Below, piece by piece: positions 1 to 64,000 of a stretch of 64,000 bases of DNA; position 1 is the stretch's first letter, and the number at the start of each line of letters is the position of its first letter. The DNA is from Paenibacillaceae bacterium (GTDB taxonomy: Bacteria; Bacillota; Clostridia; Lachnospirales; Lachnospiraceae). Both the position numbers and the translations under genes were made by a program. Below the pieces are notes generated by a model. That model ran no database searches and was not told the origin of the DNA. It worked only from the letters and a program-made list of their open reading frames with translations. The stretch lies in the NCBI GenBank assembly GCA_015057705.1, contig SVDU01000001.1, positions 248,001 to 312,000 on the forward strand, read 5' to 3'.

Positions 1-544
1 GCAGTAAATCCAACAACTTCTGGGCTTTATCAGATTCCCCCATTCTTGTATAGTAGGAAGCAAGCATAAAATTCGCCTGTCTGCGGGTTTGCTCATCACC
101 ATATTTTGCAGCCTGCTCATAAAGGGATATAATCTGGCTGCTGTATTTCTTTTTTTCCACGGTACTCATGGCTGCCATCAACATGGCACCTTGTAATAAA
201 ACTGCAGCAGTGTGGATAAAATGACCGCAGGTCGGATATTCACGAATTTTTTCCAGAGTCAGGAGAAATCCGGTTTCAAATCCTTTCTTATGAATCACTT
301 CCACAATCTCTTTGCAGATCTGACTGACTTCCTCTTTATCAGGTTCTGTATCAAAACATAAAAGAGTATTGATATCAATCTTTAAAAGACGTGCCAGTGC
401 AGGCAGCAGGGTAATGTCAGGGGAGGTGCTTCCTTTTTCCCATTTGCTTACGGCAGGGGCAGATACGCCTAAATAATCGGCCATTTCTTCCTGGGTCAGC
501 CCGGCTTCTTTCCTTTTTTCCCGAATCACGCTATTTAATGGCAT
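1..544 (-). CDS. XRE-family HTH regulator with TPR-like tail (partial, C-terminus outside window)
   Basis: The reverse strand opens with ATG at 544 behind an ACCGGAGGAC ribosome binding site and stays open to the window edge, giving 181 codons with the C-terminus missing. The first ~60 residues (MPLNSVIREKRKEAGLTQEE, then a SAPAVSKWEKG recognition helix) are a typical XRE/Cro helix-turn-helix. The remainder is helical and ends in segments (YEQAAKYGDEQTRRQANFML) resembling TPR repeats, as in peptide- or ligand-sensing regulators. It is divergent from the DUF3784 membrane gene 269 bp away and might regulate it, but no operator was identified. The ligand is unknown. Confidence 0.85.
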   Translation of the reverse strand, partial: MPLNSVIREKRKEAGLTQEEMADYLGVSAPAVSKWEKGSTSPDITLLPALARLLKIDINTLLCFDTEPDKEEVSQICKEIVEVIHKKGFETGFLLTLEKIREYPTCGHFIHTAAVLLQGAMLMAAMSTVEKKKYSSQIISLYEQAAKYGDEQTRRQANFMLASYYTRMGESDKAQKLLDLL

Positions 545-812
545 TGGTTTGTCCTCCGGTTTAATCAAACATATGATACAGTAATCGTATCAGATCCGCT
601 TTCAGACTTCAATGGAGTATTAATTAATCTGTTTCAGAAGAATTTAACCGCAGGTTAAGTCCTCGTTATTCAAACCAGACACATTTCTCAAAAATAAAGA
701 ACCAAATGACTTGAAGTTATCTGCCATTTGTAATATCCTGATAATTAAGAGACTAAAATGTTTCAATGAAATACCAGGTACATAATATTATGGGGGACAG
801 GAGGTTGATGCA
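545..812. other. Divergent intergenic region
   Basis: These 268 bp separate the XRE regulator (reverse) from the DUF3784 gene (forward). The stretch is AT-rich and must hold both promoters. The only element I can place with confidence is the AGGAGG at 799-804, 8 nt before the ATG at 813. Confidence 0.4.
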
Positions 813-1565
813 ATGTTTGTTGTATGGATTATTTTTATACTGTTGTTTGTCTTGTCAGCCGTTTTACTGACAGGACGTGGTTCATTTCTCATTGCCGGGT
901 ATAATACGTCAAGCCCTGAGGAGAAGGAAAAATATAATGCACAAAAGTTATGCCGGACGATAGGGGTTTCTATGATACTCATACTTTTCGCGACTGCAGG
1001 ACTTTTTTTCATTCCCTTAGACAGCGTTTACCGTACTCCCTATTTTATTTTTTATTTTATCTTCATGATCGCTGATATCGGGATCGCCTTTTATATTTCC
1101 AATACCCGGTGTTATAAGGCGGGATATGAAGATAAGAAAGATATACGCAAAAACAAAAAGGAAACGTTGTTTATAGCTGCCGGTATCTTTATTGTTATGT
1201 TTCCAGTTCTCCTTTTGGTATGTATTACGATGTACCGGGCTTCATTACCCCCTGTATATTCAATCGGTGGTGATACCCTGAAGATATCCTCCTTTTATGG
1301 TGAAACCATTCCCCTTGACGGAATAAAAACTATTACACTGGAAGAGACCATGCCTTTTGGATTAAGTAAGAAAAATGGTTCTGATTTAGGTTCCATTCTA
1401 AAAGGCCGGTTTGATGCGGACGGAAAAACTGCCCACGTATATATCGATGCTTCCAGGCCTCCTTTTATCCTGATTGAAACCGAAGAAGGACTGCATATCA
1501 TAAATGATCAGAGCCGGGAAAAAACGGAAGCACTTTACACGCAGTTGAAGTCACTGTTAAAATAG
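813..1565 (+). CDS. DUF3784-type membrane protein with PH-like C-terminal domain
   Basis: A 250-residue protein. The N-terminal ~100 residues match the DUF3784 pattern: TM1 at about 1-21, the conserved LLTGRGSFLIAGYNTSS segment, TM2 at about 49-68, TM3 at about 74-92. A fourth TM lies near 118-140. The C-terminal ~100 residues (GGDTLKISSFYGETIPLDGI onward) look like a small beta-rich PH-like domain, as often follows membrane segments in such proteins. The start is fixed by AGGAGG at 799-804. It lies 27 bp before an SdpI-family gene, so the two are probably co-transcribed. The function of the family is unknown; an envelope-stress or immunity role is only a guess from the SdpI neighbour. Confidence 0.75.
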   Translation: MFVVWIIFILLFVLSAVLLTGRGSFLIAGYNTSSPEEKEKYNAQKLCRTIGVSMILILFATAGLFFIPLDSVYRTPYFIFYFIFMIADIGIAFYISNTRCYKAGYEDKKDIRKNKKETLFIAAGIFIVMFPVLLLVCITMYRASLPPVYSIGGDTLKISSFYGETIPLDGIKTITLEETMPFGLSKKNGSDLGSILKGRFDADGKTAHVYIDASRPPFILIETEEGLHIINDQSREKTEALYTQLKSLLK

Positions 1566-1592
1566 CCTGAATTTCAGATAGGAGAGTCGCGT

Positions 1593-1976
1593 ATGGGTTT
1601 CTGGATTTTTATGACTGCAATGAATCTGGTATTACCTTTTATTATGATCGTGATTGGCTATATTTTTATTAAAAATCCTCCAAAGGAAATAAATCATTTG
1701 GTGGGATACCGAACTACCATGTCTATGAAAAACAAAGACACCTGGGATTTTGCCCACCACCATTGCGGAAAAAACTGGAGGATCACAGGACTTTGCATGC
1801 TGATTCCATCTGCCTTGGTAATGTTGCTTTTTATCGGAAAAGATACACAAACAGTGGGAAAAATCGGTTCTGTTGTGATAGGTGTGCAGACAGTTATACT
1901 GCTGGCATCTATAATTCCAACGGAAATGGCATTAAGAAAGAATTTCGATAAAGATGGAAATCGTATACAGATTTAA
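1593..1976 (+). CDS. SdpI/YhfL-family membrane protein
   Basis: A 127-residue, three-TM protein. The segment INHLVGYRTTMSMKNKDTWD, followed by FAHHHCGKNW, is the hallmark of the SdpI/YhfL family: a GYRT motif after TM1, then W-x-A-H/N before TM2. TM segments lie at about 4-24, 60-80 and 87-107. Bacillus SdpI is the immunity protein against the SdpC toxin, but this short form is usually an orphan and no toxin gene is nearby. RBS AGGAGAG precedes the ATG. It probably forms one transcription unit with the DUF3784 gene. Confidence 0.8.
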   Translation: MGFWIFMTAMNLVLPFIMIVIGYIFIKNPPKEINHLVGYRTTMSMKNKDTWDFAHHHCGKNWRITGLCMLIPSALVMLLFIGKDTQTVGKIGSVVIGVQTVILLASIIPTEMALRKNFDKDGNRIQI

Positions 1977-1996
1977 TTACGAAGGAGAACATTATT

Positions 1997-2275
1997 ATGA
2001 CTCAGGCACTGGTACACATAGCGCTGGTAGTAAAGGATTATGATGAAGCAATTGATTTTTACACAAAAAAACTTCATTTTAATCTGATCGAAGATACGTA
2101 TCAGCCGGAGCAGGATAAACGCTGGGTTGTGGTAGCTCCGCCTGGTGCTTATGGAACCACGGTTCTGCTGGCAAAGGCCTCTAAACCGGTACAGGAACCC
2201 TTTATTGGCAATCAGGCTGGAGGGAGAGTATTCCTGTTTTTGGAGATCAGACCAATCGTGCTCTATGGGAAGTAA
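1997..2275 (+). pseudogene. VOC/glyoxalase-family protein, 3' end deleted
   Basis: The first ~80 residues are a normal vicinal-oxygen-chelate domain (VHIALVVKDYDEAIDFYTKK; WVVVAPPGAYGTTVLLAKAS; AGGRVFLFLE). Family members continue with a second beta-alpha-beta-beta-beta unit of ~45 residues carrying metal ligands. Here translation runs out of frame after FLFLE into IRPIVLYGK and stops at 92 residues. The bases after about 2240 encode, in another frame, the start of a DinB-like protein (next entry). The gene has therefore lost its 3' third by a deletion that joined it to its neighbour. RBS AAGGAG is intact, so the truncated product may still be made. Confidence 0.8.
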
Positions 2276-2733
2276 AAAATATAATTGATTGTGTTCCCGA
2301 TGAATTGTGGAATAAGGAATACTGTAAAATGCCGTGCTGGAAACATATTTATCATATGCTGCATTCCCTGGATCTATGGTTTATAAATCCCAGAGATAAA
2401 GAATATGGGGAACCGGAGATCCATGAGAAAGATTTAAACAATCTGGATATTATCTCAGTTAAACAGCTTACAAGAGAGGAAATAAATCACTATTTTGAAG
2501 AGATTAACCGTAAGCTTACCGATTATCTTCTGAGACTCACCGATGACGAATTAACCTGTATGCCAAGGGACTGTGAATACAACAGGTTTACCCTTGTTTT
2601 GGCACAGTTTCGGCATTTGCATACCCACATGGGCATGGTAATGGGATTTATCATTGCAGATACCGGCTTGTGGCCAAGAGTATTAGGCCTGGAAAATCCT
2701 GTTCCAACAGAGGAATACAGTAAATACTTTTAA
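2242..2733 (+). pseudogene. DinB-superfamily-like protein missing its own start
   Basis: In the frame of the 2305-2733 reading, coding similarity extends upstream to about 2242 (GDQTNRALWEVKNIIDCVPD, then ELWNKEYCKMPCWKHIYHML). This resembles the first helix of DinB/DUF1569-like four-helix-bundle proteins, and the H-x3-H near the start and HLHTHMG near the end are the usual metal-binding histidines. No ATG with a ribosome binding site exists in this frame. The first available start is a TTG at 2305, inside helix 1 and without a ribosome binding site. The natural start was therefore removed by the deletion that fused this gene to the VOC gene. If expressed at all, it would be by coupling to the truncated VOC frame. 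Confidence 0.7.
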
Positions 2734-2748
2734 ACGAGGAGACAGATT

Positions 2749-3441
2749 ATGAAAACAATTGGAATCATTGGAGGTATGAGTTGGGAAAGTACAGTTACCT
2801 ATTACCAGATCATGAATGAAACGGTAAAGCAGGAACTGGGAGGTCTTCATTCAGCAAAGATTCTGTTATACAGTGTGGATTTTTCAGAAATCGAGCGCTG
2901 CCAGGCGGAAGGCGACTGGGAAAAGAGCGGGGATATATTAGCTTCGGCAGCGGAGTCTCTTGAAAAAGCAGGAGCCGATTTCCTTGTAATTGCAACCAAT
3001 ACCATGCATAAAGTGGCATCTCAGATTCAAAAGAGAATTCACATTCCCATTGTACATATTGCAGAAGTGACAGCCGAAGAATTGAAGCAGAATCACATTA
3101 CCACAGTGGCATTGCTGGGAACCAAATATACCATGACACAGGAATTTTATAAAGAAAAGCTGGAAAATGCCGGCATTACGGTATTGATTCCAGATGCCCA
3201 GGAGATTGAAGTGGTAAACAGCATTATTTATGACGAATTATGTCTTGGCTCCATTTTAGAAACTTCAAAGGAACGGTATCTTCAAATTATTGAGACGTTA
3301 AAAATACGGGGAGCACAGGGTGTGATACTGGGCTGCACGGAAATCGGGCTTTTAATTAAGCAGGAGGATACGGATCTGCCTGTATTTGATACAACCAGAA
3401 TACATGCGGTCAAAGGGGCGAAGCTGTCATTAGAGGAATAG
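2749..3441 (+). CDS. Aspartate/glutamate racemase family protein (YgeA/RacD-like)
   Basis: A 230-residue cytosolic enzyme of the PLP-independent Asp/Glu racemase family, interconverting L- and D-amino acids by acid-base chemistry. Seen: IGIIGGMSWEST at the N-terminus, ATNTMHKVA near residue 84 and GCTEIGLLI near residue 198. The first catalytic position, Cys in canonical aspartate racemases, is Thr here (NTMH), while the second Cys (GCTE) is kept. This is the arrangement known from E. coli YgeA. The length is normal. RBS GAGGAGA sits 7-8 nt before ATG. It follows the damaged DinB-like gene by 15 bp. D-Asp/D-Glu supply or another small substrate is plausible. Confidence 0.88.
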   Translation: MKTIGIIGGMSWESTVTYYQIMNETVKQELGGLHSAKILLYSVDFSEIERCQAEGDWEKSGDILASAAESLEKAGADFLVIATNTMHKVASQIQKRIHIPIVHIAEVTAEELKQNHITTVALLGTKYTMTQEFYKEKLENAGITVLIPDAQEIEVVNSIIYDELCLGSILETSKERYLQIIETLKIRGAQGVILGCTEIGLLIKQEDTDLPVFDTTRIHAVKGAKLSLEE

Positions 3442-3468
3442 CAGCCGAAATAAAAAACAGGGACAGAA

Positions 3469-4308
3469 TTACCCTCTGTCCCTGCATACACGAAGACCCA
3501 TATCAGCCCCTATGCCGTTTGGTTCATATTTACCCCGGTAGGATATCCTGCAGCTGGTCACATCGCCCACCCAGCCGCCTCCTTTCCATACCCGGTAAAA
3601 TCCATTTGGAATTGTGGTATCCTGATACCAGTCAAAACACCATTCCCGAACATTCCCGGACATATCAAAGATTCCCAGTTCATTGGCTTTTTTACTTCCA
3701 ACAGGGTGGGTCTGATTTTCATTGGCTTCGATATCAGGCCAGTACCAGTCTCCCTTTAAATACTCTTTTCCCGCATTTCTCCAATACCATACGGTCTCTT
3801 CCTCATCAGAACTTCCGCTATATATAAAGTTCTGACTTTTTGATCCCCCGCCTGCGGCATAAGTCCATTCCGCTTCGGTGGGAAGCCGGTATCCATTGGC
3901 TCCTTCCACTGTTATAACAGTCCATCTGACATCATCATGATCGCAGATATTTTCCGGATCCGGATTTTGTTTTTCAATCTTGTAATAGGGAATAAGACCT
4001 TCCTTTTCACTTCTCCTGTTGCAATATTCAATACTGTCATACCAGCTTACTGAATCAACAGGCAGATGACGGCCTTTAAACGCGGAAGGATTACTTCCCA
4101 TAACCTTAGTCCATTCCTCTTGCGTTACCTCGTATTGCCCTATGTAAAAGTCCTCAATTGCGGGCGCTTCCTGGGTAGTTCCGGTTGAGACTGCAATGGC
4201 AGTCCCGCCTTCCACCAGTACAAGATGGTCCGGTTCCTTTTTGGAGCATCCCCAGGAAAAAACAGCGGCAGCCATCAAAAGCAAGACCAGCTTTTTCCTC
4301 ATAGACAA
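3469..4308 (-). CDS. Formylglycine-generating-enzyme-like (SUMF1 fold) lipoprotein
   Basis: 279 residues with a lipoprotein signal (MSMRKKLVLLLMAAAVFSWG then C), so it is predicted to be membrane-anchored on the outside. The mature part has the SUMF1/FGE fold signature: IGQYEVTQEEWTKVMGSNPS, LPVDSVSWYDSIEYCN, GYRLPTEAEWTYAAGGG, MSGNVREWCFDW, ending GADMGLRVCRDRG. In FGE, two cysteines in the C-terminal part do the oxidation. Here cysteines are scattered (VTSCRISYR, RVCRD) and the strict pair is not evident, so the domain may be structural or carbohydrate-binding rather than catalytic. It lies downstream of the GH11 xylanase on the same strand, 102 bp away. No sulfatase is nearby. Confidence 0.85.
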   Translation of the reverse strand: MSMRKKLVLLLMAAAVFSWGCSKKEPDHLVLVEGGTAIAVSTGTTQEAPAIEDFYIGQYEVTQEEWTKVMGSNPSAFKGRHLPVDSVSWYDSIEYCNRRSEKEGLIPYYKIEKQNPDPENICDHDDVRWTVITVEGANGYRLPTEAEWTYAAGGGSKSQNFIYSGSSDEEETVWYWRNAGKEYLKGDWYWPDIEANENQTHPVGSKKANELGIFDMSGNVREWCFDWYQDTTIPNGFYRVWKGGGWVGDVTSCRISYRGKYEPNGIGADMGLRVCRDRG

Positions 4309-4344
4309 GTCCCTTTCTAAGTCTTTTTTCCGATCTGGTTCTAT

Positions 4345-4374
4345 AATATTTGCATAGTATGTAGGTAAGTATAT
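4345..4374 (+). repeat. Copy A of ~30-bp inverted repeat flanking the GH11 gene
   Basis: The core GTATGTAGGTAAGT is at 4357-4370. The same 14-mer occurs on the opposite strand at 5085-5098. With flanks included, 26 of 30 positions agree between this copy and the reverse complement of 5081-5110. The two copies enclose only the xylanase gene. Confidence 0.75.
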
Positions 4375-4410
4375 ATTATTAATAAACGGCTATTAGAAAT
4401 GTAGACAGAA

Positions 4411-5049
4411 TTACCAGACGGTTACATTTGCATAACCACTGCTTTGGTATCCTTCTACACAAAAGGCCTGATAGGACCAGGAATTACCTAAGTTCATGCC
4501 CTTGCTTCTCCATGCATTTACATGATTTCCGAAATTGATCTGAGCATTGCCGCCAGTAGGTCTTTTGGACTGTCTGACACTCCAGTACTGTGGAAATGTC
4601 TGATAGCCGTCAATGGAAGGAGCGTTATAACGCATGGTTGTATAGATGTCATAGCTGGCTCCATCGCTGTTTACGGTTCCCTTATAAGTTCCGGTAGGTC
4701 TGTAGGTTCCCCAGCTGTCAACTACATAATATTCAATCAGGGAATTCCTTGTCCAACCATAAAACGTTAAATAACTGTTGCCTGATGGTGAAAATGCACC
4801 GGCATTGTAGTTGACAATTCTGTTGGGAGATCCGGCACCCCATCCTTTTCCAACGACGAAGTTTCCGCAGTTTGTCCAGTTTACACTGAAATTTCCTCCG
4901 GAACCATTCACCATATTAACGGTTCCGCCTCCGTCGGTATAATCCTGCCAGTAATCCGTAGCTGCAAAAGCTGTAAAAGTAAATATTCCGGAAAAACAAA
5001 TGGCTGCAGTGGTAATTAACGATAAGACCTTCTTGCTTAATTCATTCAT
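4411..5049 (-). CDS. Secreted endo-1,4-beta-xylanase, GH11
   Basis: 212 residues: signal peptide 1-28 ([20 protein letters not shown], cleavage after AFA) and one GH11 beta-jelly-roll domain with no carbohydrate-binding module. Catalytic residues are visible: the nucleophile Glu in [12 protein letters not shown] and the acid/base Glu in [18 protein letters not shown] and the thumb-like segment [20 protein letters not shown] are also typical. It cleaves internal xylan bonds outside the cell. The start at 5049 is preferred over an upstream ATG at 5145 because AGGAGGGG lies 6 nt before it and the signal peptide then begins properly. The gene stands alone, without other xylan genes in view, between inverted repeats, which suggests acquisition. 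Confidence 0.95.
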
Positions 5050-5080
5050 ATAAAACCCCTCCTGTTTCATATACAGATTG

Positions 5081-5110
5081 ATACACTTACCTACATACGA
5101 TATAAATATT
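5081..5110 (-). repeat. Copy B of ~30-bp inverted repeat flanking the GH11 gene
   Basis: The core (read on the reverse strand) GTATGTAGGTAAGT lies at 5085-5098, just upstream of the xylanase ribosome binding site. It matches copy A at 4345-4374 in inverted orientation with 4 mismatches over 30 bases. It could alternatively be part of the xylanase promoter/5' UTR. Confidence 0.75.
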
Positions 5111-5403
5111 AACAGAGACCTCCTTCCTTTTTTAAACGGTTTCATAAGTACTTTGCTTTGTGGATTTTATCTGCGGCTGAGAATCAACCTTGTAAATGAA
5201 TTCATGTAAAAAGACTAGATTAACTGGTATGATATTATAGAAAATAATTTTATATTAAATATGATATCAGATAAAAATGAGAATGTAAATTTAAATATAT
5301 AAAAAATAAAATATTTGGTTAATTTAACTAATATATTTAGGTATGATTTTGTGAATAAGAGACAATTAAAATTTATTATACATATAGATTAAAATGAAAT
5401 CCC

Positions 5404-5432
5404 TTGACAGATGAAACATACCCGGGTATAAT
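5404..5432 (+). promoter_or_regulatory. Sigma-A promoter for the Mn riboswitch/ATPase unit
   Basis: TTGACA at 5404-5409 and TATAAT at 5427-5432, with 17-bp spacing: a perfect consensus. Transcription should begin near 5439, about 40 nt before the aptamer. The stretch from 5146 to 5400 is very AT-rich and shows no gene. Confidence 0.85.
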
Positions 5433-5478
5433 CATTACTCATGAAGCTTTCGGTATTTGATTATAATTGAATTATTGG

Positions 5479-5620
5479 TTAAAAGGGAGTAGTTTAAATG
5501 TACCGTCAACATCCTGGCTGTAAGAATACAGTCTGGCGGTGCGTACCAGATTATGGTTACCAGACTTTTAATGTGCTTATTCTGAATTTTTTCAGAGGGT
5601 TCATTAGAAGTCTTTTTTTT
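5479..5620 (+). ncRNA. yybP-ykoY manganese riboswitch with intrinsic terminator
   Basis: The segment AAAAGGGAGTAG at 5481-5492 opens the aptamer. It is followed by TACCGTCAACATCCTGG, a small CTGT...ACAG hairpin (5518-5531) and CTGGCGGTGCGTACC, matching the two-helix yybP-ykoY layout. The closing stem pairs TTAAAAG (5479-5485) with CTTTTAA (5565-5571). The same 3' strand is needed for a terminator: AGACTTTTAATG (5562-5573) pairs with CATTAGAAGTCT (5602-5613), followed by eight T. The two structures exclude each other, so metal binding should keep the gene ON. yybP-ykoY RNAs sense Mn2+ and commonly control exporters, which fits the P-type ATPase downstream. Confidence 0.88.
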
Positions 5621-5702
5621 ACTCTTTTATACCAGAGATAATCAGACTGAAGTTACACATTTTTGATGCGGGGCACCTTAGGTGTCAGAATGGAGGATTA
5701 CT

Positions 5703-8306
5703 TTGAACGAGTGGTATCAGAAAAGCGAAAGCGAGATATTAAAGGAGCTTCACACACAAAAAGAAGGGTTAAGTTCCGGGAAAGCGTCTGCTCTTCTTCA
5801 GGAAAAAGGGGAAAATATTCTGGAGGAAGGAAAGAAAAAAAGTACCATTGAAGTTTTTGCGGAACAGTTTAAGGATTTGCTGGTAGTAATATTAATTGCG
5901 GCGGCTGTTATTTCCATGCTGTCAGGAAATGTGGAAAGTACCATTGTAATTATGGCAGTTATTATTCTAAATGCTGTTTTAGGTACGGTTCAGCATGAAA
6001 AGGCGCAGAAATCCCTTGCCAGCTTAAAATCTTTATCCTCACCCAATGCAAGAGTCATGAGAGACGGTAAGAAAACGGAAGTTGCTTCCAGAGAAGTTGT
6101 GCCTGGAGACATCCTGATGCTGGAAGCCGGTGATATGGTAGTGGCAGATGGAAGGATATTAAATAATTATTCTCTCCAGGTAAATGAAAGCTCCCTGACA
6201 GGAGAGTCCACCAATGTGGATAAAGAAGATGGGGCATTGGAGCTTTCCGTTCCTTTGGCGGACAGAACCAATATGGTGTATTCAGGAAGTCTGGTAACCT
6301 ATGGAAGAGCGGTGGTTGTTGTAACTGATACCGGTATGAATACAGAAATCGGTAAGATCGCCAGTCTGATGAATGCGACGAAGGAAAAGAAGACTCCTCT
6401 TCAAATCAGTCTGGATCAGTTTTCCAGCCGCCTTGCCATGGTTATTATGGTCATCTGTGCGGCCGTGTTCTTATTAAGTCTTTACCGCAAAATGCCCCTT
6501 CTTGATTCCATGATGTTTGCGGTCGCCCTGGCAGTTGCAGCGATTCCGGAAGCTTTAAGCTCCATTGTTACCATAGTTCAGGCCATGGGCACTCAGCGTA
6601 TGGCAAAAGAAAATGCTATTATTAAGGAACTCAAAGCAGTGGAAAGTCTTGGCTGTGTTTCTGTAATCTGTTCTGATAAAACGGGAACACTGACTCAGAA
6701 TAAGATGACTGTCCAGGAAATTTACTTAGATGATCAGATATTTAAACCAGAGGAACTGGAATTAACCAATCAGCTTCACCGTTATCTGCTTTATGATGCA
6801 GTGCTGACAAACGATTCCACCATTGCTGACGGCAAAGGAATTGGAGATCCTACCGAATATGCCCTCCTTGAGATGGCAGGTAAAATATCCGTCAGCCACA
6901 ATACCATCCGGGATCTCATGCACAGGCTGGAAGAGCTTCCCTTTGATTCAGACCGTAAGCTGATGAGTACCAAATACAAGCTTCACGGTGTTCCTACCAT
7001 TTTGACAAAAGGAGCAGTTGATGTACTGTTAGACCGGACGGTAAGCATCCGTACTTCTCAGGGAATCAGAGATTTGACACAAGCAGACAAAGAAGCTATT
7101 TTAAAACAGAATCGATTGTTTTCTGAAAATGGACTTCGGGTTTTGGCCTTCGGTTATAAAGAGGTGGAAGAATCCCACATTCTTTCCCTTCATTCTGAAA
7201 ATAACTTTATATTCCTGGGTCTTGTTTCCATGGTGGACCCGCCCAGAGAAGAATCAAAAGCTGCAGTAGCAGATGCTAAAAATGCAGGAATCAGACCGGT
7301 TATGATCACCGGAGATCATAAAATAACGGCAACAGCCATTGCAAAACAGATCGGCATTTATGAAGAGGGAGATCTGTCAGTGACTGGTGCGGAACTGGAT
7401 GCAATGACAGATGAGGAGCTGGATGAAAAAATTGTTAACATCTCTGTATTCGCAAGGGTTTCCCCAGAGAATAAGATCCGGATCGTGGATGCATGGCAGA
7501 GAAGAGGCAATATCGTTTCCATGACTGGTGACGGAGTGAATGATGCTCCAGCACTTAAGAAGGCAGATATTGGAGTTGCCATGGGAATTACAGGTACGGA
7601 AGTATCAAAGGATGCCGCTTCCATGATATTATCAGATGATAATTTTGCCACCATCATAAAAGCTGTGGCAAATGGAAGAAACGTATACCGGAACATCAGG
7701 AATGCCATTCAGTTTTTATTATCAGGCAATATGGCTGGTATTTTCTCAGTCCTTTATACCTCAATTATGGGGTTACCAATTCCATTCGCTCCGGTTCATT
7801 TATTATTCATCAACCTGTTAACGGATTCACTTCCCGCCATTGCAATCGGTATGGAGCCGGCTGAACACGGTCTGCTGAGCCAAAAGCCAAGAGACCCAAA
7901 AGAAAGCATACTGACAAAAGATTTTATGACAAAGGTTATGCTTCAGGGAGCTCTCATATCCGTTTGTACCATGATCGCGTTTCAATTGGGATTAAGACAG
8001 TCGGGTGCAGCGGTTGCCAGTACCATGGCATTTGCCACGCTGACTCTGGCACGGCTTTTCCATGGATTTAACTGCAGAAGCAGCCATTCCATCTTCCGTC
8101 TGGGATTTAAAGGCAACTGGTACAGTCTGGGAGCTTTTGTTCTGGGGTTTGCACTACTGAGTGTAGTATTGTTTGTTCCTGTCATGGGAAAACTGTTTTC
8201 TGTATCACCGTTAAGCGGATTACAGGTTGGTATTGTTTACGGGCTTGCCATCATCCCTACTGGGATAATTCAGCTGACAAAAGTGATGAGAGAAATTGTA
8301 AAATAA
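5703..8306 (+). CDS. P2-type cation-transporting ATPase, probable Mn2+ (or Ca2+) exporter
   Basis: 867 residues. The start is set at TTG 5703 because GGAGG (5692-5696) lies 6 nt upstream. A GTG at 5682 is in frame but overlaps that site. Seen in order: actuator domain with TGES (LTGEST), M4 motif IPEALSS in place of PEGLP, phosphorylation loop DKTGTLTQNKMT, P-domain MVDPPREE and TGDGVNDAPALKKAD, and C-terminal helices M5-M10. This is the Ca2+/Mn2+-ATPase branch (PMR1/SERCA-like; streptococcal and lactococcal relatives carry IPEALSS and are riboswitch-controlled). With a Mn2+ riboswitch in its leader, export of excess manganese is the best reading. It is monocistronic, ended by a strong terminator. 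Confidence 0.93.
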   Translation: MNEWYQKSESEILKELHTQKEGLSSGKASALLQEKGENILEEGKKKSTIEVFAEQFKDLLVVILIAAAVISMLSGNVESTIVIMAVIILNAVLGTVQHEKAQKSLASLKSLSSPNARVMRDGKKTEVASREVVPGDILMLEAGDMVVADGRILNNYSLQVNESSLTGESTNVDKEDGALELSVPLADRTNMVYSGSLVTYGRAVVVVTDTGMNTEIGKIASLMNATKEKKTPLQISLDQFSSRLAMVIMVICAAVFLLSLYRKMPLLDSMMFAVALAVAAIPEALSSIVTIVQAMGTQRMAKENAIIKELKAVESLGCVSVICSDKTGTLTQNKMTVQEIYLDDQIFKPEELELTNQLHRYLLYDAVLTNDSTIADGKGIGDPTEYALLEMAGKISVSHNTIRDLMHRLEELPFDSDRKLMSTKYKLHGVPTILTKGAVDVLLDRTVSIRTSQGIRDLTQADKEAILKQNRLFSENGLRVLAFGYKEVEESHILSLHSENNFIFLGLVSMVDPPREESKAAVADAKNAGIRPVMITGDHKITATAIAKQIGIYEEGDLSVTGAELDAMTDEELDEKIVNISVFARVSPENKIRIVDAWQRRGNIVSMTGDGVNDAPALKKADIGVAMGITGTEVSKDAASMILSDDNFATIIKAVANGRNVYRNIRNAIQFLLSGNMAGIFSVLYTSIMGLPIPFAPVHLLFINLLTDSLPAIAIGMEPAEHGLLSQKPRDPKESILTKDFMTKVMLQGALISVCTMIAFQLGLRQSGAAVASTMAFATLTLARLFHGFNCRSSHSIFRLGFKGNWYSLGAFVLGFALLSVVLFVPVMGKLFSVSPLSGLQVGIVYGLAIIPTGIIQLTKVMREIVK

Positions 8307-8316
8307 TGAAGAAAAA

Positions 8317-8356
8317 AAGAGGTTTCCACTCAAAAAAAGAGTTGAACCTCTTTTTT
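8317..8356 (+). terminator. Rho-independent terminator of the P-type ATPase
   Basis: AAAGAGGTT...ACTC (8317-8331), an A7 loop, then GAGT..AACCTCTTT (8339-8353) with a T-run. It lies 10 nt after the stop codon. Confidence 0.9.
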
Positions 8357-8409
8357 ATTAATGATAAAATGATTTCGTAACGAAAACTAGGAGAGGGAAA
8401 CAAAACGAC

Positions 8410-9711
8410 ATGACAGGACAACCTTCATTGAGATTCAGAAGTTACGGCTCGTTATCCAGACGGATCAAATTCCAGATTCTTGCCCTGGTGCCGATTTATT
8501 TTATTGTTGCAGGATTATGCCTGCAACCGTTTGATGAAATCTGTAGGGGAATCATCACAATCGTACAGGAGCCGGATTTCCTGATTACGGATTACATTGC
8601 CATAGGTGGCATTGGAGCTGCGTTTATTAATGCAGGTGTATTAACGTTATTAAGCATTGCAATCGTATATTTTCTGGGGATGGATATGAGCGGTCATACC
8701 ATTACCTCAAGCTTCCTCATGTTTGGCTTTTCGCTGTTTGGGAAAAATATCTTAAACATCTGGGCCATTATGATGGGAATCTGTTTATATTCTTATTATC
8801 ATAAAACTTCCATAACACGTTATATCTATGTAGGGTTTTACGGAACCTGTTTGTCTCCGGTTATTACCCAGATCATGCAGATTGGTAATCTGCCCCTGGC
8901 GGTCCGGCTGGTTTTAAGTATTCTTGTGGGTATGAGCATCGGGTTCGTGCTTCCGCCTCTTTCTACCCATACTCATTATGCCCATTTGGGTTATTCCCTT
9001 TATAATGTGGGGTTTGCCTGCGGGATCATTGCCACGATTATTGTTTCTCTGATGAAATCCTTTGGGATCAGAATAGAGGAACGTCTGATCTGGTCGACTG
9101 GGCAAAATTTATTGTTTACCAGACTTTTGATTGTTTTATTTTTCGGAATGATAATATTTTCCTTCTTATTATCCAACCAGGTTTGGAAAAGATATGTGGA
9201 AATCTTAAAATCCTACGGGCTCAGCGGAACCGATTATGTTAAAACCGAAGGATTTGCGCCTACGCTTCTTAATATGGGGATTAACGGGATTGTCTCCACT
9301 CTGCTTATTATTTCGGTGGGTGGTGATTTAAACGGTCCCACCATAGGAGGGATTTTTACCATCGTGGGATTCAGTGCAACTGGGAAGCATACCCGTAATA
9401 TTCTTCCAATCATGATCGGTGTGATTATTGGTGGGTATACGAAGAGATGGAGCATTACAGATCCAAGCGCCCAGCTTGCCCTTCTTCTTTCTACCACACT
9501 GGCGCCCATTGCCGGTGAATTCGGAGTTGGAGCTGGAATTCTTGCCGGATTTTTACACTCCTCAGCGGCTCTTAATGTAGGAATTGTTTACGGTGGGATG
9601 AACCTTTACAACAATGGATTTGCAGGAGGCCTTATCGCTACCTTTCTGGTACCTGTGCTTAAATCCATTCGGGATCGAAAGGCCCATGCAAAAACCCATG
9701 TCTCTCTTTAA
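8410..9711 (+). CDS. DUF1576 family polytopic membrane protein
   Basis: 433 residues with about ten to twelve predicted TM helices in two similar halves. Each half has a re-entrant-looking, Gly-rich segment (AGVLTLLSIAIVYFLGMDMS near residue 80; MGINGIVSTLLIISVGGDLN near 288). GHTITSSFLMFGFSLFGKN and GPTIGGIFTIVGFSATGKHT are internally repeated, indicating an inverted-topology transporter. This matches the DUF1576 family, whose substrate is unknown. RBS AGGAGAGG is 12 nt upstream, slightly far. It is separated from the ATPase by a terminator, so a link to manganese is not supported. Confidence 0.82.
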   Translation: MTGQPSLRFRSYGSLSRRIKFQILALVPIYFIVAGLCLQPFDEICRGIITIVQEPDFLITDYIAIGGIGAAFINAGVLTLLSIAIVYFLGMDMSGHTITSSFLMFGFSLFGKNILNIWAIMMGICLYSYYHKTSITRYIYVGFYGTCLSPVITQIMQIGNLPLAVRLVLSILVGMSIGFVLPPLSTHTHYAHLGYSLYNVGFACGIIATIIVSLMKSFGIRIEERLIWSTGQNLLFTRLLIVLFFGMIIFSFLLSNQVWKRYVEILKSYGLSGTDYVKTEGFAPTLLNMGINGIVSTLLIISVGGDLNGPTIGGIFTIVGFSATGKHTRNILPIMIGVIIGGYTKRWSITDPSAQLALLLSTTLAPIAGEFGVGAGILAGFLHSSAALNVGIVYGGMNLYNNGFAGGLIATFLVPVLKSIRDRKAHAKTHVSL

Positions 9712-9781
9712 GGGCAGGGTGCTTGTATAATTTTGGTTATGTGATAGAATAAGACAAAAAGATAAATTGAGGAATTTTAAT

Positions 9782-11662
9782 ATGCTGTACCAGATTACAG
9801 AAGGAACGGTTTCGGCAGGCGGAAATGTGATTCTGTCTCATATAAATTTTGAAATACGCGGCAGTGAAAAAATAGCGGTGGTTGGAAGCAATGGAGCCGG
9901 GAAAACCACTCTTTTAAAGCTGATTGCAGGAGAACTGGAGCTGGATCGGGATGATAAGCGTCAGAACTGCGGTATTACAACAGCAAGAAAATTAACCATT
10001 GGATATTTAAAGCAGCAGGCATTTACAGAGAAGGATCGGACGGTGGAGGAAGAGATATTCTCTTCCTGCTCTTTTTCCAGTGAGTACTCACAGGAACGAT
10101 ATGAATATGAACGGGAATATGATATCCTGTTTACTGGATTCGGATTTCAAAAATCAGATAAAAAGAAAAAGCTGTCAGAATTTTCAGGAGGAGAGCAGAC
10201 TAAAATTGCTCTGATCAGGCATCTTCTTTTAAAACCCGATATTCTATTGTTGGACGAGCCTACCAATCATCTGGATATTCAGACCATACAGTGGCTGGAA
10301 GAATATTTAAATGGTTATGGAAAAGCAGTGGTTATGGTATCCCATGACCGCTTCTTTCTGGATCAGACGGTTTCTGTAATCTATGAACTGTCAGGCAGAA
10401 CGCTCACCCGTTATGCAGGCAGCTACACCCAGTACAGGGAAGAGAAGAAAAAGAGAATCCGCCTGCAGACAAAGGCTTATGAGCGGCAGCAGGAAGAGAA
10501 GAAACGGCTAAATGATCTGGTGGAGCGATTTAAACACAAACCCAATAAAGCTGCATTTGCCCGGGCAAAACGAAAGGCGGCGGAGCGGCTGGTACCGGTG
10601 GAAAAACCGGAGGAGGATGAGGTTTCTCTATTTGTAGAGCCTATATCCCCCGCTATATTCGGCAGTAAGTGGGTATTTGAATCAGAACATTTAAAAATTG
10701 GTTATGAGAAACCTCTTGCAGAACTTACATTTCGCATTCGTAGAGGACAAAAGATTGGTATACTTGGACCAAACGGGGCAGGGAAAAGTACTCTTTTAAA
10801 AACTGCTGCTGGTCTGATTCCTGGTTTGTCCGGAGATTATTCCCTGGGAAATCAGATTACCATCGGCTATTTTGACCAGCTGTCTTCCGAGATTCAATCG
10901 GATAAGACCGTAGCAGAACATTTTCATGACTTATTTCCTGTAATGACAGAAAAAGAGGTAAGAAGTATTCTTGGAGCTTATTTATTCGGAGGAAAAGAAG
11001 CTGGAAAACGTGTGGATGTTCTTTCGGGAGGTGAAAAAGCCAGGCTTATTCTGGCGGAACTTTTACAAAGCAAACCGAATTTTCTTATACTGGATGAACC
11101 AACCAATCATATGGATATCAAGGCGAAGGAAACCTTGGAATCTGCATTTCAGGCTTATACCGGAACCATTTTGTTTGTATCCCATGACCGTTATTTTCTG
11201 GACCGGGTAGCGGAGTCCATGTTGATCTTTGAGGATCAGTCGGTCTTTTATTATCCATTTTCTTACGGACATTATCTGGAACGCACAAGGAAAGCAAAAG
11301 GGGGCGGCATCGCAGCCCAGATCAAAGCGGAAGAGCAGGCTTTAATTGCCGGAATCAGAGCCGTTCCAAAAGCGGAAAGGCACCGGCTGAAGGAGATATC
11401 CAGCGAGGAGGCTTATTCTGACTGGAAGATGAGACTTGTGACAGAGCGGCTTTTACAGGCAGAAGATAAGGTAAAAGAATTAGACAGCGCCTGTGAAAAA
11501 CTGATCAATGACTGGCAGGAGTCTCCGGATTTCTGGTCAGGAGATGAGTGGAGTGAGGCTGCATTCTACCTGGGGTTACTGGAGCAGAGAGATGAGGCCT
11601 GGGAGACCTGGACATCACTCTGTCTGGAATGGTTTGAAGAAGCTTTGGATGTGGAAATTTAA
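9782..11662 (+). CDS. ABC-F ATPase (ribosome-associated, duplicated ABC domains)
   Basis: 626 residues. ATG 9782 is preferred over a TTG five codons earlier. There are two ABC domains and no membrane segments. The first has Walker A GSNGAGKTT (~35), signature FSGGEQTKIAL (~140) and Walker B LLLDEPTNHLD. The interdomain linker is basic and helical (EEKKRLNDLVERFKHKPNKA). The second domain has GPNGAGKST, LSGGEKARLILAEL and LILDEPTNHMD. A ~120-residue helical C-terminal extension follows. ABC-F proteins act on the ribosome as translation factors or antibiotic-resistance factors; nothing in the sequence decides which. No attenuator is seen upstream, unlike the second ABC-F gene of this window. 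Confidence 0.92.
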   Translation: MLYQITEGTVSAGGNVILSHINFEIRGSEKIAVVGSNGAGKTTLLKLIAGELELDRDDKRQNCGITTARKLTIGYLKQQAFTEKDRTVEEEIFSSCSFSSEYSQERYEYEREYDILFTGFGFQKSDKKKKLSEFSGGEQTKIALIRHLLLKPDILLLDEPTNHLDIQTIQWLEEYLNGYGKAVVMVSHDRFFLDQTVSVIYELSGRTLTRYAGSYTQYREEKKKRIRLQTKAYERQQEEKKRLNDLVERFKHKPNKAAFARAKRKAAERLVPVEKPEEDEVSLFVEPISPAIFGSKWVFESEHLKIGYEKPLAELTFRIRRGQKIGILGPNGAGKSTLLKTAAGLIPGLSGDYSLGNQITIGYFDQLSSEIQSDKTVAEHFHDLFPVMTEKEVRSILGAYLFGGKEAGKRVDVLSGGEKARLILAELLQSKPNFLILDEPTNHMDIKAKETLESAFQAYTGTILFVSHDRYFLDRVAESMLIFEDQSVFYYPFSYGHYLERTRKAKGGGIAAQIKAEEQALIAGIRAVPKAERHRLKEISSEEAYSDWKMRLVTERLLQAEDKVKELDSACEKLINDWQESPDFWSGDEWSEAAFYLGLLEQRDEAWETWTSLCLEWFEEALDVEI

Positions 11663-11708
11663 AAGGAGCAGGTCAGGAATCACAATGGATTCCTGACCTG
11701 CTCCTTTT
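11661..11708. terminator. Bidirectional terminator between ABC-F and chemotaxis receptor
   Basis: A perfect 21-bp inverted repeat (11661-11681 and 11688-11708) with a 6-nt loop and A/T-rich ends on both sides. It serves the ABC-F gene (forward) and the convergent receptor gene (reverse). Confidence 0.93.
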
Positions 11709-11719
11709 GATATGTACGA

Positions 11720-13471
11720 TTAATATTTATCGAAACTGTCCATGCTTCTGGCAGTTGGGTATGATGTTTCTTTATATTCGTAGGAGGAGAATGTCTGGTC
11801 ACCTTTTAATATGAATTTGCTGACCTCCTGCTGAAGTGTAACGGATTGAGCTGCAAGCTCTTCACTGGATGCAGAGCTTTCTTCTGCAGTTGCTGCGTTG
11901 GTCTGGACAACCGAGGATACCTGGGAAAGACCCTGATTAATCTCTTCAATTGCGATCACCTGCTGAGCAGAGGCGTTTTCAATTTCCTGAATCGCCTGTT
12001 CTACCAGTCTGGATTTTTCAGAAACCTCTTTCAGAATTCTTGCAGCCTCACTTGCCATGTGTCCGCCTTCTGACACAGCTTCCACAGAATGCATGATGAG
12101 AGTTGCAGTTTCCTGAGCAGCTTCTGCGGATTTAGTAGCAAGATTGCGTACTTCATCTGCTACCACAGCAAAGCCTTTTCCAGCATTGCCAGCTCGGGCT
12201 GCTTCAATGGCAGCGTTTAAAGCGAGAATATTTGTCTGGAATGCAATATCTTCAATTACCTTTGTAATATTAGAAATTCTCTCGGAAGCGTTGCTGATCT
12301 TTTCCATGGCACCATTTAAATTTTGCATGTGGCTGTTGCTTTCCTGCACACCGGTACCGGTCTGATGTACATAGCCGGCTGCAAGGCGGACATTGGTTGC
12401 GTTCTGGTCTGCCTGTCTTGCTACTGTTGCAATGGAAGCATTCAATTCTTCTACGGTTGCTGCCTGTTCGGTAGATCCGGAGGCAAGAGCCTGTGCAGCT
12501 GAGGATACCTGCTCTGCGCCGGTATTGACCTGCTCTGCAGCGGTACTGATCAGAAGAAGTGTTTTATTTAAATCGTTTTCAATCTTACGAAGAGCAAGGC
12601 CAAGAATATCTTTATCGGAACGAAGGGGAACTTCCTGAGTAAAATCACCGTTGCTGATCTCTTCAGCAACTAATACCTGTTTGCGGATTCCATGAATCAT
12701 TTCAGTAAAGGCATTTGCAAGCTGGCCTGTCTCATCCTTGGTATCAATTTCATTTAAATCTACATCTACATGTCCCAAAGCGATCTTTTTAGCAGCCTCA
12801 ACTATCTGAGTGATCGGTTTGCTGATCATTGCAGAAATTCTAAAACTTAAGTAAAGGGCTGCACCAGCTCCTGCTGCTACGATAATAATAAGAGCGAGAG
12901 TCAAAAAGCCTGCAGTCCTATCATTATTCTGGCTGGTATCCTGAGCGGCTTCCATACGTTTTTCAACCAATTGATTAAAATCTTCGAATATTTTGACAAT
13001 ATCATCTTCCTGATCTGTTAAGATAGCAAGTGCACCTTTGGAATTACCCTGTTTTGCTTCTGCAATTGCTTTATCTATGGCAGGTACATAGGTATCTGTA
13101 AACAGCTGTCTTAATTCTTCTGCAATAAGAATCGTATTAGGGTTTGTAATACTGGCCTTATATATATCAAAGCTTTTTAAAAATGTTTCCTTATGGGAAT
13201 TGTATGTCTGTTCCAGTGTCTCTAATTCTTTTGCATCACCGGCATAGACAATCATTCCACGCGAGTCAGCACGTATCTGGTTTAAGCTGGTTGAGGCATT
13301 GATCAGCTCGCGTAAAGGCGCTGTCTGGTGTTCATACAAATATGTATCCATAATATTGATTCGAACCATGCCGACAATTCCGACAATTCCCACAAATAGT
13401 ATAATGGCGATTATACTGATAAAGGCTGTGAGAAGCTTTCTTGTAATGCTGAAATCCTTGAATTTCTTCAT
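11720..13471 (-). CDS. Methyl-accepting chemotaxis protein (4HB sensor, HAMP, signalling domain)
   Basis: 583 residues: TM1 at about 13-35; an extracellular four-helix-bundle ligand domain at about 36-188 ([18 protein letters not shown] resembles 4HB_MCP_1); TM2 at about 190-212; HAMP at about 213-266 ([20 protein letters not shown]); then the long coiled-coil signalling hairpin with the conserved tip [20 protein letters not shown] near residue 405 and [13 protein letters not shown]. It would signal to CheA/CheW; none is in the window. RBS AGGAGG is close to the start. No good sigma-A promoter lies in the 146 bp between the start and an 18-bp inverted repeat at 13618. A consensus promoter inside the adjacent recombinase element would face this gene only after inversion, so phase-variable expression is plausible. 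Confidence 0.93.
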
Positions 13472-13617
13472 ACTAAATTCCTCCTGAGTTTATCTTTTGA
13501 GTAAAGGTTTGATCTGATCTGGTATGCTCCCAATGAATTCTTACAGATGTATTATGAATATAAAATGTGGTCTCTCCCCCCATACATTCAAAGATCCAGT
13601 TTGTGGACACAAAGTTT
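13472..13617. other. Receptor 5' untranslated region outside the putative invertible element
   Basis: Read toward the receptor, this holds AGGAGG near 13480 and no recognisable TTGACA/TATAAT pair. A 70-codon open frame here (reverse, 13473-13685) has no family resemblance and no ribosome binding site, and I do not accept it as a gene. Confidence 0.5.
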
Positions 13618-13635
13618 CGCAGTTTAACCAAAACT
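13618..13635 (-). repeat. Left inverted repeat (IR-L) of putative invertible element
   Basis: CGCAGTTTAACCAAAACT on the plus strand is the exact reverse complement of 15023-15040. The site is an imperfect palindrome (CGCAGTTT - AACCA - AAACTGTG), like the core sites of tyrosine recombinases: two arms around a short asymmetric spacer. It lies 12 bp beyond the recombinase stop codon. Confidence 0.8.
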
Positions 13636-13647
13636 GTGTCATATTCA

Positions 13648-14832
13648 TCAGAAATCCGCATTTTTACTGGAAAGTCGGCTCTCATTGACGGAGTTTATGA
13701 CGGCGTATTGTCCGGTTTCCATGCTGGCTAAATGCATATTATTAAATCGGTCTATTGCTATTTTTTTCTGTTCCATCAAAGAATGAGCATAAATGTTCAT
13801 GGTAATGGAAACATTGGAATGTCCTAATATATCACTGATTGTTTTAATATCAACATTGAGTTCCAGCGCACGGGTAGCAAATGTATGGCGTATGGCATGA
13901 AACTTGCGGTCTGGCACACCTGCTTTTATTAGTATTTTCTTATAGAGTTTCTGGTATGCCCTTGGATCAATAGGGATTTCCCTGCCAGTCATAAAATAGC
14001 ATTTTTCTTTGCCCGAACATTGATAATATTCTTTAAATAATGTAATGAGAAATGATGGCAGAGGAATCTTCCTTGAAGAAGTTCTGCTTTTTGGCGTACC
14101 AATTAGAAGCAAAGTTTTATTATCGTCATCAGAAAAATTCTTTGTCCGGCTAACCGTTCGATTAATAAACAGAGTTTCATTTTCAAAATCAAAATCGCAC
14201 CATTTTAAGGCACAAAGTTCCCCCAGACGTATTCCTGAGTAAAAACACAGGATAATCCCCAGTGTACGTTTATCTGGGCAGCCTAAAACTGCTTTTTCTA
14301 TGAGACACTGCTCTTTCATTGTAAATACCTGAACTTCGTTTTGTTCTGACTTCGGAAATTTTATGTAATTCAATAATTTGATTGAATCAGGATTATTTTT
14401 CAATATTTCTCTGAGGGCAGTTTTATAGACAGCCAGTATCTTTCTTTTATAAGATTGGGAGATAGAATTATCATTATGCATGAATTTAACAAATTCTGAT
14501 ACTGTATCTTCTGCTAATTGATAATAATTACAGCTTGTATAAAAAGGAATAATATATTTTGTTACGCAATGGTAATAGCTTTCGTAAGTAGAAGGTTTTA
14601 CTCTTTTCAAAAGATCGCTGTCCAGCCATAACTCAAAAAGTGATGATACGCTTGCCACAGTTTTCAGCTCTTTTTTTATTTTATTTCCATTTTCCTGATA
14701 AGATTTGATACTATCTTTTACTTCACGGTAGGTTTTTCCATAAAAATATTGATATTTTCCATCGTTCTTTAATTGCCGGCCTTCCCAGCGACCATCTTTG
14801 CGTTTATAAATGTTCTCTCCTCTGCGAGGCAT
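13648..14832 (-). CDS. Tyrosine recombinase (Tn916-type integrase family), probable inversion recombinase
   Basis: 394 residues. The N-terminal arm-binding-type domain (MPRRGENIYKRKDGRWEGRQ) and core-binding SAM-like domain (~60-160) are followed by the catalytic domain with all expected residues: Arg in YSGIRLGELCALKW, the H-x-x-R box in FHAIRHTFATRALEL, His in ILGHSNVSIT and the nucleophile Tyr in MNIYAHSL. RBS AGGAG is near the start. There is no excisionase, relaxase or cargo around it. Instead the gene is tightly bracketed by 18-bp inverted repeats at 13618 and 15023 whose spacers are inverted. Recombination between such sites would flip the segment rather than excise it. A remnant of an integrated element is the alternative. 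Confidence 0.92.
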   Translation of the reverse strand: MPRRGENIYKRKDGRWEGRQLKNDGKYQYFYGKTYREVKDSIKSYQENGNKIKKELKTVASVSSLFELWLDSDLLKRVKPSTYESYYHCVTKYIIPFYTSCNYYQLAEDTVSEFVKFMHNDNSISQSYKRKILAVYKTALREILKNNPDSIKLLNYIKFPKSEQNEVQVFTMKEQCLIEKAVLGCPDKRTLGIILCFYSGIRLGELCALKWCDFDFENETLFINRTVSRTKNFSDDDNKTLLLIGTPKSRTSSRKIPLPSFLITLFKEYYQCSGKEKCYFMTGREIPIDPRAYQKLYKKILIKAGVPDRKFHAIRHTFATRALELNVDIKTISDILGHSNVSITMNIYAHSLMEQKKIAIDRFNNMHLASMETGQYAVINSVNESRLSSKNADF

Positions 14833-14957
14833 ATTGATATTACTCCTTTTCTGGTGACGAGTTTTTTGACGGCGAATAGTTATTATTCAATTAAAATGCT
14901 ATAAATTTTTCGTTAAAGATTCAGTAAATTCAATTATTAATGTTGTTTTTGTTTGTA

Positions 14958-14987
14958 TTGACAAACAATAATGTCGTATTATATAAT
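14958..14987 (+). promoter_or_regulatory. Consensus outward promoter inside the putative invertible element
   Basis: TTGACA at 14958-14963 and TATAAT at 14982-14987, 18-bp spacing, pointing away from the recombinase toward the right repeat. Transcription would start near 14994. As oriented here it meets the hairpin and T-run at 15018-15045 within about 50 nt and should terminate. Flipped, it would face the chemotaxis receptor. Confidence 0.75.
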
Positions 14988-15017
14988 GGATCATGTCGAA
15001 ATTAGTCTGAAAATGGT

Positions 15018-15046
15018 GGCGTAGTTTTGGTTAAACTGCGCCTTTT
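15018..15046 (+). terminator. Terminator formed by the right inverted repeat plus outside flank
   Basis: GGCGTAGTTT, a short loop and AAACTGCGCC, then TTTTT. The closing CC and the T-run come from DNA outside the putative invertible element, so this terminator exists only at the right junction. Confidence 0.75.
15023..15040 (+). repeat. Right inverted repeat (IR-R) of putative invertible element
   Basis: AGTTTTGGTTAAACTGCG, the exact inverse of 13618-13635. With it, the recombinase gene and 190 bp of upstream DNA form a 1423-bp segment. From 15047 to about 15220 the DNA is AT-rich with no recognised element. Confidence 0.8.
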
Positions 15047-15271
15047 TAATTAAATATAGCAATATATTTACAAAATTAACTCTTGTAAAAATTGGGTTTT
15101 AATATACTTATTTGATATTGATTATCGGATCAAATCATATAATCAGATATCATTATAACGATTTTTTGGAAATTTGCTATATCTAAATTTTACCATTTTT
15201 TACTTTAGTCATATTTTATTTCATGATATGATAGAATCAGTGGAACAAATGGGGAAAGGACATCGAAAATC

Positions 15272-15715
15272 ATGGAGACACAGGTCAGATTTTATGATGA
15301 GGCAGAGGATGAGAAGCTAAAGTTTGCAGTAATTATTTCCAGAAATCAGGGTAAATGGGTTTTTTGCAGACATAAAGACAGAGATACATATGAAGTGCCG
15401 GGGGGACACCGGGAAGAGTCTGAAAATATCAACGATACTGCCAGGAGAGAACTATGGGAAGAAACCGGTGCAGTGGAATTTGATATTATTCCATTATGTG
15501 TATATTCTGTGTGCGGTGAGACCAGAGAGGGTGAGTGTTTAAGGGAAGAAAGTCTTGGTATGCTTTACTTTGCTGAAATATATTCCTTTGAAGAGGAGCT
15601 CCATTATGAAATTGCAGAAGTAATCATTACGGAGCAGCTGCCAGAGAATTGGACCTATCCCAATATTCAGCCCTTACTGATGGAAAAGGTCATGGAATTG
15701 GGATTGATATTATAG
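15272..15715 (+). CDS. NUDIX hydrolase
   Basis: 147 residues with a complete Nudix box (GGHREESE...RELWEETGA, residues ~45-68), matching G-x5-E-x7-REU-x-EE-x-G-U. It should hydrolyse a nucleoside diphosphate linked to another moiety; the substrate cannot be told. The N-terminus (FAVIISRNQGKWVFCRHKDR) is the usual first strand. A likely ribosome binding site is AAAGGAC 10 nt before ATG. It is the first gene to the right of the putative invertible element, but the terminator there and a possible TATGAT box near 15223 suggest its own promoter. Confidence 0.9.
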   Translation: METQVRFYDEAEDEKLKFAVIISRNQGKWVFCRHKDRDTYEVPGGHREESENINDTARRELWEETGAVEFDIIPLCVYSVCGETREGECLREESLGMLYFAEIYSFEEELHYEIAEVIITEQLPENWTYPNIQPLLMEKVMELGLIL

Positions 15716-16040
15716 GTAAATGGCATTTGACATGTGTTAGGATCTGTGATATTCTGTTACCTATTAATATAACTGCAGAGGTGGCTATGATGAATCGTAA
15801 TCAACAAATTTCCAGGTTGAATAGGGACGACGATTGATAGCGCTTGTATCTTTGAATGCTCATGGAGACATCATGGAAATGGAAACGGCTATGCTTCGTC
15901 ATGTGATGGAGGTGCTGGAATCCGATTATGAAGAAGAGGACTTGGGCTGGAACGTTTTACCAGCAGGTTACTGGATCAGGATAATGTACGTCTGTCTTCT
16001 CTTTTCCCAAGAGATTTAAACAGAGTGACACCATAAAAAA
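15716..16040. other. Non-coding or decayed stretch after the NUDIX gene
   Basis: Two short open frames (15649-15837 and 15834-16019, plus) occur. The second reads NAHGDIMEMETAMLRHVMEV, then acidic residues, which looks protein-like, but I recognise no family and see no ribosome binding site. The region may hold a decayed gene. Confidence 0.3.
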
Positions 16041-16047
16041 TTTTATT

Positions 16048-16095
16048 ACAGTTTCATAAGCTGCGCCACTGAATCAGGCGGGCTTATGAAACTGT
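16048..16095 (-). terminator. Terminator of the methyltransferase operon
   Basis: ACAGTTTCATAAGC (16048-16061) pairs with GCTTATGAAACTGT (16082-16095). Read on the reverse strand it is followed by a T-rich run (16030-16045). Confidence 0.85.
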
Positions 16096-16106
16096 TTCTT
16101 CTATAA

Positions 16107-16688
16107 TTATAGGGTATAGCGGTAAATAGCATTAAAGCGGTCATTTCTATAAGGATCATAAAAGCCGTCGCTGATTTCCCAGCCTTCAAATTCATCCTTT
16201 GTAAACAGAAGATGTTCCTCGCGGTGAGAACGAATGGGAAGTTCCCCAATGAGCACACTTTTTTTCGCAACTCTTAACAGCTCGCTTGTGGCTTTTTTTG
16301 CATATTCCTTATTGTCAAAATAGAGATAAACACCATAACAGATCACCTTATCAAAGGTATGATCTTTAAAGGGTAAATCGGCAGCTTCTCCGGTGAGGAC
16401 GGAATTGTGCAGTATTTCAATGTGTTTTTTAACCAGTGTATGGGAATAATCCATTCCGGTGTAATCGCAGTCCAGGTATTGGGCAAGGGCACCTGCGCCG
16501 CAGCCAACTTCTAAAACCTTATCACTCTTTTGGATATCCAGCCGCTTGGTTATCTGACGGGCCACTTCCTCCATATCTACCTGAGTAGCTTCATAGCCGT
16601 CAAAGGCCAGTAAATCATTTCCCTCCGCTTTTCCTTTTCTTACCCAGATCTGCTTCCATGTTTCGTTTGCTGTTTCCTGTGCATTCAT
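16107..16688 (-). CDS. Class I SAM-dependent methyltransferase
   Basis: 193 residues with a Rossmann-type methyltransferase domain: motif I VLEVGCGAGALAQYL (~59-73), DYTGMDYSHTLVKKH for motif II, GEAADLPFKDHTFDKVICYG for motifs III/IV, and a C-terminal beta-hairpin (LRVAKKSVLIGELP). The acceptor is not readable from sequence. The gene lies 18 bp downstream of the nucleotidyltransferase-aminotransferase fusion on the same strand and shares its terminator, so it probably modifies the same product, perhaps an amino or phospho head group. That link is inference. Confidence 0.88.
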   Translation of the reverse strand: MNAQETANETWKQIWVRKGKAEGNDLLAFDGYEATQVDMEEVARQITKRLDIQKSDKVLEVGCGAGALAQYLDCDYTGMDYSHTLVKKHIEILHNSVLTGEAADLPFKDHTFDKVICYGVYLYFDNKEYAKKATSELLRVAKKSVLIGELPIRSHREEHLLFTKDEFEGWEISDGFYDPYRNDRFNAIYRYTL

Positions 16689-16706
16689 TTTAACTACCTC
16701 CTGATA

Positions 16707-18515
16707 TTATCGTAATATATGTTTTAGTGCGTCACATAGGCGCTTGTTATCTTCTTTGGTTCTGACTGCGATCCGGATACATTCTCTTCCTTCCATACCT
16801 GGTTTGTGGGAGAGATCCTTCACAAGAATGTTGTAACGGTTTAAAAGCAGCTCGGCGATCTGATGGGCAGAGCAGCCGTCTTTTACCTCGCAGAGTATAA
16901 AATTGGCCTGGGACGGGTACAGGGTTAGCTGTCTTATGGAACCCAGTAAGCCATACATTTCGTCTCTGGTCTCCTGAAATTGTTTTAGGGCATCCCGGTA
17001 ATCCCCCTGATACTTCTCAAATATCTGAAGAAAATATTCTGCAAGAGAATTAATATTCCAGATGGGAAGCTCTTTGCGTACAAGAGCAATGATATCCGGA
17101 TCTGCGCATGCCATGAGTCCAAGGCGCAATCCCGGTACACCATAGGATTTTGAGATGCTTTTTATAAGAACCAGATTCTGATGGGCATTTAAGATCTCCG
17201 GTGTCATAAAGGATGGTTCTTCCTCCTGATTAGAGAAATCCAAAAAGGATTCATCCAGGATCAGAAGAGCATTTCGTTCCTGACAGAAGCGGATAAGCTT
17301 TTGCACATCACCTTTTTTTATGTAATTCCCAGAAGGATTATCCGGATTCACTAAAACAAGTGCGGCGATTTCCTTATCACGGTAAAAATCCATAAGATCC
17401 TCAGCTGTGTAAGTAAAATCCCTGGAGAAAACGGTATAAGGGATTACAGAAGCTGCACAGTTTTCATATTCTGAAAAGGAAGGACGTAGAACACCCACCG
17501 GTTTTTCAAAGCTGCGAAGAAGCGGTTTTATCAGCTCTGTGGCGCCATTTCCTGTTAATACCTGGCTTTTATCAAGTCCAAGAGATTTTGCAGCAAGAAG
17601 GTTATTAATATCAAGTCCTGAGGGATAGCTGGTTGTAAGAATTTCAAAGCTGGCTTTTATCTCACCCATGAGACGGCTGTTAGGGAAATAAGGATTTACC
17701 AGATAGCAGAAATCCAACAGTCCCGGATAGCGCCAGTATCCTCCGTATCGCTCAGATAAACGAAGCAGTCTGCTTTGGGAATCTGTGAATATGGATTCTG
17801 CAATATCCAAGTCCTGCTCGTCATCGATTTCGTACCAGAAACCGTTTTCCAGACGGGATGCTTTTAAATCGTGATCGTCCAGCAGGGAGATAACTTTCAG
17901 CACCTGCTCATAATAGGCATTGTTTCCTAATGCCTTGCTGTATGCTTCTAAGAAAGGAACATAATGGGTGGAGGAGAAGTTCTGACTGAATTTATATATA
18001 TTAACCGTTTTATAGTAGGAATGAATGTCTTCGAAACGGAAGTCTTTTCTGGTTAAAAACTTCATGATATTGTCCTGCTGGTCAATGAGTACAACGGTGC
18101 CGTCCATCCAGCTTTCAAAGGGAGCGGTCAGAGCCAGATTAGGGCGGGGGTCCTTAATGATCTGGGTTAATACCTCCTGCTCAAATATCAGGTCTGATTC
18201 CAGGAGCAGAGTATCATCTTCCAGGAGATGCTCCTTGGCAAGATAAAGAGAGTAGATGTTGTTGGTTGTTTCATAAACCGGGTTATCAATAAAAACCACC
18301 GGAGTATGAAGCGAAAGGGATTCCACAAAGGAACGCAGAAGCTCCCCCTTATGACCCGTAACAAGAATGATTTTTTCCAGGTTATATTGGTCCAGCTGTT
18401 TTAACATTCGTTCAATTAATGGAATTTTATTGACGGGTACCATACATTTGGGCTGATGTTCGGTTAACTGTTTCAGACGCCGACCCATACCGGCAGCCAG
18501 GATAATTGCTTGCAT
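16707..18515 (-). CDS. Bifunctional nucleotidyltransferase / PLP aminotransferase fusion
   Basis: 602 residues. Residues ~1-240 are a sugar-phosphate/phosphocholine-type NTP transferase (MQAIILAAGMGRRLKQLTEH, PKCMVPVNKIPLIERML; metal-binding Asp in LLLESDLIFE), closest in style to LicC/phosphonate cytidylyltransferases. Residues ~245-602 are a class I/II aminotransferase resembling HisC/CobD: VLTGNGATELI, NPDNPSGNYIKKGD, LILDESFLDF, and the PLP-lysine segment SISKSYGVPGLRLG. Such fusions are expected to make and activate an amino-phospho or amino-phosphonate head group for surface polymers or lipids. The exact substrate is inference. It is co-directional with a methyltransferase 18 bp downstream. 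Confidence 0.88.
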   Translation of the reverse strand: MQAIILAAGMGRRLKQLTEHQPKCMVPVNKIPLIERMLKQLDQYNLEKIILVTGHKGELLRSFVESLSLHTPVVFIDNPVYETTNNIYSLYLAKEHLLEDDTLLLESDLIFEQEVLTQIIKDPRPNLALTAPFESWMDGTVVLIDQQDNIMKFLTRKDFRFEDIHSYYKTVNIYKFSQNFSSTHYVPFLEAYSKALGNNAYYEQVLKVISLLDDHDLKASRLENGFWYEIDDEQDLDIAESIFTDSQSRLLRLSERYGGYWRYPGLLDFCYLVNPYFPNSRLMGEIKASFEILTTSYPSGLDINNLLAAKSLGLDKSQVLTGNGATELIKPLLRSFEKPVGVLRPSFSEYENCAASVIPYTVFSRDFTYTAEDLMDFYRDKEIAALVLVNPDNPSGNYIKKGDVQKLIRFCQERNALLILDESFLDFSNQEEEPSFMTPEILNAHQNLVLIKSISKSYGVPGLRLGLMACADPDIIALVRKELPIWNINSLAEYFLQIFEKYQGDYRDALKQFQETRDEMYGLLGSIRQLTLYPSQANFILCEVKDGCSAHQIAELLLNRYNILVKDLSHKPGMEGRECIRIAVRTKEDNKRLCDALKHILR

Positions 18516-18650
18516 AGGCTCCTCCTTTTATGTTCAAAAAATATTATATTTTATAAATTATGAACATAATAGCAGGTTAAAGATTGAATGTCAATAGTTG
18601 GAAGAAGTAAAAAATGAATTTAATCAGTGAAAGCGGACGAATTATTAATA

Positions 18651-18700
18651 AAAGAGGTACGCGGTCTTCCCGTTACGGAGTGTAGACCGTGCACCTCTTT
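18651..18700. terminator. Terminator downstream of the HTH regulator
   Basis: AAAGAGGTaCGCGGTCT (18651-18667) pairs with AGACCGTGCACCTCTTT (18684-18700). A/T runs on both sides make it usable in both directions. It follows the reverse-strand regulator stop at 18722. Confidence 0.88.
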
Positions 18701-18721
18701 TTGTCTAATTTTCTAAAGCTG

Positions 18722-20134
18722 TCAGGAGATGAGTTCCTGAATTTTAATGGCCATCTCATCCAGATAGCTATTCCATAGTTCAACACTGAAATTTACAATT
18801 TTTTTCGGGTTTACGGTAAAATTTCTTTGCAGGTTATCATTTATTTCACGTGAAGGGAATGTATGAACCTTATCTTGCAGATTATGGTCAAGAAGATAGA
18901 TCATGGATTTACTTTCTGAACCAAAAACCATCATCTCAGGTAAGGTGCTGTTAATAATAATTATTTTATTAAACTGCTTGTTTCTGATAAAACCGTTTAA
19001 CCGTTTTAAGTAGTCAATCCGTCTGTCCGCCGGAATATTAATCTGGCCGATTAATGGTACAACAACCGTTCCTGTTATACAGAATTTCATCATTGCATCA
19101 ATCGTAATAATAAACTCAGTATCATTTGTCAGGACTTCCTGAAAGAAGTTTATCATCAATGTTTTTATTTTTTCGTCAGCTTTAAAATTTTTTAAATCCT
19201 CTTCATCAACCAGATATCCCAGAGGGATAGAGGTAAATAATGAATTTGGCTGCCGTTCAAGGAGCTTTGATAAATGAGAGGGATGTTCCGTCAGTATTTG
19301 TTTGATCTCACTTTGGCTGAACGTCATTTGTATGCGTTTTATATTTAAAAGAGCGGTCAGGCAGGATACGATATGGCTTTTTTGTCTGATATAAGTCATT
19401 AAAGGTGCTCCATCTGGCTGCCGGCTGAAGATAAGAAGGTATTTCCCTTTCAGCAGCAAGTAGGGGTTGTCTGGTTTCTCACATAGTTCCCATAAATACA
19501 AATCGACATATTTTTGAGCGTGAACGATTGCAGAAAGATAATTCTGTTTATCGTTCTTCTGGACACATTCATCTGTGGAAGAAGTCAGGAACTGATGAAA
19601 TATGGCAGGTTTATCTGCAGTGGTATCCAATAACTGTACGCGTTGAATGATATCGGAAAAAAAAGGGCTGTAAATAGAAATCGTGTTGAAAAATTCCAAT
19701 TCCTCTCCGGAACTGCTGCTAATAGATTCCGAAGTAAGAATACATAGCATATTCAAAATATTATTAATTCCAAGGTAACTTAATTCACTGTTGGGAAAGT
19801 TGAGAAAAGCGCCGCTTTCATCATCCAAATCTTTATTAATAGCATAAGCAATTGCAAGGGATAAAAAGTTTTCCAGTTCAAATTTAGAATGAAAATCATA
19901 GATGACAGGGAAAATCTCTTTTAATTTTATATGGCAGTCATGGCAGTAAAGTGCATCTGCAAAATAACCAGCGGCCATCCGGCTAAACTGTTTCTTTTCC
20001 TTTGAATAAGGAAGTCTCGAGCCATTTAATATTTTGCTGAGACTGCTGGGGGCCATATTTAAATAGATAGCAAAATCTGTTTTAGATATTTTGGGAATGT
20101 TAATAAGTGTTTCCAACAGCACTCCGGTTTTCAT
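18722..20134 (-). CDS. HTH-domain regulator of unknown type, divergent from the large adhesin
   Basis: 470 residues. The N-terminal ~45 residues form a helix-turn-helix (ISKTDFAIYLNMAPSSLSKI, then LNGSRLPYSKEKK) of the XRE type. A Cys/His-containing segment follows (ALYCHDCHIKLKEIF). The remaining ~380 residues are helical and unassigned (RIDYLKRLNGFIRNKQFNKI is one basic patch). I do not recognise the C-terminal family. It stands divergent from the 1608-residue surface protein, with 288 bp between them holding three AAAAAGTTAC-like boxes. A role as its regulator is a reasonable inference. Confidence 0.65.
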   Translation of the reverse strand: MKTGVLLETLINIPKISKTDFAIYLNMAPSSLSKILNGSRLPYSKEKKQFSRMAAGYFADALYCHDCHIKLKEIFPVIYDFHSKFELENFLSLAIAYAINKDLDDESGAFLNFPNSELSYLGINNILNMLCILTSESISSSSGEELEFFNTISIYSPFFSDIIQRVQLLDTTADKPAIFHQFLTSSTDECVQKNDKQNYLSAIVHAQKYVDLYLWELCEKPDNPYLLLKGKYLLIFSRQPDGAPLMTYIRQKSHIVSCLTALLNIKRIQMTFSQSEIKQILTEHPSHLSKLLERQPNSLFTSIPLGYLVDEEDLKNFKADEKIKTLMINFFQEVLTNDTEFIITIDAMMKFCITGTVVVPLIGQINIPADRRIDYLKRLNGFIRNKQFNKIIIINSTLPEMMVFGSESKSMIYLLDHNLQDKVHTFPSREINDNLQRNFTVNPKKIVNFSVELWNSYLDEMAIKIQELIS

Positions 20135-20270
20135 ATTTAAGCTCCTACTTCTTATGTATGTTTATGAAAATTATAGTAACATAAATTATTACGATTGTCT
20201 ATTTTTATGTAACCGCAAACGGAAATGAATCATGACAGAAAAGTTCTGTTGGAAATGCAGAGTTATTGAC

Positions 20271-20330
20271 AAAAAGTTACAAAGTTTTCCGTTGCCGTCA
20301 AAAAAGAAGTAACTTTTTTGAAAAAGTTTC
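20271..20330. promoter_or_regulatory. Three AAAAAGTTWC boxes upstream of the adhesin promoter
   Basis: AAAAAGTTAC at 20271-20280 (plus), the same 10-mer inverted at 20309-20318, and AAAAAGTTTC at 20321-20330. A TATAAT is at 20354-20359, but the -35 position (about 20331) is poor. That layout is typical of an activator-dependent promoter with sites just upstream of -35. The neighbouring HTH protein is the obvious candidate. Confidence 0.5.
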
Positions 20331-20422
20331 AAGCGTCACTTCAGGCCTGTCTATATAATCATAATAGGTTACTTCACCCAAAATTAATTGAATGAAATGA
20401 TGGATATAAGGAGGTATGAAAA

Positions 20423-23400
20423 TTGAAGAGAAGGAAACAAAGATGTTTTGTGGCATGGCTGTTGACTGCGCTGCTGGTGCTGAACATGTTTCTTCCTGTT
20501 AGCAGTGTTCTGGCTGATGAAGCTGAGGCTTCAGACAATATTATTACAATCACAAACAGTGATGACAAAGCAAGCCCAAGTGAGGCAGACCAGCAGGAAG
20601 ATACCGATCCCACGGAAGAAACCAGTGAAAACGGTTCAAAGGGAAATGATTCGGAGGTTTCTATAGCAACCCCATCTGAAGGAATAAAAGATCCTGGGGC
20701 AACGCCTTTTTTGACGGAGTTTATGCCTTTCGTGGACCAGGCAGCCGGGAATGATGTAACGGACCGGCTTTTAAATGTGAAATTAGAAATCACACAGGAT
20801 GGGAATGACAATGTTGATGGGGGGATCATTGCGGGTAAAGACTTTCAGGTAAATGGTTCCTTTCGCGTACCAGTCGTGGGGGATGGCCTTTCATCTGATG
20901 AATGTGTTGTAACAGGTGATGAAGCGGTATTTAATTTAGATACGAATATTAATATCATTGTTCCGGCTTCAAAGCAGCTGTATCTGACCTACCAGGGGGA
21001 GCAGGTAGGAACACTTTATTTTGAAAGCGGCAGAATTAGAATTGTGTTTGACGGGGAGGTCCTGAACGAAGATGGTGTAGGAAATGTTGTCTGTAAATTT
21101 GCAGCGACCATGAAATATACAGGTACGGATGTGGAAGAAGGAAGTCCTAATGATAAAGTCTTTATTATAGATAAGGAATATACCGTCAAGGCTCCTGAGA
21201 TTCCGGTCACACAGACCCAGGTGAAATCGGGTGAACTGTCTGCTGATAAGACGAAAATCAATTGGAAAGTAGTAGTAAATGCATCGAAAGGCAGTAATGG
21301 CATTTCTTTAAAGGATTATGCATTTCAGGATAATTTAGAAAATGCAGGCGCTTACGTTCCGGACTCATTTAAAATTGGCGATAATTATATCAGCGATGAG
21401 AATGTGTATGACCCTGGCGACAAAACACTTTCTTATACGTTTGACACAGATGTCATCGGAGAACAGACCATTACTTTCACAACAGAGATTCCACCTGATA
21501 CGCTGATCAAAGGTGGTACAATTAAAAACACCGCCCAGTTTGGAAAAGGCGGTACACTTGAAAATACCAATCAGGTTTCAATCCTGATAGCAAAAAAAAC
21601 GTTGATTAATAAAACCGGTTCTGCTGGGGGCGGCATGTCGGGCGGTACATACGATCCAACTAACCGAACTATCACCTGGACGATCACCGTAAACCAGGAC
21701 AAAATTCCATTAGAAGATGTGACTGTAACAGATACGCTTCCCGGTAATCTGATTTGGAAGTCGGCAGAGTGGAGCTGGAATGATGATTCTGAAACGGACC
21801 CGGGAATCCCATTACCCATAACCATCAGTACTGAGCCAGCGAATCATCAATACACCCTAAGCGGTACGATTACCAAAACAGTGAAATTGACCATTGAAAG
21901 TGAAGTTCCTGTAGAGAATTATGTAGGTACCACAACCTACTATAAAAATAGGGCAACTTTAACCTGGAATGGAATGCCTGGCGGGACGTGGTATGATGAA
22001 ACAGGAAATATTGGCATTGGAATTGACGGAATCACGAAGCAGGCAGTTGGAACGCCCGATTATGTAAATCGCCAGATCCAATGGAAGGCAGCCGTTGACT
22101 TAAAAAATCAGACCGGATTCACCGATGTGAATCAGATCAAGGTGTACGATCTGTTGATCTATGGAGATTCTGTGGCACTTGAGGATACCAATTTAAGTGC
22201 GTTAATAGGAACGGACTATAAAAAACTAAATGCAAAATTCGGACAAAGTTTTGTTCCCGGCAGTTTTAACGGATCAGGTTTTTTGACAGAAGAGATACAG
22301 GAAGTGACTGCGGGCGGAGTCGTTGTTGGTGAGTTACTGGCGGTCAGCGGATTCAATATAGATAAAGCCTATAGTTTTACGTTTAAAACCCAGGTAATGG
22401 ATCCAGATATCTTTGCTGCAAACAAAAGCAAAACCGTTTATAACACGGCATCTCTGTATTATGACGGAACACATTTAGATAACGGTGATGCTCAAACCAC
22501 TTACGACAGCAATATTTTAAACAAGCAGGTACTGAAAGCCGGAACGAATATGGCTGGTACCAGTGCAAACGGTTTTAATCCGGAAGATAAAACGGCTGTT
22601 TTCCGCCTGAATATCAATTCGGAAGGTTATGACCTGACTGGAGCAAAGACGAAAAACGGAACGCTTGGCAATGTAACAGTAACGGATGTGCTGCCTGATA
22701 ACTGGACATTTGTTGATCTTTTATCCGATGCAAAATATCAGCTTTATGATGGGAGTAATAACCTGGTCATGGACACATCTGATATCTTAGAAGGTGATCC
22801 TGTAATTTCTGGTAAGACAGCTGAATTTGTGTTCAAAAAGCTAAATAAGGCTTATTACATTCTGATAAAGGCGCAGCTCTCTGAGGAAGGGTATTTGAAA
22901 TACATAGAAAGCGCTTATTCCGGCGGAAAATCTGATTCATATCAGAACGCTACCAACACAGTCAGAATTACCGCAGATAGTGATGCCAGCTGGGTGGCTG
23001 AAAAGTCAGAGACAGTCCAGGTACCTACAGCATTTCTGGTAAAAACCGTGAACAGCGGCAAAAATCCGGTGGAGTGGACAATTAAATTTAATCCATATGA
23101 CCTTCCGGCCTTTAAAAATGTAAAGATTACGGATCAGATTCCGGACGGGCTTGAGTTTTCATTGAAACAGGACGGTTCTCTTGATCTTACCACTTTAAAG
23201 GTCACAGAATATGACAGGCAGGTAAACGGAGCATTTCCTTCCTCAGGAGGGAATGAACTGAATGAAGAGCAGCTTCAAAGTATGATTTCCTACGAGAAAG
23301 CTTCACGTATTCTGAACTTTACTCCGGCAGAGGGAAAACTGTATCAAATCGTTTATCAGACCGAAGTGACCGGCAATATCAGTGCAAAACTGAAGAATCA

Positions 23401-25249
23401 GGTAACGGTATCGGGCAGCGCCATTGATGGCACCGGCACCAACTCCTCTTATACAGTTCAGGATTCACATGCAAGTGCTACCCTGGAACGCAATGGTTAT
23501 CTGGATATTTCCAAGGTTAATGAGTTGAGCCAGAAGCTTTCCGGTGCCGTGTTCACGTTGTATTCAGATCGGGAACTTCAAAATCCTGTTTGTAACAGCT
23601 CTGTGCGTACAGATGGTACACTGCGGATTGTTCCGATTCCTGCACCTCGAAATTTTGGAGACCCTGAATTTACCTATTATTTAAAGGAAACAACAGTTCC
23701 ACCCGGTTATGAATCAGATAATATGGTTTATACTGTGACTGTCAGAAAGGGGTCCGATAATAAAGCGGTCACTACGGTTTCTGGAAAAACGCCGGGAGCG
23801 ATTCTCACCGTGATGAATTACCCAATTAACAGTGTCACCAGACTGTCAATTGACAAGACAGTAAAAGGCAATGGGGCAAGTACCTCAGATGCCTTTGATT
23901 TCACCATTGATTTCACTGGAGGAAGTGTTGACGGCATCTATAATTACATCGGTTCCGGAGGCAAGGAAAACGGCCAGCTGACAATCAGCGGCAACCGTGG
24001 GACGTTCCAGCTTAAGGACAAAGAAGGGATTTCCATAACCGGACTTCCGGACGGTGCTTCCTACCAGATTAGTGAAGCAGATTCCGGTAACGGATATGTA
24101 ACTTCCAGCACAGGAGAATCCGGTTCCATCAAAGTCGGACAGACCATGACAGCCTCCTTTATCAATACAAAGTGGCTGCCCGGAAGTCTGACCATCAAAA
24201 AAACAGTTGCCGGTAATGCAGAGAAAAATATAAAGTTCGATTTCACTGTAACGTTTACAAAACCGGATGGTACGCCGGATAACGGCGGGTACGAATATTC
24301 CGGGTCAGGTGAGAGCGGAACGATTAGCAGTGGCGGTCATATATTCCTCGCCCATGGCCAAAGCATCACCATAACAGGGCTGCCAAAGGATACTGTTTAC
24401 ACTGTAAATGAAAATAATGATTCCCAGAACGGCTATGTGATGAACTCCAATCATGAGACCGGCACAATTATCACAAATGAAAATCAGACTGCCTCATTTG
24501 TGAACACGAAATGGCTGCCTGGAAGCCTGACTGTCAGCAAAACGGTTGCAGGAAGCGGAGGTGATATAAAAAAGAAGTTTGATTTCACCGTGACTTTCAC
24601 GGCAGAGGGTTCCTATACCTACACAGGAAATGGCGTTAGTGGAGGGACAATTCAGAGCGGAGATAAAATTTCTCTTGCTGACGGGGAAAGCATCACTATC
24701 ACAGGACTACCGGACGGCACGAAATATCAGGTGACAGAAGCTGATTATAGGTTGCAAGGGTATACTGCCGCCTCCACAGGAGGAAGCGGAACGGTGGACA
24801 CTCTTACCACATCAGTGGCTATGTTTACCAACACTTACATCAATGAATCCAGAAGCGGTGGCGGTGGAAGCAGTGGTGGAGGTCCAAAAGTATCCCCGCC
24901 GAAGCCCACGGATCCGGCACAATCAGAGGTAACAGTCGTCAATACGCCAAAAACCAGAGAAGAGATGACCCCTCAGGAGTTGTATGACATATACGGGGAG
25001 GTACCTCTCGGCTACATGGTTGGCCCGGACAATCATGTTTATACCCCTCAGCAGTTATACGAAATCTGGGGGCAGGTGCCGCTTGGCTATATGGCAGGCT
25101 CTGACGCACAGCAGCATCCTGGGAGATTGCCCAAAACCGACGATCGCAGATCTGTAAATAAGATTGCATTATGGCTGTTTACCATCTCAGCACTTTCAGG
25201 CATAGTAGTCATACGTATGAATTTAAAGAGAAAGCACGTTGCTGAATAA
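20423..25249 (+). CDS. Large cell-wall-anchored adhesin with isopeptide-type and SpaA-type domains
   Basis: 1608 residues. TTG start with AGGAGG at 20409-20414. Signal peptide ~1-34 (VAWLLTALLVLNMFLPVSSV), acidic Ser/Thr linker to ~110, then a series of beta-rich adhesin/fimbrial domains (~110-1020; recurring VTDTLPGNL, VTDVLPDNW, ITDQIPDGL segments). A SpaA/Cna-B domain follows at ~1023-1130 (YLDISKVNELSQKLSGAVFT), then three ~113-residue repeats at ~1141, 1254 and 1368 (each begins K-TV-G and ends with TASFINTKWLPGS or similar), a Gly-rich linker, and two tandem 21-residue repeats ending PLGYM-GxD. The sorting signal is LPKTD (~1568), then a hydrophobic helix and RMNLKRKHVAE. The D after LPKT, where sortase substrates have G, is unusual. 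Confidence 0.9.
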   Translation: MKRRKQRCFVAWLLTALLVLNMFLPVSSVLADEAEASDNIITITNSDDKASPSEADQQEDTDPTEETSENGSKGNDSEVSIATPSEGIKDPGATPFLTEFMPFVDQAAGNDVTDRLLNVKLEITQDGNDNVDGGIIAGKDFQVNGSFRVPVVGDGLSSDECVVTGDEAVFNLDTNINIIVPASKQLYLTYQGEQVGTLYFESGRIRIVFDGEVLNEDGVGNVVCKFAATMKYTGTDVEEGSPNDKVFIIDKEYTVKAPEIPVTQTQVKSGELSADKTKINWKVVVNASKGSNGISLKDYAFQDNLENAGAYVPDSFKIGDNYISDENVYDPGDKTLSYTFDTDVIGEQTITFTTEIPPDTLIKGGTIKNTAQFGKGGTLENTNQVSILIAKKTLINKTGSAGGGMSGGTYDPTNRTITWTITVNQDKIPLEDVTVTDTLPGNLIWKSAEWSWNDDSETDPGIPLPITISTEPANHQYTLSGTITKTVKLTIESEVPVENYVGTTTYYKNRATLTWNGMPGGTWYDETGNIGIGIDGITKQAVGTPDYVNRQIQWKAAVDLKNQTGFTDVNQIKVYDLLIYGDSVALEDTNLSALIGTDYKKLNAKFGQSFVPGSFNGSGFLTEEIQEVTAGGVVVGELLAVSGFNIDKAYSFTFKTQVMDPDIFAANKSKTVYNTASLYYDGTHLDNGDAQTTYDSNILNKQVLKAGTNMAGTSANGFNPEDKTAVFRLNINSEGYDLTGAKTKNGTLGNVTVTDVLPDNWTFVDLLSDAKYQLYDGSNNLVMDTSDILEGDPVISGKTAEFVFKKLNKAYYILIKAQLSEEGYLKYIESAYSGGKSDSYQNATNTVRITADSDASWVAEKSETVQVPTAFLVKTVNSGKNPVEWTIKFNPYDLPAFKNVKITDQIPDGLEFSLKQDGSLDLTTLKVTEYDRQVNGAFPSSGGNELNEEQLQSMISYEKASRILNFTPAEGKLYQIVYQTEVTGNISAKLKNQVTVSGSAIDGTGTNSSYTVQDSHASATLERNGYLDISKVNELSQKLSGAVFTLYSDRELQNPVCNSSVRTDGTLRIVPIPAPRNFGDPEFTYYLKETTVPPGYESDNMVYTVTVRKGSDNKAVTTVSGKTPGAILTVMNYPINSVTRLSIDKTVKGNGASTSDAFDFTIDFTGGSVDGIYNYIGSGGKENGQLTISGNRGTFQLKDKEGISITGLPDGASYQISEADSGNGYVTSSTGESGSIKVGQTMTASFINTKWLPGSLTIKKTVAGNAEKNIKFDFTVTFTKPDGTPDNGGYEYSGSGESGTISSGGHIFLAHGQSITITGLPKDTVYTVNENNDSQNGYVMNSNHETGTIITNENQTASFVNTKWLPGSLTVSKTVAGSGGDIKKKFDFTVTFTAEGSYTYTGNGVSGGTIQSGDKISLADGESITITGLPDGTKYQVTEADYRLQGYTAASTGGSGTVDTLTTSVAMFTNTYINESRSGGGGSSGGGPKVSPPKPTDPAQSEVTVVNTPKTREEMTPQELYDIYGEVPLGYMVGPDNHVYTPQQLYEIWGQVPLGYMAGSDAQQHPGRLPKTDDRRSVNKIALWLFTISALSGIVVIRMNLKRKHVAE

Positions 25250-25321
25250 ATTCTGACAGAGTGCGGATTACAGATCTGGCTGAAGGAAAATACGTTTTTT
25301 ACAGTAGCAAATGGGAGCTGT

Positions 25322-25371
25322 TGCTCCATAAGTGAGATATCATTTATGGAGCAGCGGTTTCCTTTTTTATT
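25322..25371 (+). terminator. Terminator of the adhesin gene
   Basis: TGCTCCATAA (25322-25331) pairs with TTATGGAGCA (25344-25353), followed by CGGTTTCC and a T-run. Confidence 0.85.
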
Positions 25372-25381
25372 AAAATCCGCC

Positions 25382-25409
25382 TTGACATTTAAAAGGAGAG
25401 TGTTATAAT
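25382..25409 (+). promoter_or_regulatory. Promoter of the zinc operon
   Basis: TTGACA at 25382-25387 and TATAAT at 25404-25409 with 16-bp spacing, 33 bp before the Zur-like gene. The transcribed DNA (TGAAAATGATTTCTGATTTC) has weak dyad character that could be a Fur/Zur-type operator; I cannot confirm it. Confidence 0.75.
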
Positions 25410-25441
25410 ATGAAAATGATTTCTGATTTCGAAAATAGGGG

Positions 25442-25855
25442 ATGAATATGGCAGAACGTGGAAGATACCGGACAAGGCAGCAGGAAATAATTGTCAGCTG
25501 CTTAAAAAAACAAAAAGAGATATTCTGTACTGTGGAAGAATTTATGGAAAGTCTGCGCAGAGATGGGATTCATGTAGGACAGACTACTGTATACCGGGCC
25601 CTGGAACGTTTGTGTGAGGATGGCGTGGTTGTAAAAATTCCATCCGTTGACGGATCCAAGGCTCAGTTTCGATATATTGGTGAGGAGATAAACCGGAATG
25701 TAGGAAAGCTGGTCTGCTTAAAATGCGGATCCATGATTCCCTTAGAATGTTCCAGGCTGGATGAATTCTACCACCACATCCATGATGATCATGGATTTAA
25801 GCTGGATCAAAAGCACATGGTGCTTTACGGCTATTGCAGCAGCTGTCAGCAGTAA
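25442..25855 (+). CDS. zur: Fur-family metalloregulator, probable Zur
   Basis: 137 residues. Winged-helix N-terminus (RTRQQEIIVSCLKKQKEIFC; VGQTTVYRALERLCEDGVVV) and a C-terminal dimerisation/metal domain with two CxxC pairs (CLKCG ~97-100, CSSCQQ at the end) forming the structural zinc site, plus FYHHIHDDHGF histidines typical of sensor sites. Because the same operon carries a ZnuABC importer and COG0523 zinc GTPases, zinc sensing (Zur) is favoured over iron (Fur) or peroxide (PerR). The assignment rests on context. The operon would be autoregulated. Confidence 0.85.
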   Translation: MNMAERGRYRTRQQEIIVSCLKKQKEIFCTVEEFMESLRRDGIHVGQTTVYRALERLCEDGVVVKIPSVDGSKAQFRYIGEEINRNVGKLVCLKCGSMIPLECSRLDEFYHHIHDDHGFKLDQKHMVLYGYCSSCQQ

Positions 25856-25881
25856 GTGACAGATAAAAGAAAGGATTTATT

Positions 25882-26193
25882 ATGAAAGGCAGATTAAATC
25901 CCAGACAATGGGCAGCCCTTTTGACAGCTTTGATTCTCACTGTGGTTTTTCTGGGTTCATCGATTTTTGTATTCACTCATCTTTCCCATGACTGCACAGG
26001 CAGACATTGCAGAGTCTGTCAGGAGATAGAAGTATGTATTTCGGCGCTCAGTGTAATTTTTGAAGCGATTGGAACAGTTGCAGTAATCGCTGTTTCCTTA
26101 CCAATTATAAAGTATTCCATGCTTCCTTATCTGGAAGGACTGTTTCTCAGTCCGGTTTCTCTCGTAGATTTAAAGATCCGTATGAATAATTGA
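25882..26193 (+). CDS. Small Cys/His-containing membrane protein of the zinc operon
   Basis: 103 residues with two predicted TM helices (~12-34 and ~58-80). Between them is a loop with clustered metal-type ligands: HLSHDCTGRHCRVCQEIEVC (two-three His, four Cys). It ends in a short cytosolic tail. I recognise no named family. Its position as second gene, 26 bp after zur and 56 bp before znuA, suggests a role in zinc handling at the membrane. That is inference from context and the ligand cluster. RBS AAAGGA is present. Confidence 0.6.
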   Translation: MKGRLNPRQWAALLTALILTVVFLGSSIFVFTHLSHDCTGRHCRVCQEIEVCISALSVIFEAIGTVAVIAVSLPIIKYSMLPYLEGLFLSPVSLVDLKIRMNN

Positions 26194-26249
26194 ATCGGTT
26201 GATCCATACGGGAATTTGAATTAAACAGAAAAATCGGAGGATTTTATTC

Positions 26250-27182
26250 ATGAATAAAGGAACGAAAGTAATTCTGTTAGCAGCGGCAGCTTCTGCATTG
26301 CTGTTATCTGGATGTGGTCAGAAAAAAGAAGTAAATGACAGCGGAAAGCTGAATGTAATGGCAAGTTTTTATCCCATGTATGATTTTGCCGTTAAGATCG
26401 GCGGCGATAAAGTAGACGTTAAAAATATGGTGCCAGCAGGAACAGAGCCTCACGACTGGGAGCCGGCGACAAAGGATATTACCGGTCTGGAAAAAGCAGA
26501 TGTATTTGTATATAGCGGAGCTGGAATTGAGCACTGGGTGGATGATGTGTTAAAGAGTCTTAAAAACAACAATCTGACTGTTACAGAGGCATCTTCAGGA
26601 ATCTCTTTGTTAAAGGGGGAAGAACATGAAGAGGCACAAAGTGAGGATCATGAGCACGGAGAATTCGATCCTCATGTGTGGTTAAGCCCAGTGAATGCAA
26701 AGAAAGAGATGGAGAATATAAAGAATGCCTTTGTTAAGGCAGATCCGGCTAATGAAGCATATTATCAGGCTAATTATGATACTTATGCCAGCAAATTTGA
26801 TGAGCTGGACAAGAAATATAAAGATACATTATCTCCGTTGCCCAATAAGTCGGTAGTCGTTGCCCATGAGGCATTTGGGTATCTTTGCAATGCCTATGGA
26901 CTGACTCAGATGGGCATTGAGGGATTGTCACCGGATTCTGAACCGGATCCGGCAAGAATGGCGGAAGTGATAGACTTTGTAAAAGAAAATAAAGTAAAAA
27001 CCATATTTTTTGAAGATCTGGTCAGCCCCAAAGTGGCGGAGACCATTGCAAAAGAAACAGGCGCAAAAACAGAGGTGTTAAATCCTTTAGAAGGACTGAC
27101 TGACGAGCAGTTAAAAAATGGTGATGATTATTTTTCTGTAATGGAGAAGAATCTGACTGTTTTAAAAGAAGCGCTGGAATAA
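26250..27182 (+). CDS. znuA: Zinc-binding lipoprotein of ABC importer (ZnuA/AdcA type)
   Basis: 310 residues, lipobox LLLSGC with Cys22. Cluster A-I solute-binding fold with the metal ligands in their usual order: His68 in GTEPHDWEPA, His in FDPHVWLSP, His in VVAHEAFGYL and an acidic residue in FFEDLVSPK. A short His/acid-rich loop (EEHEEAQSEDHEHGEFD, ~120-137) precedes the second ligand and is characteristic of zinc rather than manganese binders. It captures Zn2+ outside the cell and hands it to the ZnuB/ZnuC transporter encoded next. Confidence 0.93.
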   Translation: MNKGTKVILLAAAASALLLSGCGQKKEVNDSGKLNVMASFYPMYDFAVKIGGDKVDVKNMVPAGTEPHDWEPATKDITGLEKADVFVYSGAGIEHWVDDVLKSLKNNNLTVTEASSGISLLKGEEHEEAQSEDHEHGEFDPHVWLSPVNAKKEMENIKNAFVKADPANEAYYQANYDTYASKFDELDKKYKDTLSPLPNKSVVVAHEAFGYLCNAYGLTQMGIEGLSPDSEPDPARMAEVIDFVKENKVKTIFFEDLVSPKVAETIAKETGAKTEVLNPLEGLTDEQLKNGDDYFSVMEKNLTVLKEALE

Positions 27183-27201
27183 AAAGAACAGGAGTAAGAA
27201 T

Positions 27202-27909
27202 GTGAACGCGATTGAAATGAAAGGACTGACATTTTCCTACGGTGGAACAGGGGTTTTAAACGGAGTGGATATTACCGTTCCCCAAGGCGGTTTTGCCGCC
27301 CTCACCGGTGATAACGGAGCTGGAAAAAGTACACTGATCCGAATCCTGTTAGGCGAGTTGTCTTTAACCGGAGAAGCAGGAAGTTTTAAACTGCTGGGAA
27401 AGGATATCCGCCAGTTTAGTGACTGGAAGGACGTGGGATACGTTCCCCAAAATGGAATGGATACTTACAAGGACTTTCCGGCCTCTGTTGAGGAGATTAT
27501 TCAGGCGAATTTATACAGCCAGATCGGGCTGTTTCGGTTTCCTGGAAAAAAAGAGAAGGAAAAAGTGACGGAAGCTCTTTGTGAGGTGGGAATGGAACCA
27601 TACAGAAAACGCCTGATCGGGAAGCTGTCAGGCGGTCAGCAGCAACGGGTATTGCTGGCAAGAGCTCTGGTTAACAAGCCACGTCTATTAATTCTTGACG
27701 AGCCCACCACCGGTGTGGATGAAAAGAATACGGAAGAATTTTACCGGCTGATCCAAAACTTCAATCGCAATGATCACATGACTGTTTTTATGGTAACACA
27801 CGACAGGAAGCGGCTGGGCGGACTGGCAGATACCATCTTTCGGCTGGAAAACGGCGTGATGCGACAAATAACAATCCCGGGGGAGGCTGACTGTGATGGA
27901 GATATTTAA
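27202..27909 (+). CDS. znuC: Zinc ABC transporter ATP-binding protein
   Basis: 235 residues, GTG start. One ABC ATPase domain with Walker A GDNGAGKST (~36-44), Q-loop VPQNG, signature LSGGQQQRVLLARAL and Walker B LLILDEPTTGVD, then the H-loop VTHDRKR. It powers Zn2+ import with ZnuA and ZnuB. The 3' end overlaps znuB by about 14 bp, indicating translational coupling. Confidence 0.93.
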   Translation: MNAIEMKGLTFSYGGTGVLNGVDITVPQGGFAALTGDNGAGKSTLIRILLGELSLTGEAGSFKLLGKDIRQFSDWKDVGYVPQNGMDTYKDFPASVEEIIQANLYSQIGLFRFPGKKEKEKVTEALCEVGMEPYRKRLIGKLSGGQQQRVLLARALVNKPRLLILDEPTTGVDEKNTEEFYRLIQNFNRNDHMTVFMVTHDRKRLGGLADTIFRLENGVMRQITIPGEADCDGDI

Positions 27910-28702
27910 TTATGCCTTTATGCAGAAGGCCTTTGTAGTGGGAATCCTGCTTGCCATGGTGATTCCCTGTATCGGTGTGGTAATTGTATTAAAAAGGCTT
28001 TCCATGATCGGAGATGCCCTTTCCCATACTTCTCTGGCAGGAGTTGCTTTCGGCCTCATTATAGGAATTAATCCGGTTGCCGGAGCAGTTGCTGCCTGTA
28101 TTATGGCCGCTCTTGGAATCGAGGCAATACGAAGAAAACTGCCCCGTTATTCGGAAATGTCCATTGCCATTATTATGTCTGCCGGAATCGGTCTGGCAGG
28201 TGTACTGTCTGGTTTTGTAAAGAATTCTGCCAATTTTAACAGTTTTCTCTTTGGCAGTATTGTGGCAATCAGCGACATGGAGATGTTTCTGGTTATCGGA
28301 GTATCGCTAACGGTGCTTTTGCTGTTTGTACTTCTTTATAAAGAACTGTTTTACATTGCTCTTGATGAGAGGAGTGCAAGACTTGCCGGCGTTCCTGTCA
28401 AAATAGTGAATTTTATATTTACCGTATTGACGGCAGTTACGGTATCCATTGCGGCAAGAACCGTAGGAGCCTTAATTGTTTCGTCCATGATGGTGATTCC
28501 AACTGCCTGTTCCATGCAGTTTTCCAAAAATTACAGGCAGACGGTTCTTTATGCCATTGGTTTTGATGTGGCATTTATGATAATCGGTCTTTTTGCTGCT
28601 TATTATCTGGGATTAAAGCCGGGAGGAACCATTGTTTTAGTTGGTGTGGTTTTCCTTCTGTTTATATTTATTGGAAAAAAGCTGCTTGGAGTGAAAGGTT
28701 AA
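27896..28702 (+). CDS. znuB: Zinc ABC transporter permease
   Basis: 268 residues from ATG 27896 (a GTG one codon earlier is possible). ABC-3 family permease with about eight TM helices. MVIPCIGVVIVLKRLSMIGD then ALSHTSLAG is the conserved start of the family, and GALIVSSMMVIPTACS the conserved C-terminal helix. It forms the membrane channel of the ZnuABC importer. It overlaps znuC and is followed 21 bp later by a COG0523 GTPase. Confidence 0.93.
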   Translation: MEIFNYAFMQKAFVVGILLAMVIPCIGVVIVLKRLSMIGDALSHTSLAGVAFGLIIGINPVAGAVAACIMAALGIEAIRRKLPRYSEMSIAIIMSAGIGLAGVLSGFVKNSANFNSFLFGSIVAISDMEMFLVIGVSLTVLLLFVLLYKELFYIALDERSARLAGVPVKIVNFIFTVLTAVTVSIAARTVGALIVSSMMVIPTACSMQFSKNYRQTVLYAIGFDVAFMIIGLFAAYYLGLKPGGTIVLVGVVFLLFIFIGKKLLGVKG

Positions 28703-28723
28703 GTCACGATAAGGAGTAGATTA

Positions 28724-29686
28724 ATGACAGATTTATATATCATATCCGGATTTCTTGGGGCAGGCAAGACCACACTTATACAGACTATGGTCCCTGCCGT
28801 TTTTGAAAACCGGAAGGTTGTGGTGATAGAAAATGATTTCGGCGATGCAGGAATTGATGAAGAACTTTTAAAAGGTGACAGTTTAATTGTGACCAGTTTA
28901 AACTCAGGGTGTATCTGCTGCAGTCTGACCGGAGATTTTAACAGATCCCTGGAACAGATTGTAAAGGAGTATGCGCCGGAGGTGATTTTAGTGGAGCCCT
29001 CTGGAGCAGGGAGACTTTCTGATATTATTAAGGCCTGTATGAACCAAAAAGATCTGGTGAAAATCTGCCGTTGTATTACTGTGGTGGATGTGATGAATTT
29101 TGATAAATACAGGGAAAACTTTGGAGAAGTATTTATCAATCAGATTCAATTCGGTGACTTAATTCTATTAAGCCATTTAAGCGGGGAAACAGGAGAGATC
29201 CGGGATACCATGGAAAAAATCCGGAAACTGAATCCTGAGGCCAGAATTGAAGCGGATTTTTGGGATGGGATTCCTGCAGATGTATTTCGTCAGGGAGACA
29301 GGGTATCTCTTACGGAGTCTTTGATGGAAGACCTTAAAACCCCCGTAACCCTTAACCGGAAGATTCGTTCCGGCGGAAAGGGAGAATGCGCGGTGCGGCC
29401 TCTGTTTCGTTTTACCAGAGAGCTCTTCTTATCGGTAAGTTTTAATTGTGACGAAGTCCTTACAGAGGCGGAACTGAAGGAGAAAATAAACAGAGTGACC
29501 AGTCAGGCTGATGGAATGATTCTTAGAGGAAAAGGGATCGTGAAAGGTCCCGCGGGAAGCATTTCTTTTCATTACATACCCGGAATGCTTAAGATACAAA
29601 GCTTTCGGGGAGAAGGAAACAGTGTGTGTTTTATTGGGACGGGAATAAAGGAAGATCAGATTATATCATTGTTTAAAGGAGAATGA
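28724..29686 (+). CDS. COG0523 (CobW/G3E family) GTPase, putative zinc metallochaperone
   Basis: 320 residues. Walker A GFLGAGKTT (~8-16), the metal-binding CxCC motif in SGCICCSLTGD (~62-72), switch/Walker B VEPSGAGRL and a CobW C-terminal domain (~235-320). COG0523 proteins of Zur regulons (ZagA/YciC, ZNG1) deliver zinc to client enzymes using GTP. Its place directly after znuB supports that role. The NKxD-like base-recognition site (LILLSH) looks degenerate, a possible departure in nucleotide specificity. Confidence 0.9.
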   Translation: MTDLYIISGFLGAGKTTLIQTMVPAVFENRKVVVIENDFGDAGIDEELLKGDSLIVTSLNSGCICCSLTGDFNRSLEQIVKEYAPEVILVEPSGAGRLSDIIKACMNQKDLVKICRCITVVDVMNFDKYRENFGEVFINQIQFGDLILLSHLSGETGEIRDTMEKIRKLNPEARIEADFWDGIPADVFRQGDRVSLTESLMEDLKTPVTLNRKIRSGGKGECAVRPLFRFTRELFLSVSFNCDEVLTEAELKEKINRVTSQADGMILRGKGIVKGPAGSISFHYIPGMLKIQSFRGEGNSVCFIGTGIKEDQIISLFKGE

Positions 29687-29690
29687 CACC

Positions 29691-31229
29691 ATGGTAACAC
29701 CTGCGTGGGTAGTCACAGGATTTCTTGATTCCGGGAAAACAACGCTGATAAACCGGTTAATCCGGGAAGAGCTTTCTGAACAGGAAGTCCTGGTGATTCA
29801 ATTTGAGCGGGGAGACACACCCCTTGCCGAAGTGGAAGGAGTGCGCTCCCTTTATTATTCTAAGGCGGAAATAGAGGAATCACCATATGCTGTGGCTGAT
29901 TCCATTTATGAAGAGATCCAGAAGGATCCGGCAGAGTTAATCTTAATTGAGTGGAATGGGCTGGAGCATTTTCACCGATTTGAGGAGATGTTTCTTCAGT
30001 TTCACTTAAAGCCGGTCATCCATGTGGAAAAGGTTATTTATGTAGGAGATGAAAAAGAACTGAAGCACAAAATTGCAGATTCCGGATTGATTTCCATGTC
30101 CCAGATTGCTGCAGGCAATCTGGCGTATTTAAGGGAGGAAAATGCAGAACTAAGTGCAAGGGAGCTTTTTCAGATTAATCCTGACATTCATGTATTTACA
30201 GAAGGAAAATGGGATCATTTTAAGAAAAAAATGTTTCAGTATGAGGTAAAATCCCAGATATGGCTGCTATTGGTCGCTGCTGCAGCCATTTTTTATCTGA
30301 CAGCCAATTCATTTTTAGGATCATTTATTACTTTGTTTCTGGGAGTATTTTTACAGGCGCTGCCCTTTCTTTTGATCGGGGTTTTACTTTCCTCTGCCAT
30401 ACAGGTCTATGTATCTGCGGACTGGATACGGAGTAAATTTCCAAAGAATGTGGTTTTAGGGCAGCTTTTTGCTATTGTGGCAGGTTTCTTCCTTCCGGTT
30501 TGCGACTGTGCCTCCATACCGGTGTTTAAAGGTCTGGTAAAAAAAGGAGTTCCGCTATCAGCTGCAGTAACCTTTATGCTGGTTTCCCCTGTGATAAATC
30601 CGGTTGTGATTTTATCTACCTGGTATGCATTTAATGGAAACTTAAAGATTATTGCAGCCAGGTGCGGTCTGGGAATCTTATGTGCCGTGCTGACTGGTCT
30701 GACCTACCTGGTGCATCCGCCTGAAACGGTTCTGTTAACGGATCCGGTAATGCAGGGAGGAGAAACCTACGGAGATTATGAGATAAAGGCGCTGAAAGAC
30801 ACCAGGATGTCACGGTTTTATCAGATGATGGGTCATGCCCAGAATGAATTTTTCAAAGTTGGTACATATCTGCTTACTGGTATTTTTGTATCTACAGTAC
30901 TGCAGGAAGTCTGGCCTTCCATGACCCGCTCCGGAGCAGGAATTCCCATCTTAGCTTCCGTGGCATTCATGATGGCTATGGCATTTATACTGTCCTTGTG
31001 CTCATCCTCCGATGCAGTTGTGGCAAGAACCATGGCAGGTGTATTCCCGGCAGGGGCGCTGATGGGATTTTTAGTGTTTGGCCCCATGATTGATTTGAAA
31101 AACGGAGCGATGCTTCTTGGCGGATTCGAAAAGAAGTTTATTATCCGCCTTTTTGTTACAACATTCCTGATCTGCTTTGGTGCAGTCGGTGTGTTTGCAT
31201 TGCTTGGAAGCGGAGGAATCCGCATATGA
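29691..31229 (+). CDS. Fusion of a G3E GTPase-like domain with a DUF318-type permease
   Basis: 512 residues. Residues ~1-180 resemble a shortened G3E GTPase (Walker A in VVTGFLDSGKTTLINRLI; LILIEWNGLEHF in place of the E-SG switch), but the CxCC metal motif is absent. Residues ~190-512 form eight or so TM helices of the predicted permease family (YcgR/ArsP-like) with the signature VCDCASIPVFKGLVKKGVPL and SPVINPVVILSTW. The two parts are normally separate proteins. The gene begins 4 bp after the COG0523 gene and overlaps the YcgQ-like gene by 4 bp, so it belongs to the zinc operon. Transport of a metal or metal complex gated by a GTPase-like domain is inference. Confidence 0.85.
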   Translation: MVTPAWVVTGFLDSGKTTLINRLIREELSEQEVLVIQFERGDTPLAEVEGVRSLYYSKAEIEESPYAVADSIYEEIQKDPAELILIEWNGLEHFHRFEEMFLQFHLKPVIHVEKVIYVGDEKELKHKIADSGLISMSQIAAGNLAYLREENAELSARELFQINPDIHVFTEGKWDHFKKKMFQYEVKSQIWLLLVAAAAIFYLTANSFLGSFITLFLGVFLQALPFLLIGVLLSSAIQVYVSADWIRSKFPKNVVLGQLFAIVAGFFLPVCDCASIPVFKGLVKKGVPLSAAVTFMLVSPVINPVVILSTWYAFNGNLKIIAARCGLGILCAVLTGLTYLVHPPETVLLTDPVMQGGETYGDYEIKALKDTRMSRFYQMMGHAQNEFFKVGTYLLTGIFVSTVLQEVWPSMTRSGAGIPILASVAFMMAMAFILSLCSSSDAVVARTMAGVFPAGALMGFLVFGPMIDLKNGAMLLGGFEKKFIIRLFVTTFLICFGAVGVFALLGSGGIRI

Positions 31230-32131
31230 AACTGAGAGGAAAGGGAATTAATATTCAGGCATTGACCGAGACTGCCTGTTATCTTATTTTTGGGATACTG
31301 CTGTTCCGGCTGATTGTGACCGGCGGATATCTCTCCTATGTGACACCGAGAATGAAGCCCTATTTATATGGCTTATCTGCTATTATGGTTCTATGGGCAG
31401 CAATGGGGGCAGGAAGAATTTTCAGCCCCAAATACAGATGTCGCCTGTTTCATTGTCTGGTTCTTGGAATTCCGATTCTTATATTGGCAGTTCCGCCAGC
31501 TCCACCGGAGGGCAGTGCTGCAGTTAAGAATTATTCAAACGCCAGTATTCCAGGTTCTTCCCCGGAAAGGGCGGGGAGTGGTTACGATAGCTTCAGTGCT
31601 CAGGAATCTGCAGGGTATGATTATTATGAAAATGAAACAAAGGAAGAACAACCGGATTACAGTGCTGGTTATGATGGGGAAACAGAGGACGGGCCGCAGG
31701 CGCAAAGTCAGCAGGATCAAAATCAGCAGCCGGAGCTCTTAAAAGGAGCCGGATTAAACGGTATTGATGAAAAAGCGAAAACCATCAATATCGCAGATAA
31801 CGATTATTATGCATGGATGACAGAGCTGGGAGCTCATGCAGACAAATACCAGGGGTATACAGTTACCATGAAGGGTTTTGTGTTTCTTGATCTGGAAAAC
31901 CGGCGGGAAAATGAATTTGCGCTGGTCCGTCTGTCTATGTGGTGCTGTTCTGCTGATATGTCACCTATGGGCCTGATGGCAGAAGACTTAAATGGACTTG
32001 GTTTTAAAGAGAATGACTGGGTTACGGTTACGGGTAAACTGCTGGTAAAAGACGGGTATCCCACCATAGAAGCAGAAACCATTGTGGCAGCGGAGAAACC
32101 GGAGCAGGAGTATGTCTATCCTTATTACTGA
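31226..32131 (+). CDS. YcgQ-like (TIGR03943 family) membrane/periplasm-side protein
   Basis: 301 residues: two N-terminal TM helices (~10-32, ~44-60) and a third near 78-92, an acidic Gln/Tyr-rich linker (~95-175), and a C-terminal domain with the family hallmark LSMWCCSADMSPMGLMAED near 230. In Bacillus-type genomes the partner permease (YcgR) and YcgQ are adjacent and together form a two-component membrane system. Here the permease carries an extra GTPase-like domain. The biochemical role is unknown; membership of a zinc operon suggests metal handling. Confidence 0.8.
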   Translation: MKLRGKGINIQALTETACYLIFGILLFRLIVTGGYLSYVTPRMKPYLYGLSAIMVLWAAMGAGRIFSPKYRCRLFHCLVLGIPILILAVPPAPPEGSAAVKNYSNASIPGSSPERAGSGYDSFSAQESAGYDYYENETKEEQPDYSAGYDGETEDGPQAQSQQDQNQQPELLKGAGLNGIDEKAKTINIADNDYYAWMTELGAHADKYQGYTVTMKGFVFLDLENRRENEFALVRLSMWCCSADMSPMGLMAEDLNGLGFKENDWVTVTGKLLVKDGYPTIEAETIVAAEKPEQEYVYPYY

Positions 32132-32136
32132 TAAAG

Positions 32137-32173
32137 CAGGAGAAAGGTGTGTAATGCATTTTTCTCCTGTTTT
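32137..32173 (+). terminator. Terminator of the zinc operon
   Basis: CAGGAGAAA (32137-32145) pairs with TTTCTCCTG (32161-32169), followed by TTTTATT. Confidence 0.82.
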
Positions 32174-32247
32174 ATTGATATTTAATCTCAGTTGCCTTAT
32201 GTTGACAGAAGGTGGATCCAATGATAGACTGTACAGGTATTTCTGCA

Positions 32248-32265
32248 AGTTAGCATAAACTAACT
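32248..32265. promoter_or_regulatory. Inverted repeat, possible iron-dependent operator
   Basis: AGTTAG CATAAA CTAACT, 40 bp before the iron ABC operon start and ~12 bp after a weak TTGACA-17-TAGACT promoter (about 32194-32222). The half-sites resemble those of DtxR/IdeR-family operators (TTAGGTTAG..CTAACCTAA type). Which regulator binds is not known. Confidence 0.5.
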
Positions 32266-32306
32266 AATGAGAAAATAAATCAATACAAACAAAGGAGTGT
32301 ATAAGA

Positions 32307-33275
32307 GTGAAGCTTATGAAACTTTTTTCCGGATTCATGGTACTTACAGTTCTCTTAACTGGATGCGGGGCATCCGGGCAGAGTAAGGAGAGTACAAAAA
32401 CAGAAACCGTAACAGCTGAGACAACGGAAGGGGAGTCTTCCAGAGTCATTGAACATGCCATGGGAACAACGGAGATAAAAGGAACGCCTCTTAGAGTTGT
32501 AACACTGTTTCAAGGAGCAACGGACAGTGCCCTCCTTCTTGGCGTAACCCCTCTTGGTGCAGTAGAATCCTGGGCAGAAAAGCCGGTTTACGAATACTTA
32601 AGGGGTCAGATGGATGGCGTGGTGAATTTAGGAATAGAAACCCAGCCGAATCTGGAAGAAATTATTGCGTTAAAGCCCGATTTAATTATTGCATCTAAAG
32701 TCCGCCACGAAAAAATATATTCCCAGCTCAATGAAATTGCACCAACTGTTATGGTAAAAGAGGTGTATCAGTGGAAGGATACTTTGAATATCTGTGCAAA
32801 AGCGCTGAACAAAGAAGAAAAGGCAGAAGAGTTTTTTGCAAAGTGGGATGAAAAAACCGCATATTTTAAAGAAAAGGCCGCAGATAAAATCAAGGATACA
32901 AAGGTGGCTGTCATTGATTTCAGGGCGGATCATGCCCGAATCGTTTATACAGGCTTTGCTGCTACGGTATTAGATGACATGGGGATTGAACGTCCGGAAA
33001 GTCATAAGAAAGAGGAGTGGGGTGTTATGCTTCAGTCTGAGGAGGCAATTCCACAGATGGAGGCGGATCTGATTTTTGACCAGACCAACTTAAATGAGGC
33101 AGAAAATGTGACAAACCGGGATAAATGGACCTCCAATCCATTGTGGTCCAATCTGACAGCAGTAAAAGATAATCAGGTATATCCCGTTAATTCTGTATTC
33201 TGGAACAGCGGCGGCGGCCCTCAGGCAGCTATGCATATGCTTGAGGAAGTATATGCATTTTACGGAGTAGAATAA
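32307..33275 (+). CDS. Iron-siderophore-type ABC substrate-binding lipoprotein
   Basis: 322 residues, GTG start 9 nt after AAAGGAG. Lipobox LLTGC (Cys20). Periplasmic-binding fold type III (FecB/BtuF/FhuD-like): RVVTLFQGATDSALLLGVTP at the domain start, LEEIIALKPDLIIAS and the long connecting helix. It binds a ferric siderophore or similar chelate and passes it to the two FecCD permeases downstream. The first gene of a four-gene operon. Confidence 0.9.
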   Translation: MKLMKLFSGFMVLTVLLTGCGASGQSKESTKTETVTAETTEGESSRVIEHAMGTTEIKGTPLRVVTLFQGATDSALLLGVTPLGAVESWAEKPVYEYLRGQMDGVVNLGIETQPNLEEIIALKPDLIIASKVRHEKIYSQLNEIAPTVMVKEVYQWKDTLNICAKALNKEEKAEEFFAKWDEKTAYFKEKAADKIKDTKVAVIDFRADHARIVYTGFAATVLDDMGIERPESHKKEEWGVMLQSEEAIPQMEADLIFDQTNLNEAENVTNRDKWTSNPLWSNLTAVKDNQVYPVNSVFWNSGGGPQAAMHMLEEVYAFYGVE

Positions 33276-33294
33276 GAGAAAAGGAGAAAGGCAT

Positions 33295-34308
33295 ATGGCT
33301 TGGCTGCGGACTACAACACAAAAAACAGCAGTATTAACCGGACTTCTTGCAGGAATGGTGCTCTGCTTTGGAGCCAGCGTATCTCTTGGTACTTATTCCA
33401 TTGCTCTTCATGAGGTAGTTCAGGCGTTTATTCATTTTGATCCTGGTTTAACGGAGCATATTTTGGTTATACATACAAGGCTTCCAAGAGCAGTCACAGC
33501 CATGCTGGTGGGAGGGAGCTTAGGGGTTTCCGGTGTGCTGACACAGGCACTGACCAGAAATCCCCTGGCTTCTCCAAGTATTCTGGGGATTAATTCAGGC
33601 GCCGTTTTTTTTGCGGTGCTTGCTTCCTCTGTTACAGGGTATCTGCCGGCGGAAGATGTTTTATGGGCAGCTTTTGCAGGCGCGGCTCTTTCTGCCGTTT
33701 GTGTATACGTTCTGGGGTCGGTAGGGAGAGATGGTCTGACACCTGTTAAGATCGTATTGGGCGGATCTGCCATTACTGCACTTTTTTCCTCTTTTACCCA
33801 GGGAATTCTGGTTTTAAGCGAATCGGGAATCCGAAACACCTTATCCTGGCTGGCAGGGGGCATTGCAGGCCGTGACATGAAGCAGCAGATGATGGTGATT
33901 CCCTATATGGCAGCAGGTATGCTTCTGGCCCTGCTGCTTTCGGTTCCTGTAAATATATTGTCTTCAGGAGATGACGTTGCAAAAGGACTGGGACAGCGTA
34001 CCCTGCTGGTCAAAATCATGATGGGAGTTTCCATTATACTATTAGCAGGCAGTTCCGTAGCGGCAGCAGGCTCCATCAGCTTTGTAGGTCTGGTAGTTCC
34101 ACATTTATCCAGAAATCTTGTGGGGCAGGATCACAGATGGATTATTCCTTACAGCGCTGTGCTGGGAGCGGCCCTTCTATTATGTGCTGATATTATGGCC
34201 CGATTTATCGTCATGCCTTCCGAAGCCCCGGTAGGAGTCATGACAGCTTTAATTGGTGCACCATTTTTCATCTATATCGCAAGAAAAGGAGGGAAAGGCA
34301 GACAATGA
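33295..34308 (+). CDS. FecCD-family iron ABC transporter permease 1
   Basis: 337 residues with about nine to ten TM helices. Family motifs: HTRLPRAVTAMLVGGSLGVS (conserved RLPR..A..G..L), LTRNPLASPSILGINSGA, and the C-terminal FVGLVVPHLSRNLVGQDHRW coupling helix contacting the ATPase. It overlaps the next gene by 4 bp (ATGA-type). It would form a heterodimeric channel with permease 2. Confidence 0.93.
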   Translation: MAWLRTTTQKTAVLTGLLAGMVLCFGASVSLGTYSIALHEVVQAFIHFDPGLTEHILVIHTRLPRAVTAMLVGGSLGVSGVLTQALTRNPLASPSILGINSGAVFFAVLASSVTGYLPAEDVLWAAFAGAALSAVCVYVLGSVGRDGLTPVKIVLGGSAITALFSSFTQGILVLSESGIRNTLSWLAGGIAGRDMKQQMMVIPYMAAGMLLALLLSVPVNILSSGDDVAKGLGQRTLLVKIMMGVSIILLAGSSVAAAGSISFVGLVVPHLSRNLVGQDHRWIIPYSAVLGAALLLCADIMARFIVMPSEAPVGVMTALIGAPFFIYIARKGGKGRQ

Positions 34309-35330
34309 AATCACGATTTAAAACTGCAGTTGCAAAAGGGGCATCAGCACCAAAAAGAAAGCTTCTGGCACTTGCCATATTACTGGCTGCTTCCTATGCG
34401 GCCTGCGTCTGCGCCGGATCTCTGATTCTTTCTCCAGATACTGTTCTTCTTGGAATTCTCGGAAAGTCTGACAGTCAGGTGAAAATGATTCTGGAGACCG
34501 TCCGGCTTCCCCGTGCCACAACTGCGGTTCTTGCAGGAGCAGCACTTGGAGTTTCCGGAACTCTGCTTCAGGGTACCATAAGAAATCCGTTAGCCGCTCC
34601 CAATGTAATTGGTATCACCGGAGGAGGCAGTCTTTTTGCCGTTCTGTTCCTCAATTATTTTCCGGATGGAGGAACGGTTTTCCTTTCCCTGGCATCGTTT
34701 CTGGGAGCACTTACAGCAGCCCTGCTTGTCTACGTGCTGGCATTTAAGAAAGGAGTAACCCCCATACGGCTGATTCTGGTCGGGATTGGTGTTTCATCTG
34801 TAACAAGCGCACTGACCACCCTGCTGCTTTCTAAAAGTAAAAATGCGGCAGTGGATAAGGCTTATTTATGGATGGTGGGCAGTGTGTACGGTGCGGACTG
34901 GAATGATGTGCGCCTTCTTCTGACCTGGTTTTCCATTTGCTTTTTCTTTTCTATTGCATACTCCCGCCATATCGATGTGCAGGGGCTGGGAGATGAAGTG
35001 GCAGCTGGTCTGGGAGCTCATTTACAGAGACACAGGGCAGTTATTATTTTACTCAGCGCTGCTTTATCAGGAGGCGCGGCAGCGGTGGTGGGAGCCATTG
35101 GATTTATCGGTCTTATCGCACCCCATATGGGCCGCCGTCTGGTGGGGACAGAGCATATCTTTCTGCTGCCTGCCTCGGCACTGATTGGTGCTTTGATCCT
35201 GCTGGTTTCCGATACGGTTGCCAGAACGGTATTCCTGCCGGTTGATGTGCCTGCAGGAGTGTTTACTGCCGCCATCGGAGCCCCGTTTTTCATTTACCAG
35301 CTTTACCGCAGCCGCAATCAGTCCAACTGA
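34305..35330 (+). CDS. FecCD-family iron ABC transporter permease 2
   Basis: 341 residues, same family: VRLPRATTAVLAGAALGVSG, IRNPLAAPNVIGITGGG, and the coupling segment FIGLIAPHMGRRLVGTEH. It pairs with permease 1. 13 bp separate it from the ATPase gene, whose RBS AGGAG lies in the gap. Confidence 0.93.
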   Translation: MKSRFKTAVAKGASAPKRKLLALAILLAASYAACVCAGSLILSPDTVLLGILGKSDSQVKMILETVRLPRATTAVLAGAALGVSGTLLQGTIRNPLAAPNVIGITGGGSLFAVLFLNYFPDGGTVFLSLASFLGALTAALLVYVLAFKKGVTPIRLILVGIGVSSVTSALTTLLLSKSKNAAVDKAYLWMVGSVYGADWNDVRLLLTWFSICFFFSIAYSRHIDVQGLGDEVAAGLGAHLQRHRAVIILLSAALSGGAAAVVGAIGFIGLIAPHMGRRLVGTEHIFLLPASALIGALILLVSDTVARTVFLPVDVPAGVFTAAIGAPFFIYQLYRSRNQSN

Positions 35331-35343
35331 CAGGAGAAAACAC

Positions 35344-36138
35344 ATGAATGAATTATTGACCAATCAATTATCTCTGTCCTACGGAGACCAGCTCATTATC
35401 GAAAAATTAAATCTTCACATTCCAAAAGGAAAGATCACTATACTGGTGGGAAGCAACGGGTGCGGGAAGTCAACGCTGCTAAAATCCCTCTGCCGTCTCT
35501 TAAGACCAGGCAAAGGAAACGTGGTTCTGGACGGACAGGATATCTTTAAAATGTCCACAAAGGCTGTGGCGAGAAAACTGGCGGTATTGCCTCAGGGTCC
35601 TACGGCGCCAGAAGGGCTGACAGTTTCCCAGTTAGTAAGACAGGGCAGATACCCTCATCAGAATTTTATGGGGCAATGGACCAGAGAAGACGAGGAAATG
35701 GTTCAAAAAGCCATGGAAGATACCAATGTGATAAGTATCGCCGACAGAACCGTAGATTCTCTCTCCGGCGGCCAGCGCCAGCGCGCCTGGATTGCAATGA
35801 CTCTTGCCCAGGGAACGGAGTACCTGCTTTTAGACGAACCCACCACATATCTGGATCTTGCCCATCAGATTGAGGTACTGGATCTGCTTTATGAGCTAAA
35901 TGCCAGAGAAGGACGCACCATCGTTATGGTGCTTCACGATTTAAATCTTTCCTGCCGCTACGGCCATCACATGGTTGCATTAAGTAATCGCAGGGTGTAT
36001 GCCCAGGGAGCACCGGAAGAGGTTATGACTGCAGAGACAGTCAGAAAAGTCTTTCATCTGGAGTGTGAGATCTCAACGGACCCAATATTTGGAACACCTT
36101 TATTAATCCCCCATGGCAAAGGAAGGAGCATTGGTTAA
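35344..36138 (+). CDS. Iron-siderophore ABC transporter ATP-binding protein
   Basis: 264 residues. ATG 35344 is chosen because it follows AGGAG and begins the ABC fold (MNELLTNQLSLSYGDQLIIE). Upstream in-frame extension would overlap permease 2. Walker A GSNGCGKST, Q-loop LPQGP, signature LSGGQRQRAWIAMTLAQG, Walker B LLLDEPTTYLD and the H-loop VLHDLN are all present. It powers the FecBCD-type importer encoded by the three preceding genes. Last gene of the operon. Confidence 0.93.
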   Translation: MNELLTNQLSLSYGDQLIIEKLNLHIPKGKITILVGSNGCGKSTLLKSLCRLLRPGKGNVVLDGQDIFKMSTKAVARKLAVLPQGPTAPEGLTVSQLVRQGRYPHQNFMGQWTREDEEMVQKAMEDTNVISIADRTVDSLSGGQRQRAWIAMTLAQGTEYLLLDEPTTYLDLAHQIEVLDLLYELNAREGRTIVMVLHDLNLSCRYGHHMVALSNRRVYAQGAPEEVMTAETVRKVFHLECEISTDPIFGTPLLIPHGKGRSIG

Positions 36139-36149
36139 GCCCATTCCTG

Positions 36150-36221
36150 TTGACAGACACCCCAGGCTGATTTACAATAAACTTATACAGAATTTACCAG
36201 TAGACAGGTAAATCTACTGGT
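36150..36221 (+). promoter_or_regulatory. Promoter and 5' UTR hairpin of the tandem HD gene
   Basis: TTGACA at 36150-36155 and TACAAT at 36173-36178, 17-bp spacing. The leader contains ACCAGTAGA (36196-36204) paired with TCTACTGGT (36213-36221), a 9-bp perfect hairpin or operator about 27 bp before the start codon. There is no T-run, so it is not a terminator. Confidence 0.7.
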
Positions 36222-36247
36222 TAGGATAAGGAAGGAGCCGATACGAT

Positions 36248-37459
36248 ATGCAATTCAGCTTAAATGATTTTTTAATAGCTGTCTCGTTTGCATTGGACTT
36301 TGTGGAGATGGACCGGCTGGGAATGCAGTCCAATCATGGTAAGAGAACGGCTTATTTAACCGTATGCATAGCCAGGAGGATGAATTTATCAGAGGAAGAG
36401 ATTTATGATGCAGCTGCGCTTTCCATCCTACATGATAACGGTTTAAGTGAATCAAGCCTTTATGAAAAACTTCCCGGGGAATGGGATCATGCAGTAACCA
36501 GATTTGAAGGCTCCAGAGGCCATTGTGTGATTGGAGAAAAGAATATAAAAGACTACCCGTTTCTGACAGAACATCAGGATGTAATTCTCTATCATCATGA
36601 GCGTTATGACGGAAATGGGTATTTCGGGTTAAAAGGAGATGAGATTCCCCTCATTTCCCAGATTATTGCAGCGGCTGACAGTTTTGAAAACTATTTCAAG
36701 TTTACAGACGGAGCTTATTCTCGTGGAGAGGTGCTAAGATGGCTTTCCATCTGTGAGGCTGGAATGGTTTGTCCCAGACTTGCAAGAGTTCTTCAGCAGA
36801 TGGTGGAAGATCAGTCAGTCTGGGAAAATCTGAGCAATGACAGGATTGAGCAGGCACTTGATGAGATGGTTCCGTCCTTTGAGATGGACATATCTCTGGA
36901 TAAAATCCGTCAGGTTACTGGTGTGTTTTCCAGAATTGTTGACTGCAAATCCAGCTTTACCAGACGCCATTCCAAGGGTCTGGCGGAAAAAGCAGCCCGG
37001 ATGGCAGCATATTATAATAAGGATCAGGTGGAGACAGCCAGGCTGATTATTGCAGCTGATTTACATGATTTAGGGAAGCTGGCTGTGCCAAACAGTATTC
37101 TTGACGTTCCCCGTGCGCTGACACCTGAGGAATTTGATACAGTAAAAAAACATGTTTATTATACAAGAGTAGCACTTGAGAAAATCAGGGGGTTTGAAGA
37201 CATCACAGAATGGGCAGCCAACCATCATGAAAAGCTGAACGGGAGGGGATATCCCTTTGGTAAAACAGGGGCTGAACTGGATTTTAATTCCCGTATGATG
37301 GCATGTCTTGATGTGTATCAGGCGCTTACGGAGAATCGTCCTTACCGGGCTGGAATGCCTCATAGTCAGGCAGTTAAGGTCCTTTCTGATATGGCAAACA
37401 GTGGTTTTGTGGATTCCGGTATTACAAAGGATATAGACCAGGCATTTAGTTCTGTTTAA
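36248..37459 (+). CDS. Tandem HD/HD-GYP-type phosphohydrolase, first copy degenerate
   Basis: 403 residues with two HD-type domains. The C-terminal one (~240-400) has the HD-GYP signature: H in RRHSKGLAEKAARMA, HDLGKLAVPNSIL, HVYYTRVALEKI, HHEKLNGRGYPFG and DVYQALTENRPYR. The N-terminal copy (~1-190) keeps HD (SILHDNGL) and HH (YHHERYDGNGYFG), but GYP is GYF and the lysine after HD-x-G is missing. HD-GYP proteins break down cyclic di-GMP or related cyclic dinucleotides. No sensor domain is attached. The first domain may be regulatory. It has its own promoter; the MFS gene follows after 13 bp. Confidence 0.88.
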   Translation: MQFSLNDFLIAVSFALDFVEMDRLGMQSNHGKRTAYLTVCIARRMNLSEEEIYDAAALSILHDNGLSESSLYEKLPGEWDHAVTRFEGSRGHCVIGEKNIKDYPFLTEHQDVILYHHERYDGNGYFGLKGDEIPLISQIIAAADSFENYFKFTDGAYSRGEVLRWLSICEAGMVCPRLARVLQQMVEDQSVWENLSNDRIEQALDEMVPSFEMDISLDKIRQVTGVFSRIVDCKSSFTRRHSKGLAEKAARMAAYYNKDQVETARLIIAADLHDLGKLAVPNSILDVPRALTPEEFDTVKKHVYYTRVALEKIRGFEDITEWAANHHEKLNGRGYPFGKTGAELDFNSRMMACLDVYQALTENRPYRAGMPHSQAVKVLSDMANSGFVDSGITKDIDQAFSSV

Positions 37460-37472
37460 CAAGGGGGAGTTT

Positions 37473-38660
37473 ATGAAGTATGAAAAAGTAGCATTATCAA
37501 TTATTCTGGTTTCTTTGCCATGTCTGGTTTTTGACTTTTTACTGCCTGCTTATACCACACAGCTGGGCTACACCGTGTTTCAGTTAAGCATTCTGTATTC
37601 AGTTTATTCATTTTCAGCGTTGGTAATGAGATTACTGATTGGGAAGATTTCAGACCGTTACAGCCGTTTTCTGGTACTGGGTTGTGCCATGCTTCTGTAC
37701 GGGATCGCTTATTTTTTATTCTCCCAGGCAAGAGGTCTGGGATATTTAATGATTGCAGGAATGGTACAGGGAGCGGCAGGGATACTCTTAACAATTTCAG
37801 CCGTCAGCCTGATTACAGCTGAAAAAACAAGTTTTGCAAAGGGTCTTGGAAGGTATAGCGGGAATCGGCAGCTGGGCGGAATCATAGGAATCGGTCTGAC
37901 ATTTTATGTGCTAAACCGCACTGATTTTTTAGAGGGCTGGAGCCAGATCTTTTTAATCAGTTCTGCTTTTGCATTTGTTTCGCTGATTCTTGTATTTATA
38001 AAGAAGCCTTCTCATGCAAGTGAACCAGCTTCCAGGACTGGGAAAGTGGTCTATACTCCCCTGGAACAGAAGATCTGGCTGTTGAATCTTTTATATTGTA
38101 TACCGGCCAGGCTGGTGGGAGTTTTAGTGATTCCATATATGATGGAGGCATATCACGTGGATATGCAGGCGATTGGAATAGTCTTTATGATGCCGGTAAT
38201 TATTACTGCCTTTTTAAGTCCAAGGATTGGGCAGATTGGAGATAAGCTGGGCTATAAGAAAACAATTTTTTCCGCTACTCTGATTGCGGCTGTTTTCATG
38301 GTTTTGCTGGTTTTCAGCCCCAATCTGCAGTTATTTGCCATTGTCTGGACCTTGTATGAGATAGCACTTACGGCACAGGACTATTCTTTGGATGCACTTT
38401 TTGTGCAAGGAGTTCCGGAGCAGGTAATGGGAGATTTTTATGGAAAGTATATGCTTAGCACCAGTCTGGGCGGAATCATTGGTCCTTTTATTGGAGGAAG
38501 TGTTTTTTTGCTTGCTGGGAGAAAGGCGCCCTATTTTTTCTGTGCTGTTTTCCTGACAGTTATCAGTATACTTGTGTGGAAACTGATCCCTGCACGAGGA
38601 AAGTCCGATAGAGATGTGTGTGGGTTGACAGAAAAACAAGATGGTGATATAGTCATTTAA
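37473..38660 (+). CDS. Major facilitator superfamily transporter
   Basis: 395 residues, twelve predicted TM helices. MFS motif A appears as GKISDRYSRFLVLG between TM2 and TM3 and a related IGQIGDKLGYKKTI between TM8 and TM9. Drug/metabolite efflux types have this layout; the substrate is unknown. It lies 13 bp after the tandem HD gene (same unit) and 21 bp before a short leader-like ORF that precedes an ABC-F gene. Antibiotic efflux together with an ABC-F factor would be coherent, but that is inference. Confidence 0.88.
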   Translation: MKYEKVALSIILVSLPCLVFDFLLPAYTTQLGYTVFQLSILYSVYSFSALVMRLLIGKISDRYSRFLVLGCAMLLYGIAYFLFSQARGLGYLMIAGMVQGAAGILLTISAVSLITAEKTSFAKGLGRYSGNRQLGGIIGIGLTFYVLNRTDFLEGWSQIFLISSAFAFVSLILVFIKKPSHASEPASRTGKVVYTPLEQKIWLLNLLYCIPARLVGVLVIPYMMEAYHVDMQAIGIVFMMPVIITAFLSPRIGQIGDKLGYKKTIFSATLIAAVFMVLLVFSPNLQLFAIVWTLYEIALTAQDYSLDALFVQGVPEQVMGDFYGKYMLSTSLGGIIGPFIGGSVFLLAGRKAPYFFCAVFLTVISILVWKLIPARGKSDRDVCGLTEKQDGDIVI

Positions 38661-38681
38661 TCAAAGGTAAGGAGAGCAGAT

Positions 38682-38774
38682 ATGAATTTTTTTATTAGCG
38701 ATCAATTGACAAGACGAATGAGCTCTGTACAAATCAACCCGGTGAAACATTGTACAGAGTATGACGGTTACTGA
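38682..38774 (+). other. 30-codon leader-like ORF
   Basis: ATG 38682 behind AAGGAGAGCA, reading MNFFISDQLTRRMSSVQINP and 10 more codons to TGA at 38772. It contains an internal 10-bp inverted repeat (38723-38732 CTCTGTACAA / 38750-38759 TTGTACAGAG) and is followed by two terminator-like hairpins before the ABC-F gene. This is the arrangement of translational attenuators that control resistance ABC-F and Erm genes. No family match is claimed for the peptide. Confidence 0.55.
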
Positions 38775-38877
38775 TACGCTTATAAGATTCATCGGGAAAC
38801 AGTGCAGCAATAAGAACAGCGTTACAGGCTGTTTCTTCTTTTGATGCCTGTTTTCCCTGCTTCTTTTTGCGGTGAAG

Positions 38878-38973
38878 GGTCATGGACAATGTTTTATTTG
38901 TTCATGGCCTTTTGTTGTATTAAGGAAAAACAGAAGGCTGAGGAGTTATAATCCAGGTCTTCTGTTTTTTTTT
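38878..38973 (+). terminator. Two successive terminator hairpins in the ABC-F leader
   Basis: First: GGTCATGGACAA (38878-38889) with TTGTTCATGGCC (38898-38909), then TTTT. Second: AAAAACAGAAG (38926-38936) with CTTCTGTTTTT (38959-38969) and a long T-run. Both lie between the leader ORF and the ABC-F start, so full-length transcription requires read-through. The stretch 38775-38877 shows no other element. Confidence 0.7.
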
Positions 38974-39059
38974 ATTTAAAATTCAGCAAAGGGGATTTAA
39001 GGATTAAAAGAGGAAACGGTCTGTATTTGAAATGAACACAGGAAAGAAGGAAGTAAGAC

Positions 39060-40592
39060 GTGAGTTTATTGGAGATTACAGGCTTATCTCACTCATTTGG
39101 AGATAATCAGTTATTTTATGAAACAGATTTAGTTCTCAATAAAGGAGAACATATTGGAATTACAGGGCAGAATGGTACAGGGAAAAGTACCCTGATTAAA
39201 ATTTGCACAGAACAGATCATACCGGATCAGGGCAGAGTGGTGTGGTATCCCGGCATAAAAGTGGGTTATCTGGATCAATATGCCAGCATGGACAATGGTA
39301 TGACAATGAAAGCATTTTTAAAAACAGCATTTGAGGAGCTTTATACTCTGGAGAAAAAGATGAATGAGCTGTATGACCGTGCAGCCAGAGGGCAGGAAGG
39401 AGCGCTTAAGACGGCTGCTGTCTGCCAGGAACAGTTGGAGCATCGTGATTTTTACCGGATCGACTCACAGATAGATCTGGTTTGTCAGGGGCTGGGTCTC
39501 TCTTCCCTTGGGTTTAACCGTCCGATTGGAGAAATGAGCGGTGGTCAGAGGGCGAAAGTCATTATGGCGAAGCTTTTGATTGAAAAGCCGGATGTACTGC
39601 TTTTAGATGAGCCCACCAATTTTTTGGATCATGATCATATAGTCTGGCTTCAGGATTATTTAAGCGGGATCGAACAGGCATTTATGGTGATCTCTCATGA
39701 CGAGGGGTTTCTGACTAAAACAACAAACTGGATTTGTGATATTGATCAAAAAAGAGTGGTGAAATATTTTGGCTCTTACGGAGAATTTTTGAAAAAGAAG
39801 GCCCAGCTTCGAGAAAATTATACAAGGCAATACTGCGCACAGCAAAAAGAGATTAAAAAGACAGAAGAATTTATCCGTAAAAATATAGCAGGAAGAAAAT
39901 CGAAAATGGCAAGGGGCAGGCAAAAGCAGCTTGACCATATGGAACGAATGGAGTCATTGGATCAAAAAGAAATCAGACCTTTTTTCCGGTTTGATCAGGG
40001 GGCGCTTCCTTCGGCAGGAAAACTGAAGGTATCAAATCTGACGGTAGGTTACGGTTCTCCTGTTTTATCCTGTGTGAACTTTTCTATGAAAGAGGGGGAA
40101 AAGGTGGTGATAACGGGATTTAACGGAGCGGGTAAATCGACGCTGTTAAAAACCCTGATGAATCAGATTCCTGCCATAGGCGGTTATTATTGTTTTTCTT
40201 CAAAGGCAGTCATCGGGTATTATGAGCAGGATCAGGTATGGGAAAATGACAATCTGTCACCCATAGAAATCGTGTCGGATCATTTTCCATTACTGGAGAG
40301 AATGGAAGTGAGAAAAAAACTGGCTCAAAACGGGATATCAAAAAAACATGCGCTGCAGCCTGTGGGAACCTTAAGCGGAGGGGAACAGGCAAAAGTTAAG
40401 CTATGTCTGCTGACAGGAAGAACTTATAATTTTTTAATACTGGATGAGCCAACCAATCATCTGGATGTACAGGCAAAACTGGCTCTCAGAGAGACATTAC
40501 GGGAATTTTCTGGTACTGTTTTGCTGGTTTCCCATGAAAATTCTTTTTACAGGGACTGGGTGGACAGAGTAATCGATATCAGTTTTTATTGA
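39060..40592 (+). CDS. ABC-F ATPase behind an attenuator-like leader
   Basis: 510 residues, GTG start with AAGAAGGAAG upstream. Two ABC domains: Walker A GQNGTGKST (~38-46) and GFNGAGKST (~363), signatures MSGGQRAKVIMAKLL and LSGGEQAKVKLCLL, Walker B LLLDEPTNFLD and LILDEPTNHLD. A basic helical linker (~250-310) includes KKTEEFIRKNIAGRKSKMAR. There are no TM segments. ABC-F proteins act on the ribosome. The upstream short ORF plus terminators is the pattern seen for antibiotic-inducible ABC-F resistance genes, so a ribosome-protection role is plausible but not proven. Confidence 0.9.
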   Translation: MSLLEITGLSHSFGDNQLFYETDLVLNKGEHIGITGQNGTGKSTLIKICTEQIIPDQGRVVWYPGIKVGYLDQYASMDNGMTMKAFLKTAFEELYTLEKKMNELYDRAARGQEGALKTAAVCQEQLEHRDFYRIDSQIDLVCQGLGLSSLGFNRPIGEMSGGQRAKVIMAKLLIEKPDVLLLDEPTNFLDHDHIVWLQDYLSGIEQAFMVISHDEGFLTKTTNWICDIDQKRVVKYFGSYGEFLKKKAQLRENYTRQYCAQQKEIKKTEEFIRKNIAGRKSKMARGRQKQLDHMERMESLDQKEIRPFFRFDQGALPSAGKLKVSNLTVGYGSPVLSCVNFSMKEGEKVVITGFNGAGKSTLLKTLMNQIPAIGGYYCFSSKAVIGYYEQDQVWENDNLSPIEIVSDHFPLLERMEVRKKLAQNGISKKHALQPVGTLSGGEQAKVKLCLLTGRTYNFLILDEPTNHLDVQAKLALRETLREFSGTVLLVSHENSFYRDWVDRVIDISFY

Positions 40593-40745
40593 TAATTAAT
40601 TTTGTTAAATATAATTTATTAAAACCATATTGACTTACGTAGAATAATATGGTAGTATTTTACTATAATAATTGTTACATGAATAAAACACGTGAGAAGT
40701 GAGATGATTCCATAGTGGTTTCATATAAAATAAGGAGGAACAAAC
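40593..40745 (+). promoter_or_regulatory. Promoter region of the nitroreductase gene
   Basis: AT-rich gap with a TTGACT at about 40630 and TAGTAT 17 bp further, then a long leader and AAGGAGG 8 nt before the start. Confidence 0.45.
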
Positions 40746-41321
40746 ATGATGTCATTTATTCAGAGCCTTGAGAAGAGAAGAACCTATTATAATATTAACC
40801 GTGAGCTTCCTGTATCAGAAGAAGAAGTACTGGATATTATCAGAAAGGTAACAGAAGCAACACCGGATGCGTTCAATATGAAGAGTGCCAGAGTTGTGGT
40901 TGCACTAGGAGAGAAGCAGGATCAGCTGTGGGACAGTGCCTATGAAGCATTTGGCGGGCAGGTGGATAAAAGTAAGACTGATTCCTTTAAGAACGGGTAT
41001 GGAACCATTCTTTATTTTATCGATGAAGAACTTATAAAGTCTTATCAGGAGCAATTTGCTCTCTATGCAGATAACTTCCCTGTCTGGGCGAATCAGTCCA
41101 ACGGTATGCTTCAGTCTAATATCTGGACTGCATTGCGGGAAGTGGGTGTGGGAGCATCTCTTCAGCATTATAATCCGGTTATTAACGAGGCGGTTGCCAG
41201 ATTGTTTGACATTCCGGATGGATGGAAGCTGATCGGGCAGATGCCATTTGGAGGCATCGGTGCAGAACCAGATGGGAAAGAGAAAGAAGATATTAATAAG
41301 AGAGTTGTTGTAAAGAAGTAA
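40746..41321 (+). CDS. Nitroreductase-family flavoprotein (Frm2/HBN1-like)
   Basis: 191 residues. FMN-dependent nitroreductase fold: EKRRTYYNINRELPVSEEEV at the N-terminus (FMN phosphate-binding Arg), TPDAFNMKSARVVVALG, NQSNGMLQSNIWTALREVGV for the long helix, and MPFGGIGAEP at the end. The short TPDAFN..S form is typical of Frm2-like members linked to redox or lipid stress. The physiological substrate is unknown. Monocistronic with a clear terminator. Two adjacent ATG codons are possible starts; RBS spacing slightly favours the first. Confidence 0.88.
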   Translation: MMSFIQSLEKRRTYYNINRELPVSEEEVLDIIRKVTEATPDAFNMKSARVVVALGEKQDQLWDSAYEAFGGQVDKSKTDSFKNGYGTILYFIDEELIKSYQEQFALYADNFPVWANQSNGMLQSNIWTALREVGVGASLQHYNPVINEAVARLFDIPDGWKLIGQMPFGGIGAEPDGKEKEDINKRVVVKK

Positions 41322-41331
41322 TACTCGTTTA

Positions 41332-41368
41332 AAAGCTGTCCGGCATTTGTACGCCGGGCAGCTTTTTG
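41332..41368 (+). terminator. Terminator of the nitroreductase gene
   Basis: AAAGCTGTCCGGC (41332-41344) pairs with GCCGGGCAGCTTT (41353-41365), then T-run. Confidence 0.9.
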
Positions 41369-41383
41369 CATTCTTTGATTCTA

Positions 41384-42292
41384 TTATGTGAAGTCTTTTA
41401 CTATTTTAATATATTCATTTGCATGATAATTCAAATACGATCCCTTCCGGTAAGCGGCTACAAAGTCAACCATCGTATTCGGGGCGCCAAAGGAAAAGCA
41501 TATCAGTTTATCAAGGAAATTCATATGCTTTAAATGAGTATCTGTAACAAAAGTAACTCCATAATTTCTGGAAGCCAGCTCTGCTCCTGCCCGGATATTA
41601 CTTGTAATCAGCATTTTATCAGGCTGGAAACCAACCTGCTGAAAGACACGTTCAATTGTCTGACGGGAACGCTGATCGGTCTCCTGAAGAATTAATATTT
41701 CATCCTTAAGAAGACTTAAGTCAAACCATTGGTGATTGCAATCATCCCTGGTTATTCCCTGATCTGCCAGCGGATGTCTTTTTGACATGACAAGAAGCAT
41801 TTCTTCATGGCTGATGACCTCATAATCAACCTCAGGACTTTTCACCGGTTTATTGAAAAAGGCCAGATCTGTCTCGCCGGAGAGAATCATGCTTTCCAGA
41901 GTAGTTGAAGCGGACTCCTTAATATTAATAATGACATTTGGATACAGACTCTTGAAGATAGGAAGGGTACAGGGGAGCATATAAGTTCCCCGCATAACAG
42001 GAAATGCAATATTTAACACCCCGATGTTGCTCTTAATAATATCTGACAGTTCATTGTCCAATTCTTTTTTCAGCTGGAGGATTTCTCCGGCTTTTTTTAC
42101 GTATCGTTCCCCAGCATAGGTCAGTATGAAACGGTTTCCAATTTTTTTAAACAGCTTCTGTCCAAGGCTGCTTTCCAGACTTTGCAGGAACTTGGTAAGC
42201 GTAGGCTGGGATATATAGAGCGAATTGGCAGCTTTTGTTATATTCTGAAACCTGGCAACCGCTAAAACATAACTCAAATCTTTAAAATCCAT
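41384..42292 (-). CDS. LysR-family regulator of the tricarboxylate operon
   Basis: 302 residues. N-terminal winged HTH (MDFKDLSYVLAVARFQNITK, then AANSLYISQPTLTKFLQSLE) and a C-terminal effector-binding domain (~90-300). LysR proteins are usually divergent from the genes they control. Here the 192-bp gap leads to the MatC-like carrier and the citrate lyase operon, so a tricarboxylate or related acid is the likely inducer (inference). The gap contains an AT-rich dyad-like stretch (ACTATAGTTTATATGAAAAA near 42357; CATATAGTTAAG near 42389) that may be its site. In E. coli a similar gene set (ybhD with ybhHIJ) has a LysR regulator too. Confidence 0.9.
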   Translation of the reverse strand: MDFKDLSYVLAVARFQNITKAANSLYISQPTLTKFLQSLESSLGQKLFKKIGNRFILTYAGERYVKKAGEILQLKKELDNELSDIIKSNIGVLNIAFPVMRGTYMLPCTLPIFKSLYPNVIINIKESASTTLESMILSGETDLAFFNKPVKSPEVDYEVISHEEMLLVMSKRHPLADQGITRDDCNHQWFDLSLLKDEILILQETDQRSRQTIERVFQQVGFQPDKMLITSNIRAGAELASRNYGVTFVTDTHLKHMNFLDKLICFSFGAPNTMVDFVAAYRKGSYLNYHANEYIKIVKDFT

Positions 42293-42484
42293 GGTATCAC
42301 CTCTTCCTCCATTTTACCTGAAGCAAATCAGAAATACAATAAAATTATGGTTAAAAACTATAGTTTATATGAAAAACATGAATTAGACATATAGTTAAGA
42401 AAATGTTATATTTACCATATCGATCGAATTATAATTCAGAGATGGTAACCGTTAGATAAAATTTAATAATGAGGTGGAACAGGC

Positions 42485-43759
42485 ATGAACTACATAGATA
42501 TTATATCTATACTATTTTTATTTGTAGTAGTGGCAATTGGGTTTGTTAAAAAGTGCAATATTGGTGTTCTGGCAATCGGATCAGCGCTGATTCTTGCCAG
42601 ATTGGGGGGCCTAAGTGACAGCAAGGTACTGGCCGGTTTTGATGCGAAATTGTTTATTACACTGGTTGGTGTATCATTTTTGTTCAGCGTTGCGCAGGTG
42701 AATGGTACGTTGGAACTTGTTGCAAAAAAAGGAATCGGGCTTGCAGGAAAGAGAACCTATCTGGTTCCGGTCATTATCTTCCTTGTATCTGGTATTCTGA
42801 CAATTATCGGACCTGGAAATATACCGGTAGGAAACTTAATGACAGTTGTAGCAGTAACGGTTGCAGTCAGTATGGGAGAAAATCCATTGTTATTCGCTCT
42901 GGCGGCTAAAGTGGCAGCCAATGGTTTTACTCTGTCCCCATTAACCCCTCCGGGAGTATTGATGGAGAAGCTTGGAACAGAGGCAGGTTTTACCGGATTT
43001 GAAATTCCAGTTATGTGGAACTGCATTTTATGGTCAACAATTCTTATGATAGGTTTTTCTGTTTATTATAAGATCTGGAAAATTAAACCTGCGGAAAAAG
43101 ACAATATATCATTAAAAGTGAAAGAGCATCTTAATAAACAGCAGTGGATCACAATCACTGGCGTACTGGTTATGGTAGTCATGGTTGTTGGTCTGAATAT
43201 TAACGTAGGGCTTGCTTCATTTTTTGTTGCAGCAGCATTGGTAATTTTAGGCGTAACGGATGAAAAGAAAGCGTTGGTAAAGGTACCATGGGGAACCCTT
43301 ATTTTAATCTGTGGCGTTGGTGTGTTAATGAACGTTGTTATTGAACTTGGCGGACTGGATCTGATGTCCAAAGGTCTGTTATCAATCATGACTCCAAAGA
43401 CAGCAGCTCCAATCATTGGAATCAGTTCATCTATTTTGTCATTTTTCAGCTCAACCACAGGCGTGGTAATGCCTTCCATGATCCCCACACTTGGACCGAT
43501 TGTACAGTCATTAGGAACTGGAAATGCAGGTTTTACAGAGCTTGCCAGTGTGGTAATCACCTCTTCCTTATCAGCAGCATTCAGCCCGGCATCTACCGGA
43601 GGCGGACTGATTCTGGCCGCATATATGACAGCGTCAAGCGCTGAGGACAAAGATCAGGAGCAGAATAAACTGTTCGGCCGTTTGTTTTTAATCGCATTTG
43701 TTTGCGTAATCGCAAATGCAATTTTAGCAACAATCGGAATTTATGGAATTATTCGATAA
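42485..43759 (+). CDS. SLC13/MatC-type carboxylate carrier
   Basis: 424 residues, about eleven to twelve TM helices with two similar halves. IGVLAIGSALILARLGGLSD resembles the MatC N-terminal domain, and the half-repeats contain the GP/SP-rich loops (TIIGPGNIPVGNLMTVVAVT; FSSTTGVVMPSMIPTLGPIV) characteristic of ion-transporter superfamily carboxylate carriers. It most likely imports the di- or tricarboxylate that the following enzymes degrade. RBS GAGGTGG is 8-9 nt before ATG. Its stop is 14 bp from the PrpF-type gene, so this is the first gene of the operon. Confidence 0.88.
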   Translation: MNYIDIISILFLFVVVAIGFVKKCNIGVLAIGSALILARLGGLSDSKVLAGFDAKLFITLVGVSFLFSVAQVNGTLELVAKKGIGLAGKRTYLVPVIIFLVSGILTIIGPGNIPVGNLMTVVAVTVAVSMGENPLLFALAAKVAANGFTLSPLTPPGVLMEKLGTEAGFTGFEIPVMWNCILWSTILMIGFSVYYKIWKIKPAEKDNISLKVKEHLNKQQWITITGVLVMVVMVVGLNINVGLASFFVAAALVILGVTDEKKALVKVPWGTLILICGVGVLMNVVIELGGLDLMSKGLLSIMTPKTAAPIIGISSSILSFFSSTTGVVMPSMIPTLGPIVQSLGTGNAGFTELASVVITSSLSAAFSPASTGGGLILAAYMTASSAEDKDQEQNKLFGRLFLIAFVCVIANAILATIGIYGIIR

Positions 43760-43773
43760 TTGGAGGATACATA

Positions 43774-44916
43774 ATGTTAGATAGGCAAAGAAGAAGAATT
43801 CCCTGTTCCATTATGCGGGGAGGTACCAGTAAAGGTGTGTACATACTGGAGAATTATCTTCCTTCTGAGGAGCAGGCAAGGGATGAAATTCTCATGAAAA
43901 TCATGGGAAGTCCTGATATCAAACAGATTAATGGTCTGGGCGGTGCAGCTTCTGTTACAAGTAAGGTTGCAATTATAGGGGTATCCAGCCGTGAGGATGC
44001 AGACGTGGATTATACCTTTGCACAGGTATCAGTGGATAAACCCCTTGTAAGCTATAAAGGAAACTGCGGCAATATTTCTTCCGGAGTGGGACCTTTTGCG
44101 GTTGAACAGGGACTTGTAAAAATAACCGAGCCTGTCACAATTGTTAAAGTGTTCAATACGAATACAGGGAAAATTATTGAAGAAGAGGTACAGGTAAAAG
44201 ACGGAGCAGTCAAATACGATGGTGATTTTGCCATTGCCGGTGTTCCGGGAACCGGTGCTCCCGTTAAAATGAAGTTTCTTGATCCTGCCGGAAGTGTTTC
44301 CGGAAAGCTGCTGCCTACCGGCAATGCGGTGGATCTGCTGGAGGTTCCTGGCATTGGGCAGGTAGAAGTATCCATTGTTGATGCAGCAAATCCTCTGGTA
44401 TTTGTAAAGGCTTCTGCTTTGGGAATGACAGGAAAAGAACTTCCAAAAGAGCTGGATTCTGATCAGGAAAAACTGGATCTTTTAGAGACAGTCAGAGGGC
44501 TTGCAGCTGTTAAAATGGGATTAATCACCGACTATAAGAAATCAGCATGGGAGATGCCTGGAATCCCTAAAATGACTTTTGTGGCAGAACCGGATGATTA
44601 TGTGACCAACTCCGGAAGTACCATAAAGGGAGACAGCATTGATCTGTTATCCCGTATGATGTCCATGCAGAAGACTCACCCCACCTACGCCATGACTGGT
44701 GCCATGTGTACAGCGGCGGCTGCCATTATTCCGGGCAGTGTGGTAAATCAGGTTTTAAGACCAGGAGCAGATACAAAATTTATCCGTATCGGGCATGCAG
44801 GCGGTATTTTGGAAGCAGGTGTTGATTTCCATGTGGAAGGAAATGAAACAATTGTGGAAGATACATTTGGATTTCGGACCGCAAACCTGATACTGGAAGG
44901 ATTTACATATTGCTGA
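43774..44916 (+). CDS. prpF: PrpF-family isomerase (aconitate / methylaconitate type)
   Basis: 380 residues from ATG 43774 (GGAGG at 43762-43766). PrpF fold of diaminopimelate-epimerase type: MRGGTSKGVYIL near residue 14, GLGGAASVTSKVAIIG, YKGNCGNISSGVGPFAVEQG with the catalytic-type Cys, and a second half PTGNAVDLLEVPGIGQVEVS. Known members move double bonds or isomerise cis/trans in aconitate and methylaconitate. Placed between a carboxylate carrier and an aconitase-family hydratase, it should convert an imported trans-aconitate-like acid into the hydratase substrate. That specificity is inference. In E. coli the homologous YbhH lies next to YbhJ. Confidence 0.9.
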   Translation: MLDRQRRRIPCSIMRGGTSKGVYILENYLPSEEQARDEILMKIMGSPDIKQINGLGGAASVTSKVAIIGVSSREDADVDYTFAQVSVDKPLVSYKGNCGNISSGVGPFAVEQGLVKITEPVTIVKVFNTNTGKIIEEEVQVKDGAVKYDGDFAIAGVPGTGAPVKMKFLDPAGSVSGKLLPTGNAVDLLEVPGIGQVEVSIVDAANPLVFVKASALGMTGKELPKELDSDQEKLDLLETVRGLAAVKMGLITDYKKSAWEMPGIPKMTFVAEPDDYVTNSGSTIKGDSIDLLSRMMSMQKTHPTYAMTGAMCTAAAAIIPGSVVNQVLRPGADTKFIRIGHAGGILEAGVDFHVEGNETIVEDTFGFRTANLILEGFTYC

Positions 44917-44965
44917 TCGGGGACGATGAAACAACTTAATTGTTAGAAAGCAGGAGGATTAACAC

Positions 44966-47254
44966 GTGGTAAAACTTTATGACAGCGGTGTATATCTGAT
45001 GAATGGTCAGGAAATTGTTTCTGAGGAAGATTACCTGAAATCAGGAGCTCTGAAAGATTCAGAGAAAGAAGATGCAAAAAAAGGGACAATATCCTATCAT
45101 ATTTTAAAGAACCATAACACTTCTGATAATATGTCCCATTTAAAAATTAAATTTGACGCCATGACCTCCCATGATCTCACATTTGTAGGAGTTATCCAGA
45201 CTGCCAAAGCATCCGGTATGGATAAATTCCCGATTCCCTATGTACTGACCAACTGCCACAATTCTTTGTGTGCAGTTGGCGGTACTATAAATGAAGACGA
45301 TCATGTTTTTGGTTTGTCAGCGGCTCAAAAGTATGGCGGCATCTATGTTCCGCCTCATATTGCAGTTATTCATCAGTATATGAGGGAAATGCATGCAGGC
45401 GGAGGTCAGATGATATTGGGTTCAGACTCCCATACCCGTTATGGTGCACTAGGCACCATGGCAATTGGTGAGGGCGGAGGCGAGCTGGTAAAACAGCTTC
45501 TTTGCGATACGTATGATCTGGCTTACCCGGATATTATTGCAGTCTATCTGACTGGAAAACCAAATCCCGGAGTTGGCCCCCAGGATATTGCCCTGGCAAT
45601 TATCGGTGCAGTATTTAAAAATGGTTATGTGAAAAATAAGGTCATGGAATTCGTGGGACCAGGAATTTCCTCCATGAGCACGGACTTCCGAAATGGAATT
45701 GACGTAATGACAACGGAAACAACCTGTTTAAGCTCTATATGGAGTACGGATGAGGATACAAAAAGTTACTTGTCCGTCCATGGCAGAGAGGCAGATTACC
45801 AGGAATTAAAACCTGCAGACAAGGCTTATTATGATGGCTGTGTATATGTGGATTTAAGCACGGTTAAACCTATGATTGCACTGCCATTCCACCCAAGCAA
45901 TACCTATGAAATTGATGAGCTGAATGAAAATCTGGGTGACATTCTCCGCCTGGTAGAAAAAGAGGCAGAGAAAGTAAGCAAAGGACGGGCTCCATTTACT
46001 CTTACCGATAAAATTATCAATGGGAAACTTCAGGTTCAGCAGGGAATTATCGCCGGCTGTGCAGGAGGTAATTATACCAATGTTATAGAAGCAGCCAATG
46101 CATTAAAAGGGAGAGACTGCGGCTATGGGGAGTTCTCTCTTTCTGTTTATCCTTCTTCACAGCCTGTTTACATGGATCTGGTGAAAAAAGGTGCTGTGAC
46201 AGACTTAATGGAGGCAGGAGCGGTATTAAAGACTGCTTTCTGCGGCCCATGCTTTGGCGCCGGTGACACTCCTGCTCATAATGGGCTGAGTATCCGCCAC
46301 ACCACCAGAAACTTCCCCAACCGGGAAGGCTCCAAGCCTGGAAACGGTCAGATGGCAGCGGTTGCACTCATGGATGCCCGTTCCATTGCAGCGACTGCAG
46401 CAAATGGAGGCGTGCTTACTTCGGCGGAAGCGTTTGACTGTTGGGAAAATATACCGGATTATCATTTTGACAGCACTGTATATAAAAAGAGAATCTACCA
46501 GGGATTTAATCAGGAACAAAAAGAGAGAGAACTGGTATGCGGTCCCAATATTAAAGACTGGCCGGAAATGAGCGCTTTGACAGAGAATATTCTCTTAAAA
46601 GTCTGCTCAAAGATTATGGATGAGGTTACAACTACAGATGAGTTAATTCCTTCCGGTGAAACCGCTTCTTACCGTTCCAATCCATTGGGACTTGCTGAAT
46701 TTACCTTATCCAGAAGAGATCCGGCTTATGTGGAAAGAAGTAAAAGCATTGACCGTCTGGAAAAAGCAAGAACTGCAGGAAACTCTCCGGCAGAATTGGA
46801 TCCGGAGCTTACAAAGATCTATGATACAATCAAAAAAATACCTGGTATGGAAACCGTGGAACTATCTGATACAGAGATTGGAAGTATGATTTATGCAATC
46901 AAGCCGGGAGATGGTTCAGCCAGGGAACAGGCGGCCAGCTGTCAGAGAGTCATTGGCGGACTTGCCAACATAACCAGAGAATATGCGACTAAACGCTATC
47001 GTTCCAATGTAATGAACTGGGGAATGCTGCCATTTCAGATGAAGGAAGAACCGGAATTTGAAACAGGCGATTATATATTTGTCCCTGGAGTACGCACTGC
47101 ATTGGAAAGCGGAAATATGTCAGATATTACAGCCTATGTGATAAAAGAAGCTTCAGCTGAAGAAATTCATTTATATATCACGGATATGACACAGGAAGAA
47201 CGTGATATTGTAAAAGCAGGAAGCTTAATCAATTACAACAGAAAACGGAAATAA
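44966..47254 (+). CDS. Aconitase-family hydratase (YbhJ-like)
   Basis: 762 residues, GTG start 8 nt after AGGAGG. Domains 1-3 of the aconitase superfamily carry [20 protein letters not shown] near residue 153 and the [4Fe-4S] ligand cysteines in [11 protein letters not shown] (~358) and [11 protein letters not shown] (~424-427). A swivel domain fills the last ~200 residues. Length and motifs fit YbhJ-type hydratases rather than AcnA/B. With the PrpF-type isomerase upstream and citrate lyase downstream, forming citrate from aconitate is the simplest reading, so that the lyase can then cleave it. Confidence 0.88.
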
Positions 47255-47267
47255 GAGGAGGAACAAT

Positions 47268-47567
47268 ATGGAAATCGTGCAGCCGGCAATGGCCGGAACA
47301 CTGGAATCCAGCGACTGCCAGGTTACGGTAGAACCTGGTAATAATGGCATAGAATTTAACCTGGAGAGTGTGGTTATTAATCAGTTTGGTAATCAGATCA
47401 AAAAGGTTGTTATGGAAACGCTTAAGAATTTGGAAGTCAGTCAGGTGAAAATCTCTATCGTAGACAAAGGAGCACTGGATTGTACAATAAAAGCGCGTGT
47501 AGAAGGGGCGTTGTTCCGTTCTGTCGGACAATTTGATCATCTTCCATGGGGAGGTGCTGTTCGATGA
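47268..47567 (+). CDS. citD: Citrate lyase acyl carrier protein (gamma subunit)
   Basis: 99 residues. Family features: MEIVQPAMAGTLESSDCQVT with the modified serine in ESSD (phosphoribosyl-dephospho-CoA attachment site, ~14), and the VVMETLKNLEVSQVKISIVD core. It carries the acetyl thioester during citrate cleavage. ATG start with GAGGAGG. The stop overlaps the citE start (ATGA). Confidence 0.95.
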   Translation: MEIVQPAMAGTLESSDCQVTVEPGNNGIEFNLESVVINQFGNQIKKVVMETLKNLEVSQVKISIVDKGALDCTIKARVEGALFRSVGQFDHLPWGGAVR

Positions 47568-48466
47568 TGAATCCGGAGAAGAAAAGACTGAGAAGAACCA
47601 TGATGTTTTTAAATGCCCAGAAGCCGGGTTTAATCAAAGATCCCTACATTTATAAGCCGGATTCCATTATGCTGGATCTAGAGGATGCAGTGGCTGAAAA
47701 CCAGAAGGATGCTGCACGCTTTTCCCTTTATCATGCACTGAAAGAAATCGATTATCATGGATGTGAGCGGGTGGTCCGCATCAATGCCCTGGATACCCCT
47801 TACTGGAAGGAAGATATCCGCTGTGCGGTAGCAGGCGGATGCGATTCCATCCGAATTCCAAAGACAGAGCGGGCAGAGGATGTGAAGCTGATTGAGGAAG
47901 CGGTTGCCGCCGCAGAAAAAGAGTTTGATATTCCCGAGGGAAGAACCCTTATTATGGCAGCCATTGAATCGGCCAGAGGAGTAATGAAGGTTCTTGAAAT
48001 CTGTGAATCCTCAGAACGGCTTTTTGGTATTGCCCTTTCCGGAGGAGATTACACCAAAGATTTACAGACACGCATTACCGGAACCGGTGTGGAACTCATG
48101 GGTGCAAGGCAGCATATGATCATAGCAGCCAGAGCGGCCGGCGTCCAGTGTTTTGATACTGTTTATACGAATTTAGATGACATGGAAGGCTTCCGAAACG
48201 AGGTTGAATCCATTCATTTAATGGGATTTGACGGAAAATCAATTATAAATCCAAGACAGATCAGTATTGTACATGAAATATTTACACCAACAATGAAAGA
48301 CATTATCTTTGCAGAAAAGGTAGTCAAGGAAATTGATGATAAGAAGGCAAAGGGAATCGGTGTATTTACCGTTGACGGAAAGATGATTGATATCGCATTT
48401 TATGACGGTGCGATACGTACCATTTATATGGCGAAAGCATCGGGTGTATATAAGGGGGATTTGTAA
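47564..48466 (+). CDS. citE: Citrate lyase beta subunit (citryl-ACP lyase)
   Basis: 300 residues. ATG 47564 is preferred because GGGGAGGT lies just upstream and overlaps the citD stop. CitE/HpcH aldolase TIM barrel: RTMMFLNAQKPGLIKD, DSIMLDLEDAVAENQKDAAR (metal-binding acidic residues), VVRINALDTPYW, IESARGVMKVLEIC. It splits citryl-ACP into acetyl-ACP and oxaloacetate. The 3' end runs directly into citF with one base between. Confidence 0.94.
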   Translation: MMNPEKKRLRRTMMFLNAQKPGLIKDPYIYKPDSIMLDLEDAVAENQKDAARFSLYHALKEIDYHGCERVVRINALDTPYWKEDIRCAVAGGCDSIRIPKTERAEDVKLIEEAVAAAEKEFDIPEGRTLIMAAIESARGVMKVLEICESSERLFGIALSGGDYTKDLQTRITGTGVELMGARQHMIIAARAAGVQCFDTVYTNLDDMEGFRNEVESIHLMGFDGKSIINPRQISIVHEIFTPTMKDIIFAEKVVKEIDDKKAKGIGVFTVDGKMIDIAFYDGAIRTIYMAKASGVYKGDL

Positions 48467-48467
48467 A

Positions 48468-50030
48468 ATGATAAATGCAGTTGGAAGAGATATCCCGGAT
48501 GAGATCCTGAAAGCCACTGGAAAGGAAATATTCCAGGGAATTCACTACAGAGACGGATATACTTATAAAAAAGATGGCCCGGTAACCAGATGTGTGAGTG
48601 ATAATACAAAAAGTAAATTAGTAGACAGCATTCATGATGCACTGATTAAATGTAACATAAAGGATGGTATGACTCTTGGCTTTCATCATCACTTTCGGGA
48701 AGGTGACTATATTGTAAATATGGTAATGGAAGAAGTACACCGGCTGGGCATTAAAGATATCACCATTTGCGCCAGTTCCCTTGGTAAGGCTCACGATCCA
48801 ATCGTTCCATATATTGAAGACGGAACCATAACCAATATCCAGTCTTCCGGTGTCAGAGGAAAAATCGGACAGGCTATTTCCAACGGAAAGTTAAAAGGAT
48901 TGGCCGTTATGCGTTCTCATGGAGGCCGGGTTCGTGCTATTGAAAGCGGAGAAACCAGAATTGACATAGCATTTATCGGTGCACCCACCTGTGACGATTA
49001 CGGCAATTGCCGTGGAATCGGAGGCAAGAGTAACTGTGGTGTTCTTTCCTATGCTCTTGTAGATGGAGATTATGCTGACCAGGTCGTAGCAATTACCGAC
49101 TGCCTGGTTCCTTTTCCCAATTTTCCTGCACACATCAGCATGACAAAGGTGGATTATGTAGTCGTGGTAGATGCCATCGGAAATCCCGATAAGATTGCCA
49201 CAGGTGCTGCAAAACCCACCACAGATATGAGAAAGCTGATGATGGCTGATTACTGTACCCAGTTTGTTGTTAATACTCCTTATTTTAAAGATGGATTTTC
49301 TTATCAGACCGGCGTGGGAGGAGCCTCCATTGCATCTACCATTTCACTTGCTAAAATTATGAAGGAACGCAATATTCGCATGCGTTTTGGTGTAGGCGGT
49401 CTGACAAAACCCATGTGTGATCTGTTAGCAAATGATCAGGTAGACTGTCTTCTGGATACCCAGGATTTCGATCTTGATGCAGTAGAGTCAGTAAAAGATC
49501 TAAAACACTTCCGTATTTCTGCTGGAGAGTATGCAAATCCGTTTAATAAAGGTGCAGTAGTGAATAAACTGGATTTTGTCATTCTGGCTGCTCTTGAAGT
49601 GGATATTAACTTCAACTGTAACGTGGTGGTTGGCTCAGACGGAGAGATAACCGGAGCCCAGGGAGGCCATCCGGATACCGCTGCCGGAGCCAAATGTGCA
49701 ATCGTCATCGTTCCGCTGTTACAGGGAAGAATTCCCGCTGTCTGCACGGAAGTAACTGCTGTGACTACTCCGGGAGAAAGTATTGATGTAGTAGTGACTG
49801 ATTATGGAATTGCCATCAATCCAAAGCGACAGGACTTAATTGACGCCATGAAAGGAGTGGACCTTCCTTTTAAAACAATTGAAGAACTTCGGGACATTGC
49901 CTATTCCATGGTTGGAGAGCCGGAGAAAGTGGTATTTGATGATAAGGTTGTAGGGATTATCGAAAGCCGGGATGGAACCATATTAGATGTAGTGCGCAAG
50001 GTGAAAGAATATACTTTGGCAGATAATTAG
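48468..50030 (+). CDS. citF: Citrate lyase alpha subunit (citrate:acetyl-ACP transferase)
   Basis: 520 residues from ATG 48468 (GGGGGA upstream). CitF motifs: MTLGFHHHFREGDYIVNMVM, GAPTCDDYGNCRGIGGKSNC, GGHPDTAAGAKCAIVIVPLL. It exchanges the acetyl group of acetyl-ACP for citrate, starting the cleavage cycle. The stop codon touches the citG start. Confidence 0.95.
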   Translation: MINAVGRDIPDEILKATGKEIFQGIHYRDGYTYKKDGPVTRCVSDNTKSKLVDSIHDALIKCNIKDGMTLGFHHHFREGDYIVNMVMEEVHRLGIKDITICASSLGKAHDPIVPYIEDGTITNIQSSGVRGKIGQAISNGKLKGLAVMRSHGGRVRAIESGETRIDIAFIGAPTCDDYGNCRGIGGKSNCGVLSYALVDGDYADQVVAITDCLVPFPNFPAHISMTKVDYVVVVDAIGNPDKIATGAAKPTTDMRKLMMADYCTQFVVNTPYFKDGFSYQTGVGGASIASTISLAKIMKERNIRMRFGVGGLTKPMCDLLANDQVDCLLDTQDFDLDAVESVKDLKHFRISAGEYANPFNKGAVVNKLDFVILAALEVDINFNCNVVVGSDGEITGAQGGHPDTAAGAKCAIVIVPLLQGRIPAVCTEVTAVTTPGESIDVVVTDYGIAINPKRQDLIDAMKGVDLPFKTIEELRDIAYSMVGEPEKVVFDDKVVGIIESRDGTILDVVRKVKEYTLADN

Positions 50031-50921
50031 ATGATAGATACAGATCAGAAGAAATATGGTACTTATGCCCACTGGATTGGAGACATGGCAGGATCGGCAT
50101 TGCTGGAGGAGGTTTATACGGCACCAAAGCCCGGGCTTGTGGATCCGCTCAGTAATGGAGCCCACCGGGATATGAATCTGCTTACATTTAAAAGAAGCAC
50201 AGATGCTTTGCTGCCTTATTTTCGTAAATTTGCTGAAACAGGAATTCATATGTCTGAAAAACCAGAAGGCTGCTTTTTAAAGATCCGTCAGATTGGTATT
50301 CAGGCAGAAAATGCGATGTATGAAGCAACCGGACAGGTCAATACCCATAAAGGGGCTGTGTTTACCATGGGTATCTTATGTGCGGCTGCCGGAAGCTGTA
50401 TTAAAAAGTATGGTCAGGTGTCAATAAGTAGTCTGATTATGCAGGAACAAAAAATGGTTCGGAATATTTTATTAAATGAACTTGACTCCATACAGTTTAA
50501 GAACAGTAAAGATACCCATGGTCAAAAGAATTTATGTACTTATGGTTCCAGAGGCATCAGGGGAGAGGCGGCAGATGGTTATCCTTCAGTTATAAACCTG
50601 GCATTACCGGTTATCAGACAGGGGAAGAAAGAGGGACGCCATTGGAATCTGGTAAAAATCCAGACACTGTTTACCCTGATGAGTCAGGTGGAAGATGGAA
50701 ATATCCTGTCCAGGTGCAGGCGTGAGGGGCTTAAGGAAGTACAGAAACTGTCTCAGGAATTTTTGCTTACAGGCGGTGCCTATTCCCAAGGTGCTATTGA
50801 GGAATTAATAAAACTTGACACCTATTTTATTCATAAAAACTATAGCAGCGGCGGGTGCGCCGATTTGCTGGCGGCCTCTGTTTTTTTATCTGAGATTGAG
50901 GAGGCGTGGGCAGGAAAGTGA
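50031..50921 (+). CDS. citG: Triphosphoribosyl-dephospho-CoA synthase
   Basis: 296 residues. CitG/MdcB fold: ALLEEVYTAPKPGLVDPLSN (conserved PKPGLVD), GAHRDMNLLTFKRS, GVNTHKG-type segment read as GQVNTHKGAVFTMGIL, and GSRGIRGEAADGYPSV. It makes the phosphoribosyl-dephospho-CoA precursor of the citrate lyase cofactor. The partner CitX transferase that attaches it is not fused here and is not found elsewhere in the window. Start abuts the citF stop. Confidence 0.92.
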   Translation: MIDTDQKKYGTYAHWIGDMAGSALLEEVYTAPKPGLVDPLSNGAHRDMNLLTFKRSTDALLPYFRKFAETGIHMSEKPEGCFLKIRQIGIQAENAMYEATGQVNTHKGAVFTMGILCAAAGSCIKKYGQVSISSLIMQEQKMVRNILLNELDSIQFKNSKDTHGQKNLCTYGSRGIRGEAADGYPSVINLALPVIRQGKKEGRHWNLVKIQTLFTLMSQVEDGNILSRCRREGLKEVQKLSQEFLLTGGAYSQGAIEELIKLDTYFIHKNYSSGGCADLLAASVFLSEIEEAWAGK

Positions 50922-50932
50922 GCAGGTGAATT

Positions 50933-51928
50933 ATGCTGGAAGGAAGACCATTACAGGGCCGTGCACTGGAGGAATTAAAAATATTTTTAGCCAGTCAGGA
51001 TCTTAACTATGATGAGGGGATTGAATATAGTGCATGTATACTTGACGATGATTACAAAATCATTGCAGCAGGTTCTGTGGAAGAGAATGTGTTAAAGTGC
51101 ATTGCAGTAGATCCTCATCATATTGGAGAAGGGTTATCCGGCAGTGTGGTATCCCAGCTGATTCAGTATGAGTTTGAGCATGGAAGAAGCAGGCTTGTCC
51201 TATATACAAAACCAAAGAATGAGGAAATGTTTAAGAGTTTAGGATTTTATACCGTGTTCCAGACAAAATCTGTATTGTTTATGGAGAATGAAAAACAGGG
51301 TTTTGAGAAATTTATCCAGGCAATACAGGAAATAACACCAATCGATGCCAAAGATTATGGGAGAATAGTTGGTGCAATCGTAGCCAACTGTAATCCGTTT
51401 ACACTGGGACACCGGTATTTAATAGAAGAAGCTTTGAAACAGTGTGACTATCTGCATGTGTTTGTATTATCGGATAAGCGAACCTTTTATGGCGCGAAAG
51501 ACCGTTATCAGATGGTTTTAAAGGGAACGGAAGATTTAAATCGGGTCATAGTTCATCAGGCTTCTGATTATATGGTTTCTGCCGCCACTTTTCCCACCTA
51601 CTATCTGAAAGAAAAGGTGTTTGCAAATAAAGCCAATTGTGAATTTGATTTGGAAATGTTTGCCGAAATAATTGCCCCTCCCCTTAAGATAACCAGACGC
51701 TTCGTAGGAACAGAGCCGATATGCAGAGTAACTGGTTCTTATAATACAGCAATGAAACAGATTCTCCCTGAATATGGAATAGAAGTCATAGAGATTGAAC
51801 GAAAAATACAGGGAGAAGAAGTGATCAGCGCTTCAAGAGTCAGAGAAGCTGTTAAAAAAGGCAGGTTCCAGGATGCAGAAAGACTGGTGCCGGAAACGAC
51901 ATGGAGATATTTAACACAAAAATCATAA
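50933..51928 (+). CDS. citC: [Citrate (pro-3S)-lyase] ligase
   Basis: 331 residues. N-terminal GNAT-like domain (~1-130) followed by a nucleotidyltransferase domain with the HxGH-type motif in VANCNPFTLGHRYLIEEAL (~148-166) and the ISASRVREAVKKGRF segment near the end. It acetylates the CitD prosthetic group with ATP and acetate, activating the lyase. ATG follows AGCAGGTGAATT. Last gene of the operon before a strong terminator. Confidence 0.94.
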   Translation: MLEGRPLQGRALEELKIFLASQDLNYDEGIEYSACILDDDYKIIAAGSVEENVLKCIAVDPHHIGEGLSGSVVSQLIQYEFEHGRSRLVLYTKPKNEEMFKSLGFYTVFQTKSVLFMENEKQGFEKFIQAIQEITPIDAKDYGRIVGAIVANCNPFTLGHRYLIEEALKQCDYLHVFVLSDKRTFYGAKDRYQMVLKGTEDLNRVIVHQASDYMVSAATFPTYYLKEKVFANKANCEFDLEMFAEIIAPPLKITRRFVGTEPICRVTGSYNTAMKQILPEYGIEVIEIERKIQGEEVISASRVREAVKKGRFQDAERLVPETTWRYLTQKS

Positions 51929-51977
51929 GTATAAAGAAATTACTGTAAAAGGATCACACGCTTCATAAAGTAATAGT

Positions 51978-52015
51978 CAAAGACCACCGGCTTACCATGC
52001 CGGTGGTCTTTGATT
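51978..52015 (+). terminator. Terminator of the citrate lyase operon
   Basis: CAAAGACCACCGGC (51978-51991) pairs with GCCGGTGGTCTTTG (51999-52012), a 14-bp perfect stem with a short tail that is not very T-rich. It is symmetrical and might also work on the other strand. Confidence 0.8.
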
Positions 52016-52169
52016 ACCTCCATAAAGGGTTATTACCGACATTGGAGTTTTTATATATTGGTATTACGTATAGATGGGAGAAAGATTAATATATATTTTG
52101 AATTTGTTTCGCATATGGCGTAATGCTATAATTATGCTATATAAAATGAAAGATTAAGGAGTGCAAAAT

Positions 52170-52832
52170 TTGTTTGACTTATCTTATTTCTTTAGCGTAT
52201 TTCCAATTATAGCATCAAAATTACAGGTGACGCTTTTGCTGACCCTGACGGCTGCTGTTTTTTCCATCATCATTGGAGTTACAATTGCAGTGATTGCATA
52301 TTACAAGATCAGGATCTTTTATCCCATTACCCGTTTTTATTTGTCCATCTTAAGAGGTACTCCTCTGGTGGCTCAGTTATATTTTTTCTACTATGGGCTG
52401 GCGCGGGTCAGTGAAATTGTTCTGAATATGAAGCCGTTGACGGCAGTGGCATTGGTTTTAAGTTTAAATACCGGTGCTTTTATGTCGGAAAGCATTCGGG
52501 GAGCCCTTCTATCGGTTGATTCAGGGCAAAAGGAAGCTGCCGCCATGATGGGGATGTCAGAGCTTCAGACAATCAGAAGAATCGTCCTGCCTCAGGCATT
52601 TCGTGTTTCACTGCCCGCACTGTTTAATGATTTGATTAATCTTTTAAAAGCCACGTCTCTTGCATTCATGCTTGGTGTCAGAGATATTATGGGACAGGCC
52701 AAGAGCGAGGGCGCGCAGTCCTTTCGTTACTTTGAAATTTATCTTGCAGTTATGATTATTTACTGGCTTTTAGTGTTGGGATTTTCTCATCTTCATAAGA
52801 TTATGGATAGAAAATGTATGGAAATGTACTAA
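52170..52832 (+). CDS. Amino-acid-type ABC transporter permease
   Basis: 220 residues. TTG 52170 is chosen because AAGGAG (52156-52161) is 8 nt upstream. A GTG at 52161 would overlap that site. HisM/GlnP family: IIGVTIAVIAYYKIRIFYPI, ILRGTPLVAQLYFFYYGLAR, SLNTGAFMSESIRGALLSVD and the EAA loop GQKEAAAMMGMSELQTIRRI. Four to five TM helices. It imports a polar amino acid or similar with the binding protein and ATPase that follow. A promoter probably lies in 52080-52140. Confidence 0.9.
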   Translation: MFDLSYFFSVFPIIASKLQVTLLLTLTAAVFSIIIGVTIAVIAYYKIRIFYPITRFYLSILRGTPLVAQLYFFYYGLARVSEIVLNMKPLTAVALVLSLNTGAFMSESIRGALLSVDSGQKEAAAMMGMSELQTIRRIVLPQAFRVSLPALFNDLINLLKATSLAFMLGVRDIMGQAKSEGAQSFRYFEIYLAVMIIYWLLVLGFSHLHKIMDRKCMEMY

Positions 52833-52861
52833 TGACGAATTTAAATTGGGAGGAAATGAAA

Positions 52862-53710
52862 ATGAAAAAAATGATACCGATTCTATTCACTGCTTTGGCA
52901 GTGACCCTTTCTGGTTGCAGCAGTCAGGCTGTTTCCAAAGCAGCAGATGGAAAGAAAGCAGTAGAAGAAAACGTAAAATCAGAAGCCACAGAGGCTGCAG
53001 GGAAGCGTAAAGTTATTATTGCTACCGGAGGCACAGGAGAGCCGTATAGTCTGCTGAGTAGTGATGGAAAAGACTGGACCGGCATTGATGCAGAGATGTG
53101 GAGTGAGATTGGAAAACGTACTGGGTGGGATATTGAAGTTAAGCAGGCAGAATTTTCCTCTTTATTTGGCGAACTGGATGCCGGACGTGTGGACGTGGCA
53201 GCAAATTGTTTTGCAACTACAAAAGCCAGAATGGACAAGTATACCACGTCTCATCCCTATTATGGTGATGCCCAGTGTGTAATCGTCAACGAAGATAAGT
53301 CGGATATCAACACCTTTGAGGCATTGAAAGACGTCACCATTGGAGTGACACAGGGGCAGGCTTCTCAGGTGTCTGTGGAAAAAATGGCAGATACCTATGG
53401 TTGGAACGTAGTAGTTTATGAAACCAGTGATACGGGATATCAGGATCTGTATTTGAAGAGGATCGATGCCATGGCTACCACAGACAGCCTGGTACATAAA
53501 TATGAAAAGACTCAGAACATGAAGTTTCATATTCTGGATAACAGGCTGTTAGCCAATAATGTTGCCTATTATTTTCAAAAAAATGACAAAGGAGAGGAAC
53601 TTTGTGAGGAAGTAAACCAGGTTCTTGATAAAATGATGGAGGATGGAACCACTTCAAAAATTGTTACTAAATGGATGTATTCCGATATGACCAAAATGAT
53701 ACACGAATAA
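52862..53710 (+). CDS. Amino-acid-type ABC substrate-binding lipoprotein
   Basis: 282 residues from ATG 52862 (GGGAGG at 52848-52853). Lipoprotein signal MKKMIPILFTALAVTLSGC with Cys19. SBP_bac_3 fold: IIATGGTGEPYSLLSSDGKD, GIDAEMWSEIGKRTGWDIEV, FSSLFGELDAGRVDVAANCF and KDVTIGVTQGQASQVSVEKM. The ligand is a small amino acid or related compound and cannot be specified. Starting the gene here leaves a short gap after the permease stop. It is linked to an iron-sulfur reductase and its activase downstream. Confidence 0.9.
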   Translation: MKKMIPILFTALAVTLSGCSSQAVSKAADGKKAVEENVKSEATEAAGKRKVIIATGGTGEPYSLLSSDGKDWTGIDAEMWSEIGKRTGWDIEVKQAEFSSLFGELDAGRVDVAANCFATTKARMDKYTTSHPYYGDAQCVIVNEDKSDINTFEALKDVTIGVTQGQASQVSVEKMADTYGWNVVVYETSDTGYQDLYLKRIDAMATTDSLVHKYEKTQNMKFHILDNRLLANNVAYYFQKNDKGEELCEEVNQVLDKMMEDGTTSKIVTKWMYSDMTKMIHE

Positions 53711-53731
53711 GCACACGGAAAGGTACTGAAA

Positions 53732-54469
53732 ATGATCGAAATAAGTCATTTATGGAAGTCGTTTGACGGAGAGACAGATATTTTAAAAGATATTAATATA
53801 TCCATTCAAAAAGGTGAGATTGTAGCAATACTTGGTTCTTCAGGAACGGGAAAATCAACATTGCTTCGGTGCCTGAATTATTTAACAAAGCCAACCAATG
53901 GAATCATTCGCATCGGCAGTCATGAAATTGATGCAAAGAAACATTCTAAAAAAGAGATTATGGAGCTGAGAAGTCATTCTGCCATGGTTTTTCAGAATTA
54001 TAATTTATTTAAAAATAAAACTGCCATTGAAAATATCATGGAAGCATTGATAACCGTGAAGGGAAAAAGTAAAAGGGAAGCTCAGGAAATTGGTCTAAGG
54101 CTGCTGGATAAGGTTGGTATGCTGGAGCGAAAAGATTTCTTTCCCTCCAAGCTTTCCGGGGGCCAGCAACAGCGGGTAGGCATAGCCAGGGCGCTGGCTC
54201 TCAATCCAGAGGTGTTATTACTAGATGAACCTACCTCAGCGCTGGACCCTGAGCTGGTAGGAGAGGTGCTAAACACCATTCAGAAAGTAGCGGAAGATGG
54301 CGCCACCATGATTCTTGTTACTCATGAGGTTATGTTTGCACGAAGGATAGCCACCAGAATCTTGTTTATGGCAGAGGGTACCATAATTGCGGATGGGACA
54401 CCAGAGGAGATACTGGACAACCCGGAAGATGAGAGAGTGAAACGTTTTCTGGATTATAATCTGAAATAA
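53732..54469 (+). CDS. Amino-acid-type ABC transporter ATP-binding protein
   Basis: 245 residues. ABC ATPase of the GlnQ/HisP type: Walker A GSSGTGKST (~36-44), MVFQNYNLFKNKTAIENIME, signature LSGGQQQRVGIARAL, Walker B LLLDEPTSALDPE and VTHEVMFARRIA. It completes the importer encoded by the two previous genes. A weak hairpin (CTCTGAT/ATCAGAG near 54476-54500) separates it from the DCCP-like gene, possibly giving partial termination. Confidence 0.93.
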   Translation: MIEISHLWKSFDGETDILKDINISIQKGEIVAILGSSGTGKSTLLRCLNYLTKPTNGIIRIGSHEIDAKKHSKKEIMELRSHSAMVFQNYNLFKNKTAIENIMEALITVKGKSKREAQEIGLRLLDKVGMLERKDFFPSKLSGGQQQRVGIARALALNPEVLLLDEPTSALDPELVGEVLNTIQKVAEDGATMILVTHEVMFARRIATRILFMAEGTIIADGTPEEILDNPEDERVKRFLDYNLK

Positions 54470-54521
54470 ATCATCTCTCTGATATGGGAATCAGAGGGTT
54501 TTATTTGAAAGGAGTCTTACA

Positions 54522-55679
54522 ATGATCGAGATGAAAAGGGAACTGCCACAGATATTTGATAGTTTTGCTGAGGCCAGAAAAAATGGGTTTCTTGCAGTAA
54601 AGAAAATTAAAGATTCAGGCAAGGGAGTAGTGGGACAGTTTTGTACTTACACACCTCTTGAGATATTCATGGCGGCCGGGCTGGTTTCCGTAAGCCTTTG
54701 TTCCACCAGTGACGAGACAATACCTGATGCGGAAAAAGATCTGCCAGGTAATCTGTGCCCGCTCATTAAATCAAGCTACGGCTTTGCAATTACGGATAAA
54801 TGCCCTTATATGTATTTTGCAGATCTGGTGGTTGGAGAAACAACCTGTGACGGCAAGGTAAAGATGTATGAATTGCTTGCTAAGAAGAAAAACTTACATA
54901 TTTTACAGCTTCCCCGCAATCAGTTTACTCCGGAATCAAAGGCACTTTGGCGGTCAGAAATAGTCCGCCTAAAAGAGCGGGTAGAAAAAGACTTTGGTAT
55001 GACAATTACCGATAATATGCTAAGAGATGCCATTCATAAACGCAACGAAGAGCGGAGACTTTTAAAGGAGCTGTATGAATTAAGCACCTTGTGTCCCCCT
55101 CCAATTACTGGCCTGCGCCAGCTTCAGATTTTATTTGGTTCCCAGTTTAAATTTGACTGGAAGGAAAAAACAGAAGAAATCCAGAATGCAATCAATCAAA
55201 TAAAGTCAGGCTATGAAGCAGGAGAACGACCGGTATCTATAGATGCCCCCCGGATTCTCATCACCGGATGCCCGATGGGAGGAGTAACGGAGAAGGTGGT
55301 GAAAGTAATTGAAGAGGCTGGCGGTGTTGTAGTTGCTTATGAAAACTGTACCGGAGCCAAGCAGATGGATCGGCAGTGTTTAGAAGAAGGAGATCCAATC
55401 ACCAACATTGCAGAGCACTACCTGCAGATTGGCTGCTCCATTATGACACCCAATCCCAACCGGTTTGAACTGTTAGGAAGGCTGTGTGAACAGTTTAAAG
55501 TGGATGGAGTAGTAGAAATGACTCTGCAGGCGTGTCATACGTATGCGGTAGAGTCTCGTACAGTAAAGACATTTTTAGAAGAGAGAAACATCCCTTACCT
55601 GCAGTTAGAAACAGATTATGGAACAGCAGATATCGGACAGCTTTCAACAAGAGCTGGTGCATTTGTGGAGATGTTGTAA
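54522..55679 (+). CDS. 2-hydroxyacyl-CoA dehydratase-family reductase, double-cubane-cluster protein type
   Basis: 385 residues. HgdB/YjiM-like fold with the cysteine pattern of the double-cubane proteins: GQFCTYTPLE, GNLCPLIKSS, ITDKCPYMYFADLVVGETTC, ITGCPMGGVTEKV, YENCTGAKQMDRQC, TLQACHTYAVES. These proteins hold an [8Fe-9S] cluster and, driven by an ATP-dependent activase, reduce small stable molecules. Their physiological substrates are mostly unknown. The activase follows 3 bp later. A preceding ABC importer in the same direction suggests that the imported compound, or something derived from it, is the substrate (inference). Confidence 0.85.
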   Translation: MIEMKRELPQIFDSFAEARKNGFLAVKKIKDSGKGVVGQFCTYTPLEIFMAAGLVSVSLCSTSDETIPDAEKDLPGNLCPLIKSSYGFAITDKCPYMYFADLVVGETTCDGKVKMYELLAKKKNLHILQLPRNQFTPESKALWRSEIVRLKERVEKDFGMTITDNMLRDAIHKRNEERRLLKELYELSTLCPPPITGLRQLQILFGSQFKFDWKEKTEEIQNAINQIKSGYEAGERPVSIDAPRILITGCPMGGVTEKVVKVIEEAGGVVVAYENCTGAKQMDRQCLEEGDPITNIAEHYLQIGCSIMTPNPNRFELLGRLCEQFKVDGVVEMTLQACHTYAVESRTVKTFLEERNIPYLQLETDYGTADIGQLSTRAGAFVEML

Positions 55680-55682
55680 ACA

Positions 55683-56438
55683 ATGAAACAGATAACTGTA
55701 GGAATTGACTGTGGATCAGCCGCCTGCAAGGGAGTCCTGTTAAAAGAAGATTCCATTGCTGCGGTCTGCGTAAAGCCCACAGGCTGGAATCCAAAAGAAA
55801 CTGCCAGAACCGTCTTTTTGGAGCTTCTGGAACAGACAGAAACAGCGGAGTATGAGATACGTGTGGCAGCAACTGGATACGGAAGAGTGGGAATTGATTT
55901 CGCCCATAAAAAAATAACAGAGATTACCTGCCATGGGTCAGGTGCAGATTACCTTCTTAAAGGAGTTCGCACAGTTATTGATATTGGAGGCCAGGACTCC
56001 AAGGTGATTTCGGTGGAAAATGGTAAGGTGCTGTCCTTTCAGATGAATGATAAATGTGCCGCCGGGACAGGGAGATTTCTTGAGATGTCTGCTCACCGCA
56101 TGGGGGTGGATTTGTCTGATTTTCCAAAGCTGTTAACCGAAGGAAAACGTTGTTCTCTAAGCAGTATGTGTGCCGTTTTTGCCGATTCAGAAATCGTATC
56201 CTTGCTGGCAGCAGGGAAAACCCGTGAGGAAATCGCCGGTGGAATTATTCAGTCTGTGGTGACAAAAGTAATGGCACTGGCAGGAAGAGTGGGGACTGAG
56301 TCTCCCATTCTTTTAACTGGAGGTCTGGCACAAATGGAAGGAATCCGTAAAGAACTGGAATTGCAAACCGGATGTCCCGTAAATGTTTCTCAATTCTCCC
56401 GCTATGCAGGAGCCATTGGAGCGGCATTAAAAGCATAA
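55683..56438 (+). CDS. ATP-dependent activase of the dehydratase/DCCP (YjiL/HgdC-like)
   Basis: 251 residues. ASKHA ATPase fold: GIDCGSAACKGVLL (phosphate 1), VIDIGGQDSKVISV (phosphate 2), and the cluster-binding cysteines in NDKCAAGTGRFLEM and SLSSMCAVFADSEI, with the ATPase helix RVGTESPILLTGGLAQMEG. It is expected to be a homodimer bridged by a [4Fe-4S] cluster that fires electrons into the DCCP using ATP hydrolysis. Start overlaps the reductase by near-contact (3 bp). Followed by a terminator. Confidence 0.9.
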   Translation: MKQITVGIDCGSAACKGVLLKEDSIAAVCVKPTGWNPKETARTVFLELLEQTETAEYEIRVAATGYGRVGIDFAHKKITEITCHGSGADYLLKGVRTVIDIGGQDSKVISVENGKVLSFQMNDKCAAGTGRFLEMSAHRMGVDLSDFPKLLTEGKRCSLSSMCAVFADSEIVSLLAAGKTREEIAGGIIQSVVTKVMALAGRVGTESPILLTGGLAQMEGIRKELELQTGCPVNVSQFSRYAGAIGAALKA

Positions 56439-56462
56439 ATGTTATAATAAGAGATAAAGTTA

Positions 56463-56502
56463 AAATGCACAGTTACTTTCAGGTAATTGTGCATTTTTTG
56501 TT
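56463..56502 (+). terminator. Terminator of the ABC-DCCP-activase unit
   Basis: AAAATGCACAGTTAC and GTAATTGTGCATTTTTT form a stem with a TTTCAG loop, followed by a T-run. Confidence 0.85.
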
Positions 56503-56651
56503 TGTATTTATAATTGATTTTTATGGTTATTATGAAAAGTAGATACATTATTATTGAAACATGGTTGCTTTATAGATAAAATTAATAAATGCAAACCACA
56601 TTATAACCAATATTTTCTTGTAAAATGACAAAATTTCCATTATGATTTAAA

Positions 56652-56673
56652 TGTAGATTGTAGACAATCTACA
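56652..56673. promoter_or_regulatory. Perfect palindrome upstream of selD
   Basis: TGTAGATTGT (56652-56661), AG, ACAATCTACA (56664-56673): 10-bp arms with a 2-bp centre, 25 bp before the selD start. The central TTGT-AG-ACAA resembles operators of FadR/FCD-type GntR regulators. No such regulator is in the window; a LysR gene is in the cluster. It could also cap the leader mRNA as a hairpin. Confidence 0.7.
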
Positions 56674-56698
56674 ATACTGACTGGTTTAAGGAGAAGTT

Positions 56699-57730
56699 AT
56701 GGACATACGTAAGATTAATAAGTTTACCTCTTGTGGAGGCTGTATTGCTAAACTGCCTCAGGGCATGTTAAAAGAAGCGTTATTAAACATCCCTCTTTTT
56801 GACGACCAGAATCTTATTGTGGGATTTGATACTTCTGATGATGGGGCAGTATATCGCCTGGGGGAAGATCTGGCGATTATTCAAACCCTTGATTTTTTCC
56901 CTCCTATGGTGGAGGATCCTTATTTATTTGGAAAAATTGCGGCAGCAAATGCATTAAGTGATATTTATGCAATGGGGGGAGAAGTTAAAGTTGCACTTAA
57001 TATTGTCTGCTTTCCCGAGGATGAAGACCCGGCTATATTAGGTGAGATACTCAGGGGAGGAGCTGAAAAGGTAAAAGAAGCAGGAGGGGTTCTTAGCGGA
57101 GGCCATTCCATTACAGATAAGGAACCAAAATATGGTCTTTCTGTGACTGGAATCGTCCATCCACAAAAGATTATGAGAAACAATTCCTGTTGTATGGGTG
57201 ATGATATCATACTTACCAAGCCCCTGGGAGTGGGACTTGTAACATCTTCCTATAAAGCCGGAGAAGCCTCCCTGGAAAGCTATGAGCAGGCGGTTAACAG
57301 CATGCAGACATTAAATAAATATGCAGCAGATGCAGGTAGAAAATACCGGTTGCACGCTTGTACGGATGTGACTGGATTTGGTTTTTTAGGACATTTAAAC
57401 GAAATGGTTACAGATGAATATACCATTCAGGTTGAATGCTCAGAAATTCCTTATATAAAAGAAGCGTACCGCCTGGCGGAGGAATATTTAATTACAGGCG
57501 GAGGTAAGAAAAACCGGAAGTTTTTGCAGGACAAATTGCGGTTTGAACAGGTATCTCAGCCGATGCAGGAAATATTATTTGATCCTCAGACTTCCGGAGG
57601 TTTGCTGCTTAGTGTAGATCCCCGGGACACGGAAGGGTTATTAAAGGATTTGGCTGATTTAAATATAGTAAGCTCTAAGGTTGCCTCTGTAATTTCACGT
57701 CAGGATAAGAACATGATTATTTATGGATAA
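56699..57730 (+). CDS. selD: Selenophosphate synthetase
   Basis: 343 residues. SelD fold of the PurM/AIRS type: N-terminal catalytic loop SCGGCIAKLPQGML with Cys15 and Lys18 (the Cys17/Lys20 pair of E. coli); the codon is TGT, so not selenocysteine. Further motifs: FDTSDDGAVY, TLDFFPPMVEDPYLFGKIAA, GGHSITDKEPKYGLSVTGIV, TDVTGFGFLGHLNEM and DPQTSGGLL. It makes selenophosphate from selenide and ATP. The genes that follow belong to the labile-selenium (molybdenum hydroxylase) type of cluster rather than to Sec synthesis. RBS AAGGAGAAG. Confidence 0.94.
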   Translation: MDIRKINKFTSCGGCIAKLPQGMLKEALLNIPLFDDQNLIVGFDTSDDGAVYRLGEDLAIIQTLDFFPPMVEDPYLFGKIAAANALSDIYAMGGEVKVALNIVCFPEDEDPAILGEILRGGAEKVKEAGGVLSGGHSITDKEPKYGLSVTGIVHPQKIMRNNSCCMGDDIILTKPLGVGLVTSSYKAGEASLESYEQAVNSMQTLNKYAADAGRKYRLHACTDVTGFGFLGHLNEMVTDEYTIQVECSEIPYIKEAYRLAEEYLITGGGKKNRKFLQDKLRFEQVSQPMQEILFDPQTSGGLLLSVDPRDTEGLLKDLADLNIVSSKVASVISRQDKNMIIYG

Positions 57731-57778
57731 TCACTTACATACTGGAATGAATCTTTTTGGTTGAAAGGTTGTGTCACT

Positions 57779-58681
57779 ATGGATTTAAAACAACTGGAAG
57801 CTTTTGTTTATGTGGCTAAGTTGAACAGTTTTTCAAAAGCGGCTGATACAATTTATTTATCTCAGCCTACGATTAGTTCCCATATTAATGCTTTGGAAAA
57901 GGAATTAGGTACGCAGCTGTTAATACGTTCCACAAAGGAAGTTTATCCGACTAAAAGCGGGCTGGATTTTTTTGTATATGCTCAAAATATGCTGGCGCTG
58001 CGTGATGAGGCTATTCATTCCGTCGCACAGGGAGGCAGCAGTATCAGAGGGGAAATATCGTTATTGGCATCCAGTGTTCCGGCACAGTATTTACTGCCTT
58101 CACTGATAGCCGTATTTCAGAAGAGCTATCCTGATATCCTGTTCAAGGTTCGGCAAAGTGACAGTGAGCAGGTAGGGAAGATGCTTTCTAACTGCATTTA
58201 TGATTTTGGTATTACGGGTACAAGACTCTCTGGAAACAAGTTTGTTCAGGTACCATTTTATCACGATTCGCTGGTACTTGCAGTTCCTGCCTGTTATTCA
58301 ACTCCGCAGAATCTGTCACCAGAAATGTTAATCAAGCTCCTTCGGACCCAGCCGTTTATAATGAGGGAAGATGGATCCGGGACTAAGAAGGAACTGGAGA
58401 ATTTCCTTCTTCATCTCAATCTGACTCTGGAACAGTTAAATACGGTCTGCTGCTTTAATAACACTCACAGCGTTTTACAGGCTGTATCCAGCGGAGCCGG
58501 TATCTCCTTTGTATCCCGGGTATCCTCAGCCATGTATACACAAATGGGATTAATAAAAACCATTGAATTAAATGATTTTGTTATTAAACGGAACTTTTAT
58601 CTGCTGTCAAAAAAAGAAATGATTTTACAGCCTGTTCAGAAATTGTTTCAGACATACCTTCTCAATTATTATAAGGAATAA
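57779..58681 (+). CDS. LysR-family regulator of the selenium cluster
   Basis: 300 residues from ATG 57779 (TTG at 57761 is in frame but lacks the site). MDLKQLEAFVYVAKLNSFSK then AADTIYLSQPTISSHINALE is the winged HTH; the effector domain spans ~90-300. A LysR gene is a standard member of selD-yedF clusters. It sits inside the operon, 48 bp after selD and 42 bp before the aminotransferase gene, all co-directional. Confidence 0.88.
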   Translation: MDLKQLEAFVYVAKLNSFSKAADTIYLSQPTISSHINALEKELGTQLLIRSTKEVYPTKSGLDFFVYAQNMLALRDEAIHSVAQGGSSIRGEISLLASSVPAQYLLPSLIAVFQKSYPDILFKVRQSDSEQVGKMLSNCIYDFGITGTRLSGNKFVQVPFYHDSLVLAVPACYSTPQNLSPEMLIKLLRTQPFIMREDGSGTKKELENFLLHLNLTLEQLNTVCCFNNTHSVLQAVSSGAGISFVSRVSSAMYTQMGLIKTIELNDFVIKRNFYLLSKKEMILQPVQKLFQTYLLNYYKE

Positions 58682-58723
58682 CAATGACGATACCAGTATT
58701 TAACTGGTGCCAGAAAGGAATTT

Positions 58724-59833
58724 ATGATGTATTTTGATAGCGCTGCTACTTCATTGCCGAAACCCCAGTGTGTAATTGATGCGGTTACAGCCGCAATGCT
58801 TACCCAGGGTAACCCATCTAGAGGAGTGAACAATGCTTCCCTTGCCGGACTCAGATGTATAACAAATGCGAGACAGGAGATTGCCCGTTTTTTCGGCGGT
58901 GAGAATGAGGTTGATGTGGCATTCTGCCAAAATGCCACCATGGCACTAAATCAGGCAATTGGCTCTGTTGGCAAACATATTGTGACGACTGCGGCAGAAC
59001 ACAATAGTGTCCTTCGGCCTGTTTACCGGACAGGAGATTATACCATTGTTCCAGTGGACACAAAAGGAAGACTGGATATAAAACAAGTAGAGGATGCAAT
59101 TCGGCCGGATACCGGGGCGGTTGTAATGACCCATGCTTCCAATGTGACTGGGAATGGTTATGATATTTCCGCAGTTGGAGAACTTTGCAAGAAAAAAGGA
59201 ATCTATTTTATTGTAGACGCCTCCCAATCTGCCGGGCTGTTGCCCATTGATATGAAAGCAATGAACATAACTGCACTTTGTTTCAGTGGACATAAATCAC
59301 TATATGGCCCTCAGGGAACAGGGGGCATATGTGTAAAACCGGAATTTTCCATATCTCCGATGTTGACGGGTGGAAGCGGGAGCAATACATATTCCAAAAC
59401 CGGTCCGGAGGAGATGCCAGAGCGGCTGGAGGCCGGCACTCAAAACAGCCACGGGATTGCAGGACTTCTGGCAGGCGTCCGGTATGCAGGCGGGAATAGA
59501 GAATTGTTTTTAAACCAGGCAATAGAATTGACAGATTATTTTCTGGAAGAGTTAAGAAAAATATCCTCTATTCAGGTTTATGGTGATTTGGAGTGCACCA
59601 TACGTACTCCGGTGGTGGCTTTAAATGCAACCCATATTGGAAGCAGTGAATTGGCATTTGAGCTTAATGAAAAGTATGGTATCTGCGTTCGTGCGGGAGC
59701 TCATTGTGCTCCGCTTATGCATGAAGCTCTGGGGACAAGGGACAAAGGTGCGGTACGTTTTTCCTTTTCACATATGAACACCATGGAAGAAGTGGAATCT
59801 GCCGTAAAGGCTCTTCGGGATATATGCAGTTGA
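58724..59833 (+). CDS. Class V aminotransferase / cysteine-desulfurase-like protein of selenium cluster
   Basis: 369 residues. PLP fold type I with the Lys in CFSGHKSLYGPQGTGGI and PLP-contact residues in AAEHNSVLRPVY and THASNVTGNGYD. The catalytic-type Cys is present in VRAGAHCAPLMHEALG. It matches the class V desulfurase-like family found with orphan selD genes (EF2568-like). It may mobilise sulfur or selenium from cysteine or selenocysteine for YedF or SelD. RBS AAGGA is 5 nt before the ATG pair. 3' end overlaps the YedF leader frame; YedF starts 32 bp later. Confidence 0.88.
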   Translation: MMYFDSAATSLPKPQCVIDAVTAAMLTQGNPSRGVNNASLAGLRCITNARQEIARFFGGENEVDVAFCQNATMALNQAIGSVGKHIVTTAAEHNSVLRPVYRTGDYTIVPVDTKGRLDIKQVEDAIRPDTGAVVMTHASNVTGNGYDISAVGELCKKKGIYFIVDASQSAGLLPIDMKAMNITALCFSGHKSLYGPQGTGGICVKPEFSISPMLTGGSGSNTYSKTGPEEMPERLEAGTQNSHGIAGLLAGVRYAGGNRELFLNQAIELTDYFLEELRKISSIQVYGDLECTIRTPVVALNATHIGSSELAFELNEKYGICVRAGAHCAPLMHEALGTRDKGAVRFSFSHMNTMEEVESAVKALRDICS

Positions 59834-59865
59834 TGTATAAATTTGAATACAAGGAGATAACTGGT

Positions 59866-60486
59866 ATGAAAATAATTGATGCTATGGGAAAGGCCTGTCC
59901 GGTTCCGGTAGTCCTGGCTAAGAAAGCAGCGGCGGAACTCGCTTCAGAGGGCGGAGAATTACAGGTGCTGGTAGATAATCAGCCTGCATGCGAGAATTTA
60001 AGAAATATGGCAGAAGGAAACGGCTATACCGTCATGGAAGAAAAGATTGAACCTGGCAGATATCAAGTTACAATTAAGGTTCCGGTACAGGAACAGAAAC
60101 AAGTACTGATTCAATCTGTCAGAGAGCAGACTCCTGTAAAAAAGGAGGAAAGCGGACTGGTGGTTGTCATCAGCAAAGATTCTATGGGGCAGGGAAGTGA
60201 AGAACTGGGAAAAATACTTATAAAAGGGTTCTTGTTTTCTCTCACCCAGTTAAAGAATACGCCAAAGGCTGTCTTATTTTTTAATTCAGGTGTCCTCCTA
60301 ACGGTGGAGGGATGCAATACATTAGATGATCTGCGTGAACTGGAACAGGCAGGTACCCAGATTGAAATCTGCGGAACGTGCGCGGATTATTATTCTGTGA
60401 AAGACTCCATTGGTGTTGGTAAGATTGTAAACATGATGACAATTACAGAGCGTATGGCTTATGCAGGCTCTGTCATTAACATATAA
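59866..60486 (+). CDS. yedF: Selenium metabolism protein YedF (TusA-like plus DsrE-like domain)
   Basis: 206 residues. ATG 59866 is chosen because AAGGAGAT lies 8 nt upstream; an earlier in-frame TTG would overlap the aminotransferase. N-terminal TusA domain with the carrier Cys in GKACPVPVVLAKKA (~12), linker, then a DsrE-like domain (~100-206) with ISKDSMGQGSEELGKILIKG and the Cys pair in IEICGTCADYYSVKD. A known marker of selenium-dependent molybdenum hydroxylase clusters; it probably relays selenium or sulfur as persulfide/perselenide. Confidence 0.9.
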   Translation: MKIIDAMGKACPVPVVLAKKAAAELASEGGELQVLVDNQPACENLRNMAEGNGYTVMEEKIEPGRYQVTIKVPVQEQKQVLIQSVREQTPVKKEESGLVVVISKDSMGQGSEELGKILIKGFLFSLTQLKNTPKAVLFFNSGVLLTVEGCNTLDDLRELEQAGTQIEICGTCADYYSVKDSIGVGKIVNMMTITERMAYAGSVINI

Positions 60487-60503
60487 GCTGGAAGGAATGC
60501 CTC

Positions 60504-60779
60504 ATGGAAGATATTTTGTTCACATTTCACAACACACATCATTCAATTATGGCTGAGTCACTATTGCTGGGTGAAAAGATATCAGTAAAGGTTATGCCCA
60601 TGCCGGAAGCTATTACTGCCGGCTGTGGGCTATGCCTTCGTCTGCCGGAGGGAGACTGCCCGAAAGCTCTTGAAATACTGAAACAAGGCAGTATTATACC
60701 AAGGGGAATTTTTAAAAAGACAGCAGGAACATATAGTAATCTGCCCATAGAGCGTTTTTATGCTTCCCCATCAACCTGA
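60504..60779 (+). CDS. DUF3343 protein, putative selenium carrier
   Basis: 91 residues. DUF3343 family: ILFTFHNTHHSIMAESLLLG, MPMPEAITAGCGLCLRLPEG with Cys-x2-Cys, and ALEILKQGSIIPRGIFKK. These small proteins accompany yedF and selD and may carry activated selenium. Ends 4 bp from the convergent PucR-type gene's stop. Confidence 0.85.
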   Translation: MEDILFTFHNTHHSIMAESLLLGEKISVKVMPMPEAITAGCGLCLRLPEGDCPKALEILKQGSIIPRGIFKKTAGTYSNLPIERFYASPST

Positions 60780-60783
60780 TGCG

Positions 60784-62340
60784 CTATTCTATGGCTTTGA
60801 GGATAATCAGGGAGAGCCTGACTCTTATAATAATATCAATCTTGTTTAAATCAAGGCCGGTGATATCTTTAATCTTTTGAATGCGGTATTTTAGTGTATT
60901 AAAATGAATATGCAGACAATCCGAAGCAGTGTGCAGATCCAGCTGATGCTCCAGGTAACAGGTAAGTGATTCCATTAAGGCTGTACTATGAAGCCTGTCA
61001 TATTCAATCAGATCATAAATACCAGGCTCAACTATGTGAACAGGCGGGTTTTGAAGCAGATAGGTTTCTGCCAGATCTTCTAAAATATAATCTTCATAAT
61101 AAAACAATTGTCCCAGGCCTTTCTTTTGTGTTGAAAAATCAAAGGCTTTTTTTGCCTGCTCTAAGGCATGACCTGCCTGTGAAAGGTCCAAAAAGGCGCG
61201 GCTTACTCCTGCAAACAAATGATTTGCACTTAGTATCTGCAGAAAATTCTGCAGCCGGTCATCATCAAGAGGAGACCTCGTGCATTGATCAGAATCAAGG
61301 AGGATCACTATCTTACCATCGAACATCTGAGTCAGCCCCCCGATAAAAAATTTATTCAGCAGTGTACAAATATAAACCATTTTCTCTCTGGAGTCAAAAA
61401 GGTCATTGTCTGTTATATAGATTAAGTATATGTATTTTTTAAAATGGAGTCCGGATTTCTTCATTAGCTGCCTGATCTTTTCCGGATTGGGCTGCTGGTT
61501 TTTTAAAACATAAAGAAATATATCCGATAATGGGGAATCGTAGGAGCAGTAAAAATGAGCATCATTACAAAGCCGGATTCCTGCAAAATGGGCGTAGATC
61601 TGTAGTATTTCACTGGTAAATTCCGTAAAGGGGCGGTTGTACTCCAGTTCACTTACAAAAGCAATATTCATATGACTCTGTCTGATGCGAAGGATACGCT
61701 GGCGGTGTTTATAAATATCCGGGTAATTCATAATATATGGCGTTGGGGAATTGATCATATGACGTTGAAATGCGTAATCAGCGTTGCAGATATCGTTGTA
61801 TTTTTGGGAGAAGGACTGATTCTCCTTATATTCCATCCACTGAGGCTCATCCAACTGTTCCACACCCCAGCAGGAGACCACCGGATTGTGGGCGGAATCG
61901 ATCACTCTTAAAGGATTTCCAACATACTTAAAGGTCACTTCCAGCATTTTCTTCATGGCATCCGGATCGTCTAATGCCTGGATCATCTCTTCCTTGTACT
62001 GGTAAAGAGTCAGTTCCTGGAAAAAGAATTCCTCCGTCAGGTTAATTAATTTTGGCAATGTCACCAGTCTGGGATCACAGACAATCCAGTTGATTTTATT
62101 TTCCATGCCATAGGAGCGAGGGAGTTCCTTATCCCCAATGAGTAAAAGATTGACAGCTTCTGAAAGCGGGAGAGAGTCAGGCAGGTCGGAGACGTGTGCG
62201 ATGTAAACCATATCGGAGCAGAAAGCCTCAGGTAAGCCATCCAGACAACGGCATGATCTGATGGTAAAATCATTACTGATATGACAATGACAGCTGTAAT
62301 TCTTTAAAAACTCCGCCAGATTTTTTATGTGCTTTGCCAT
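60784..62340 (-). CDS. PucR/CdaR-family transcriptional regulator
   Basis: 518 residues. The C-terminus has the PucR/CdaR HTH: CLEHQLDLHTASDCLHIHFN then TLKYRIQKIKDITGLDLNKI. The middle contains a GGDEF-like/CdaR-type region with LDLSQAGHALEQAKKAFDFS. The N-terminal ~200 residues are a ligand domain of uncertain family. PucR-type proteins sense small metabolites such as purine catabolites, glycerate or sugar acids. It is divergent from an old-yellow-enzyme-type oxidoreductase (245-bp gap), its likely target. The selenium cluster converges on it. Confidence 0.82.
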   Translation of the reverse strand: MAKHIKNLAEFLKNYSCHCHISNDFTIRSCRCLDGLPEAFCSDMVYIAHVSDLPDSLPLSEAVNLLLIGDKELPRSYGMENKINWIVCDPRLVTLPKLINLTEEFFFQELTLYQYKEEMIQALDDPDAMKKMLEVTFKYVGNPLRVIDSAHNPVVSCWGVEQLDEPQWMEYKENQSFSQKYNDICNADYAFQRHMINSPTPYIMNYPDIYKHRQRILRIRQSHMNIAFVSELEYNRPFTEFTSEILQIYAHFAGIRLCNDAHFYCSYDSPLSDIFLYVLKNQQPNPEKIRQLMKKSGLHFKKYIYLIYITDNDLFDSREKMVYICTLLNKFFIGGLTQMFDGKIVILLDSDQCTRSPLDDDRLQNFLQILSANHLFAGVSRAFLDLSQAGHALEQAKKAFDFSTQKKGLGQLFYYEDYILEDLAETYLLQNPPVHIVEPGIYDLIEYDRLHSTALMESLTCYLEHQLDLHTASDCLHIHFNTLKYRIQKIKDITGLDLNKIDIIIRVRLSLIILKAIE

Positions 62341-62585
62341 AAACGTCCTCTTTTCATATGAGTTTATGATTCATTATGGAAAATATTATATCACTATTTT
62401 TATGAGGGTTCCAGAATGGATTGTTAAAAACAATTAAAAAACAAAGATAAAATTGTTTGATTTAACAAAAGATATCTTAGTAAAACCCATAAGAAACAGG
62501 TAAAAGTTTATAGATTCAGACATACCCTTTTCCTTTTGTATTTGATACTATTTTTTCATAGCAACAATAAAAGGAGAGGACAAAT
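62341..62585. other. Divergent region between PucR-type regulator and oxidoreductase
   Basis: AT-rich, 245 bp. AAAAGGAGAGG lies 6-7 nt before the ATG at 62586. No clear -35/-10 pair or operator could be named with confidence. Confidence 0.4.
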
Positions 62586-64000
62586 ATGCAGAACAAATAC
62601 GAAAAGCTTTTTGAACCGGTTAAAATCGGCAATGTCACATTGAAAAACCGCTTTGTTATGGCACCCATGGGTCCCCAGGGTCTTGGTGACTCCGTGGGAG
62701 GATTTAATCAGAGAGGGGTTGATTATTATGTGGAGCGGGCCAAGGGCGGAACAGGGCTTATTATCACAGGAGTATGTTTCGTTGATAATGAAGCAGAGCA
62801 TCACTCCATGCCAAGTACTCCCTGTCCCACCATTAATCCCTTGCATTTTACCCGGACTGCAAGAGAAATGACAGAACGGATTCATGCTTATGATGCCAAA
62901 GTATTTCTCCAGTTAAGTGCTGGATTTGGACGGGTTGCACCTCCTGTTGATCCGGATTTAAAGCCGGTATCTGCATCAGAGATTATGAACCGCTGGGTAG
63001 ATATCCCTTGCAGAGCTTTAACAAAAGAGGAAATCCATCGGATTGTGAAACGGTTTGGGGAAGGAGCAGCAATTGCTAAAAATGCGGGATTTGATGGTAT
63101 TCAGATTCATGCAGTTCATGAGGGGTACCTGCTTGACCAGTTTGCAATCTCATTTTTTAATAACAGAACGGATGAATACGGCGGGAGCCTGGAAAACCGC
63201 CTTCGCTTTGCAAGAGAAATCGTGGAAGAAATAAAGAAAACCTGCGGGGATGATTTCACAGTTACGCTTCGTTACAGTCCCAAATCATTTATAAAAGACT
63301 GGCGTGTGGGTGCTCTTCCCGGAGAGGTATTTGAAGAAAAGGGCCGTGACCTGCCAGAGGGGATTGAAGCAGCGCAGTTGTTGGAGCAGTACGGGTATGA
63401 TTCCCTTGACGTGGATGTGGGCTGTTATGATGCGTGGTTCTGGAATCATCCGCCAATGTATCAGAAGAAGGGACTTTACATTCCTTATGCAAAAGCAATA
63501 AAAGAGGCAGTAAATGGTCCCGTTATCTGTGCCGGTCGTATGGATAACCCGGATCTGGCTCTATCTGCTATTGAAGACGGAAGCTGCGATTTAATCGGAC
63601 TTGGACGCCCGCTGCTTGCAGATCCTGATTATGTAAATAAACTGCGTTTCGGTCAGACAGAACTGATTCGTCCATGCCTTTCCTGTCACGAGGGTTGTCT
63701 TGGCCGTATGGTTCATTACGGCTGGCTGAACTGCGCTGTCAACCCTGCCTGCGCAAGAGAACGGATTACAGAATTAAAGCCAGTTCTGAAAAAGAAAAAG
63801 GTAATGATTATTGGCGGAGGAGTGGCTGGATGCGAAGCTGCCAGGGTGTTAAGTTTAAGAGGCCATCAGCCAGTGATCTATGAAAAAACAGACCGCCTGG
63901 GAGGAAATTTAATTCCAGGAGGAACACCGGATTTTAAAGAAGATGATCACGCACTGGCAAAGTGGTATGAGAACACATTAAAAGATCTGTCAGTACCGGT
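62586..64000 (+). CDS. Old-yellow-enzyme-type NADH:flavin oxidoreductase with Fe-S and flavin domains (partial)
   Basis: The first 471 residues are seen; the gene runs off the window. An FMN TIM barrel (~1-370) begins LFEPVKIGNVTLKNRFVMAP and has GFDGIQIHAVHEGYLLDQFA and FNNRTDEYGGSLENRLRFA. A [4Fe-4S] ligand set (PCLSCHEGCLGRM, NCAVNPAC) and the start of an FAD/NAD domain (KKKVMIIGGGVAGCEAARVL) follow. Relatives reduce C=C bonds of enoyl-CoA, enoates, bile acid intermediates or demethylate amines. HEGYLLDQF at the active site has the usual His. RBS AGGAGAGG. Probably controlled by the divergent PucR-type protein. Confidence 0.9.
   Translation, partial: MQNKYEKLFEPVKIGNVTLKNRFVMAPMGPQGLGDSVGGFNQRGVDYYVERAKGGTGLIITGVCFVDNEAEHHSMPSTPCPTINPLHFTRTAREMTERIHAYDAKVFLQLSAGFGRVAPPVDPDLKPVSASEIMNRWVDIPCRALTKEEIHRIVKRFGEGAAIAKNAGFDGIQIHAVHEGYLLDQFAISFFNNRTDEYGGSLENRLRFAREIVEEIKKTCGDDFTVTLRYSPKSFIKDWRVGALPGEVFEEKGRDLPEGIEAAQLLEQYGYDSLDVDVGCYDAWFWNHPPMYQKKGLYIPYAKAIKEAVNGPVICAGRMDNPDLALSAIEDGSCDLIGLGRPLLADPDYVNKLRFGQTELIRPCLSCHEGCLGRMVHYGWLNCAVNPACARERITELKPVLKKKKVMIIGGGVAGCEAARVLSLRGHQPVIYEKTDRLGGNLIPGGTPDFKEDDHALAKWYENTLKDLSVP

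Follow-up and report, generated by a model that had tools for sequence, protein, structure and literature searches.

Does a lone recombinase gene that lies between two inverted copies of a short repeat, next to a chemoreceptor gene, belong to a switch for that receptor, to a small mobile element, or to a gene that merely has a terminator at either end? The question is raised by a locus in a window of 64,000 nucleotides, the whole stretch of DNA that was analyzed, from a Lacrimispora genome. An earlier note on the sequence had read the locus as a self-contained invertible promoter that faces away from the receptor as sequenced, and this reading has been strengthened by the conservation of its parts, by opposite orientations and flipped-junction relatives, and by junctions and breaks in genome assemblies. 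It is very likely that the 1423-bp segment between the repeats is an autonomous invertible promoter cassette for the adjacent chemoreceptor.

Table 1. Features of the putative switch and its flanks, in window coordinates
Feature	Position	Strand	Remarks
Target chemoreceptor gene	11720..13471	-	583 aa; 4HB_MCP_1, HAMP, MCPsignal
Receptor ribosome binding site	13480..13485	-	AGGAGG, by eye
D site	13618..13638	-	left recombination site; core 13618-13635, spacer AACCA
Tyrosine recombinase gene	13648..14832	-	394 aa; long ORF between the sites; PF00589, E 7.6e-27
Second GCCGTCA-N6-YCGTCA motif	13686..13704	-	orientation as the first; within the 3' end of the recombinase gene
GCCGTCA-N6-YCGTCA motif	14855..14873	-	5' of the recombinase start; putative arm-type site
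Outward promoter TTGACA-18-TATAAT	14958..14987	+	inside the segment; points away from the receptor as sequenced
Terminator-like hairpin and T-run	15018..15047	+	U site plus outside DNA (closing CC, T-run); by scan
U site	15020..15040	+	right recombination site; core 15023-15040
Nudix hydrolase gene	15272..15715	+	opposite flank from the receptor

The two 18-bp cores are exact inverted copies, as had been claimed: the left one is CGCAGTTTAACCAAAACT and the right one its reverse complement (Table 1), and the segment is thereby bounded as expected of an inverton. Each site also has, by eye, the imperfect palindrome described before, with 8-bp arms matched at 7/8 pairs around a 5-bp spacer. Within the window the D and U cores are the only matches to the 18-mer with up to three mismatches (shuffled sequences give a mean of 0.05), and they are the only two matches with 0-2 mismatches in the 4.53-Mb genome, so the 18-mer is not the common repeat that the earlier note would have counted against its own reading. 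Allowing three mismatches adds five genomic matches, the same number as the reversed control pattern. A search of positions 13000-16000 against Rfam gave nothing at the gathering threshold. The Nudix hydrolase gene lies within 1500 bp of eight of the 14 orthologous loci described below and not within that distance of the other six, one of which is cut by a contig end; it is probably outside the switch. Elsewhere in the window, positions 20423-25249 encode a 1608-residue repeat-rich protein with a signal-like N-terminus and, by eye, an LPKTD-like C-terminal end, probably a cell-wall-anchored surface protein.

The long frame between the sites is a tyrosine recombinase gene, in agreement with the earlier description. 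Catalysis in tyrosine recombinases depends on an arginine, an HxxR motif, a histidine and a tyrosine, and the PF00589 catalytic domain found here contains all of them: R202, H312-x-x-R315, H338 and Y348 are invariant in 27 aligned sequences. The recombinase is under purifying selection, with a dN/dS of 0.06-0.10 in eight pairs. Its best match by sequence among solved structures is PDB 6emy, named 'Int protein' (E 4.7e-15, residues 128-362), which we take to be a transposon integrase.

A scan recovered the outward promoter proposed in the earlier note as a 12/12 match, the sole one of that quality in 13400-15300, where the next best scores 10/12; promoter-like sites of all grades number eight there, against 9.6 expected from shuffles. 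The segment therefore has an internal promoter that could face the target gene in one orientation, as expected of an inverton. The scan also detects the terminator-like hairpin, at 15018-15042 and with its T-run, that was thought to stop this promoter as sequenced. Between 13471, where the receptor starts, and the left site it finds no promoter-like site, in keeping with the claim that the receptor has a good ribosome binding site and no visible promoter of its own there. In the OFF orientation a hairpin followed by at least five T in eight bases is present at 13/15 loci, the exceptions being one cut by its contig end (L015) and one without a T-run (L016). The proposal that the flipped junction loses the T-run holds in part: at computed ON junctions the hairpin weakens to about -7 kcal/mol, against about -13 kcal/mol OFF at most loci, and the T-run is interrupted, but 5/15 of them still pass the loose count of five T in eight bases. 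The OFF state may be leaky, because the recombinase and receptor genes are co-directional and the scan found no terminator between them; transcription of the receptor by read-through from the recombinase is possible.

How far this arrangement is conserved was examined in 25 Lacrimispora genomes (G000-G024, of which G000 is the window's own). All 25 encode at least one recombinase homolog of at least 52% identity, and 14 (loci L003-L016) contain the orthologous cassette with the receptor downstream in the same direction; in these 14 genomes the core is present at both ends of a recombinase whose identity falls as low as 61%. A 17-bp version of the motif occurs in 15/25 genomes, against no match for the reversed control; in G005, G001 and G022 the D site departs from the 17-mer at one base. 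Conservation across the orthologous loci extends to the outward promoter and the bases that follow it. Of 391 Clostridia genomes searched for close relatives at E of at most 1e-90, three matched, two of them Lacrimispora. In L. algidixylanolytica (G007, loci L014/L043) the 3' end of the recombinase and the D site occur a second time about 400 bp further along, ahead of the receptor.

The spacers of the sites are informative. Across 22 autonomous cassettes from the clade around the window recombinase, which were picked for having repeats (two more G017 cassettes were left out, and 15 recombinases without repeats lie outside this count), the U spacer equals the D spacer in 22/22, and spacers vary between loci. 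In the MCP1-type cassette nine genomes have the spacer AACCA and five AACTA, and in the cassette of a second receptor both ends read ATTCA in G024 and ATCCA in G021. Spacers that are identical within a locus and different between loci fit strand exchange and do not fit two terminators. The same cassettes contain a CCGTCA-containing motif 5' of the recombinase start in 22/22 and near the stop in 21/22, and we regard the GCCGTCA-type motif as a putative arm-type binding site. As a genome-wide marker GCCGTCA-N6-YCGTCA is weak, with 45 matches in the 25 genomes, 38 of them at cassettes, compared with 30 for the reversed control.

The assemblies show every one of the 14 direct orthologs OFF, and likewise the window locus, which is assembled without a break. 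The earlier note would have abandoned the switch if no relative had the opposite orientation; that absence holds for the direct orthologs and fails in the wider clade. An Intestinimonas metagenome-assembled genome (L109) has a cassette whose D end faces a cheW-mcp operon, which is the OFF arrangement. The orthologous cassette of Oscillibacter valericigenes (L111) has its promoter side towards the orthologous operon (CheW 63% over 152 residues, MCP 58% over 592) and the T-run flank at D, so that the predicted ON form, with its promoter facing a receptor, is seen in this cheW-mcp cassette. It is the one ON cassette among the autonomous cassettes of the clade examined. The other 23 are OFF and comprise the 14 of the MCP1 type, one in G012, three beside dCache-type receptors (G007, G017 and G024), three beside the second receptor (G017, G021 and G024), the Intestinimonas cassette, and one in G275 that adjoins Tad pilus genes. 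These OFF cassettes are not all independent, since G017 and G024 share an identical stretch of 1701 bp; the G017 copy beside the dCache-type receptor is a shortened frame.

A second kind of ON-like arrangement is found in six genomes of the genus (G002, G006, G008, G009, G014 and G015), whose best receptor ortholog, 65-68% identical, has no cassette; none of the six genomes contains the 17-bp motif. The regions upstream of these receptors align with a computed flipped junction of the G001 cassette at 76-79% over 312-339 columns, crossing the recombination point. The unflipped G001 junction aligns mainly on the receptor side, reaching 64 bp into the other side at L205, and promoter-half scores against the six are 148-164 flipped and 30-40 unflipped. 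With the window's own junction the corresponding scores are 121-146 and 39-48, at lower identity. In G012 (L208) there is a match on the promoter half only. The six relatives could be descendants locked in the ON form, or they could represent the ancestral arrangement; if they are ancestral, they would still identify the promoter as that of the receptor, but they would not in themselves demonstrate inversion.

Similar sites are also found without a recombinase. Of 13 further receptor loci, mostly chosen for earlier hints of sites, 12 have an inverted repeat of 18-24 bp that encloses approximately 350-430 bp, too short for a recombinase gene; the exception is a receptor locus on contig C5 of the window genome, where no such repeat was found. 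Eleven of these 12 mini-cassettes have a promoter of the same type directed away from the receptor, and none with a promoter pointing towards the receptor was found among the 12. One core type is present with at most two mismatches in 22/25 genomes, with none for the reversed control, a count that includes autonomous cassettes and single sites. Conversely, 15 recombinases of the genus score 8.5-11.5 in the repeat search, against at least 14 for cassettes, in a scoring that has no null. They include a second copy in the window genome, and the rule that every family member is self-flanked was therefore dropped. This second copy (L040, C10:124563-125672) has no detected inverted repeats and lies, by eye, beside a gene for a 722-residue chemoreceptor that has its own TTGACA..TATAAT-like promoter upstream. 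The idea that another locus, L059, is a flipped form of L040 was abandoned, the flanks of L059 having aligned poorly with the others.

In a tree of 33 hand-chosen recombinases the 15 without repeats fall on one side of a branch with 87/73 support, recovered in 90% of 200 bootstrap trees, and the group is joined at 99/98 to two autonomous cassettes that have the GCAGTATACTTGATACTGCG core; the positions of G012 and G275, both on long branches, are uncertain. Most mini-cassettes have the GCAGTATACTTGATACTGCG/GCAGTAT core type, and the repeat-less recombinase of G001 is preceded, about 230 bp from its start, by one retained site, GCAGTATATTTGGTACTGCG, with the core of one mini-cassette type (GCAGTAT). 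Because of the tree grouping, the single G001 site and the shared core type, the repeat-less recombinases may serve the mini-cassettes in trans. In G010 the core of the mini-cassette is of the other type, and a recombinase to match it was not seen there.

Genome assemblies contain signs of both orientations. In L. celerecrescens 152B (G008) contig C10 starts in the U flank, which leads into the D end of a mini-cassette, and the same U flank recurs at the other end of that mini-cassette (173/174 identical, the one difference being an N); in contig C38 the receptor flank is joined to the same D end (209 bp identical). For one D end to be joined to two flanks, both orientations must be present or the assembly must be chimeric. 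In six genomes contigs stop at site edges, at autonomous cassettes in G004 and G021 and at one mini-cassette in G000, G016, G018 and G019. At the orthologous locus of G021, contigs C16 and C22 both start with the 17-bp core, and C12 starts inside the core of another cassette and overlaps the end of C16 by 1730 bp. At the orthologous locus of G004, C13 starts at the inner core edge, C15 runs to 38 bp beyond the other core, and the cassette interior is absent. The mini-cassette precedes a 684-residue receptor, and contigs end at its core or one base past it in G000 (C30 and C7), G018 (C15 and C111), G016 (C127, with C39 ending 56 bp past) and G019 (C396; the contig with the site of the other flank was not found). 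The split at the core between the end of C30 and the start of C7 in the window genome (L280, L279) is as expected of mixed orientations. By chance, with rounded contig numbers, roughly 1e-4 to 2e-3 contig ends per cassette would be expected to fall no more than 1 bp from its edges. Both sites of this mini-cassette lie on one contig in G003, G004, G005, G010, G020 and G023, and these intact cases indicate that the repeat alone does not break assemblies. The contig ends and the G008 junctions could nevertheless be assembly artefacts.

Among the other explanations, the one that survives best is that the segment inverted once and is now frozen OFF at the window locus. It would account for the 14 OFF orthologs and for six relatives that look fixed ON, but the catalytic residues are intact, dN/dS is low, the sites are exact, and contigs break at the orthologous locus in G004 and G021; we therefore think it unlikely. 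The uniform OFF state of the orthologs and the unbroken assembly of the window locus do suggest that flipping there may be rare.

The wider family bears on a different possibility, that a degenerate or minimal mobile element, consisting of a lone integrase and terminal inverted repeats, was inserted here and has no switching role. We sampled the best 80 of at least 559 confirmed relatives from a genome scan, 75 of them with at least 320 bp of upstream sequence. Flanking U/D repeats score at least 16 in 59 of the 80, the maximum in 361 mismatched pairs being 15; the 59 include four Lacrimispora loci and near-copies (L115/L116; L170/L171/L174). An outward promoter of at least 10/12 is present in 55/59, compared with 14/59 for the opposite strand and 19% for base shuffles. 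The nearest neighbours of the 59 point outward on D and inward on U in 18, outward on U and inward on D in eight, outward on both sides in 23 and on neither in two, and eight have one side without a neighbour. Thirty neighbour proteins (28 of 31 listed and two from L191) were scanned, and the matches included CheW, TadZ, Flp pilus proteins, BspA-like LRR, CpsB/CapC, LytTR regulators, FHA, a Cas12f1-like TNB domain, a replication-relaxation protein, a serine recombinase and an AMP-binding enzyme; six of the 30 had no match. The TNB domain protein adjoins the self-flanked cassette L143, and L135 adjoins a similar protein. In a distant relative in G070 (L028) the inverted arms measure about 165 bp instead of about 20 bp. 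In Pelotomaculum propionicicum (L114:3366-7376) one frame joins most of a recombinase of the family, without its C-terminal end, to a long chemoreceptor-like protein; this could be a damaged copy or a natural fusion, and it was set aside as a damaged copy.

A mobile element would be consistent with a protein of the tyrosine integrase family and with relatives of 33-40% identity that adjoin many different genes in Clostridia and Enterococcus. Integrases of solved structure serve the excision and integration of elements. In contrast to integrases such as 6emy, no mobility genes were recognized beside the window cassette. The features of an integrative or conjugative element or a prophage were likewise not seen: no direct-repeat att site is among the matches listed around L003, where the best repeat is inverted, and no mobility or phage gene was recognized among neighbours judged by eye, of which the receptor and the Nudix hydrolase were domain-scanned. 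The same receptor type adjoins the cassette in 14 genomes, with further shared neighbours in wider loci by eye, the promoter and terminator are placed as in a switch (55/59 and 13/15 loci), and cassettes that have no recombinase retain the repeats and the outward promoter. All of this makes mere insertion very unlikely. That the repeats are ordinary terminators at the ends of the recombinase gene, resembling recombination sites by accident, is scarcely credible: the right copy does form an intrinsic terminator, but the scan finds none at the left copy, the 18-mer occurs nowhere else in the genome at 0-2 mismatches, the asymmetric spacer matches at both sites in 22/22 cassettes, and both junctions of a related cassette appear in one assembly (G008).

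We therefore return to the invertible promoter cassette and present a model for its operation. The encoded recombinase would bind both core sites, with its conserved N-terminus perhaps contacting the two GCCGTCA motifs as well, and strand exchange within the spacer would turn the 1423-bp segment around. In the OFF state, as sequenced, the promoter would face away from the receptor and its transcript would end at the terminator that the U site forms together with outside DNA. In the ON state the promoter would face the receptor, the hairpin would lose its closing GC pairs and the T-run, and transcription would read into the receptor gene, so that each cell would stochastically include or omit the receptor. 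There is strong comparative evidence that inversion occurs within the cassette family; we infer flipping at the window locus, an effect on receptor expression, and the enclosed recombinase as the enzyme responsible. The GCCGTCA motifs, the mini-cassettes, the ON-form relatives and the recombinases without sites of their own go beyond the earlier reading.

Known invertons that depend on tyrosine recombinases include the flagellar and cwpV switches of C. difficile (RecV) and fimS of E. coli (FimB) (PMC5903667, PMC5386303, PMC9993118). The window cassette resembles them in its short inverted repeats, the promoter between them and the ON/OFF control predicted for an adjacent gene; it differs in enclosing its recombinase gene within the flipped segment and in having a chemoreceptor as its target. 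Hin-type serine recombinases, which belong to an enzyme family unrelated to the tyrosine recombinases, share the internal position of the gene. Hin itself is given as an example of that layout, and an invertible segment of Providencia stuartii is said to enclose a recombinase ORF (PMC5903667). Among inversion signatures reported for Clostridia in 2018 are one near an MCP gene in Anaerotignum propionicum and two near chemotaxis components of C. thermocellum; the portion of that paper available to us describes no enclosed recombinase, promoter or terminator for them, and the comparison with the window cassette is by description only (PMC5903667). Distant relatives of the family may be present in inverton group 139, linked to invertase group 35 (33 invertons, 32 in Clostridia, beside a tyrosine-type recombinase/integrase group), again compared by description from partial text (PMC11892184). 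The term phase-variable is attached to a Campylobacter chemoreceptor paper, as seen from its record (PMC5080441). In the literature searched, mostly outside subscription journals and in part as partial text, we found no description of the window cassette, of the mini-cassettes or of receptor repertoire switching. Inversion near Clostridia chemotaxis genes has thus been known since 2018, and the self-contained receptor cassette with its recombinase inside appears to be new.

Phase variation is best known for surface structures. If the model is correct, the variable trait here would be what a cell senses and swims towards. We slightly favour the broader view that Lacrimispora shuffles its receptor repertoire, with several receptors behind independently flipping cassettes, autonomous or served in trans, giving mixed sensors in a clone, and with some lineages fixed ON by loss of the recombinase. 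The cassette family also suggests that contig ends which fall exactly on inverted repeats in public assemblies can point to active invertons without reads. The cassette family is a compact system of one enzyme, two sites and one promoter in about 1.4 kb, its natural ON-form and recombinase-less versions allow comparison, and it may mark a route from a cis-acting switch to a set of receptors controlled in trans.
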